A DNA stretch of 41,205 bases. It comes from Chitinophagaceae bacterium. Lineage in GTDB: Bacteria; Bacteroidota; Bacteroidia; Chitinophagales; Chitinophagaceae. Below the pieces are notes generated by a model that did no database searches, had not been told where the DNA came from, and saw only the letters and a list, made by a program, of their open reading frames with translations. Position 1 is the stretch's first letter; every line of letters begins with the position of its first letter. The DNA lies in the NCBI GenBank assembly GCA_021299175.1, contig JAJTFY010000018.1, forward strand, positions 1-41,205. Direction: 5' to 3'. Below, one piece after another: positions 1 to 41,205 of the stretch. Made by a program: the position numbers and the translations under genes.

Positions 1-5
1 ATTAT

Positions 6-35
6 CTTCAACCCCTTAAACTTCTTCAACCCCTT
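6..35. repeat. 12-bp direct repeat upstream of gpsA
   Basis: The 12-mer CTTCAACCCCTT occurs at 6-17 and again at 24-35, giving an 18-bp period just before the gpsA start codon. No TAnnTTTG element is seen here. It may be a small intergenic repeat family or a leader segment; function is unknown. Confidence 0.5.
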
Positions 36-47
36 CAACGTCCCTAA

Positions 48-1043
48 ATGAATATAGGCGTAATCGGCAGCGGCAGCTGGGGAACGGCATTGGTCAAGAT
101 ACTTACCGACAACCATCATGATGTGATATGGTGTGTCCGCTCAGAAAAGCTGGCCGAACATATCCGTGCAAGGCATCACAATCCTAAGTACTTGAGTTCT
201 GTATATTTCAACAGCCAACAACTTGAGATCACCACTGATCCTGCACAGGTGTATGAGAAAGCAGATGCAGTGGTCATCGCCGTACCTTCTGCTTACGCAG
301 AAGGGTATATTACGCCTTATCTTTCACAGCTGTTGAAAGGGGTTAAGATCATCTCAGCAGTCAAAGGAATGTTGCCTTCGCAGAACATGCTTTTGAATGA
401 ACATCTTGCCAGCATTGCGGGTTTTGATCCCGCTAATTATGTCACCATCATGGGGCCCTGTCATGCTGAGGAGGTGGCTGGTGAAAAGCTTTCCTACCTC
501 ACTTTTGCTGGCATCAATCCTGATGTTACAGCATCCATTGCAGCTTGTTTCAAGACATCCTATATCAATACTGTACAGAGCGAGGATGTTATTGGTGTTC
601 AGTATGCCGCTGTGCTCAAAAATATTTATGCCATGGGTGCTGGCATAGCCCATGGATTGGGGTATGGTGATAATTTTCAGAGTGTACTCGTGGCCAATGC
701 CGCTGGCGAGATGGTCCGTTTTTTGAAGGCGATTTCCGGTGAAGTTTCTTCCTGTGTCAATTATTCTTCCTCCGTTTATTTGGGCGATCTATTGGTGACC
801 TGCTATTCGCTTTTCAGCAGAAACCGGTCTTTTGGAAACATGATTGGAAAGGGGTACAGTGTGGAAGCCACAAAGCTTGCCATGCAAATGGTGGCTGAAG
901 GTTATCCTGCTGCCAAGTGCATTGCTGCATTGAACGAAAAGGTCAAGGCTGATATGCCGATTGCCACTGGTATGTATAACATCCTCTGGGAGGCAGAAGA
1001 TCCGATCAAAGCTTTTGAAAAAATTGAGGCGGTTTTGATTTGA
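48..1043 (+). CDS. gpsA: Glycerol-3-phosphate dehydrogenase [NAD(P)+]
   Basis: This cytosolic enzyme interconverts dihydroxyacetone phosphate and sn-glycerol-3-phosphate, the backbone for phospholipids. The 331-residue length is normal for GpsA. An N-terminal Rossmann motif GSGSWGTA lies at residues 7-14. SAVKG (Lys106) and LKNIYAMGAG (Lys191, the position of the catalytic lysine in the family) follow, with a helical C-terminal substrate domain. The family's GPSxA segment reads GPCHAEE here. The ATG at 48 places the glycine-rich loop at the usual distance from the N terminus. The stop codon (1041-1043) directly abuts the stop codon of the convergent hemW gene, leaving no space for a terminator between them. 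Confidence 0.95.
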   Translation: MNIGVIGSGSWGTALVKILTDNHHDVIWCVRSEKLAEHIRARHHNPKYLSSVYFNSQQLEITTDPAQVYEKADAVVIAVPSAYAEGYITPYLSQLLKGVKIISAVKGMLPSQNMLLNEHLASIAGFDPANYVTIMGPCHAEEVAGEKLSYLTFAGINPDVTASIAACFKTSYINTVQSEDVIGVQYAAVLKNIYAMGAGIAHGLGYGDNFQSVLVANAAGEMVRFLKAISGEVSSCVNYSSSVYLGDLLVTCYSLFSRNRSFGNMIGKGYSVEATKLAMQMVAEGYPAAKCIAALNEKVKADMPIATGMYNILWEAEDPIKAFEKIEAVLI

Positions 1044-2174
1044 TCAATCTTCCAAGAAGAAAAGGGAGGAAGCGATTCCGTCTGCAAAAAATCTTCCTTC
1101 CCTCGATAAAGACCATGTTTTTTCCGTTGAAGTTATTTTTCCAGCGACAACGAATTTTTCAATTTCTTTTGAAATCACCTGCAGTTTATCCATGCCCCAT
1201 CTTGTTCTGATGATTTCTTTTTGCATCCCTTTGATAGAACGCAAAGAAGTCATGATGTACTCATTGAGCTGATCTATTTCCCGTAGTGTTTCTTCTTCAT
1301 TTGGTAGGACTCCTGCTTGAATCGACTGGATGTATTTCAGGTTATCAGCGATGTTCCAGCTTCTTTTTATTCCGCTAAAAGAGTGTGCGGAAGGACCGAA
1401 ACCCAGATAGGGCCTGCTTTCCCAATAGGCGCTGTTGTGTCTGCTTTCTTTTCCCGGAAGTGCAAGATTGGAAATTTCATAATGGATGTATCCTGCAGCA
1501 GAACTCAGTTGAACCAGTGTTTCAAATCTTTCGGCTTGTTCATCCGCACTGATTTTTTCTTTTTTACCACTGCCAATCATGTGGTGCAGTGCCGTTCCTT
1601 CCTCCACGGTAAGTGCATAACAAGAGAGGTGGGGAACTTTCATTGCAATGGCTTTTTCAAGGTCTTTGATCCAGCCTTGCTGTGTTTGCCCGGGTGTTCC
1701 ATAAATCAAATCGATGCTGAAATTTTCAAACCCTGCCTCCCGGATCGTATGGATGCATGCTATTGACTGGCTGGCATCATGAGCCCTGTTCATCCATTGC
1801 AGGTTTTCATCAGCAAAGGATTGCACGCCAATGCTGAATCGGTTGATGCCCATCTGTTTCCAGGCCTTGGCTTTTTCTACTGTGATGTCGTCGGGATTGG
1901 CTTCCAGTGTGATTTCTGGATCATTGCTGACGGCGTAATGTACCTTGATCGCCTGCAGCATCTTGTTGATGATTTCTGGATCAAGGATGGAGGGTGTGCC
2001 TCCTCCAAAATATATGGTCTGAATCTCTTCTATTGGTTCGGAGGAACGCAGGGATATTTCTTTGAGGATGGATGTCACCACAGCCTCAGCGCTGCCCAGA
2101 GAGGTTGAAAAATGGAAATTGCAGTAATGGCAAGCTTTTCTGCAAAAGGGGATATGAATGTAAATGCCGGCCAT
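1044..2174 (-). CDS. hemW: HemW-type radical SAM haem chaperone
   Basis: This is a HemN/HemW-family radical SAM protein of 376 residues. The CRKACHYCNF motif (Cys11, Cys15, Cys18) supplies the three ligands of the [4Fe-4S] cluster. It is followed by Asn-Phe rather than the extra cysteine seen in true coproporphyrinogen III dehydrogenase HemN, which favours HemW, a haem-binding chaperone. YFGGGTPS and IGVQSF motifs follow. I chose the ATG at 2174, which gives MAGIYIHIPF. A longer reading from 2231 would add 19 unconserved residues and run into the divergent Omp85 gene. Family homologues are often misannotated as HemN. Its stop abuts that of gpsA. Confidence 0.9.
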   Translation of the reverse strand: MAGIYIHIPFCRKACHYCNFHFSTSLGSAEAVVTSILKEISLRSSEPIEEIQTIYFGGGTPSILDPEIINKMLQAIKVHYAVSNDPEITLEANPDDITVEKAKAWKQMGINRFSIGVQSFADENLQWMNRAHDASQSIACIHTIREAGFENFSIDLIYGTPGQTQQGWIKDLEKAIAMKVPHLSCYALTVEEGTALHHMIGSGKKEKISADEQAERFETLVQLSSAAGYIHYEISNLALPGKESRHNSAYWESRPYLGFGPSAHSFSGIKRSWNIADNLKYIQSIQAGVLPNEEETLREIDQLNEYIMTSLRSIKGMQKEIIRTRWGMDKLQVISKEIEKFVVAGKITSTEKTWSLSREGRFFADGIASSLFFLED

Positions 2175-2199
2175 TTGATCTTGATTAGAAGAAGCTGTG

Positions 2200-2207
2200 T
2201 AGATTTG
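2200..2207 (+). promoter_or_regulatory. Bacteroidota -7 element TAGATTTG before the Omp85-like gene
   Basis: TAGATTTG matches the Bacteroidota consensus TAnnTTTG. TTG triplets at 2175-2177 and 2181-2183 could serve as the -33 part. Transcription would begin around 2211-2214, at or beside the GTG at 2213, which implies a leaderless or nearly leaderless mRNA. Confidence 0.55.
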
Positions 2208-2212
2208 TGAAC

Positions 2213-4009
2213 GTGCAACGCTCCATTTCATTTTTCATCCTCATCCTTTTCTTTTGCCCTTTTTCATCAATGGCCCAGGAAAAGTATCGGCTTGAATTGA
2301 ATTGTACAGACAAAGGTAATGCAGCTTTGTCCGAACTTATCAGCATTCCTGCTGATTTCTCCACAAAAGAAGCCATCACTGGTTTTTTGAAAACATCCAT
2401 CGTTGAAAGTCTTCAAAGCAAAGGCTATCTGGCCATTTCAGTAGATAGCATAATTGTTGAGAAAAATCTTACAAAGGCCTGGATTTTTTTAGGAGACCAA
2501 TACAAGTGGGGGGAATTGTTGATAGACAGTTCCATCCTAGTTGTTGAAAGCATGAACCGCAATGCCAGCCAACCCCTTCCTGGTGAGCTGTTGAGCATGG
2601 CTTCCATCGCCTCCCTCAAAGAAAACATGCTTCGGAATTTTGAGGAAAATGGATATCCCTTTGCGGCTATTGAGCTGGACAGCAGTTATTTCATGGGAAA
2701 TGAGCTTTGTGCAAGGCTGCGGGCGATCAAAGGACCTTTGTACCGGATCGACAGCCTCCATGTTGAAGGTAAACCATTCATTAAAAAAATATTTTTACAG
2801 CAATACCTTGCGCTCGGTGGTGGAGGAATTTATAGGAAAAGCAGTCTGGATGCATTGTCCAGCCGTTTGTTGTCGTTGGGTTTTGTAAAAGAGTCAAGGC
2901 CCTGGGATCTCGGGCTGCTGGGTACAGGAGCCACAGTCAACCTCTACCTGGAGCCTCAGCAAAGCAGCCGCTTTAACTTACTGGCAGGCCTGATGCCTTC
3001 CAACCAACAATTGGGAGGAAAAATGTTGCTCACAGGGGAAGCAGATCTGGACCTCAAGAATACGTTTGGTGCTGGAGAAAATTTCATGCTCAGCTGGCAA
3101 CAACTGCAGGTAAAGTCGCCGCGGTTGCAGATTGGATTTCAAAAGCCCTATATGTTCAGGAGCAATGCTGGCATTGATTTTAAGTTCAATTTGCTAAAGA
3201 AGGATTCCTCTTTCATCAACATCAATACAAGGCTTGGGCTTCAATATGAAGTCAACAAAAAGCAGCTGGCAAAACTTTTTATTCAGCAGTATGCAAGCAA
3301 CCTGATTGAGGTGGATACCAACTTCATCAAGCGCACTAAAAAACTGCCTGTATTTTTAGACCTGCGTACTACGAATATTGGTGCGGAACTTCAATACAAT
3401 GGAACTGATTACCGGTTCAATCCCCGCAAAGGAATGGACTTCAACCTGATGTTCTCTGGGGGAATCAGAAAGCTGTTGAAAAACAATTCCATTACCAGCC
3501 TGAAAAAGGATCAGTTGAACAATGCATTTGATTTTGCTGGTCTTTATGACACCATGACTCTTTCCAGCTCCCAGTTCCGGATGAACATGAGGGTTGATCA
3601 ATTCATCCCTATGGGGCAACATGCTACCATACGTGCTGGCTTACAGGCTGGCTGGATCAATGGAAAAAAACTTTTTCTCAATGAACTTTTCCAATTGGGA
3701 GGGATCAAAACGTTGAGGGGATTTGACGAGGAAAGCTTTTATGCCAGTGAATTTGCCATTGCAACAGTTGAGTACCGGTACCTGATTGGCAGCTCCTCCT
3801 ATTTGTTTTCCTTTCTAGATGCTGCCCATCTGGGCCGAAAATCCATTCAGGGAAATATGCAAGGAAAATATGCAGGAGTGGGGGTTGGGCTTGCTTTGGA
3901 AACCAAGGCCGGTCTCTTCAATTTGGCGTATGCGGCGGGGAAAAACAAGGACCTCCCATTTAATTTTCGGGAGTCTAAAATTCATTTTGGATTTGTTAGT
4001 CTGTTTTAG
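2213..4009 (+). CDS. Omp85/TamA-like outer-membrane beta-barrel protein
   Basis: A signal peptide (RSISFFILILFF...SSMAQ) is followed by about 230 residues of POTRA-like alpha/beta sequence and a C-terminal 16-strand-type barrel. The barrel holds the Omp85 signature region GGIKTLRGFDEESF and ends in FGFVSLF, with the terminal Phe typical of outer-membrane proteins. At about 598 residues it is shorter than BamA and closer to TamA or the small 'surface antigen D15' proteins of Bacteroidota. The likely role is insertion or export of proteins or lipids at the outer membrane; the substrate is unknown. No ATG start precedes the signal peptide. GTG codons at 2207 and 2213 are the choices, and 2213 fits the promoter at 2200-2207 better. 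It is divergent from hemW with under 40 bp between them. Confidence 0.85.
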   Translation: MQRSISFFILILFFCPFSSMAQEKYRLELNCTDKGNAALSELISIPADFSTKEAITGFLKTSIVESLQSKGYLAISVDSIIVEKNLTKAWIFLGDQYKWGELLIDSSILVVESMNRNASQPLPGELLSMASIASLKENMLRNFEENGYPFAAIELDSSYFMGNELCARLRAIKGPLYRIDSLHVEGKPFIKKIFLQQYLALGGGGIYRKSSLDALSSRLLSLGFVKESRPWDLGLLGTGATVNLYLEPQQSSRFNLLAGLMPSNQQLGGKMLLTGEADLDLKNTFGAGENFMLSWQQLQVKSPRLQIGFQKPYMFRSNAGIDFKFNLLKKDSSFININTRLGLQYEVNKKQLAKLFIQQYASNLIEVDTNFIKRTKKLPVFLDLRTTNIGAELQYNGTDYRFNPRKGMDFNLMFSGGIRKLLKNNSITSLKKDQLNNAFDFAGLYDTMTLSSSQFRMNMRVDQFIPMGQHATIRAGLQAGWINGKKLFLNELFQLGGIKTLRGFDEESFYASEFAIATVEYRYLIGSSSYLFSFLDAAHLGRKSIQGNMQGKYAGVGVGLALETKAGLFNLAYAAGKNKDLPFNFRESKIHFGFVSLF

Positions 4010-4023
4010 TTGATCCAAAGAAC

Positions 4024-4031
4024 TAATTTTG
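4024..4031 (+). promoter_or_regulatory. -7 element TAATTTTG before the DUF4271 gene
   Basis: TAATTTTG is an exact TAnnTTTG match that ends nine bases before the ATG at 4041. The 5' leader would therefore be only a few bases long. No well-spaced TTG is obvious upstream. Confidence 0.5.
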
Positions 4032-4040
4032 CTGTGCAAT

Positions 4041-5015
4041 ATGTACAGGTTCAAACATCTCATGTTTATCCTTTTCCTGCTGGGCATGATATCTGCATCT
4101 GCCCAGGAGTCAGATGTTGCTGTTCCTGAATTGATTTCTGCCAACATTGACAGCCTGATTGCAGACTCTGTTAAAAAAGCATTCATCCTCAACCACCGCC
4201 CCATTGATGCTGCTGAGCTCAACAGTATTGAACTCAGCCAGGCCAAAGGGTTTTATGGCAACTTTGTTTCTACATACATCGATAAAGTTGAATTTTACAA
4301 GGCCAATGCCCAGGCTTCCGGGCAGTTTATTTCCAAGAGAAATCCCCCACGCCTGGGGTGGGTGTTTTACAGCTTTGCTTTGTTGTTTTTGTTTCTCTCC
4401 CTGATCAATGCATTTTTTAGCAGTTATCTTCAAAAAGTATTTCGGGTATTTGCCAATGAAGGGTTTGTGTACAGACAGGCCAAAGACCAAATGACGCAGT
4501 CGCCGCTTGCCGCCATGCTGATGAACCTTTTGTTTATCTTGTCTGGAACCATTTTTGTTTTTTTTGGGTTGGGGGGAAATCTGATTTTTACAGGCGCAGA
4601 ACGCTGGCAATCAATGGGATTGATACTTGTTTTCCTCTTCGGTGTTTACCTCTTCAAATTTCTGTTCCTGCAGTTTATGGGGTGGATATTCAATTTGAGG
4701 GAATCCTTTGATGGGTATGTTTTCATCGTATTTCTCAACAACAAGATTGCAGGTATTTTGATGTTGTTTGCTTCATTCCTGATGGCTTTTGCTGATCCTG
4801 GTTCAGGTTTTTTAGTATTTAGGTTCTGCCTGTTTTTGCTGGGTATTATTTTTGTTGTTCGATTGATCAGGGGATTCCAGGTTTTTTCCAAACAGGCTAG
4901 ATTGGGCATATTCAACTTTCTTCTGGCTGTCATTTCCCTTGAAATTCTACCATCTGCCGTGGTGCTGAAATTCATCTCAAGAAGTTTCCAATTTTTATGG
5001 GGGGGCTACTTGTAA
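4041..5015 (+). CDS. DUF4271 integral membrane protein
   Basis: This 324-residue protein has an N-terminal signal-like segment (MFILFLLGMISASAQ). A soluble stretch of about 80 residues follows, then seven or so hydrophobic helices from WVFYSFALLFLFLSLINAFF to the C terminus. The pattern and the position directly before hemD fit DUF4271, a membrane family commonly linked to uroporphyrinogen-III synthase in Bacteroidota; its function is not established. An in-frame TTG lies at 4029, but the ATG at 4041 is preferred because it follows the TAATTTTG promoter element at a workable distance. The link to hemD suggests a role near tetrapyrrole metabolism or the envelope, which is inference only. Confidence 0.8.
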   Translation: MYRFKHLMFILFLLGMISASAQESDVAVPELISANIDSLIADSVKKAFILNHRPIDAAELNSIELSQAKGFYGNFVSTYIDKVEFYKANAQASGQFISKRNPPRLGWVFYSFALLFLFLSLINAFFSSYLQKVFRVFANEGFVYRQAKDQMTQSPLAAMLMNLLFILSGTIFVFFGLGGNLIFTGAERWQSMGLILVFLFGVYLFKFLFLQFMGWIFNLRESFDGYVFIVFLNNKIAGILMLFASFLMAFADPGSGFLVFRFCLFLLGIIFVVRLIRGFQVFSKQARLGIFNFLLAVISLEILPSAVVLKFISRSFQFLWGGYL

Positions 5016-5042
5016 ATTGAAATCCGGCACTGTAAATACACC

Positions 5043-5065
5043 AATTTTGTATAATTTTGTATAAT
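5043..5065 (+). promoter_or_regulatory. Tandem 10-bp repeat with -7 element before hemD
   Basis: The unit AATTTTGTAT is present twice in tandem (5043-5062) and followed by AAT. The second copy creates an exact TAnnTTTG element, TAATTTTG at 5052-5059, 19 bases before the hemD start. The first copy gives ACCAATTTTG, which lacks the TA. The repeat may have arisen by slippage and could tune promoter strength. Confidence 0.55.
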
Positions 5066-5078
5066 ATCAGCGCAAGCC

Positions 5079-5876
5079 ATGGTCAAAAACGGAAAGAAAT
5101 CGGAAGGTGAAAAGAAGGCTGTCAAGCGGATTCTCATCACCCAACCCAGACCCGAATCCATCAAATCGCCCTATTTCGAATTGGCTGCCAAGCACAGTGT
5201 AGAAATGGAATTCATGCCTTTTATTCAACTGGAGGCCATCCCATCCAAAGATTTCAGGAAACAAAAAATTGATATATCTGGCTATTCTGCTGTTATTCTC
5301 ACAAGTAAAAATGCCATTGATCATTTCTTTCGTCTTTGTGAGGAAATGAAGGTTACGGTTTCTCCTGACACCAAATATTTTTGCATCAGTGAGTCTGTTG
5401 CACTCTATCTTCAGAAGTTCATCCTGTACAGAAAGCGAAAGGTTTTCTTCAGTGCTGACGGAACAAACAAAGGGCTTTTTGATGCCATCAACAAGCACAA
5501 GGAAAATGAGAAATTCATTTATCCTTGCTCCGAGAACCAGCAGGACAATGAAATCGTTGGCTGGTTGAAAAATCACCAATGCGAGTTTGTGAATCCTTAC
5601 ATGTACAGAACAATCAGTTGCGACATCAAGTCCAGGATTTCTGCACATGATTTTGATGTGATCTGTTTTTTCACTCCAAGTGGCGTGAAAAGTCTTTTGG
5701 AAAATTTTCCCGGATTTACCCAAAACGGAACTTTCATTGGGGCATTTGGGAGCAATACTTCAAAGGCCATTGAAGACGCTGGTCTCAACCTGCAAATCAA
5801 AGCTCCAGACCCTCAGGTGCCTTCAATGGTAGCGGCCCTCGAGAAGTTTCTTACGGAGCGGAAGAAAGCCAAATGA
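5079..5876 (+). CDS. hemD: Uroporphyrinogen-III synthase
   Basis: HemD closes hydroxymethylbilane with inversion of ring D to give uroporphyrinogen III, the branch point to haem and sirohaem. The 265-residue protein has the two-domain HemD layout. The first half carries VILTSKNAIDHFF. The second half carries VICFFTPSGVKSLLENF and IGAFGSNTSKAIEDAG, the recurring 'TS...A...F' and 'G..T..A....G' signatures of the family. An N-terminal basic extension (KNGKKSEGEKKAVK) precedes the first strand. It follows DUF4271, the usual Bacteroidota arrangement. A strong terminator hairpin lies 22 bases after the stop. HemD sequences diverge widely, so identification rests on these motifs plus context. Confidence 0.88.
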   Translation: MVKNGKKSEGEKKAVKRILITQPRPESIKSPYFELAAKHSVEMEFMPFIQLEAIPSKDFRKQKIDISGYSAVILTSKNAIDHFFRLCEEMKVTVSPDTKYFCISESVALYLQKFILYRKRKVFFSADGTNKGLFDAINKHKENEKFIYPCSENQQDNEIVGWLKNHQCEFVNPYMYRTISCDIKSRISAHDFDVICFFTPSGVKSLLENFPGFTQNGTFIGAFGSNTSKAIEDAGLNLQIKAPDPQVPSMVAALEKFLTERKKAK

Positions 5877-5898
5877 CTTTATAAACACAATAATACGG

Positions 5899-5923
5899 CC
5901 CCGGAATTCCGGGGTTCTTTTTT
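5899..5923 (+). terminator. Rho-independent terminator after hemD
   Basis: A perfect palindrome CCCCGGAATTCCGGGG (5899-5914) is followed by TTCTTTTTT (5915-5923). It has the form of a strong intrinsic terminator for hemD. The next start codon (5924) begins at the first base after the T tract. Confidence 0.85.
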
Positions 5924-7981
5924 ATGAACCATAGCAACCGTCTCATCAACGAAACCAGTCCTTACTTACTGCAACATGCCCATAATCCAGTTGATTGGTA
6001 TGCCTGGGGTGATGAGGCACTTCAGCAGGCCACACAAGAAGACAAACCTATTCTCGTGAGCATTGGTTATGCAGCCTGCCATTGGTGCCATGTCATGGAG
6101 CGGGAGAGTTTTGAAGACATCCAAACGGCAGCCTTGATGAACCAGTATTTTATTTGCATCAAGATTGACAGGGAGGAAAGGCCAGACCTGGATCATTTTT
6201 TCATGGATGCCCTTCAGGCTATAAGTGGCAATGGCGGCTGGCCCCTGAACATGTTCCTGACCAGCGATGGCAGGCCATTTTATGGGGGTACTTATTTTCC
6301 TCCCCAAAGCATGCACAACCGGATCTCATGGAAGGAGGTACTGGTCCAGATTCATGGGGCCTACCAAAAAAGAAGGGCAGATATTGAGGAGCAGGCGAAC
6401 AACCTGATTGAGCATCTCCAAAAAGCAAATACCCTCAAATCCAACAGCCGCTTTCAAATATCCCAGGAGGAGATGTTTACCCAGCAGCAAACCCAGAAAA
6501 TATTCAGCAACATCATGGGAGCAGCAGACCAGGTCGAGGGTGGATTTGGCAATGCTCCCAAGTTTCCCCAAACCTATACCATTCAGTACCTCCTTCGATA
6601 TCATCATTTCACCGGCAACATAGAGGCCTTGGAACAGGCAACACTGAGCCTGAAAAAAATGATGCGGGGTGGCATTTATGACCAGCTGGGCGGAGGTTTT
6701 TGCCGTTATTCTACCGATGCAAAATGGCTGGCACCTCATTTTGAGAAGATGGCATATGACAATGCCTTGCTGCTCCTGGTGTTGGCTGAAGCATTTCAAC
6801 TCACCGCAGACCCTGAGTACAAAAGGGTTGCTGAGGAAACCATTGGTTTTATACAAAGGGAATTGCAGTCTGAAAATGGTGGCTTTTATGCCGCATTGGA
6901 TGCAGACAGTGAAGGGGAGGAAGGAAAGTTTTATACATGGAGTAAAAAAGAATTTGAGCAAATCCTTGGAGTGGATGCCCCAGCAATAGCGGCATTGTAT
7001 GATGTGACCGAACATGGGAACTGGGAAGACGTGAATATCCTGCACATGCAAAAAAGCATTCAGGAATGGGCAAATGATGTCGGACATTCTGAGGAGGAGG
7101 CATTAAAAATACTGTCAGTAGCCAAGGAAAAACTGATGGCTTGCCGCAGCAAAAGGGTGAGACCGGCTACGGATGACAAAATTATTTTGGGCTGGAATGC
7201 ACTGCTCAATCAAAGCCTTTCAAAGGCCGGACAAGCATTTGGCAGAAAGGATTGGATCGCCATTGCAGCCCAAAACATGGCATTTTTGCTGAGCAGTTTT
7301 GAGAGCAGAACAAATGGTCAGCTCCTGCATACGCACAAAGCGGGCATATCAAAATATCCAGCATTTTTAGACGATGTGGCTTATCTCATCCAGGCACTTC
7401 TTTTTCTGTACGAGCCGACAGGGGAGCTGTTGTATCTTGAAAAGGCAAGAGGGCTGATGCGCTATGTCATCGACAGTTTTAGCGATGAAGACCAACTGTT
7501 TTTCTACTATACCCCCAATTTCCAGGCCGATATCCTGGTCAGGAAAAAAGACCTCTATGACGGAGCCATCCCCAGTGGAAATTCAATCATGGCCTGGAAT
7601 CTTCACCGATTGGGACTGCTGTTCGATCAGCCGGAATGGCGGAAAAGGGCAGAAATGATGCTAGAAACGGTCAAGGATGCAGCCGTAAAATATCCTACAT
7701 CTTATGGTATTTGGTCCAATTTGCTCCTGGAATTCACCCAGGGAACCCATGAAATCCTTGTGCTTGGCCCCCAAGCCTTTGCCATGGGCAAGGCATTGCT
7801 GTCTCATTTTGTTCCCAACAAGGTATTCATGGCGGCATCGGAGGCAACAATGGGTTATCCTTTGATGGAAGGCAGGCTGTCTGCACCTGATACCCGTATT
7901 TTCATCTGCCGGAACTATGCTTGCAGCCTGCCTTTGACAAGCCTCGAGGAGACCATGACCCTTCTCTTAACAAAAAGATAG
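5924..7981 (+). CDS. YyaL-type thioredoxin-domain protein (DUF255)
   Basis: This is a 685-residue protein of the YyaL/spermatogenesis-associated-protein-20 family. It has an N-terminal thioredoxin-fold DUF255 domain with the CHWC motif (Cys52, Cys55) in [18 protein letters not shown] long alpha/alpha-barrel region resembling six-hairpin glycosidases or N-acylglucosamine 2-epimerases follows ([30 protein letters not shown]). The hallmark start [21 protein letters not shown] supports the ATG at 5924. No signal peptide is seen, so it is likely cytosolic. The biochemical function of the family is not settled. The start codon lies directly after the hemD terminator, so its own promoter is not visible. 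Confidence 0.9.
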
Positions 7982-8029
7982 GGTTTAAAAGGCAATATGA
8001 CCGGTAAATATCCGTTTTTGACGATTATG

Positions 8030-8045
8030 GCCGGATGTTTCCGGC
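8030..8045 (+). terminator. Possible weak hairpin after the YyaL gene
   Basis: GCCGGA (8030-8035) and TCCGGC (8040-8045) can pair around a TGTT loop. The downstream sequence TTGTTAAAATTT has no clean T run, so termination would be weak. It lies in the 158-bp region between the YyaL gene and gldK. Confidence 0.4.
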
Positions 8046-8102
8046 TTGTTAAAATTTAGATTATTAAGGGGTTAGGTTAAAAATTGATACCTTTTTTTAA
8101 TA

Positions 8103-8110
8103 TATATTTG
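8103..8110 (+). promoter_or_regulatory. -7 element TATATTTG before gldK
   Basis: TATATTTG is an exact TAnnTTTG match with a TTG at 8084-8086 as a possible -33 element. Transcription would start near 8115. That gives a leader of about 25 bases to the ATG at 8140, or almost none to the in-frame ATG at 8116. It probably drives gldKLMN. Confidence 0.6.
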
Positions 8111-8139
8111 TTGATATGCTCACAAAACCAGCAATAAAG

Positions 8140-9423
8140 ATGAAAGGCAATTTTCTGTACGTAATGGGATTGTTGTCACTCGGACTGTTCATGACCGGGT
8201 GTGGAAAATCAGGCAAATCAGGCGGATCTGTTGGTGATGGCCAGTTGCACGGTGTTTCCCTGGGAGGAAAATACGTAATGCCAAAGCCTCCTGGCATGAT
8301 TTATGTCCCCTCAGGAACCTTTCACATGGGTCCTTCTGATGAAGACATCAGCTATGCATTCACTGCGAGAAACAAGCAGGTGTCCATCAATGGATTTTGG
8401 ATGGATGCAACTGAGATTACCAATGATGAATACCGCCAGTTTGTTTTTTGGGTAAGGGATTCCATCGCAGGAAGTATTTTGAATTTCAAGAAAAATGCTC
8501 CTGATGGATCCAGTGCGATTGACTGGGCCAAGGTAAGAACCATCAAGTGGGCAGATCCAAAGATCCAAGAGCAATTGAGTGCTTTGATTGTAACACCCGA
8601 CAATAGGATCAATGGCAGAAAAGAACTGGATGCCAAGAAAATCATCTACCACTCTGAGTGGTTGGATTACAAAGAAGCTGCCCAAAGGGAAAATGCTGAC
8701 AAGCCTAGGTCTAATTTTGTTGTGAAAAAAGATACTCCCATTTATCCTGATACCTTGGTTTGGATCCGTGATTTTTCTTACTCGTACAATGAGCCGCATG
8801 CTAAAAAATATTTCTCTCATCCAGCCTATGGTGGTTATCCTGTGGTAGGTGTAAGCTGGAAGCAAGCAACAGCTTTCACTGAATGGAGAACACATTACCT
8901 CAATTCATTTTTAGAAAGGTCAAAGCGCATGACAGAATCAGACTTCAGGCTTCCTACAGAGGCTGAGTGGGAATATGCTGCGCGTGGTGGTCGCTCACAG
9001 GTTCCTTTCCCCTGGGGTGGTCCATACCTGCGGAACAAGAAAGGATGTTTGTTAGCGAATTTCAAACCAGGCCGCGGCAACTATCCAGAAGATGGTGGAA
9101 TGTATACGGTAAGGGCTGACGCCTATTGGCCCAATGATTTTGGTCTATACAATATGGCAGGCAATGTTGCTGAGTGGACCTCTTCCCTCTACTATGAAGG
9201 GGCGTACAATTTCCAGCATGACATGAACCCTGACATCAGGTGGAATGCAAAAGACAATGATCCTCCCAGGATGAAAAGAAAAGTGGTGCGTGGCGGTAGT
9301 TGGAAGGATATCGGTTTTTTCCTTCAAAATTCAACAAGGAATTATGAATACCAGGATACGACCAAATCCTATTTGGGCTTCCGTTGTGTAATTGATCTTC
9401 CTCCAATGCAGACCAAGCGCTAA
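8140..9423 (+). CDS. gldK: GldK/PorK type IX secretion ring lipoprotein
   Basis: GldK (PorK) forms, with GldN, the periplasmic ring under the outer membrane in the type IX secretion system. This 427-residue protein has a lipoprotein signal ending in LFMTGC, followed by a formylglycine-generating-enzyme (FGE-sulfatase) fold. Recognisable blocks are MIYVPSGTFHMGPSDED, the N-terminal WMDATEITNDEYRQFV, VVGVSWKQATAFTEW, RLPTEAEWEYAARGG and NMAGNVAEWTSS. The fold is structural in GldK rather than catalytic. The ATG at 8140 gives a compact lipoprotein signal; an upstream ATG at 8116 would add eight residues. It is the first gene of gldKLMN, with 42 bp to gldL. No porP/sprF gene precedes it in this window. 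Confidence 0.93.
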   Translation: MKGNFLYVMGLLSLGLFMTGCGKSGKSGGSVGDGQLHGVSLGGKYVMPKPPGMIYVPSGTFHMGPSDEDISYAFTARNKQVSINGFWMDATEITNDEYRQFVFWVRDSIAGSILNFKKNAPDGSSAIDWAKVRTIKWADPKIQEQLSALIVTPDNRINGRKELDAKKIIYHSEWLDYKEAAQRENADKPRSNFVVKKDTPIYPDTLVWIRDFSYSYNEPHAKKYFSHPAYGGYPVVGVSWKQATAFTEWRTHYLNSFLERSKRMTESDFRLPTEAEWEYAARGGRSQVPFPWGGPYLRNKKGCLLANFKPGRGNYPEDGGMYTVRADAYWPNDFGLYNMAGNVAEWTSSLYYEGAYNFQHDMNPDIRWNAKDNDPPRMKRKVVRGGSWKDIGFFLQNSTRNYEYQDTTKSYLGFRCVIDLPPMQTKR

Positions 9424-9465
9424 ACTTCTTTTATACCCAAACTTACTTCAATAAAAATTCATTTT

Positions 9466-10224
9466 ATGTCATCATCCAACTCCTCTTCAACGTTCGAGAA
9501 ATATGTAAACATTTTTGTTAGCGTAGGTGCTGCTGTAGTAATTTTTGGCGCCTGGGCAAAAATCCTCCATAAATCATTTGCAGATATCATGCTCACTGTC
9601 GGCCTTTTGACAGAGGCGGTCATTTTCCTTGTATATGCATTTTTGGAGATGAAAAAACCTGTTACTCCTGAGGCAGCTGTTGCAACGGGTGGTGCCAGTG
9701 CTACTCCGGGTGCTGATTTGCTGAAAGAAACCATTGAAAAATACCTGGATACCGATCAGCTCACCAAATTGAATGGAAACTTTTCAAAGTTCAATTCAAC
9801 CGTTCAGGGTATGGCTTCAATGGGTGATGTTGCTGCGGCTACGTCTGAGTTTGCAGGAAAGACCAAAGAGGCAACTGCAGCACTGAATATCATGAAAGAT
9901 GCTTACGCGAATGCAGCCGGTTCTGTTCAGCAGTTCAATACGGCTGCAGAGGGTTCAAAAGCTTTCCATGAGCAGGTACAGTCTCTGACCAAGAACCTCG
10001 GTTCATTGAACAAAATGTATGAGTTGGAATTGCAGGATTCAGGCAACCACATCAAGGCCATGAATGCATTCTATGACAACCTGATCAAGGCCAGCCAGGC
10101 CATGCAGGGTAGTGTGGATGATGCCAAGAAAACGCAGGAACAAATTGCCTTGCTTGCAAAAAATCTTGGTAGCCTGAACAGCGTTTATGGCAACATGCTC
10201 TCAGCCATGCAAGGCCGTGGTTAA
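9466..10224 (+). CDS. gldL: GldL/PorL type IX secretion motor protein
   Basis: GldL is the inner-membrane stator of the proton-driven type IX motor and pairs with GldM. Two transmembrane helices occupy roughly residues 14-33 and 40-60 (VNIFVSVGAAVVIFGAWAKI and IMLTVGLLTEAVIFLVYAFL). A long cytoplasmic coiled-coil region rich in Ala, Gln and Leu follows up to residue 252. Glu50, inside helix 2, sits where the family has a glutamate needed for proton use, and Lys32 lies at the end of helix 1. It is 42 bp after gldK and 44 bp before gldM. Confidence 0.93.
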   Translation: MSSSNSSSTFEKYVNIFVSVGAAVVIFGAWAKILHKSFADIMLTVGLLTEAVIFLVYAFLEMKKPVTPEAAVATGGASATPGADLLKETIEKYLDTDQLTKLNGNFSKFNSTVQGMASMGDVAAATSEFAGKTKEATAALNIMKDAYANAAGSVQQFNTAAEGSKAFHEQVQSLTKNLGSLNKMYELELQDSGNHIKAMNAFYDNLIKASQAMQGSVDDAKKTQEQIALLAKNLGSLNSVYGNMLSAMQGRG

Positions 10225-10268
10225 TGGCCAGTTCACCTGAATTCTAATCTTTAAACTCATTTATTTAT

Positions 10269-11813
10269 ATGTCACTACCTAAAGAACCGAGGCAGAAAAT
10301 GATCAACATCATGTATTTGGTGTTGACTGCACTGCTGGCTTTGAATGTGTCTGCTGAAATCCTTAATGCATTTAAGGTGGTAGACAATAGCCTGAGGGAG
10401 TCGAACAATGTTTTGGCCACTTCCACAAGTGGTATTTATACCAGCCTTGGAGAAATGCTTAAAGATCCAAAATCCGCTGAAAAAGCGGGAATATGGAAGC
10501 CCAAGGCCGATCAGGTAAAAGCCATTGCTGATGAAGCCTATGGTATTTTGGAAAAATACAAGCAGGCATTGAAAGAGGAGTCTGACCTGGATCCAACCAA
10601 TGGTTCTTTCCGGGAAGACAATATTGATGCATCAACCAGGTATTTTGACACAAAAGGGAATGGTAAGCCTTTGTACGCGTCACTGGAAAATTTCAAGAAA
10701 AAATTGCTGGCAGTAGATCCTGAGATGACAGCCCAGATCGGATCAAAACTTCCATTGAGCCTTGAAATTCCAAAATCTGCCGCAGGCAATGTTTCTACTG
10801 GCGATAAAGTAAAGGACTGGGTCAACAATTATTTTCACATGACGCCAACCATTGCGTCTTTGACGATCCTTAGCAAGTTTCAAAACGATATCAAAAATTC
10901 AGAGAACCTGGCAGCAACTTTTTGTGTCAACCAAGTAGGTGCTGTGAAGTTGATCATGGACAAGTTCGAGCCATTGGTGGGAACAAGTTCTACCTATCTG
11001 ATGCCCGGTGAGGAAATGATAGTTACTGCGGGTCTTGGCGCTTTCAACTCTAATGTGAAGCCAGTCGTTAACATCGACGGAGCAAGCATTCAGGTCAATG
11101 CCAATGGTGTTGCTGAGAAAAAATTCAACGTAGGTGGATCTGGTTCCAGGAGCATGAACGTCAGTGTGAGTTTCGTTGATCCCAATACAGGTGAGAACAA
11201 AACGATTTCCAAGAAAATTGATTATACTGTTGGTTCACCCTCAGGTATTGCCGTTTCTCCAGATAAGATGAATGTTCTTTATATCGGTGTTGAGAATCCC
11301 GTTACCATCACTGCCGGTGCTGGAAGTGAAAAAGTATCAGCCCAGTTCAGCGGTGGCAGCATTTCAAAAGTTAGTGGCAACAAATACATTGTCAAGCCTG
11401 GTTCAGGAATGTTTGGTGAACATACCATTACCGTTTTGGTTGAAGGAAAATCTGCTGGAAAAGTTACTTTCCGCGTGAAACAGCTTCCCGATCCTGTGGC
11501 ATATGTGGGGAACCTTAAACCAGGCAATGTGCCATCAGCATCATTCAAGGCCATGGGAGGTGTAATTGCGAAATTACAGGATGCAGAATTTGATGCTCCC
11601 TTTGAAGTGGTAAGCTACAAGCTCGGTGCAGCCGGAACTGGTGGTGATTTCGTTCAACTCGATAACCGTGGATCCAGGTGGACAGGAGATGCAGCTGGAT
11701 TGGTAGGACGTTTGAAGCCCGGATCACTGGTGGCCATTACGGATATTGTTGTAAAGGATCCCGGGGGGAAATCAAGGGTATTGCCTACAAGCCTTACCTA
11801 CATTCTTAAATAA
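10269..11813 (+). CDS. gldM: GldM/PorM type IX secretion motor shaft
   Basis: GldM has one N-terminal transmembrane helix in the GldL bundle and four periplasmic domains that reach the GldK/GldN ring, transmitting motor rotation. The protein is 514 residues. The signature PRQKMINIMYLVLTALLALNVS at residues 7-28 contains Arg8, corresponding to the conserved arginine that pairs with the GldL glutamate. A helical domain follows to about residue 220. The remainder is beta-rich Ig-like domains (for example PVVNIDGASIQVNANGVAEKKF, then SGIAVSPDKMNVLYIGVENPV). It is 19 bp upstream of gldN. Confidence 0.94.
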   Translation: MSLPKEPRQKMINIMYLVLTALLALNVSAEILNAFKVVDNSLRESNNVLATSTSGIYTSLGEMLKDPKSAEKAGIWKPKADQVKAIADEAYGILEKYKQALKEESDLDPTNGSFREDNIDASTRYFDTKGNGKPLYASLENFKKKLLAVDPEMTAQIGSKLPLSLEIPKSAAGNVSTGDKVKDWVNNYFHMTPTIASLTILSKFQNDIKNSENLAATFCVNQVGAVKLIMDKFEPLVGTSSTYLMPGEEMIVTAGLGAFNSNVKPVVNIDGASIQVNANGVAEKKFNVGGSGSRSMNVSVSFVDPNTGENKTISKKIDYTVGSPSGIAVSPDKMNVLYIGVENPVTITAGAGSEKVSAQFSGGSISKVSGNKYIVKPGSGMFGEHTITVLVEGKSAGKVTFRVKQLPDPVAYVGNLKPGNVPSASFKAMGGVIAKLQDAEFDAPFEVVSYKLGAAGTGGDFVQLDNRGSRWTGDAAGLVGRLKPGSLVAITDIVVKDPGGKSRVLPTSLTYILK

Positions 11814-11832
11814 AGCATTAAAAAAGTCTACA

Positions 11833-12888
11833 ATGAAATTATCTTCATTCAAAGGGTTGTTTTTGGTTTGTTTGTCTACACTCATCGTATGTCAGGGTGT
11901 TGAAGCACAAGCAAAAAAGAAGACTACCACTGCTCCTAAAAAGACTACAGCTAAGCCAGCGGCAAACAAGCCGGTTGCCAATACACAGGTACTTGACGCC
12001 AATGTCACTCCAATGCCTGTTGACACTGTAAAGCCTGCGCCACCCCCACCACCTAAAGATCCATTTGCATTTGATTCTGTGAGGATGTCACTGCGTTCAG
12101 ATGCTGCAGTAGATAGGAATCTTGTAAAAAGCCGTACTCCATTGTCGTATGAGCATATCCGCGAGGATGATGCCTGGTACCGTGAGCGTGTTTGGAGGGA
12201 AATTGACATCCGCGAAAAAATGAACCTCCCTTTCCGTTATAAGGCCGAAGACGATAACGGGAATCAGCGTTTCATTAGCATACTGTTGCGTGCCATTAAA
12301 AAAGGAGACGTAACTGCATTTGATCCCAATGTTGACGATCGTTTTACAACGCCAATGACTGTGGCCAAAGTAGGTGAAGTTATTTCTGGGAGGTGTGATT
12401 CTGTTCAGGTAATTGATTGGGCAAAAGATCCTACTGGTTCAAAAGGAATCATGAAAGATTCTCTGGTTTGCAAGGAGTTCAATCCTGATGACATCATGAA
12501 GTTCCGCATAAAAGAAGAGTGGGTTTTTGACAAGGAATCTTCAAGGATGGTCACCAGAATTTTAGGTATCGCTCCCATAAAGACCTACACAGATGATCAG
12601 GGTAATGTATTGGGTGAATCCCCCATTTTTTGGGTGTACTATCCAGACCTGCGTCCGGTATTGTCAGTTTACGAAGTGTACAATGGCAAGAATTTTGGAG
12701 CCAGAATGAGTTGGGAAGAACTTTTCGAGAGCCGTTATTTTGCAAGCTATATTGTAAAATCTTCCATTGAGAATCCTTACGATATGTTTATCAAGCAGTA
12801 CATCAAGGATGATATCATGAAATTGCTTGAAGGTGAAAATATCAAGAACAAGATCTTCAATTTCGAGCAAGACCTTTGGTCTTTCTGA
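11833..12888 (+). CDS. gldN: GldN/PorN type IX secretion ring protein
   Basis: GldN partners GldK in the periplasmic ring of the type IX secretion system. The 351-residue protein has a signal peptide (KGLFLVCLSTLIVCQGVEAQA). A low-complexity linker rich in Lys, Thr, Ala and Pro (about residues 27-75) follows, then the conserved GldN domain. Characteristic segments include REDDAWYRERVWREIDIREKMN, FRIKEEWVFDKESSRM and SPIFWVYYPDLRPVLSVYEVYN. It ends the gldKLMN set; a strong hairpin lies just downstream and convergent uvrC follows. Confidence 0.93.
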   Translation: MKLSSFKGLFLVCLSTLIVCQGVEAQAKKKTTTAPKKTTAKPAANKPVANTQVLDANVTPMPVDTVKPAPPPPPKDPFAFDSVRMSLRSDAAVDRNLVKSRTPLSYEHIREDDAWYRERVWREIDIREKMNLPFRYKAEDDNGNQRFISILLRAIKKGDVTAFDPNVDDRFTTPMTVAKVGEVISGRCDSVQVIDWAKDPTGSKGIMKDSLVCKEFNPDDIMKFRIKEEWVFDKESSRMVTRILGIAPIKTYTDDQGNVLGESPIFWVYYPDLRPVLSVYEVYNGKNFGARMSWEELFESRYFASYIVKSSIENPYDMFIKQYIKDDIMKLLEGENIKNKIFNFEQDLWSF

Positions 12889-12906
12889 TCCAGATCTATA
12901 TCTTTT

Positions 12907-12934
12907 AAAATGGGCTGTACATACAGCCCATTTT
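12907..12934. terminator. Bidirectional terminator between gldN and uvrC
   Basis: TGGGCTGT (12911-12918) pairs with ACAGCCCA (12923-12930) around ACAT. The stem extends through AAAA (12907-12910) and TTTT (12931-12934). T tracts flank it in both directions, so it can serve gldN on the plus strand and uvrC on the minus strand. Its right edge touches the uvrC stop codon. Confidence 0.85.
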
Positions 12935-14733
12935 TATTTGCTGAAATGTCTGCTAATCAAGTTTGCTTTTTTACTGCCAACAAGTTCTGTCAATTCCTCC
13001 ATGGTGGCTGAACGGATGTTCTTGACCGATCTGAAGCGGTTCAGCAGTTCGTAGGCCGTTTTTTTACCAATCCCATTGATCCCCTCCAACTCGTTTTTAA
13101 AAGTCCCCTTGCTTCTTTTTTGCCGGTGAAAAGTAATGCCATACCGGTGAACCTCATCTCGAATACTTCTGATGAATTTCAATACATCGCTGTTGTATTC
13201 CAGTTTCAAGGATTCTTGGTCTCCAGCAAAAAAAAGTTCTTCAACATTCTTTGCCAATCCTACCAAGGTCATTTTGCCCGATAAGCCCAATTCATGAATG
13301 GCTGCCATGGCCGATCCCAGTTGCCCTTTGCCACCGTCAATGATCACAAGCTGCGGCAGTGGGGCTTTCTCTTCAATAAGGCGCTTATACCTCCGTCCTA
13401 CAGCCTCTTTCATGGTGGCGAAATCATTGATGCCTTCAACGGTTTCAACATTGAAATGTCTGTAGTCTTTTTTGCTGGGCGAACCATTTTTAAAACAAAC
13501 CATGGCAGAAACTGGGTATGCACCTTGGAAATTGGAGTTGTCAAAACATTCTATGTGGGTAGGCAGCTGATTGAGCGAAAGGGCTTTCATCACCTTGGGC
13601 AATAACTCCTCGTTGACATATTCGTTCTCCGCCAGGTGAAGCCTTTTCTTCCTGTTGATTTCCGCAATGAGATAGTCTGCATTGGTTTGTGCCATCTCCA
13701 GTAGCTTTTTCTTTTCACCTGATTTTGGAATGGTCAGTTGATAGTCTTCAAAACCAAATTCAATGTTCATTGGGAGCACCAGTTCTTTTGCATCACTGCT
13801 GTAAAGGCTTTGAAAATAAATGATGGCTTGTGAAAGAATTTCCGCCTCTTCCTCTTCAATCTTCAGCCTGAAGGCATTGGTTCCTGAATTGGTGATCGTT
13901 CCATTCCTTACTGCAAGAAAGCTTACAATGATTTGATCATCAGTTTTGGCCATTGCAAAAACATCAAGGTCTCCCAGTCGAGGACTCACCACAATGGATG
14001 AAGACCTGTAGTTCCTGAGGGAACTGATTTTTTGTTGCATCATATCGGCTTTTTCAAAGGCCAGATCAGCTACATACTGTTGTTGTTCTTTTTTGTATTG
14101 GGCAATGATTCCACTGAGGTTCCCTTTCATCACATGTCTTATTTGATCCACTCCCATGGCATATTCATTGGCATGCTGCAATCCAACACAGGGGCCTTTG
14201 CAATTGCCCAAATGATATTCCAGGCAAACTTTGTATTTCCCTTTTTTAATATTGTTGTCTGAAAGATTCAGGCTGCAGGTCCTCAGTGGTATATGTTGTT
14301 TGATAAACTCCAGTAGGTCCCGTACTTTAGCGGCAGTGGTAAAAGGACCAATATACTCAGAGCCATCGTTTATTTTTCTCCTTGTCAGGAATACCCTGGG
14401 GAAATCTTCTTTTTTGATGACGATGAATGGATAAGTCTTGTCATCCTTGAGTTCAATATTATACCTGGGTTTGAACTCCTTGATCAGCGCATTCTCCAGC
14501 AACAGCGCATCATGCTCGGATTGAACGATGGTAAATTCAATATGCCGTATTTGCTTGACGAGTTCATTTGTTTTGAAAGAGTGGTTGCTTTTGGTAAAGT
14601 ATGAACTGACACGCTTTCTGATGTTTTTTGCTTTTCCTATGTATAGGAGATTCTGCTGGGCACCGTAGTATTTATAGATACCGGGTGCATTCGGCAATGT
14701 TTTCTGGATGGTGGTAAAATCAAATTGTTCCAT
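12934..14733 (-). CDS. uvrC: UvrABC excinuclease subunit C
   Basis: UvrC makes both incisions in nucleotide excision repair. The 599-residue protein begins with a GIY-YIG endonuclease domain (PGIYKYYGAQQNLLYIGKAKNI). A four-cysteine segment CSLNLSD...VCLEYHLGNCKGPC follows, in the place where UvrC homologues carry an iron-sulphur cluster. Next come the UvrB-interacting region, the RNase H-like UvrC domain (HIECFDNSNFQG, VIIDGGKGQL) and C-terminal helix-hairpin-helix motifs (LEGINGIGKKTAYELL). I chose the ATG at 14733. A TTG in frame at 14739 would overlap the stop of the upstream lipoprotein gene by four bases. Two bases separate that stop (14736-14738) from the chosen start, suggesting coupled translation. 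Confidence 0.95.
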   Translation of the reverse strand: MEQFDFTTIQKTLPNAPGIYKYYGAQQNLLYIGKAKNIRKRVSSYFTKSNHSFKTNELVKQIRHIEFTIVQSEHDALLLENALIKEFKPRYNIELKDDKTYPFIVIKKEDFPRVFLTRRKINDGSEYIGPFTTAAKVRDLLEFIKQHIPLRTCSLNLSDNNIKKGKYKVCLEYHLGNCKGPCVGLQHANEYAMGVDQIRHVMKGNLSGIIAQYKKEQQQYVADLAFEKADMMQQKISSLRNYRSSSIVVSPRLGDLDVFAMAKTDDQIIVSFLAVRNGTITNSGTNAFRLKIEEEEAEILSQAIIYFQSLYSSDAKELVLPMNIEFGFEDYQLTIPKSGEKKKLLEMAQTNADYLIAEINRKKRLHLAENEYVNEELLPKVMKALSLNQLPTHIECFDNSNFQGAYPVSAMVCFKNGSPSKKDYRHFNVETVEGINDFATMKEAVGRRYKRLIEEKAPLPQLVIIDGGKGQLGSAMAAIHELGLSGKMTLVGLAKNVEELFFAGDQESLKLEYNSDVLKFIRSIRDEVHRYGITFHRQKRSKGTFKNELEGINGIGKKTAYELLNRFRSVKNIRSATMEELTELVGSKKANLISRHFSK

Positions 14734-14735
14734 GA

Positions 14736-15290
14736 TCAATTGCCTATGGCCCAGTTGTACCTTTCGGTAAGGTTGTTCAACAATAGTCCTTGCCTGTAAA
14801 AACTGGTATTCACCATCAATTCAGTAGCAGATGTCCAAAGGATTTTTCTGATCAGCAGTTTTTCTCCCTCGACTTCCTGTCTTTCTGCAAAAATGCTTTT
14901 TATTTTATTGGAGCCCCCATCAATATTGAGCTCAATTTTTTTTATGGGTAGGTCTGGATCTTCTGTGGTATAACCAATTGAAATATTGTTCAACGCTGCA
15001 TCTTCCAGCACAAGTTCCTGATATTTATTTTTGTACTTTTTTTCCTGAAAATCAATGCCGACCAACTTCATGGCCAATGCCCTGAAATTCTTTTTATCAA
15101 CTACGGAAGTATCAGACTTGCCATTTGTTTCACTGGTGAGGATGATGGCAATAGGGAGAGATTCGATTTGTGCAAGCTCTTCTTCAAGAAATGCAGCAAT
15201 AGGGAAATGATTTTTCTCTTCAGTTGAATTACTGCATGCAGTGAAAAATAGCAACAACAAAGGGAAAATGAATCTTCTTTTCAGCATCAT
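14736..15290 (-). CDS. Putative lipoprotein of unknown function
   Basis: I do not recognise a named family for this 184-residue protein. It begins with MMLKRRFIFPLLLLFFTACS, a clear lipoprotein signal with lipid-acceptor Cys19. The mature part mixes short beta strands and helices, with repeated lysine/glutamate patches and a stretch reading KKIELNIDGGSNKIKSIFAERQE. No membrane helix follows the signal. It lies 32 bp after the predicted anti-sigma gene and 2 bp before uvrC on the same strand, so it is probably co-transcribed. Its cell-envelope location fits the sigma/anti-sigma genes better than it fits DNA repair. Confidence 0.75.
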   Translation of the reverse strand: MMLKRRFIFPLLLLFFTACSNSTEEKNHFPIAAFLEEELAQIESLPIAIILTSETNGKSDTSVVDKKNFRALAMKLVGIDFQEKKYKNKYQELVLEDAALNNISIGYTTEDPDLPIKKIELNIDGGSNKIKSIFAERQEVEGEKLLIRKILWTSATELMVNTSFYRQGLLLNNLTERYNWAIGN

Positions 15291-15322
15291 CAGACAAAAT
15301 TACGAAGCTGTTGAAGATTGAA

Positions 15323-16606
15323 CTATTTTATTGTTTTGATGACACCAACCTTGATGCCCAAATCCATCAGGTTCTCCTTGATAGGATATTTTGATTTGAA
15401 GCTGGAGAGCATCTGGTAACGGAATTGTGGGGCGATGCTCCATTTGAAGCCGCCCTTTTGCATGTTGAGATTGGCTTCAATCGCAGCATTCATGTTCCAT
15501 CTTCTGTTGAGTGTCGGCTCTTTGGCGTAATGTTTCAAATCTGTAGAAAGGAGGTAAGAGTAATTGGCAAAAACATAGGTAGGTTGGATGGTAGAGGCAA
15601 GAGAAAAATTAAGTTTTTTCGTTCCAGCAATCTCATAGTCGACTCCAACAGGCATGGATATCATATAGTGTTCATTGCGGAGGATGGCCGGCGAATAGCC
15701 TCCATTGTTCCTGTAAAACGAAACAGCACTGATCGGGTAGCTGCCAAATGCATAGTTGTTCATGCCATAATTGGCGACTTCAGGCACAGCATTGAAAGCC
15801 TCAATCTGATAATGGTTGTAGTTTGCCTGAAGACCAGCTTTGAAGTTCAGTTTTTTGGAAAGTGGATAGAACATGGCAGTACCAATTTCAAAACCCATCC
15901 CCGGCTTATGGGTAACAGCATCCTTGACATTCCTTGCAAAAACTGCATTGGTGCTCAATGAAAAAACACTGTATTGATAGACGGATCTTGACGCTTCACC
16001 ATTCAGTCTCCGATAGCCCATGGTTGGGGTGGCATAGATCTGCCAGCTTGCATTTTTCTTTATCTTTTTGGCTTGCTCCATCACGGTTTCAATCGCGGAA
16101 CCTATAGAACTCTTTTTGTCTTCTTTGGGCAGATCGGTATCCAGAAGCTTTTTGATCTCAGGCATCAAAACGGGTTCAATATTTTTCAACTGCTTGGGCA
16201 GTTCAACGGTCAGGTCTTTTTGTCCTGCTGAGGCCAGCTCAGCAAGAGTGGACATTCCATCGTTATCATGACTGATTGGAAAAGTATTGTATTTGTTATT
16301 TGCTGTAGCTGAGGCATTTGATTTGTCGAAATGATCAGTTGATTCCGCAATCAAATCCCTCTCAATAAACCTGGCTGCAACCTGACCCAGTGGAGAACTT
16401 GCATAAGAAGCTTTTTCCTTGTTGACTACAATGGCTGTAGTGGTACCGAGGAATAGAAACAAAACCAGCAATCCATACCTGAGCACCCTGTTGGGATGCA
16501 ATTCCTTTTGGATATTGTTCCATATACGGTCAGAAGGATAGAGCAGGTATTGGTCTGATCTTTCCTTCAGCAGGTCTTCAAGTTCATCTGTTGGTTCTTG
16601 TCTCAT
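15323..16606 (-). CDS. Predicted dual-membrane-spanning anti-sigma factor
   Basis: With the ATG at 16606 the protein has 427 residues. Residues 1-40 form a charged cytoplasmic segment (DELEDLLKERSDQYLLYPSD, then RIWNNIQKELHPN). One hydrophobic helix follows (YGLLVLFLFLGTTTAIVV, about 43-61). A polar, helical linker runs from about 62 to 187. The C-terminal 240 residues are rich in alternating strands with aromatic edges (SWQIYATPTMGYRRL, FKAGLQANYNHYQ, WSIAPQFRYQML), like an outer-membrane barrel. It directly follows an ECF sigma gene. This matches the layout of the Dma anti-sigma factors described in Bacteroides thetaiotaomicron; homology was not tested. An upstream in-frame ATG at 16663 would overlap the sigma gene by 28 bases. 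The alternative is an unrelated membrane-anchored beta-barrel protein. Confidence 0.7.
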   Translation of the reverse strand: MRQEPTDELEDLLKERSDQYLLYPSDRIWNNIQKELHPNRVLRYGLLVLFLFLGTTTAIVVNKEKASYASSPLGQVAARFIERDLIAESTDHFDKSNASATANNKYNTFPISHDNDGMSTLAELASAGQKDLTVELPKQLKNIEPVLMPEIKKLLDTDLPKEDKKSSIGSAIETVMEQAKKIKKNASWQIYATPTMGYRRLNGEASRSVYQYSVFSLSTNAVFARNVKDAVTHKPGMGFEIGTAMFYPLSKKLNFKAGLQANYNHYQIEAFNAVPEVANYGMNNYAFGSYPISAVSFYRNNGGYSPAILRNEHYMISMPVGVDYEIAGTKKLNFSLASTIQPTYVFANYSYLLSTDLKHYAKEPTLNRRWNMNAAIEANLNMQKGGFKWSIAPQFRYQMLSSFKSKYPIKENLMDLGIKVGVIKTIK

Positions 16607-16635
16607 GTTCACCGGTATCTGCTGGTCTATTCCTG

Positions 16636-17217
16636 TCAAACGATCCTGACGGGAGAAAACCATTTTTTCTTTTCTTTGGGTTGCTGGATGATTCTCTTGT
16701 TCAAAAGGATTTCTTCCAACATGCTTTTTGCCCTGGTGTATTGTGAACGGCTTGTGCTTTCCTCAATGTCCAGCAATTGTCCGATTTCCTTGTGGGAATA
16801 ACCTTCAATGGCATAGAGATTCAAAACCGTTCTGTATCCGATAGGCAATGTTCTGATGGTCTCAACTATCTGTTTAGCCTGAATGATGCTTGGAATATAG
16901 TCCTCTCTGATGACCATATTTCCAGCATAAGCAAGGTCAACATTGTCGTTGAATTTCTTATTTTTTTTGAGGTGGTTGATGCAGGTATGAACAATGATGC
17001 GAAGTATCCATCCTTCCAGCGATCCCCGTTTTTCAAATTTGGTGATCTGGCTGAAAACCTTGATGAATCCCTCTTGCAACATGTCCTCGGCATCTTCTCG
17101 GTTTTTAGCATAACGATAGCATACGGAAAGCATTTTAGGACTGTAGCGTTGATACAGTTCTTGCTGTGCAGTAGCATCATTTTTCAGACAACCTTGAAGC
17201 AGCACCTCTTCTGTCAT
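16636..17217 (-). CDS. ECF-family RNA polymerase sigma factor
   Basis: This is a sigma-70-family extracytoplasmic-function factor of 193 residues. Region 2 is seen in LYQRYSPKMLSVCYRYAKNREDAEDMLQEGFIKVF, followed by FEKRGSLEGWILRIIVHTCINHLKK. Region 4 is seen in LPIGYRTVLNLYAIEGYSHKEIGQLLDIEESTSRSQYTRAKSML. The C terminus is basic (KEKKKWFSPVRIV). The ATG at 17217 is preferred over an ATG three codons upstream. It is followed on the same strand by the predicted anti-sigma gene and preceded by a TonB receptor gene 94 bp away. Such factors usually autoregulate their own operon and are held inactive by the adjacent anti-sigma protein. Confidence 0.93.
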   Translation of the reverse strand: MTEEVLLQGCLKNDATAQQELYQRYSPKMLSVCYRYAKNREDAEDMLQEGFIKVFSQITKFEKRGSLEGWILRIIVHTCINHLKKNKKFNDNVDLAYAGNMVIREDYIPSIIQAKQIVETIRTLPIGYRTVLNLYAIEGYSHKEIGQLLDIEESTSRSQYTRAKSMLEEILLNKRIIQQPKEKKKWFSPVRIV

Positions 17218-17311
17218 GAGAATCAAAAATTGTTCTCTGAAATTAAGATAATTTTATATCAAGAGGTGCTGCTTTGGGGGATTCTTTTGTTGATAATGCT
17301 AATCCATTGAT

Positions 17312-19618
17312 TTACAGGCCCAGTCTTAGGCTGATGATCCAATTCCTGCCTGGTGCTGAAAAGCCAGAGGCAAAATACCGGTAATTGAGATCAAGGATGT
17401 TTTCTATTCCTGCATGGATACCCAGTCTTTGGTTTACCTGCAGACCTGTTTTTAAGTTAATGGTTTGCCATGAGGGTGTTCCTTTAGCAGTCGCGTACTG
17501 GGCATTGTCTTCGCCATCAGCATTGTATTGGTCAAGTTTTTTCCAACCGTTGAACAGCAGGCTCAATGTTGCATACAGCTTCTGGTTGTCATATCCAATA
17601 CTCATGTTTCCAAATGCAGGTGGGATATGATCAAGGGGCTTGGTGCTCACTTTGGATTGAACCAGCACATAGGTTCCATTGGACTGCAATTGATAGACCA
17701 GGCTGGCTTTGCTAGCATCGGTCATGAACCTGCCCTTTGTGAAATTAACCGTTGAATTGAACTTCCAGTTTTTCCCCGCTTTTACAGAAAGCCGTATGTT
17801 GCCCCCAAGTATATAGGCTCGGTTTACATTTTGGCTGGCCAGCACCTGCGATTGAACACCATTGTAATTGATAGAATCCTTTCCATTCAACCTGAATGGT
17901 GCCTTGATGATGGCATTGGTAAAATCAGTATAAAATGCGCCAACCTCAAATTCAAATGCTTTCCCCAGGCCCTTTACCAGCTCAGCATCAAAACCATGGG
18001 TGAATTCAGGTTTCAGGTCTGCATTGGGTACAACCACTTGCTTGGCTACTGTGCTTGACTCAAATATTTTGGCAAGGTCATCTATATTGGGTGCCCTGAA
18101 GCCAGAGGCGTACCCAAATTTTATTCTTGTGCGCGTTGATGGCATATAGACCAGTCCTATGTTTCCGGTGATGGCCATGTTTTTTTGTGCAATATTGGTT
18201 ACAGGTAAAGCGAAAAATGAATTGTTGATGATATTCGATTTCAGTGTAATGTATTGAATGCGCAAGCCCTCATTCAAGATCCATTTTTGTTTCTTGAACT
18301 TGTGTATGTGTTGGGTGTAAACAGCGAAATTGTTCATCCTGTTTTTGCCGTCGGGATACCTGCTGTCTAGTGGTAGGATCGCATTCGTCAATAAATTCGT
18401 TCTGCTTGCGGTAGAACGCAGATCATTCAGTTGCAGGTCAATACCAGCAGTGATTTCGTCTTGCTTTAATTTTTTTCTCGCATCGATGGTGAGTCCGCCA
18501 ACACCCACATTTTCAATCCTTTTGTCAAAGCGGTCATACCGTTTGTACTCCCTTGTTATCCTGCTTTCTTCAATTGATTGATAACTCAGTGTTGCATTGT
18601 ATTCATTGAAAAAACCCTTGCTGTTGTTGGCAGAAAAAGTATAGGCGAACAGGGATCTTTTTTGTGGGCCGTAATACCAGGATGCAAATCGCAACAGCCC
18701 ATCCCTGCTATCTTGAAGGCGATCATACCTCGGCACATCTGAACTGTTTGAATATTGGATGTTCAATCCGTGGGAAATATTGGCATTGGGCTTGTACAAG
18801 AATTTTTGCGTAAGGTCAGTTTGAGTATATCCGGAAAACCGTTGTATGCGATCATTGTTGTTTTTGATGATGGTGTCACCAATGATGCCATTGAAGGGTT
18901 GGATATAATAAGGCCTGGTGCCAAATCCCTCGAATCCCTTCATGTCTCTCTTTCCGATCTTTGAATCACCAAAATTGCTCTGGGTAATACTGGTCAACAG
19001 TCCGATTTTTCCCCACCCAACGCTCAGATCAGCATGGACTGTTTTTTCTGCATTTGCAGATGAAAAGCGGCTGAAGACATTGGAGACAACTTTTGTTTTG
19101 TTTTTCTCTTTGGATAAAACAGGTTGTTTGCTGATCATGTGAACGGCACCGCCCAGAGCATCACTGCCAAACAAAGTTGACGAAGGACCTTGCAGTAGTT
19201 CTACACTTTCCAGGATGTTTTGATCAACAGTAATGATATTTTGCAAATGTCCAGACCTGTAAATAAGGTTGTTCATGCGTACCCCATCAACAACAAATAA
19301 AACACGACTGGCTTCGAAACCCCTGATGACTGGGCTGCTTCCTCCTTGCTGGCTTTTCTGAACAAAGACATTGCCTGTAGACATCAAGAGGTCGCCCATG
19401 TTTTGTGCATTGGCCTTTTTGATATAAGAGGAAGAAATGATGTCTATTTTCTGGACAATGTTTTTTTTCTTCTCTGCGAATTTGTTTCCAGAAACAACAA
19501 TTTCACTCAGCTCCTTTTCAAGGATGCTATCTTTTGATTGCTGGGCCTGTGTTGTAGAGAGCATACAAAATGTCAGCATCACCAGTTTGGCAGCATAGAA
19601 AACTTTCATGATGCTCAT
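17312..19618 (-). CDS. TonB-dependent receptor, haem/haemoglobin-receptor-like
   Basis: This is an outer-membrane transporter of about 768 residues. A signal peptide (MKVFYAAKLVMLTFCMLSTTQAQ) is followed by a TonB-box-like start (LSEIVVSGNKF). The plug domain carries PVIRGFEASRVLFVVDGVRMNN, VELLQGPSSTLFGSDALGGAV, and a 22-strand-type barrel follows, ending ...GRNWIISLRLGL. The plug resembles the haemoglobin/transferrin/lactoferrin receptor group, so haem is a plausible substrate but not shown. Starts are ambiguous: the ATG at 19660 overlaps the gpmI stop codon (ATGA), while the ATGs at 19618 and 19609 give more normal signal peptides. An ECF sigma gene lies downstream, a common regulatory pairing. 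Confidence 0.9.
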   Translation of the reverse strand: MSIMKVFYAAKLVMLTFCMLSTTQAQQSKDSILEKELSEIVVSGNKFAEKKKNIVQKIDIISSSYIKKANAQNMGDLLMSTGNVFVQKSQQGGSSPVIRGFEASRVLFVVDGVRMNNLIYRSGHLQNIITVDQNILESVELLQGPSSTLFGSDALGGAVHMISKQPVLSKEKNKTKVVSNVFSRFSSANAEKTVHADLSVGWGKIGLLTSITQSNFGDSKIGKRDMKGFEGFGTRPYYIQPFNGIIGDTIIKNNNDRIQRFSGYTQTDLTQKFLYKPNANISHGLNIQYSNSSDVPRYDRLQDSRDGLLRFASWYYGPQKRSLFAYTFSANNSKGFFNEYNATLSYQSIEESRITREYKRYDRFDKRIENVGVGGLTIDARKKLKQDEITAGIDLQLNDLRSTASRTNLLTNAILPLDSRYPDGKNRMNNFAVYTQHIHKFKKQKWILNEGLRIQYITLKSNIINNSFFALPVTNIAQKNMAITGNIGLVYMPSTRTRIKFGYASGFRAPNIDDLAKIFESSTVAKQVVVPNADLKPEFTHGFDAELVKGLGKAFEFEVGAFYTDFTNAIIKAPFRLNGKDSINYNGVQSQVLASQNVNRAYILGGNIRLSVKAGKNWKFNSTVNFTKGRFMTDASKASLVYQLQSNGTYVLVQSKVSTKPLDHIPPAFGNMSIGYDNQKLYATLSLLFNGWKKLDQYNADGEDNAQYATAKGTPSWQTINLKTGLQVNQRLGIHAGIENILDLNYRYFASGFSAPGRNWIISLRLGL

Positions 19619-19656
19619 TTTTGGTAACAACCGGCTACCCAATTTGTTAAGATTCG

Positions 19657-21186
19657 TCATTGGTCTACCAATACATCTCCGGTCATTTCTGCTGGAATGG
19701 GCAAGCCCATGAAATGAAGAATGGTGGGAGCAATATCGCCGAGTTTGCCAGGCTTTACAGTTCCTTTCCAATGTTTGTCAATGATAAAAAGTGGAACAGG
19801 GTTCAGCGTATGGGCAGTGTTGGGGCTTCCATCCTCATTTTTCATGAAGTCTGCATTGCCATGGTCTGCTGTGAGGAATACGGTGTAATCGTTTTCAATA
19901 GCAGCTTCCACCACCTTTTTCACACAGGCATCTACTGTTTCTACAGCCTTGACAGCCGCTTCCCAAACGCCAGTATGACCAACCATGTCTGCATTCGCAT
20001 AGTTGAGGCAGATGAAGTCGGCGGTCTTCGCTTTTATCTCGGGGACAATTTTATCAGTCAATTCATGCGCACTCATTTCGGGCTGAAGGTCATAGGTGGC
20101 AACTTTTGGAGAGGCTGCCATGATTCTTGTTTCCCCTTCAAATGGGAGCTCCCTGCCACCACTGAAAAAGAAAGTGACATGGGGATATTTTTCTGTCTCG
20201 GCTATCCTGATCTGGGTCTTGCCATGAGATGCCAATACTTCCCCAAGGGTATGGGTAAGGTTATCATTCCTGAAAATGACATCCACGTTGTTGAACGTGC
20301 TGTCATACTCGGTCATGGTCGTATACTCCAGTGTGAGTTTGTGCATGCCCAATTCAGGGAAGTCTTTTTGGGTCAGTACCTCTGTAATCTCACGGCACCT
20401 GTCAGTCCTGAAATTGAAGCATATCACTGCGTCATCTGCTGCAATGGTGGCAAGGGGTTTGTTGTCTTCACCAGTGATGATGATGGGCTTGATGAACTCA
20501 TCTGTGGTATTTTCCGCATAGGCAGATTGAATGGCATCTGTTGCGGAGTTTGCCATGGAGCCAATTCCGTTGACCATGGCATCATAGGCAAGCTTAACCC
20601 TTTCCCAGCGCTTGTCACGGTCCATGGCATAATACCTTCCAATGACCGATGCTATTTTACCTGCCGAACCTTTTAAGTGCGCTTCCAGGGCTGCAACAAA
20701 ACCAAGACCACTCTTGGGGTCGGTGTCGCGGCCATCAGTAAAGGCATGGATGTATACAGAAGACAATCCTTCGGCCTTGCAAAGGTCTGTGATAGCCCTC
20801 AGGTGTGAGGTGTGTGAATGAACGCCCCCATCACTGACCAGCCCTATAAGGTGTAATTTTTTGTTGTTCTTTTTGGCATAATGTATGGCATTCAGCAAGG
20901 TTGGATTCTGTTGAAATTCACCTGTTCGAATGGCCACATTGATCCTCTGCAATTCCTGGTAAACAATTCTTCCTGCTCCCAGGTTCAGGTGTCCAACCTC
21001 ACTGTTCCCCATTTGTCCATCTGGCAAACCCACTGGCTCGCCACAGGTAACCAGTGTAGCGTTCGGATACTGGGCATATAGGGAGGATACAAATGGTACA
21101 TGGGCATGTTTGATAACATCACTATTTTCAACCGCACCATGGCCCCAACCGTCCATGATCACGAGGATACATTTTTTATTTTCCAT
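19657..21186 (-). CDS. gpmI: 2,3-bisphosphoglycerate-independent phosphoglycerate mutase
   Basis: GpmI interconverts 3- and 2-phosphoglycerate using two manganese ions and a phosphoserine intermediate. The 509-residue length is standard. Metal and nucleophile motifs are seen in IMDGWG, QMGNSEVGHLNLGAGR (with the nucleophilic serine), GGVHSHTSHLRA, DGRDTDPKSG, NYANADMVGHTG and FLTADHGNADFM. The stop codon TGA overlaps a downstream ATG (ATGA at 19657-19660) in frame with the TonB receptor, so the two may be translationally coupled. Upstream, TAATTTTA (21191-21198, minus strand) is a one-mismatch -7 element close to the start. Confidence 0.96.
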   Translation of the reverse strand: MENKKCILVIMDGWGHGAVENSDVIKHAHVPFVSSLYAQYPNATLVTCGEPVGLPDGQMGNSEVGHLNLGAGRIVYQELQRINVAIRTGEFQQNPTLLNAIHYAKKNNKKLHLIGLVSDGGVHSHTSHLRAITDLCKAEGLSSVYIHAFTDGRDTDPKSGLGFVAALEAHLKGSAGKIASVIGRYYAMDRDKRWERVKLAYDAMVNGIGSMANSATDAIQSAYAENTTDEFIKPIIITGEDNKPLATIAADDAVICFNFRTDRCREITEVLTQKDFPELGMHKLTLEYTTMTEYDSTFNNVDVIFRNDNLTHTLGEVLASHGKTQIRIAETEKYPHVTFFFSGGRELPFEGETRIMAASPKVATYDLQPEMSAHELTDKIVPEIKAKTADFICLNYANADMVGHTGVWEAAVKAVETVDACVKKVVEAAIENDYTVFLTADHGNADFMKNEDGSPNTAHTLNPVPLFIIDKHWKGTVKPGKLGDIAPTILHFMGLPIPAEMTGDVLVDQ

Positions 21187-21298
21187 CCTGTAAAATTACT
21201 TCATTTCATTTTATCTTCATCCAGGATATGAATGGGCATCAATGCTTAAAAGCAAGAATAAAGCCTCCCATTCAGTTTTGGCCATTAAATGCAAGAAC

Positions 21299-21628
21299 AT
21301 GAGCAAGAAAAAGGACAATGGATCTTTTATGGTGTACAGCACCAATCCGGATTTTAAGATGGATGATGATGAGGTACCGGTTCAAACCTTGCCTCCGCAA
21401 CAACAGCTGTTAAGAATTACCCTTGAAACCAAACACCGTGCAGGGAAAACGGTTACCCTGATTACCGGATTTGTCGGTACTGAAGAAGACATGTCTACTT
21501 TGGGGAAGCAGTTGAAAAACCAGTGCGGTACAGGTGGATCTGCCAAGGATGGAGAAATCATTTTGCAAGGAGACCACAGGGAAAAAGTGAGGGGATGGCT
21601 GCAAAAAAACCAATACAAGACCAAATAA
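21299..21628 (+). CDS. SUI1/YciH-family translation factor
   Basis: This 109-residue protein has the SUI1 (eIF1-like) fold. The core is LRITLETKHRAGKTVTLITGFVG, then LGKQLKNQCGTGGSAKDGEIILQGDHREKVRGWL; the CGTGGSxKDGEI block is the family signature. The N terminus MSKKKDNGSFMVYSTNPDF matches the usual start of bacterial homologues, so I chose the ATG at 21299 over an in-frame ATG at 21242. Bacterial SUI1 proteins can take part in initiation fidelity in vitro, but the cellular role is uncertain. It is divergent from gpmI and convergent with the gyrB unit. Confidence 0.9.
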   Translation: MSKKKDNGSFMVYSTNPDFKMDDDEVPVQTLPPQQQLLRITLETKHRAGKTVTLITGFVGTEEDMSTLGKQLKNQCGTGGSAKDGEIILQGDHREKVRGWLQKNQYKTK

Positions 21629-21630
21629 AA

Positions 21631-21653
21631 AAGACAGGCCAGGGGCCTGTCTT
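21631..21653 (-). terminator. Strong terminator of the gyrB unit
   Basis: AAGACAGGCC (21631-21640) and GGCCTGTCTT (21644-21653) form a ten-base-pair stem with an AGG loop. Read on the minus strand, the stem is followed by a run of seven T. It therefore ends transcripts from gyrB and the 68-residue gene. It begins three bases after the SUI1-family stop codon; no T run follows on the plus strand. Confidence 0.85.
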
Positions 21654-21675
21654 GAAGAATATGTGCAGTTGAATA

Positions 21676-21882
21676 CTACCAATCCTGTTTTGCTGTTCCA
21701 GCTTTGATGGCAGCAAGTGCTTTTGCTTCACCAAGCAGCGCAGTAAGTTTGTTGCCCTTGCCATCATGTCCTTTGGCAATGTATCCACCTTTTGCAGTCT
21801 TGCTGACTACTGCATCTTGCATAGGAACATTTTTTTCTTTTGTTTTGACATTGTAGGCCGTGAGCATGTTTTCGTTTGCCAT
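21676..21882 (-). CDS. 68-residue protein, possibly a cysteine-free DUF5679-like protein
   Basis: This small basic protein (MANENMLTAYNVKTKEKNVP...) lies 30 bp downstream of gyrB on the same strand and just before a strong terminator, so it is probably co-transcribed with gyrB. The block AYNVKTKEKNVPMQDAVV...GGYIAKGHDGKGNKLTALLG follows the pattern of the DUF5679 zinc-ribbon family. That family typically reads AYCVKC...GxCPxCGTK. Here every cysteine position holds Asn, Thr, Asp or Gly. This resemblance is by eye and from memory. The C terminus (AKALAAIKAGTAKQDW) is helical. No function can be assigned. Confidence 0.75.
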   Translation of the reverse strand: MANENMLTAYNVKTKEKNVPMQDAVVSKTAKGGYIAKGHDGKGNKLTALLGEAKALAAIKAGTAKQDW

Positions 21883-21912
21883 GTTGATTGTTTTAATTGT
21901 TAGTAAAGATGA

Positions 21913-23927
<2,015 letters not shown>

Positions 23928-24881
23928 ATGCCAGAGAATCTCACCATACCGCTAAGGATGATGTCAGAATGGAATCATTTTGAAGGCCTTCCTGTATTGT
24001 TTTCAAGAGAAAAGAAGATCCCAGGCTCCTGGCAATATGCCCTAACGCGCCATCCACAGGTCGCATCCCTTGGGGTGGATGATCATGGAACGCTGGTATA
24101 TCACTATGACGAGGTGATTGAAAACCGTTATCTCGAACTCAGGTTCTGTGTCAATGGCCAGACCTTTTGCAAAGAGTCCAATGCCAATTGTGAGGAATGC
24201 AAATTGAACCGAAATGCCCAATGTGTTGAACAAACCGGGACGATGGATCTGCTTCAGTTCAGGTTTGAGCCACTTCACCTCAGCAACCTCATCAAGTCAG
24301 AGGGAACCAATCCTGAAGCCGACGCCATCCTTAATTTTCGGTTCAATCATACCTTTAGCAAACCCATTTTAATTTCCGGTAGAATCAGGCATACCCTTTC
24401 TTCCATCCTCAATCACCGGTACTCCGATGCCGTTGAAAATATTTTCATCAATGCCCAAACGCAAATACTCTTGCTTTATACACTGGAGTCAATGAGTACC
24501 ATCAGGGAAGATGAGGTTCCTGCCTGTAAATTTCTTGCCCACCAGGATGAACGGGAGAAGATCATCAAAGCAAGGGAAATCCTGCTTGCGCATATCTGTG
24601 ATCCCATCACAATAAGGGAGTTGAGCAGAAAAGCTGCCATCAATGAATGCTATCTCAAAAAAGGATTCAAGGTGATGTTCGGGGCCACCATTTTTGATTT
24701 TTACCAGGACCAGCGGATGGAACATGCCAGGTACCTGCTCTATGAAAAAGGCTTCACTGTTTCCGAAGTCTCTGCCCAACTGGGTTATTCCTCCATTTCA
24801 CATTTTTCTACTGCCTTTAAAAAACATACAGGACTCAAGCCCTGTGAGATGTTGAACAAAACAACCTATTCCAAGCGATAG
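23928..24881 (+). CDS. AraC-family transcriptional regulator with N-terminal cysteine cluster
   Basis: This 317-residue protein ends in a classic AraC double helix-turn-helix domain (about residues 215-317: ITIRELSRKAAINECYLKKGFK, then FTVSEVSAQLGYSSISHFSTAFKKHTG). The overall layout recalls PchR-like regulators of iron or siderophore uptake. The N-terminal domain has five cysteines, Cys74, 81, 88, 91 and 99, spaced C-x6-C-x6-C-x2-C-x7-C, which suggests a metal or Fe-S site. It precedes a TonB receptor and a HmuY-like gene on the same strand, separated by a 146-bp gap, so it most likely controls them. An alternative ATG lies at 23958. The ligand it senses is unknown; iron or haem is an inference from context. 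Confidence 0.88.
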   Translation: MPENLTIPLRMMSEWNHFEGLPVLFSREKKIPGSWQYALTRHPQVASLGVDDHGTLVYHYDEVIENRYLELRFCVNGQTFCKESNANCEECKLNRNAQCVEQTGTMDLLQFRFEPLHLSNLIKSEGTNPEADAILNFRFNHTFSKPILISGRIRHTLSSILNHRYSDAVENIFINAQTQILLLYTLESMSTIREDEVPACKFLAHQDEREKIIKAREILLAHICDPITIRELSRKAAINECYLKKGFKVMFGATIFDFYQDQRMEHARYLLYEKGFTVSEVSAQLGYSSISHFSTAFKKHTGLKPCEMLNKTTYSKR

Positions 24882-24933
24882 TTTTTGTTGAAGATTTAGC
24901 CCAAATTTCATGACTTCGTTCAAACCTAGTCAC

Positions 24934-24986
24934 TGAATTGTCATAATTCAAGAACAGTTTCTCATCTGACAATCTCATGATAATTC
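24934..24986 (+). promoter_or_regulatory. Candidate operator before the haem-uptake operon
   Basis: Within the 146-bp gap between the AraC gene and the TonB receptor lies the inverted repeat TGAATT-GTCAT-AATTCA (24934-24950). A near-direct repeat also occurs: TCATAATTC (24941-24949) and TGATAATTC (24978-24986), 37 bp apart. These are plausible binding sites for the adjacent AraC regulator or a Fur-type repressor. No exact TAnnTTTG element is present in this gap, consistent with a promoter that needs an activator. Confidence 0.35.
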
Positions 24987-25027
24987 TCAGGACCAAGTGA
25001 ATCAATTTCGCACCTGATTCCAATTGC

Positions 25028-27103
25028 ATGAGGATTCTCCTTCAAACATTGTTTTTGTTGATGACCACTGCCGCCTTTGCTCAGCAGGGAAATGATTCGT
25101 CCCGGACAAGCCTTGATGAAGTGGTGGTGACCGCAACAAGAACGCCAAGGTCCATGGGAAATGTCGCTATACCAGTGGCTGTGATTTCTTCCAAAACCCT
25201 TTACCAGAGCGGATCGCTTCGGTTGAACGATATCCTGGCTGAACAAACGGGCATCCAAGTGATTGATAATTTTGGAAAAGGGATACAGGTACAGGGACTT
25301 TCATCTGAGTACACGCTTATCCTCATTGATGGAGAACCATTGATTGGCAGAACAGCAGGAGTGCTTGACCTTTCAAAAGTCACCGTCAAGAATATCAGGA
25401 AAATTGAAATTGTCAAAGGACCCTCTTCCAGCCTGTACGGTTCTGAAGCCATGGGCGGTGTCATCAACATCATCACGGATCGTGCAGGCCAAAACAAGAC
25501 AGATCTTGGACTGCGGTATGGAAGGTTCAATACGGTGGATGGGAACCTTAATTTTTCGAGAAGGTTCAACAAGACAGATATTGCTGCCTCATTGAATTAC
25601 AATCAATCCAAGGGGTACAGCCTGAAGCCCAATGCAGTGCAAAAAACAGTTGAACCTTTCAGGAGATCAACGCAAAACCTGAGCATACACCAACAACTTG
25701 GTGAACATTGGAAAGCCGGCGCTTCCTTCAGGGCCAATTCAAGTCATATTGACAATACCATCTTCGTGCAGAACCTTGGCTCAACCATTGCCTCAAAGGG
25801 GTTTGAGAAAAATCAAGAAAACAATTTTACACCATACCTGCAGTTCAACAGGGAGCAGAAAATAAAATCAACATTGCGGGGATACCTTACAGGGTTCAAT
25901 GCAGTTCAGGAGCTGGCTGTAAAAAATGCAACGGGAGGCTATGATGACAGGTTCAAACAATTGTTTGCAAGGGTTGAAAACCAGACGGACTGGCAAATGA
26001 CTGCAAATGCTGCCTTCACCGCCGGTGCTGGTATCGTGCGTGAAACAGTACGTTCAAACCGATATGATAGTGCGTCAACATTGAGGATGAATACCATTGC
26101 TTATTTTTTTACGCAACACGAACAAAAAATTTCCGCCAAGCTCACCATGATTGGCGGCTTGAGATTCGATGCCAACCAGGCCTATGCCTCTGTCTGGAGT
26201 CCTAAAATTGCATTGCAGTACAAGGCTGCGGAAAAGCTGAAATTGAATCTCTCTTACGGCCGCGGTTTCAAGGCACCTGATTTCAGGCAGTTGTACCTGA
26301 ACTTCACCAACCTTGCTGCTGGTGCGTATTCTGTGTTTGGGTCCGAAGTGGCGGTTGGTGAAATAAAAAGGCTCTCTGCAGCTCAATTGTTGGATCAGAC
26401 GACTGCACTTGTTGGGAGTTTGTCTGCATTGAAACCAGAGGTTTCTGGCGGATTGAATGCAGGCCTTGTTTATACCATGAATGCATCATCACAGTTCACT
26501 GCAAACATTTTCAGGAATGACCTGAAAAACATGATTGTTACCGATGTGATTGCTTTCAAGAAAAACGGTGGCCAGATCTACAGTTATTTCAACCTCAATC
26601 GTGCACTCACCCAAGGCATTGAGCTGGGTGCCCAGCAAAAAATTGGCCAATGGATTCAGCTCAATGCAGGATACCAATTCTTATATGCTGCAGACAAGGA
26701 AGTGCTGCAATCCATCAAAAACGGAGAGGTTTTTCAGCGCTCTTTGACCAATGGACAAGCCTATCGGATGAGCCTTTCAGACTATGGAGGATTGCCCAAC
26801 CGGTCCAGGCATTCGGCAAACCTGAAGTTCAATGCAGAAAATACCAAGGGATATTTTTCTACCATTCGACTCATTTACAGGAGCAGGTGGGGAACTTCCG
26901 ACCTGGATGGGAATGGGCTTATCAACCGGTCAGATGAATATGCAAAAGGGAATCTACAGGTCAACACAAGCATGGGGTTTCCCGTGAATACCCATTGGAA
27001 ATTTATGGCTGGTGTTGACAACCTGTTCAACTACAAAGACATTCAGTTTCTCCCTGGAAATCCAGGAAGGACGGCTTATATAGACATTCAATTCATTTTT
27101 TAA
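25028..27103 (+). CDS. TonB-dependent receptor, probable haem receptor (HmuR-like)
   Basis: This outer-membrane transporter has 691 residues. A signal peptide (MRILLQTLFLLMTTAAFAQ) is followed by a TonB-box-like segment SLDEVVVTATRTPR. The plug domain contains LILIDGEPLIGR and IEIVKGPSSSLYGSEAMGGVINIIT, then a barrel ends ...GRTAYIDIQFIF. It is followed after 20 bp by a HmuY-like lipoprotein gene and preceded by an AraC-type regulator. In Porphyromonas gingivalis HmuR and HmuY form a paired haem-uptake system, which is the main reason for the substrate call. The barrel also resembles BtuB/vitamin-type receptors, so the substrate is inferred, not seen. Confidence 0.9.
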   Translation: MRILLQTLFLLMTTAAFAQQGNDSSRTSLDEVVVTATRTPRSMGNVAIPVAVISSKTLYQSGSLRLNDILAEQTGIQVIDNFGKGIQVQGLSSEYTLILIDGEPLIGRTAGVLDLSKVTVKNIRKIEIVKGPSSSLYGSEAMGGVINIITDRAGQNKTDLGLRYGRFNTVDGNLNFSRRFNKTDIAASLNYNQSKGYSLKPNAVQKTVEPFRRSTQNLSIHQQLGEHWKAGASFRANSSHIDNTIFVQNLGSTIASKGFEKNQENNFTPYLQFNREQKIKSTLRGYLTGFNAVQELAVKNATGGYDDRFKQLFARVENQTDWQMTANAAFTAGAGIVRETVRSNRYDSASTLRMNTIAYFFTQHEQKISAKLTMIGGLRFDANQAYASVWSPKIALQYKAAEKLKLNLSYGRGFKAPDFRQLYLNFTNLAAGAYSVFGSEVAVGEIKRLSAAQLLDQTTALVGSLSALKPEVSGGLNAGLVYTMNASSQFTANIFRNDLKNMIVTDVIAFKKNGGQIYSYFNLNRALTQGIELGAQQKIGQWIQLNAGYQFLYAADKEVLQSIKNGEVFQRSLTNGQAYRMSLSDYGGLPNRSRHSANLKFNAENTKGYFSTIRLIYRSRWGTSDLDGNGLINRSDEYAKGNLQVNTSMGFPVNTHWKFMAGVDNLFNYKDIQFLPGNPGRTAYIDIQFIF

Positions 27104-27123
27104 TTTTCAATAATCAAGAAGCA

Positions 27124-27768
27124 ATGAGAAGTTCATGGATCATCGGAAGTGCAATGTTAGCGTTAGTTGTTTTTCAGGCTTGTGAGAAAAATGAGGCTCC
27201 AGTTGCGGTGCCCACATTGACAGAAAAAACAGTTTCAGGAATTCCTGCAGATACAATTGTAGGTCTTGTCAATGGACAGCCAGTGGGTGCTGGTAAGTTT
27301 ACTTTTTTCAGTTTCGAATCAAACGCTGTAGTGCCCAGCACTGATTCCAATTCAGTGAAGTGGGATGTAGGAGTAAGAGGAACAGCCATTATCACCAATG
27401 GCGGCAACAGTGGTCCCGGAGTAGGCGGTGCCTTTGTTTATGTCGGCACATTTGATGATTTGAAGGCTGTGCCCAAGGATTCGGTTTTCAGACAAGACAA
27501 CGCACCAGTTTCGTATGCAGTGCCCAATGCCAGCAGCAAAGGATGGTACGTGTACAATCCAGTTTCCATGCTCATCACTCCTATTCCTGGAAGGGTATTG
27601 GTGTTCAAAACTGCCAAAGGAAAGTATGCCAAAGTAGAAATCATTAACTATTACAAGGGGGGTATAACACCTTCAGCAACTGCCACTGATGCTGAAAAAT
27701 TAAAGAACCAGCGTTATTACACCTTTCGCTTTGCCTACCAGGCCGATGGAACCATGAATTTCAAGTAA
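27124..27768 (+). CDS. hmuY: HmuY-like haem-binding lipoprotein
   Basis: This 214-residue lipoprotein has a signal ending in VVFQAC (Cys20). The mature part shows the HmuY pattern: KWDVGVRGTAIITNGG, GPGVGGAFVYVG, GWYVYNPVSMLITPIPGRVLVFKTAKGKYAKVEI and a C-terminal YYTFRFAYQADG. HmuY proteins pick haem from host or environmental haemoproteins at the cell surface and pass it to a TonB receptor, here encoded 20 bp upstream. The protein has no histidine at all, so it cannot use the two histidine ligands of P. gingivalis HmuY. Met149, in the loop YNPVSMLITP, is the best candidate ligand; homologues with methionine ligands are known. The haem role is inferred from family and context. Confidence 0.85.
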   Translation: MRSSWIIGSAMLALVVFQACEKNEAPVAVPTLTEKTVSGIPADTIVGLVNGQPVGAGKFTFFSFESNAVVPSTDSNSVKWDVGVRGTAIITNGGNSGPGVGGAFVYVGTFDDLKAVPKDSVFRQDNAPVSYAVPNASSKGWYVYNPVSMLITPIPGRVLVFKTAKGKYAKVEIINYYKGGITPSATATDAEKLKNQRYYTFRFAYQADGTMNFK

Positions 27769-27786
27769 AACCCTTAAACTTTTTTC

Positions 27787-27794
27787 TACCTTTG
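27787..27794 (+). promoter_or_regulatory. -7 element TACCTTTG before ileS
   Basis: This exact TAnnTTTG match ends 17 bases before the ileS ATG. It implies a leader of about a dozen bases containing AGGA. It separates ileS from the haem operon, whose last stop is only 43 bp upstream of ileS. Confidence 0.55.
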
Positions 27795-27811
27795 CCACCT
27801 TAGGAAAAAGT

Positions 27812-30800
27812 ATGGGAAAGACATATAAAGAATACGAGCAACTCAACCTCCCCGCGTTTGAGAAGGAAATCCTGGCAAACTGGGAACGGGAAGATGCATT
27901 TGGCGGAAGCATCCGCAACAGGGAAGGGGCCAAACCCTTTGTTTTCTACGAAGGGCCACCCAGTGCCAATGGTATGCCGGGAATACACCATGTTATTTCC
28001 CGTACACTCAAAGACCTTGTATGCAGATACAAGACCATGAAGGGATTTCAGGTGAAAAGAAAAGGTGGATGGGATACCCATGGTCTTCCTGTTGAGCTTG
28101 GTGTAGAAAAGGAATTAGGCATCACCAAAGAGGATATCGGTAAAACCATCACGGTTGAAGCCTATAACCAGAAATGCCGTGAGGCAGTGCTGCGCTACAA
28201 GGACAAGTGGGACGAGATTACCACCAAAATGGGCTACTGGGTTGATCTGCAGCATCCCTATGTAACCTTCGAAAATGATTATATCGAATCCCTTTGGTGG
28301 TGTTTGAAGCGATTGTATGACAAGGGCTATTTGTACGAGAGCGTCAGCATCCAACCCTATTCTCCTGCTGCAGGTACCGGCCTGAGTTCCCATGAACTCA
28401 ACCAGCCTGGAACATACAAAGACGTAAAAGACACTTCTGCTGTTGCGCTCTTCAAACTTTCGGACAGTTCCAATGAGCATCATCCTGCTTTTTCAGTACT
28501 GAAGGGCATGAATACAGGGGCCGGTCCGGTCTGTTTTATGGCCTGGACAACCACGCCATGGACCTTGCCATCCAACCTGGGCCTGACTGTTGGCCCTTCC
28601 ATTGAATATTCATTGGTATCGAGTTTCAATCCCTATACCGGTGCACCTTTGACGGTAGTTTGTGCATCAGCCTTGCTTCCCAAGTACTTCAAAGAAGAGG
28701 CCGGGGACCTGTCATTTGATGATTTCAAAACAGGCGATAAATTGATTCCTTGGAGGGTATTGGGCACCATCAATGGTAAATCCCTTGAAGGGCTTTACTA
28801 TCAACAATTGATGCCTTCAGCAGCCAATACTTTGAACGTCATACAAGAGATCACACCTGGTGCAGACCCCTTCAGGGTGGTTGTTGGCGATTTCGTGACT
28901 ACTGAAGATGGAACCGGTATAGTGCATACTGCGCCTGCTTTTGGTGCAGATGACTACAAAGTGGGAAAGAAATATGGTTTGGGGATCCTCACCCTTGTTG
29001 ACCGCGAGGGAAAGTTTGTGGATGGCCTGGGTGAATTCAGTCATCGGTTTGTGAAGAATTACAAGAACGAAGAAAACTATGTAGATGTCAACATTGATAT
29101 CTGCGTACAGCTCAAGAAAGATGGTAAGGCATTCAAAGTAGAAAAATACGAACACAATTATCCCCATTGTTGGAGAACAGATAAGCCGATCCTTTATTAC
29201 CCTTTGGATGCATGGTTCATCAAGACGACCGCGCTGAAGGACCGCATGGTAGAACTCAACAAGACCATCCAGTGGAAACCCAAATCAACCGGAGAGGGCA
29301 GGTTCGGAAACTGGTTGGAAAACATGGTTGACTGGAACCTCAGCCGCAGCAGGTTCTGGGGAACACCACTGCCCATTTGGAGGACTGAAGATGGTGCTGA
29401 ACAAATATGCATTGGTTCTGTGGCAGAGCTGAATACTGAAATCAAAAAAGCGGCTTCAGTACTCGGTGGAGATACAAACAAATCATTCATCGAAAATGGA
29501 TTGGCAGACCTGCACAAGCCTTTTGTTGATGATGTGATCCTGGTGAGTGATTCAGGCAAGCCCATGAAACGTGTGCCGGATCTGGTGGATGTTTGGTTTG
29601 ACAGTGGGGCCATGCCTTATGCCCAATGGCATTATCCGTTTGAAAACCGTGATTTGGTGGAAAGCGGCCATGCATTTCCTGCTGATTTTATTGCTGAAGG
29701 GGTAGACCAGACCCGTGGATGGTTTTACACCTTGCATGCACTGGGCGCTCTTTTGTTTGACAGTGTTGCCTACAAGACAGTTGTTTCCAATGGACTGGTC
29801 TTGGACAAAAATGGCAACAAGATGAGCAAACGCTTGGGCAATGTTGTTGATCCTTTCAGTACCATTGAAACCTATGGTGCTGATGCCACCCGCTGGTATC
29901 TGATCACCAATGCCTCTCCTTGGGATAACCTCAAGTTTGATATCGAAGGCATCAAGGAAGTACAGCGAAAGTTCTTCGGTACTTTATACAATACCTATCA
30001 ATTCTTCTCCCTCTATTCAAATGTTGATGGGTTCAATTATGGTGAAGCAGATGTTCCTTTCCATGAAAGGCCTGAAATCGACCGTTGGATTTTGTCCAGC
30101 CTGCAAAGCCTTATCAAACAGGTTACTCAGTACATGGAGGATTATGAGCCAACCCTGGCTGGAAGGGCCATTGATGAATTTGTGGATGAGTTGCTCAGCA
30201 ACTGGTATGTAAGGCTTTCCAGGAGGCGGTTCTGGAAGGGGGAATATGGAACGGATAAAATCAGTGCATATCAAACACTCTATCATTGTTTAGTGACTGT
30301 TGCGAAATTGGCTGCGCCAATTTCGCCGTTTTTCACTGATTCCATTTACAGGAACCTGAATGCCGTAACGGGCAAAGAGCCTTTTAACTCTGTTCACCAT
30401 GCTGATTTTCCTGTGGCCAATGAAGCCTGGATTGATATTGAACTGGAAGAGAGGATGGGCATGGCAAAGGAAATCTCCTCTCTAGTACTGTCCATCAGAA
30501 AAAAAGTAAATATCCGGGTCCGTCAGCCACTTCAGAAAATGCTCATCCCTGTCAATAACGAAGCCATGAAAGTTCAACTGTTAAAGGTTGAAGACCTGAT
30601 CTTGGCCGAGGTGAATGTCAAAGAAATGGAATACCTGCCTGCGGATAATGATTTTATACGCAAGAAAATAAAAGCCAATTTTGTGATCTTGGGCAAGCGG
30701 TTGGGTGGAAAAATGAAGCTTGCTGCTGCAGCCATCGCTGCCATGTCTCAAGAGGAGATCAGGGAACTTGAATCAACAGGGGTATTTGCGCTCTTGGTAG

Positions 30801-31183
30801 AGGGGGAATCTATTCAACTCCTGAAAGACGAGGTAGATATCCAAAGTGAAGATGTTGAGGGTTGGATGGTGGCCTCCAGAAATGCCCTGACAGTGGCACT
30901 GGATGTAGTGGTGAGCCCTGCCCTTGAGCAGGAGGGGAATGCAAGAGAGCTGGTGAACAGGGTTCAAAAGATCAGAAAGGACCTTGATCTGGAGTTGACA
31001 GATAGAATAAATGTTGAAATTCAGTCTGATCCGGGGCTGGACGATGCTTTTACACAATTTAATTCATATATTTGCGCGGAAATTTTGGCTGACCATGTCT
31101 TGCTTACAAAGGGATTATCTGAAGGGCTTGATACCGAGATTAATGGTAAAACGCTGAAGATCAATGTTATAAAAAAAGGGTAA
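27812..31183 (+). CDS. ileS: Isoleucyl-tRNA synthetase, eukaryote-like type
   Basis: This class I synthetase charges tRNA-Ile and edits misactivated valine. The protein has 1123 residues, longer than the roughly 940 of E. coli IleRS. The HIGH-like signature is [12 protein letters not shown] (residues 49-60) and the second signature is KMSKR (670-674). The editing domain includes [20 protein letters not shown] and [17 protein letters not shown]. The PxxNGxPGxHH form and KMSKR are marks of the type 2 (eukaryote-like) IleRS, a group associated with natural tolerance to mupirocin. No C-terminal zinc-binding cysteines are apparent. The TraR/DksA-like gene follows 5 bp downstream, a common Bacteroidota order. 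Confidence 0.96.
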
Positions 31184-31188
31184 GTACT

Positions 31189-32427
31189 ATGGCAACAAAG
31201 AAACCAGCACCAAAGAAAGCTGCAAAACCAGTTCAGAAACCAGCACCGGCAAAAAAATCAGCCCCATCCAAGGCTCCTGTTAAGAAGGTTGCTGCTCCAG
31301 CCCCTAAAAAATCTGTTCCAGCCAAGGCCGCTGCTTCAAAGGTGGCTCCAGCCAAGGCGGCCCCTAAAAAATCTGTTCCAGCCAAAGCTGCTCCTGCAAA
31401 AGCAGCTCCAGCCAAGGCGGCCCCTAAAAAATCTGTTCCAGCCAAGGCTACTCCTGCAAAAGCAGCTCCAGCCAAGGCGGCACCTAAAAAATCTGTTCCA
31501 GCCAAGGCTGCTCCTGCAAAAGCAGCTCCAGCCAAGGCGGCACCTAAAAAATCTGTTCCAGCCAAGGTAGCACCTGCAAAAGCAGCTCCGGCCAAGGTGG
31601 CCCCTAAAAAATCTGTTCCAGCCAAAGCAGCTCCTGCAAAAGCTGCTCCGGCCAAGGCGGCCCCTGCGAAGGCAGCTCCTACAAAAGCAGCTCCTGCGAA
31701 GGCAGCTCCTGCGAAAGCAGCTCCAGCCAAGGCAGTACCTGCAAAAGCAGCTCCTGCCAAGGCGGCTCCTGCGAAGGCAGCTCCTGCTAAACCTGCAGCA
31801 AAAGCCTCTGGAAAAAAAGTTCCTACTATTTCTCCTGAAGTAAGGTTTGCGGAAACAAGCAAAGCACCAGCCAGTCCTGCCGAAATACGCAAGGCACTCA
31901 GGGCTAAAGAGGCAAAAAAGGAAACGAAGACAGTTGCCATGCCCAAAATCAATTCGAAATCTTCCCGAAAATACGAGCCAGAGTTTACCAAATCTGTGCT
32001 TGATGCAAAAGAAGTGGTTGCTCCGATGGCACCCACACAGCGTTACTCAGATGCTGAACTTTCTGAATTCCGCGAGCTGGTTCAAAACAAGCTCAATGCC
32101 GCAAAGCAAGAACTCAATTACCTGAACGGTTTGATCACCAGAAAGGATTCCATGAGTGGCGGTGATTCAGACAACCGTTACATGACCATGGAAGATGGAA
32201 GCCTAAGCATGGAACGTGAGCAGCTCAGCCAGATGGCCAGCAGGCAGATCGACTTCATCGAGAAGCTTGAAAAAGCAATGATGAGGATTGAGAACAAAAC
32301 CTATGGCATTTGCAGGGTTACTGGAAAGTTGATCGACAGGGCCAGGTTAAGAGCAGTTCCTCATGCAACCCTCAGCATGGAGGCCAAGACCAACATGAAC
32401 AAGCCAGGAGCTTCATTCAATCAGTAA
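31189..32427 (+). CDS. Lys/Ala/Pro-repeat protein fused to a TraR/DksA-like domain
   Basis: The 412-residue protein has two parts. Residues 1 to about 210 are a highly basic histone-H1-like tail of KAAPAK-type repeats with recurring KKSVP, encoded by a 60-bp tandem repeat. Residues from about 283 form a TraR/DksA-type domain: a coiled-coil pair ([21 protein letters not shown]...), then [31 protein letters not shown]. Only one zinc-ligand cysteine (Cys375) remains where DksA has four; this loss is also seen in other Bacteroidota homologues. DksA-like proteins act at the RNA polymerase secondary channel, and the tail probably binds nucleic acid. The usual downstream lspA is absent here; the next gene is a convergent ABC exporter. 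Confidence 0.88.
31321..31797 (+). repeat. 60-bp minisatellite decaying into 15-bp units
   Basis: Five near-identical 60-bp units run from 31321 to 31620. Each starts GCCAA and ends CCTAAAAAATCTGTTCCA and encodes 20 residues. From 31621 to about 31797 the array continues as 15-bp units of the form GCGAAGGCAGCTCCT, encoding AKAAP. Identity between units is high and the period keeps the reading frame, so length variation among strains is expected. Confidence 0.92.
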
Positions 32428-32437
32428 ATTATACTGA

Positions 32438-34258
32438 TTAACGCATCTCTTGCATGGTCACCAGTTTGCTGTAGATTCCCCTGGATTGGATCAGTTCATC
32501 GTGTTTGCCTCTTTCGGCAATCATCCCTTCGTGCAATACAATGATTTCATCTGCATGCCTAATCGTAGAAAGCCTGTGTGCAATGATAATGCTGGTGCGG
32601 TCTTTCATCAAATTATTGATGGCGTCCTGAACCCATTTTTCGCTCTCGGTATCCAATGATGATGTTGCTTCATCCAGGATTAAGATTGGTGGATTTTTCA
32701 GTACTGCCCTTGCAATGGTGAGCCTTTGTCTTTCTCCTCCACTTAATTTTGAACCCCGGTCGCCTACCAGACTGGCATAACCTTCTTCTTTATTTTCTAT
32801 GAAAAGGTGTGCGTTGGCAATTTTGGCGGCATCTGTTATTTGATCGATAGTCGCTTTTTCATTGCCGAGTGAAATATTGGCCCTGATCGTATCATTAAAG
32901 AGAATGGGCTCTTGGGTTACAATGCCCATGAGGTTACGGAGATCTTTGATCTTGTATTTCTTGATGTTGATGCCATCAATCAGCACTTCCCCGGATGTGG
33001 CATCATGAAAGCGGGGGATGAGATCGGCCAAAGTGGATTTTCCTGCCCCCGAGGATCCAACAAGTGCGATGGTCTGGCCTTTCTTGATGGTCAGGTTGAT
33101 TTTGTTTAAAATGCTCTTGTCGGGATAGGCAAAAACAACATCCCTGAGTTCGATTGTTTCATTGAAACCTTCGATGGGCAAAGGATTCGGGTCCTCCATT
33201 ACAGCCTGCTCTTCCATGATCAGCTTTTGAATCCGTTCTATGCTGGCCGCTCCTTTTTGAATGTTATAGGACGCTATGCTGAAGGATTTCAGGGGGTTGA
33301 TGATTTGGGTAAAGATGGCGATGAACGTAAGAAAATCTGGACCGTTGAGTGAAAAATCATGGTTCAAAACCAAGGTTCCACCATAATACAAAACACAGGA
33401 AACAGCGATGATACCCAATGTTTCTGACACAGGCGAGGCAAGGTCCCTTCTGCGAATGGCCCTGTTCTTGATTTCAAACAGGTCATGGTTTTCTTTCTTG
33501 AATCGCCTCAGCTGTTGGCCTTCTGCATTGAAAGCCTTTACTACCCTGATGCCTCCAAGGGTCTCTTCTATGGTGCTGAGGATCTCTCCCAGTTTTTCCT
33601 GCACACCTGTGGATACTTTTTTAAGTGACCTACCAATCCTTCCAATCACCAGTCCTGCGATGGGCAAGAAAAGCAAGAGGAAGATAGAAAGTTCAGGACT
33701 GAGGCGTACCATGGCAAACAGGTAAAAAGCAATCAGGATAGGTTCCCTGAAAAAGCTTTCCAGAAAACTGATGGTGGAAAATTCAACATCCTGGAGATCG
33801 TTGGTGAGACGGCTCATGATGTCTCCTTTTCTTTGCTCATTGAAAAAGCCAACAGGCAGATCAAGGATTTTGCTGAACATATCTGTTCGCATGTCGTTGA
33901 TGATGCTGTTTCTGATGGGTGTTAATAGGTACAGCGAAAAATAGAGGAACAGGTTTTTAAGCATGATGGCTGTTACCAGAACAATACAAATAATCCCCAA
34001 TGCCTTGATTTTTCCCTGGTCTGATGCCGTTAATATGGCCAGCTGTTCATACAGAAGATCTGAAAGGTTGCCAAGCTTGAATCTTGAGGTTTGCATTCCA
34101 CCATTTCCCTGCAATCCAAAAATCAGCGTCAGGAAGGGTGCCAGCATGGCCAGTGAAATCAGGGAGAACAGGGCTGATAGTATGTTGAGTGAAAAATATC
34201 CAATCACAAGTTTTGGATACTTTTTTATGTAGGAAAAGATGATTCGGAGGCTTTTCAT
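32438..34258 (-). CDS. ABC exporter, MsbA/lipid-A-flippase-like
   Basis: This is a half-transporter of 606 residues. The N-terminal six-helix ABC transmembrane domain (type 1 exporter) covers about residues 1-330. The nucleotide-binding domain carries Walker A GSSGAGKST (about 395), Q-loop TQEPILFNDT, signature LSGGERQR, Walker B ILILDEATSSLD and H-loop IIAHRLSTI. It probably works as a homodimer in the inner membrane, and a lipid or lipid A substrate is the common role of this subgroup, though substrate cannot be read from sequence. It is convergent with the DksA-like gene (10 bp apart) and divergent from rbfA. Confidence 0.9.
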   Translation of the reverse strand: MKSLRIIFSYIKKYPKLVIGYFSLNILSALFSLISLAMLAPFLTLIFGLQGNGGMQTSRFKLGNLSDLLYEQLAILTASDQGKIKALGIICIVLVTAIMLKNLFLYFSLYLLTPIRNSIINDMRTDMFSKILDLPVGFFNEQRKGDIMSRLTNDLQDVEFSTISFLESFFREPILIAFYLFAMVRLSPELSIFLLLFLPIAGLVIGRIGRSLKKVSTGVQEKLGEILSTIEETLGGIRVVKAFNAEGQQLRRFKKENHDLFEIKNRAIRRRDLASPVSETLGIIAVSCVLYYGGTLVLNHDFSLNGPDFLTFIAIFTQIINPLKSFSIASYNIQKGAASIERIQKLIMEEQAVMEDPNPLPIEGFNETIELRDVVFAYPDKSILNKINLTIKKGQTIALVGSSGAGKSTLADLIPRFHDATSGEVLIDGINIKKYKIKDLRNLMGIVTQEPILFNDTIRANISLGNEKATIDQITDAAKIANAHLFIENKEEGYASLVGDRGSKLSGGERQRLTIARAVLKNPPILILDEATSSLDTESEKWVQDAINNLMKDRTSIIIAHRLSTIRHADEIIVLHEGMIAERGKHDELIQSRGIYSKLVTMQEMR

Positions 34259-34290
34259 TTGCGTTCTCTACGTTTTTTCAGAATTAGCAC

Positions 34291-34318
34291 CAAAAGTAAC
34301 TAATTTTACAGCCATCAA
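34291..34318 (-). promoter_or_regulatory. Promoter of the ABC exporter gene
   Basis: On the minus strand, TTG (34316-34318) is followed after 17 bases by TACTTTTG (34291-34298), an exact TAnnTTTG element. It ends 32 bases before the start codon. This is the most complete -33/-7 pair seen in the window. On the plus strand, TAATTTTA (34301-34308) is a one-mismatch -7 element for rbfA. Confidence 0.6.
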
Positions 34319-34328
34319 GTGATCAGTT

Positions 34329-34691
34329 ATGGAGGAAAGCAAAAGACAGAAACAGGTGGCCGGCGTGATTCAGGAGGAAATGAACGATATTTTTCTCCGG
34401 ATGGGCCTGAACATGATCAATGGTGGAATGGTATCCATCGCTGGTGTTAAGGTTACGCCAGACTTGCTGGAGGCCAGGTTTTACCTGAGTCTGTTTCAGG
34501 TAAAAGATCCTGAAGCCGTGCTTGCAAAAATTGAAGATCGCAAAGGAGAGCTGAGAAGGGTATTGGGTGAAAGGGTCAAGCAGCAATTGAGAAGGGTGCC
34601 TGAATTGAAGTTTTTCAAGGATGATACGCTGGATCATGTGTTCAAGATGGAGGAAATCTTCAAAAAGATCAACGAAGAACGCAACAAATGA
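34329..34691 (+). CDS. rbfA: Ribosome-binding factor A
   Basis: RbfA is a small KH-fold protein that helps mature the 30S subunit and is needed at low temperature. The 120-residue protein shows the family pattern: RQKQVAGVIQEEMNDIF, then VSIAGVKVTPDLLEARFYLSLF, and VKQQLRRVPELKFFKDDTLDHVFKMEEIFKKI. Its TGA stop overlaps the ATG of the next gene (ATGA at 34688-34691), indicating translational coupling with the permease. Confidence 0.93.
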   Translation: MEESKRQKQVAGVIQEEMNDIFLRMGLNMINGGMVSIAGVKVTPDLLEARFYLSLFQVKDPEAVLAKIEDRKGELRRVLGERVKQQLRRVPELKFFKDDTLDHVFKMEEIFKKINEERNK

Positions 34692-35917
34692 ACCTTTCGA
34701 TGATCCTGAAATTTTCATGGCGATATTTCAGGGCCAAAAAATCAACCAATGCAATCAACATCATCTCCTGGGTGAGTGTGGTTGCTATTATGTTTGGTAC
34801 AGCCGCCCTCATCATTATCCTCAGTGCCTTCAATGGGTTTGAATCGCTGGTCAAATCACTCTATTCCTCTTTTTATCCAGAACTTAGGATTGGCCCAGAG
34901 AAGGGAAAAACCATTCGGCTCACACAGCAACAGTTGAACCAGATCAGAGGAACAGCTGGTATTGGTTCCATCTCCCTGGTAGCAGAAGAAAGGGCCTTGT
35001 TGCAAAATGGACCTTTACAAACAGTCGTGAATATCAAAGGCGTAGACAACCAATATCCAACGGTGTCAGGATTACCCGGCAGTATGTACAGGGGCGTATT
35101 CAACACAGGGGATGCCCAAAAACCTGGCCTTGTGTTGGGGGTTGGTGTTGAGCAGATGTTGGGTCTGGCATCTGACAGGAGCATCTATCCGGTATCCATT
35201 TATTTGCCCAAGAAAAACATGCCTTCGGCTGATCCTTCAGCAGCCCTTGGCCTCGCCATGGGATATCCCCAGGGTAGTTTTGCGATTCAAACTGAGTTTG
35301 ACAACAAATATGTCATCACCAATCTTGATTTTGTAAAATCATACACAGGATTGAGTGAAAACGAATGTAGTGCAGTAGAAATAAAGCTGGATGGCAGGGT
35401 GAATACTGAAATTGTTTCATCAGCCATAAAATCGCTGTTGGGAAAGGGATATAGGATTGAAAACAGGTTTGAGCAGAACAGGATGTTGTATACCACCATT
35501 CGCCTTGAGAAGCTTGCGATTTATGGTATCTTCTCATTGATCCTCATTGTTGCTGCCTTTAACATGGTTGGGGCATTGAGCATGCTGGTCCTGGAAAAGA
35601 AAAAGGATATTCAGGTATTGAAGGCTATGGGTGCTGACCAGGGGTTGCTACAAAAAATATTTTTGGCAGAGGGCATGTTGCTGTCTTTTATCGGTATGGC
35701 GGGTGGAATGTCCATCGCATTGCTGCTCTATTTTTTACAGACCAGATTCAAGTTGGTTCCGCTGGAAGGGGCAACTTTTTTGATCGACTATTATCCTGTA
35801 AAATTGGTCATGACAGATTTCTTACTGGTTGCATCAACCGTTCTGTTGATCGGGGTCCTGGCCTCATGGATGCCAGCAAGAAAGGCCGCGTTGGCTGTGG
35901 TTGACCTGAGGGGTTGA
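34688..35917 (+). CDS. LolC/LolE-type ABC transporter permease (FtsX family)
   Basis: The 409-residue protein has the MacB/FtsX permease layout. There is one N-terminal helix (INIISWVSVVAIMFGTAALIIILSAFNGF), a large periplasmic domain of about 220 residues, and three C-terminal helices (IYGIFSLILIVAAFNMVGALSML, AEGMLLSFIGMAGGMSIALLLYFL, DFLLVASTVLLIGVLASWMPA). The KKKDIQVLKAMGA loop between helices is typical of the coupling region. LolCE extracts lipoproteins from the inner membrane for outer-membrane sorting. No ATPase gene (lolD) is adjacent, so the partner lies elsewhere. It overlaps rbfA by four bases and converges on the transketolase gene with two bases between stops. Confidence 0.88.
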   Translation: MNLSMILKFSWRYFRAKKSTNAINIISWVSVVAIMFGTAALIIILSAFNGFESLVKSLYSSFYPELRIGPEKGKTIRLTQQQLNQIRGTAGIGSISLVAEERALLQNGPLQTVVNIKGVDNQYPTVSGLPGSMYRGVFNTGDAQKPGLVLGVGVEQMLGLASDRSIYPVSIYLPKKNMPSADPSAALGLAMGYPQGSFAIQTEFDNKYVITNLDFVKSYTGLSENECSAVEIKLDGRVNTEIVSSAIKSLLGKGYRIENRFEQNRMLYTTIRLEKLAIYGIFSLILIVAAFNMVGALSMLVLEKKKDIQVLKAMGADQGLLQKIFLAEGMLLSFIGMAGGMSIALLLYFLQTRFKLVPLEGATFLIDYYPVKLVMTDFLLVASTVLLIGVLASWMPARKAALAVVDLRG

Positions 35918-35919
35918 GA

Positions 35920-36753
35920 TCAATAATCTCCCATTGTTTCTGGAAGTTGGGCCAGGGCTTTCGCCAGCTGATCATCATTGGGCGCGATACCATGCCAGCC
36001 ATGGTCATTTTCCATAAAATCAACACCTTTCCCCATGAGGGTATGCATCATGATGGCAACGGGTTTTCCCTTGCCTGTCAATGATTTGGCTTCTTCAAGT
36101 ACCTTGACAACATCGTCCATATCATTGCCATGCATGTCAAGGGTCGTCCATCCAAAAACATCAAATTTTTCTTTGATATTTCCCAAAGACATGACTTGAT
36201 CAGTTGGACCATCGATTTGTTGTCCGTTCCAATCAATGGTGGCAATCAGGTTATCTACCTTGTTGTGTGCAGCAAACATTACGGCTTCCCAAATCTGACC
36301 TTCCTGTAACTCACCATCTCCATGCAAGGTGTAAACGAGCCTGTCATCGCCATTGAGCTTTTTGGCAAGGGCCGCGCCAATGCCCACGCTGAGTCCTTGT
36401 CCCAGTGATCCGGATGCAATCCTGATGCCTGGAAGGTGTTCATGGGTCGTGGGATGCCCCTGGAGCCTTGTATTTAATTTTCTGAAACTGCCCAGTTCAC
36501 TGACAGGAAAATAGCCAGTGCGGGCAAGGCATGAATAAAGCAAAGGAGAAATATGTCCGTTAGAAAGGAAAAAAAGATCTTCGCCGACCCCGTCCATCTT
36601 GAATGCCGGATCATGTTTCATGACCTTGAAATACAATGCAGTCAATAAATCTGCACAACCCAATGACCCGCCTGGATGTCCACTTTGGACCCCGTGAACC
36701 ATGCGCACAATATCTCTTCTGATTTGGGAGGCGTTTTCCTGCAATGAAGCCAT
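35920..36753 (-). CDS. Transketolase, N-terminal subunit
   Basis: This is a 277-residue protein equal to the N-terminal, thiamine-diphosphate-binding part of transketolase. Motifs are MVHGVQSGHPGGSLGCADLLTALYF, GHTSPLLYS-like GHISPLLYSC, LGQGLSVGIGAALA and GDGELQEGQIWEAVMFAAHNKVDNLIATIDWN (the GDG...N thiamine motif). In many bacteria transketolase is split into two adjacent genes. Here no C-terminal subunit gene lies on either side: a convergent permease follows and a divergent glycosyltransferase precedes it. The partner must be elsewhere in the genome. It acts in the pentose phosphate pathway. Confidence 0.93.
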   Translation of the reverse strand: MASLQENASQIRRDIVRMVHGVQSGHPGGSLGCADLLTALYFKVMKHDPAFKMDGVGEDLFFLSNGHISPLLYSCLARTGYFPVSELGSFRKLNTRLQGHPTTHEHLPGIRIASGSLGQGLSVGIGAALAKKLNGDDRLVYTLHGDGELQEGQIWEAVMFAAHNKVDNLIATIDWNGQQIDGPTDQVMSLGNIKEKFDVFGWTTLDMHGNDMDDVVKVLEEAKSLTGKGKPVAIMMHTLMGKGVDFMENDHGWHGIAPNDDQLAKALAQLPETMGDY

Positions 36754-36947
36754 TGTATTGAGTATTTTGGCAAAACTAATGCATTTGGGAAATCTACGAT
36801 ATTTGTATGATTTATTTATTAAAAATCATTTTCAAACACAATCTTGCAACCTGTTTTCCGTTTATAATTGTCTAACTTCGAATGGATTATAGTATCCCAA
36901 TATCTTTACGAGAAACCCATTCATGATAAATACCAAAAATACCATCA
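36754..36947. promoter_or_regulatory. Divergent promoter region of transketolase and WecA-like genes
   Basis: This 194-bp gap is the longest in the window. On the minus strand TAGTTTTG (36771-36778) is an exact -7 element 17 bases before the transketolase start. On the plus side TAACTTCG (36873-36880) is a one-mismatch -7 candidate for the WecA-like gene. An AT-rich inverted repeat ATGATTT...AAATCAT (36807-36829) lies between them; no small gene is evident. Confidence 0.5.
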
Positions 36948-38081
36948 ATGGGTTTAGTTCTTTTGGCCTCTCTTGTTTCATTTATTGTGGCTTTTACTTC
37001 TATACCTGTGGTCATCAAGATTGCGGATGCCAAGAAGTTATTTGATCTCCCTGATGAGAGAAAAATACATTTCATTCCCATTCCTTCATTGGGAGGAGTA
37101 GGAATTTTTGCTGCAATGATGTTGTCGGTTTCTACATTGGTTTCCTTCCCAGAAACTCCTGGTCTTCAATATTTTCTTGGTGCTGCTGTCATCATCTTTT
37201 TTCTTGGATTGAAGGATGATATTCTTTTGATTTCTCCCATGAAAAAATTTGCAGGGCAGTTGATTGCAGCTTTCTTGTTGGTTTATCCAGGCCATTTTCA
37301 ATTGACATCCTTGCATGGCTTTCTGGGTCTTACCGCGTTGAATCCTGTATTTTCTATGCTTTTTTCCTATACAACCATCCTGGTGGTGATGAATGCATTC
37401 AACCTCATTGATGGGGTTGATGGCTTAGCAGGAACATTGGGGCTGGTTTCTACACTTTTTTTTGGCGTGGTATTTGCCATAGAAAATGATTTTGCATATG
37501 CAATTCTTGCCTTTTCAATGGCAGCAAGTCTGCTTGCATTTCTGCTTTACAATTATTCTCCTGCAAAGGTTTTCATGGGGGATACCGGTTCTTTACTACT
37601 GGGTTTGGTTAATGCAGTTTTGGTGATTAGGTTTATCAATACGGCAAGTTTGTCCGGAACTGTCTTGCAATTTTCTGCCGCTCCTGCCATTGGTTTTGCT
37701 GCTTTATTCGTTCCACTGATGGATACCCTAAGGGTGACTGTTTTAAGGGTATATCAAGGTCGCTCACCATTTGATCCTGATGTAAATCACATCCATCACC
37801 TGTTGATGAAAAGAGGGCTATCTCATATGCAGATTACAGGGTTGCTGGGGCTCATGGCGATGGGATACATTGCTTTTTCCATCCTCATCCAATCCATGGG
37901 CATCAATTTTGTCATCGCTGGTCTTTTCCTCATAGGCACAGCAATATCTGGCTATTGTACATTCATGTCCATGCCTTCGTCTAAAACTGTAAAGAAATTC
38001 AGCACTTCTCCATCTGCAAGAGACAATGAGCCAACCATTATCCTTAAAAACATTCCTTCTACCCCAGAACTGAACAATTAG
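36948..38081 (+). CDS. WecA/MraY-family undecaprenyl-phosphate sugar-1-phosphate transferase
   Basis: This polytopic inner-membrane enzyme of 377 residues has about ten or eleven hydrophobic helices. It transfers a HexNAc-1-phosphate from a UDP-sugar to a polyprenyl phosphate. The cytoplasmic loop motifs are present: ERKIHFIPIPSLGGVGIF, KDDILLISPMKKFAGQ, NAFNLIDGVDGLAG, FMGDTGSLLLGL and VNHIHHLLMKRGLSH. The HIHH motif and overall pattern fit WecA/TagO-type rather than MraY, which would point to O-antigen, capsule or other surface glycan initiation. It is followed by frr after 62 bp. Confidence 0.92.
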   Translation: MGLVLLASLVSFIVAFTSIPVVIKIADAKKLFDLPDERKIHFIPIPSLGGVGIFAAMMLSVSTLVSFPETPGLQYFLGAAVIIFFLGLKDDILLISPMKKFAGQLIAAFLLVYPGHFQLTSLHGFLGLTALNPVFSMLFSYTTILVVMNAFNLIDGVDGLAGTLGLVSTLFFGVVFAIENDFAYAILAFSMAASLLAFLLYNYSPAKVFMGDTGSLLLGLVNAVLVIRFINTASLSGTVLQFSAAPAIGFAALFVPLMDTLRVTVLRVYQGRSPFDPDVNHIHHLLMKRGLSHMQITGLLGLMAMGYIAFSILIQSMGINFVIAGLFLIGTAISGYCTFMSMPSSKTVKKFSTSPSARDNEPTIILKNIPSTPELNN

Positions 38082-38117
38082 CCTCAGTTTTATATTCCTC
38101 ATTTTATTTTCATTCAG

Positions 38118-38125
38118 TAGATTTG
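38118..38125 (+). promoter_or_regulatory. -7 element TAGATTTG before frr
   Basis: This exact TAnnTTTG match ends 18 bases before the frr ATG (38144). It supports that ATG over an in-frame TTG at 38123, which lies inside the element. Confidence 0.55.
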
Positions 38126-38143
38126 CAGACAAAATTTCATTTT

Positions 38144-38707
38144 ATGTCTGAAGAACTTGAATTGCACATGTTGGATGCCACTGCCACGATGGAAAAAGCA
38201 ATTTCACATCTTGAATCAGAGCTCACCAAAATACGTGCCGGTAGGGCAAATCCTCAGATGTTTGATGGCCTTACAGTCGATTATTATGGGTCTCCAACCG
38301 GTATTGCCCAGGTGGCCAATATTTCTGTTGCTGATGCCAGAACGCTTACCATACAGCCTTGGGAGAAGAACATGTTGCAACTGATCGAACGTTCTATCAT
38401 TGCTGCTAATCTGGGTGTGACTCCACAAAATGATGGCAGCATCATCCGGATTTTTCTTCCACCCATGACTGAGGAACGCAGGAAAGCAATTGTAAAAAGG
38501 GTTCAGAATGAAGGAGAACAGTCTAAAGTTGCCATCCGCAACATCAGAAGGGATGCCATTGAACAAGTGAAAAAAATGCAGAAGAACGGATTGAGTGAAG
38601 ATATTGCCACTGATGCCGAAAAGGAAATCCAGGAAATGACCAATAAATTCATTGCACTCATTGAAAAGCACCTTGCTGCAAAGGAAAAGGAAATCATGAG
38701 TGTATAA
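38144..38707 (+). CDS. frr: Ribosome recycling factor
   Basis: RRF splits the post-termination ribosome together with EF-G. The 187-residue protein shows the expected pattern: a long helix (MEKAISHLESELTKIRAGRANP), VDYYGSPTGIAQVANISVADARTLTIQPWEK, IIRIFLPPMTEERRKAIVK and the C-terminal helices VAIRNIRRDAIEQVKK...TNKFIALIEKHLAAKEKEIM. Length and order are standard. The EamA gene converges on it with two bases between stops. Confidence 0.96.
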   Translation: MSEELELHMLDATATMEKAISHLESELTKIRAGRANPQMFDGLTVDYYGSPTGIAQVANISVADARTLTIQPWEKNMLQLIERSIIAANLGVTPQNDGSIIRIFLPPMTEERRKAIVKRVQNEGEQSKVAIRNIRRDAIEQVKKMQKNGLSEDIATDAEKEIQEMTNKFIALIEKHLAAKEKEIMSV

Positions 38708-38709
38708 GC

Positions 38710-39564
38710 CTATTTGTTGGCCAGTCTCACTCCTGCAAGTATCACCACCATTCCCATGATTTGTATGGCTGTGATGCTTTCTCCCGCTACAAATCCCCAT
38801 CCTATGGCCACCAATGGAATTCCATAGGTCACCATGGATGCAAAAACTGGTCCCGCTTTTTTCATCAGGGTATAGAAAATGACGGATGCCAGGCAGGTGC
38901 TGATGATCCCCAAACTCGCTCCGGCAATTGTTCCTTTTGTAAAAAGTCCATTGAGAAGGTTGGGATCAGTGAAATAGCCTGTGGAGGCCAGGATGATCAG
39001 GTTAGGGATGATCAATGCCGTAAAGGCAATGGTTGCTATATGCAAGGGTGCAACGTCTTTAAGGTACTGGTTCACAACGTTTACATTCAGGCCATAGCAG
39101 ATAGTGGCAAGAATCACAAAAAAGGTATAGCCGATGTATTGCATGTTGATCTGCCTGGATGCACCCAAAACAAGGACCAGCATTCCCGCAAACCCCAGCA
39201 ACATCCCTACCCATTTGATCCAGCCTACCCTTAAGTTGAAGAACAACATGCCGATGGCCAGGGTAAAAATCGGGGTCAGGGCATTCAGTATACCGGCAAT
39301 CGAACTGTCTATTTTGGTTTGGGCAATACAAAACAGGTAGGCAGGAAATAGTGTTCCCAGGAATCCTGAAAGAATCAGGGCTGGCACCGCTTTTTTGGGA
39401 ACAGACTTATAGGCGGATCTTATCCATGGAAGCATGACCAGGCCTGCTGAGATAATCCTGATGGAAGCCAGTTGGTATGGACTCAGTATTTCCATTCCCC
39501 CTTTCATGATGATGAAGGAACTTCCCCAAGTGAGGCAGAGAATGATGAACAGGATCCATTTCAC
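38710..39564 (-). CDS. EamA/DMT-family transporter
   Basis: This inner-membrane protein of 284 residues has ten hydrophobic helices in two EamA repeats. The first repeat opens with WILFIILCLTWGSSFIIMKGG and the second with YIGYTFFVILATICYGLNVNVVNQYL. The short loops and the ending VVILAGVRLANK fit a drug/metabolite exporter. Substrate cannot be predicted. The start codon is a GTG at 39564. It is divergent from scpA. Confidence 0.9.
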   Translation of the reverse strand: MKWILFIILCLTWGSSFIIMKGGMEILSPYQLASIRIISAGLVMLPWIRSAYKSVPKKAVPALILSGFLGTLFPAYLFCIAQTKIDSSIAGILNALTPIFTLAIGMLFFNLRVGWIKWVGMLLGFAGMLVLVLGASRQINMQYIGYTFFVILATICYGLNVNVVNQYLKDVAPLHIATIAFTALIIPNLIILASTGYFTDPNLLNGLFTKGTIAGASLGIISTCLASVIFYTLMKKAGPVFASMVTYGIPLVAIGWGFVAGESITAIQIMGMVVILAGVRLANK

Positions 39565-39635
39565 GTTGAACGAATTTTGGACCGCGAAGGTCGTTAAAAT
39601 TGCCTACCCATCTTCATTCTTTTGCATCAATTTCC

Positions 39636-39643
39636 TATATTTG
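39636..39643 (+). promoter_or_regulatory. -7 element TATATTTG before scpA
   Basis: This exact TAnnTTTG match ends 28 bases before the chosen TTG start of scpA (39672). It lies downstream of the in-frame TTG at 39600, which argues against that longer start. Confidence 0.5.
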
Positions 39644-39671
39644 TCGCCTTACCCACTTCAAATCATTTGTT

Positions 39672-40451
39672 TTGAACACTGCCTCTTACCAGATCAGATT
39701 GCCCCAGTTTGAGGGTCCGTTCGACCTTCTGCTCTTCTTCATTGAAAGAGATGAACTTGATATTTATAATATTCCCATCACCAGCATCATTGATGATTTC
39801 CTGGCTTTTATCAAAAAGTCTGAGGAGGACAATATTGAATTGAGCAGTGAGTTCATTCTTTTCATATCAACCCTCATCAGGATTAAAGCAAAAATGTTGC
39901 TTCCCAGAAAAGAGTTGGATGACCAGGGCAATGAGATTGATCCGAGGAAAGAATTGATTGATAAAATCCTTGAGTATAAAAAATTCAAGGAGGCTTCATT
40001 AAAGCTGGCGCAGCTTGAACAGCAGCGGATGTTCATGGTGAAAAGGGGTAATCTGCAACAAGATCTGCATGCCATAGGAGAGGAGTCGTCAGAAGGAACA
40101 GAGATACAATCCATTTCTCTTTTCAAACTGATGAAAGTATTTGAAAAGGTTATGCAAAGGGTGCATGATCGCCAGAACAAACCGCAGCATGTGGTATACC
40201 GGTATAATTATACCATGGATGAAACCCGAGAGTATGTATTGAAGGTAAGTGCGCAGGAAAAAACCATGTCTTTTGAGAAGGTATTTGACGTTTGTCAGGA
40301 CAGGCTGCATGCCATTTTTCTGTTTCTCACTGTGCTGGAACTTGTTCAGCAAAGTTACCTGGCGATTATCATTGGTGAAGGGAAAAACAATTTCATCATT
40401 GAATACAATGATGAACGCCCAGAAGATCAGTTGATCACCATTATTGAATAA
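39672..40451 (+). CDS. scpA: Segregation and condensation protein A
   Basis: ScpA is the kleisin that links SMC heads together with ScpB for chromosome condensation. With the TTG at 39672 the protein has 259 residues and begins MNTASYQIRLPQFEGPFDLLLFFIERDELDIYNIPI, the hallmark ScpA N terminus. LSSEFILFISTLIRIKAKMLLPR follows, with the C-terminal winged-helix region (FEKVFDVCQDRLHAIFLFLTVLELVQQSYLAIII). No ATG is available before the conserved block. Upstream in-frame codons back to 39600 would add poorly conserved residues and include the promoter element. The final bases overlap the dxs stop codon on the other strand (11 bp). Confidence 0.93.
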   Translation: MNTASYQIRLPQFEGPFDLLLFFIERDELDIYNIPITSIIDDFLAFIKKSEEDNIELSSEFILFISTLIRIKAKMLLPRKELDDQGNEIDPRKELIDKILEYKKFKEASLKLAQLEQQRMFMVKRGNLQQDLHAIGEESSEGTEIQSISLFKLMKVFEKVMQRVHDRQNKPQHVVYRYNYTMDETREYVLKVSAQEKTMSFEKVFDVCQDRLHAIFLFLTVLELVQQSYLAIIIGEGKNNFIIEYNDERPEDQLITIIE

Positions 40452-41205
40452 CGCTGACAACTGATTTCATCATCTCCCTTGCTGTGGCAGCAATCGCATC
40501 AGCATCATAATGACATTCCTTGTGTAATTCCTTCTGTGAGCCGTGTTCAACAATGCGATCAGGTATTCCCAGGATGCTTACATCAGCCTTGTAACCATGC
40601 GTTGCCATAAATTCCAATATCGCTGCGCCAATACCACCAACCACAGTTCCATCTTCAACGGTAATGATTTTGCTGTATCGGGAAAATACCTCATGAAGCA
40701 TTTCTTCATCAAGCGGTTTTGCAAAGCGCATGTCATAATGACCAGGAGTAATGCCTTCTGAAATCAGGTTTCTGATGGCAGCAGCAGCAAAATTACCCGG
40801 ATGTCCAAAAGAGAGAATGGCAATGTCTTTTCCGTCTTTGAGTTTACGCCCTTTGCCTATCTCAATTTCCTTCATGGTTGTTTTCCACTCTGGCATCATG
40901 CCCTCGCCTCTGGGGTAACGAATGACAAAAGGTAAATTTATTGAGTCAAGCTGTGCCGTATACATGAGATCCCTCAGCTCTGCCTCATTCATTGGGGCAG
41001 AAACAATCATGTTGGGGATGCAGCGCATGTAAGGAATGTCATATACGCCGTGGTGCGTGGGCCCGTCATCACCAACAAGACCTGCACGGTCAAGGCAAAA
41101 TACGACTGGTAGTTTTTGGATGGCTACGTCATGCACCACCTGATCGTATGCACGTTGCATGAATGAAGAGTAGATGTTGCAAAAGACTTTCAAACCCTGT
41201 GTTGC
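40441..41205 (-). CDS. dxs: 1-deoxy-D-xylulose-5-phosphate synthase, C-terminal part
   Basis: DXS condenses pyruvate and glyceraldehyde-3-phosphate, the first step of the MEP isoprenoid pathway, and also feeds thiamine and pyridoxal synthesis. The gene enters from the right edge, so only the last 254 residues or so are present and the true start lies outside. The visible part includes FCNIYSSFMQRAYDQVVHDV, FCLDRAGLVGDDGPTHHG (the pyrimidine-domain signature with its histidines), FVIRYPRGEG and the transketolase C-terminal domain (MRFAKPLDEEML, ITVEDGTVVGGIGAAI). The DRAGxVGxDGxTHHG block separates it from transketolase. Its end overlaps scpA convergently. Confidence 0.94.
   Translation of the reverse strand, partial: ATQGLKVFCNIYSSFMQRAYDQVVHDVAIQKLPVVFCLDRAGLVGDDGPTHHGVYDIPYMRCIPNMIVSAPMNEAELRDLMYTAQLDSINLPFVIRYPRGEGMMPEWKTTMKEIEIGKGRKLKDGKDIAILSFGHPGNFAAAAIRNLISEGITPGHYDMRFAKPLDEEMLHEVFSRYSKIITVEDGTVVGGIGAAILEFMATHGYKADVSILGIPDRIVEHGSQKELHKECHYDADAIAATAREMMKSVVSVIQ

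Follow-up and report, generated by a model that had tools for sequence, protein, structure and literature searches.

The closest described counterparts of the system reported here are the Dma and Reo proteins. Dma1/Das1, Dma2/Das2 and Dma3 of Bacteroides thetaiotaomicron combine an anti-sigma domain, one helix, a long disordered tether and a barrel, like the protein analysed below, and Dma1 and Dma2 have a sigma gene adjacent, again as here (PMC13088901). The same paper describes the layout and operon of Dma2 and the induction of das2 without Dma2, das2 and its neighbours being among the most induced genes (PMC13088901). The third gene of the dma2 operon, BT_1557, codes for a DUF4943 protein, whereas the third gene of our operon codes for a lipoprotein for which a Pfam scan gave no match; our operon also differs in that uvrC comes next, and no NigD was found in the genome from which it comes. 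For EcfO/Reo of Bacteroides fragilis and Phocaeicola vulgatus, it is reported that the anti-sigma factor spans from cytoplasm to cell surface, as we propose here, that Reo is thought to sense outer-membrane stress, and that the sigma gene is strongly induced under stress (PMC13114119, PMC9308784); for our system self-induction is predicted. An anti-sigma transposon mutant of P. vulgatus is reported to have had just 15 genes past a strict cut-off (PMC9308784). Dma and Reo systems are known experimentally from a few gut species, and a version of them occurs in 68 of 98 sampled genera of the family to which our genome belongs. In the FecI/FecR/FecA system the receptor and the anti-sigma factor are separate proteins. 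Like that system, ours would inform an ECF sigma factor, across the periplasm, about the state of the outer membrane, but with both ends in one protein. What the present locus adds is a conserved lipoprotein partner, a readable predicted promoter, natural unfused relatives and a fixed gene order.

The window, by which we mean the whole stretch of 41,205 nucleotides analysed, comes from a Chitinophagaceae bacterium whose genome (2.27 Mb in 164 contigs) was searched as well and is called the own genome below. The operon lies on the minus strand, as do all the genes and features given here unless stated otherwise. Its first gene (16636-17217) codes for a 193-residue ECF sigma factor that matches Sigma70_r2 (7.9e-20) and Sigma70_r4_2 (4.7e-13) of Pfam as well as TIGR02937 (E 2.6e-26); the cut-off of the FecI-type family TIGR02985 (Sig70_bacteroi1) is missed, at 86.8 bits versus 126.4. 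The open reading frame of this gene reaches back to a TTG at 17226 (16636-17226), but relatives share a start that corresponds to the ATG at 17217; the conserved start of the gene 3' of it is at 16606. That gene (15323-16606) encodes the Dma-type protein of 427 residues. It is followed by the lipoprotein gene (14736-15290, 184 residues) and by uvrC (12934-14739), probably the final gene of the operon. The TTG start of uvrC at 14739 overlaps the lipoprotein gene, and an alternative ATG at 14733 does not. Between uvrC and the convergent gldN is a terminator-like hairpin of 12 pairs (12907-12934, plus strand), although the scan of the window for such hairpins was not above chance overall (11 observed, 9.3 expected). 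gldN is the last of four consecutive genes of type IX secretion and gliding, gldK, gldL, gldM and gldN (8116-12888). Directly 5' of the sigma gene is a gene for a TonB-dependent receptor (17312-19717), closest to haem receptors (TIGR01785) with a score below the cut-off, and next to that is gpmI (19657-21186). An Rfam scan of the window returned zero matches.

A first, sequence-only reading of this DNA had pictured the 427-residue protein as a short cytoplasmic segment, one strong transmembrane helix, a linker of about 125 residues and an outer-membrane barrel of about 240, and this division holds well. The sole strong hydrophobic helix is residues 44-62 (16421-16477), with a mean Kyte-Doolittle value of 1.88 against 0.56 for the next best 19-residue stretch. 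Lysine and arginine are commoner N-terminal of this helix than C-terminal of it in 46 of 53 homologues, as an N-in orientation requires; the predicted topology has the N-terminus in the cytoplasm. The cytoplasmic domain (residues 1-43, 16478-16606) carries the motif P-x-x-x-x-W-x-x-I; in an alignment of 33 rows D18, P24, S25 and W29 are invariant. More generally, P-x(2-5)-W-x-x-[ILVM] is present within the first 70 residues of 50 of the 53 window-family proteins, in 28 of 29 Bacteroidales-type proxies for Dma (defined below) and in 13 of 14 remoter relatives, compared with 34 of 606 other open reading frames of the loci. Conservation over the 53 homologues averages 0.58 for residues 1-37 and 0.51-0.66 for the strands, versus 0.22 for the tether (residues 63-165, 16112-16420); a predicted helix before the barrel (residues 166-186, 16049-16111) stands at 0.29. 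From the helix to the first strand there are 124 residues in the window protein and 124-200 across the homologues. In the structure model described next, blocks of residues 61-160 have a pLDDT of 21-31, so that the tether, as modelled, appears long and disordered like that of the Dma class.

Is the C-terminal region (residues 187-427 plus the stop codon, 15323-16048) indeed an outer-membrane barrel? Scanned singly, the window protein matches nothing significantly in Pfam or NCBIfam, and in a search of the own genome with OMP_b-brl_2 it was found at E 0.0012 with 19.3 bits, the cut-off being 27. The same profile matches 22 of 33 aligned proteins at E <= 0.1, the best at 9.2e-9. Models of the Dma-type protein and of the lipoprotein were built from seven sequences (the window and L002-L007). 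Modelled alone, as the earlier reading had proposed, the Dma-type protein ends in a barrel, at a low mean pLDDT of 45.8 with blocks in the barrel region ranging from 27 (loops) to 81. DSSP finds nine longer strand pieces in this model, of which 307-317 and 320-328 are read as one, making probably eight strands, joined by short turns on the periplasmic side and by four loops on the outside. With Foldseek, the best 50 of 1060 rows (E <= 10) are all outer-membrane proteins or a designed membrane barrel. VIA gave the same Z of 11.6 for NspA (1p4t; rmsd 3.4 over 154 residues) and the OmpA barrel (1bxw; rmsd 4.1 over 164 residues), with soluble designed barrels (Z 8.8-8.9) and PsbO (8.5) in lower rows. 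The likeness of this low-confidence model to the eight-strand barrels of OmpA and NspA is one of fold alone, from which we claim no kinship. A pattern that agrees with the beta-signal of BAM is present within the last 20 residues, at the last strand, of 52 of 53 homologues versus 79 of 572 other open reading frames. A search of PDB sequences with the family profile gave nothing meaningful, and no relatives of the protein were found in the viral contigs searched.

As proxies for Dma we took relatives of proteins encoded beside NigD, which published work ties to Dma1 and EcfO (PMC13088901, PMC13114119); their orthology to Dma1/Reo is deduced from this adjacency and from a sigma-fused copy. Two of six NigD loci are flanked by a sigma gene and a gene for a protein of 409-425 residues. 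Relatives of the NigD-linked protein were found at 30 loci, with the sigma gene adjacent in 28, fused in one (L113) and a contig end in one. In profile-profile comparison the window family (33 rows) matched these proxies (29 rows) over the full length at 97.8% (E 4.9e-12), which bears out the kinship with Dma that the sequence-only reading had raised as a question; control profiles of the lipoprotein and of sigma factors reached at most 0.4%. The N-terminal domain taken singly matched the proxies at 93.5% (E 3.5e-8) and the remoter relatives at 98.5% (E 1.8e-14). The barrel matched that of the proxies at 70.7%, and at 49.5% when the comparison was repeated in reverse order, and those of twelve remoter barrel-bearing relatives at 97.6-97.9%. 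Since a generic barrel profile scored 1.1, 13.7 and 74.6% against the three sets, the barrel comparison by itself is not decisive: the barrels of the window family and of the Dma relatives are likely akin, and most of the certainty on kinship comes from the N-terminal domain. Eleven single proxy sequences compared with the window family ranged from 0.6 to 46%.

The sigma factors tell the same story. In a sigma tree, 34 Dma-linked sigma factors and one further sigma of the own genome (L040) form one group (support 96/95, 94% of bootstrap trees) in which window-type sigmas join those of the proxies, and eight other ECF sigmas of the own genome fall outside it. This tree is midpoint-rooted and has several long branches; L047 and the primary sigma (L038) were left out, and the L044 reading frame is cut by a contig end. 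In a sample of the phylum the family profile found matches in 26 of 394 genomes. Those outside the family are weak and for the most part cover the N-terminal half alone; when whole open reading frames are compared, a few extend as far as the barrel (in L061 up to position 432 of 460). The 16 remoter Dma-like loci (14 outside the family and two second copies within it, some of the same genus) each have the gene directly 3' of a sigma gene. Domain order, sigma pairing and profile kinship to the proxies support the assignment of the protein to the Dma/Reo kind; domain order, gene order, homology and the conserved motif can all be read directly from the sequences. We found no published report of a Dma-type system in Chitinophagaceae, in a literature search made mostly in broader terms.

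The Dma-type protein was found in 199 of 294 sampled genomes of the family (own genome included), and in 181 of the 265 of better quality; 95 of the 294 gave no match. Its gene lies directly downstream of the sigma gene in 42 of 45 loci; each of the remaining three has at most 190 nt upstream, so that the pairing holds in 42 of the 42 loci with room for it. (The 45 loci are 44 distinct ones, L032 and L049 being one place.) The lipoprotein gene comes next in 39 of the 45, all of which have at least 700 nt downstream. A second sample of 20 genomes was hand-picked from lower among the matches listed, three of its members (G020, G145, G085) being also among the 45; it has the sigma gene in 20 of 20, the lipoprotein gene in 19 and uvrC in 20 (in two pieces in L138). 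Over these 20 and four more loci the median gaps are 24 nt between the sigma and Dma-type genes (n = 24), 58 between the latter and the lipoprotein gene (n = 23) and 10 between lipoprotein gene and uvrC (n = 23). A TonB receptor gene like that of the window is found on the same strand in 5 of the 20, and likewise in L002-L004. From these counts the core is sigma factor, Dma-type protein and lipoprotein, with uvrC, and the TonB receptor is optional. The synteny with uvrC may mean that DNA repair is coupled to an envelope signal, or it may be synteny only. The pairing of sigma factor and 427-residue protein noted at the outset is borne out, and the suggestion that the lipoprotein may be a third component gains support from synteny. 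Cys19 of the lipoprotein is invariant in 29 aligned copies; its model has a mean pLDDT of 51.3 and a best PDB match at E 0.025, from which we draw no conclusion.

Upstream of the sigma gene the family shares a motif, GCAGCA-N15/16-TGTCTA, that lies 24-31 nt 5' of the ATG in 47 of 55 distinct loci (at least 9 of 12 positions); the other eight have no motif close to the sigma start. A score of 11-12 of 12 was reached by 44 of the 55 upstream regions, from which the consensus had itself been derived, and with equal spacers by 0 of 550 shuffled and 0 of 55 reversed sequences; with wider spacers one of 550 shuffled sequences did so. The window copy, a predicted sigma-dependent promoter at 17245-17272, consists of GCAGCA (17267-17272), a 16-nt spacer and TATCTT (17245-17250), the -10 block being one change from that of the nearest relatives (TGTCTT). 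Between it and the sigma ATG is a leader (17218-17244) in which a small hairpin is possible; such a hairpin is lineage-restricted (z below -1.5 in 21 of 47). Several lineages have an inverted repeat in this interval, with differing letters, that could be an operator or a leader hairpin. The upstream regions of the remoter sigma genes (L060-L077, L040) showed no such motif, scoring 7-9 of 12. Among the Bacteroidales-type proxies, GCAGTA-N15-CATTT occurs near the sigma start in 12 of 26, versus 0 in 520 shuffles, and two of these 12 copies overlap the called start of the open reading frame. The proxy upstream regions concerned are those of L085 and L091-L119, and the motif can be written GCAGTATTTTT-N-CATTT. 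An EcfO motif is said to have been published (PMC7366714), and the proxy motif may equal it. Compared with the window family, the proxies have a similar -35-like block and spacing and a different -10-like block; a GCAG(C/T)A block similarly spaced in both groups suggests a common promoter grammar for the Dma/Reo kind.

Which genes would this sigma factor drive? When the motif with its A-tract was searched for across the own genome, the window site came out best, at one mismatch; four further matches to that form lie inside open frames of more than 360 codons. A looser core matched 19 times, a count inflated by coding bias, since the reversed pattern gave one match. All 19 lie within open frames of at least 162 codons, which alone is weak evidence because a chance frame of 187 codons on the opposite strand covers the window site as well. 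Pfam matches were obtained, however, for each of the ten shortest of these frames, and the other nine have 551 to 1008 codons, so that at the stringency used the operon's own copy is the only intergenic match found. Within the window, with three mismatches allowed, the N16 form matched 70 times (45 expected) and the N15 form 37 times (33 expected), and matches this loose were set aside. Eight other genomes together contain 31 exact copies of the motif, of which 30 were classified: 5 before sigma genes of the Dma-linked type, 15 in open frames and 10 outside frames. Four of these ten are 73-157 nt before genes judged SusC-like by eye, and two are 28-29 nt before other genes (L207, L220). As the other own-genome matches lie in open frames, the sigma factor is predicted mainly to drive its own operon, with a core output of sigma factor, Dma-type protein, lipoprotein and perhaps UvrC. 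This prediction fits the induction of the das2 region without Dma2 and the 15 genes of the P. vulgatus mutant; by comparison, three nigD genes belong to the EcfO regulon. A correctly predicted promoter would allow a reporter to be built on it and the signal to be screened for.

Taken together, the locus is very probably a sigma/anti-sigma switch of the Dma (Reo) kind that induces its own operon. One chain with an N-in helix and a BAM-inserted barrel must connect both membranes, and 124 extended residues (about 45 nm) are enough to span a periplasm of some 20-30 nm. In such a switch the cytoplasmic N-terminal domain (residues 1-43) would hold the sigma factor, the single helix would anchor the protein in the inner membrane, the loose tether would cross the periplasm and the small barrel would sit in the outer membrane. 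A disturbance of that membrane or of barrel assembly would lead to the protein being cut or pulled and the sigma factor freed, most likely through proteolysis of the chain once it is exposed. The freed sigma would then read GCAGCA-N16-TATCTT before its own gene and raise the levels of sigma factor, Dma-type protein, lipoprotein and probably UvrC. The contact with sigma, the nature of the signal, the proteolytic release and the reading of this motif by this sigma are steps that we infer. A barrel-bearing anti-sigma factor could in this way report outer-membrane trouble directly to the genes.

What the barrel senses admits of more than one answer, and sequence does not decide between outer-membrane stress and a glycan signal. 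The barrel might be a test piece for outer-membrane assembly, whose failure would expose the tether to proteases and let the sigma factor fire one dedicated operon comprising its own gene and those for the lipoprotein and UvrC. With the protein's own BAM signal at its far end, the anti-sigma factor would be safe only as long as barrel insertion goes on. We regard this as possible rather than probable; if true, the unfused, fused and sigma-fused forms described below would be a sensor built stepwise. On another account, which we would call somewhat unlikely, the barrel is a ligand receptor with its site in the short conserved outer loops, and binding, not assembly stress, frees the sigma factor. 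L3 and L4 are conserved like the strands (0.61 and 0.60, versus 0.35 and 0.44 for L1 and L2), and a glycan ligand is favoured by the Dma2 authors (PMC13088901); yet conserved loops may serve folding, retention in so many of the sampled genera suits a general stress more than a single nutrient, and a window-like TonB receptor is upstream in only a quarter of the 20 sampled genomes.

The lipoprotein could instead be the real sensor, or a lock on the barrel, leaving the barrel a mere anchor, by analogy with other envelope sensors made up of a lipoprotein and a small barrel. Its steady place behind the Dma-type gene and within the predicted self-induced operon argues for this, but its sequence drifts more than that of the Dma-type protein (the 23 remoter copies are 17-34% identical to that of the window, versus 30-38% for remoter Dma-type proteins) and a fold search with its low-confidence model gave no match. 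Nor was it seen beside the 16 remoter Dma-like genes, a weak point given that only 5 of the 16 have at least 700 nt downstream; on balance we think this role rather improbable. A quite different possibility is a C-terminal region that forms a soluble beta domain in the periplasm, with the whole protein staying in the inner membrane. The window protein does pass no curated family cut-off, and some soluble barrels reach VIA Z values of 8.5-8.9, but the OMP_b-brl_2 matches of its relatives, the membrane barrels that fill both the best 50 Foldseek rows and the top VIA rows, and the near-universal beta-signal-like end make this very improbable indeed.

The sigma/anti-sigma switch preferred here has relatives in which its parts are arranged differently. 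The second sigma factor of the Dma-linked group in the own genome (L040, 1420-2379) is followed by a barrel-less protein of 132 residues, a candidate anti-sigma factor with two P-x-x-x-W-like motifs and a hydrophobic stretch, which matched the N-terminal domain of the proxies at 84.8% and that of the window family at 6.2%. At three unfused loci, L062:412-2566 and L063:942-3174 (one genus) and L066:107-2605, the sigma gene is followed by one for a barrel-less anti-sigma factor of about 254 residues and by a separate third gene whose product has, by eye, a signal peptide. OMP_b-brl_2 matches this product above its cut-off in L062 (6e-8) and L063 (4.9e-8); that of L066 has no Pfam match. Profile comparison of the separate barrel-like proteins with the fused barrels gave only 0.2-10.8%, so their identity is not established. 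The tail SLGDLINVVV of the L062 anti-sigma factor resembles SIGSAIETVM of the window's pre-barrel helix, a likeness that may be chance since this helix is little conserved. At L113:337-2010, finally, sigma factor, anti-sigma domain and barrel make up one protein of 557 residues, as described for Dma3. By their predicted domains, four arrangements thus exist: the L040 form, the unfused, the fused and the triple-fused. Besides L113, more matches of the proxy search sit in frames of about 550-616 codons.
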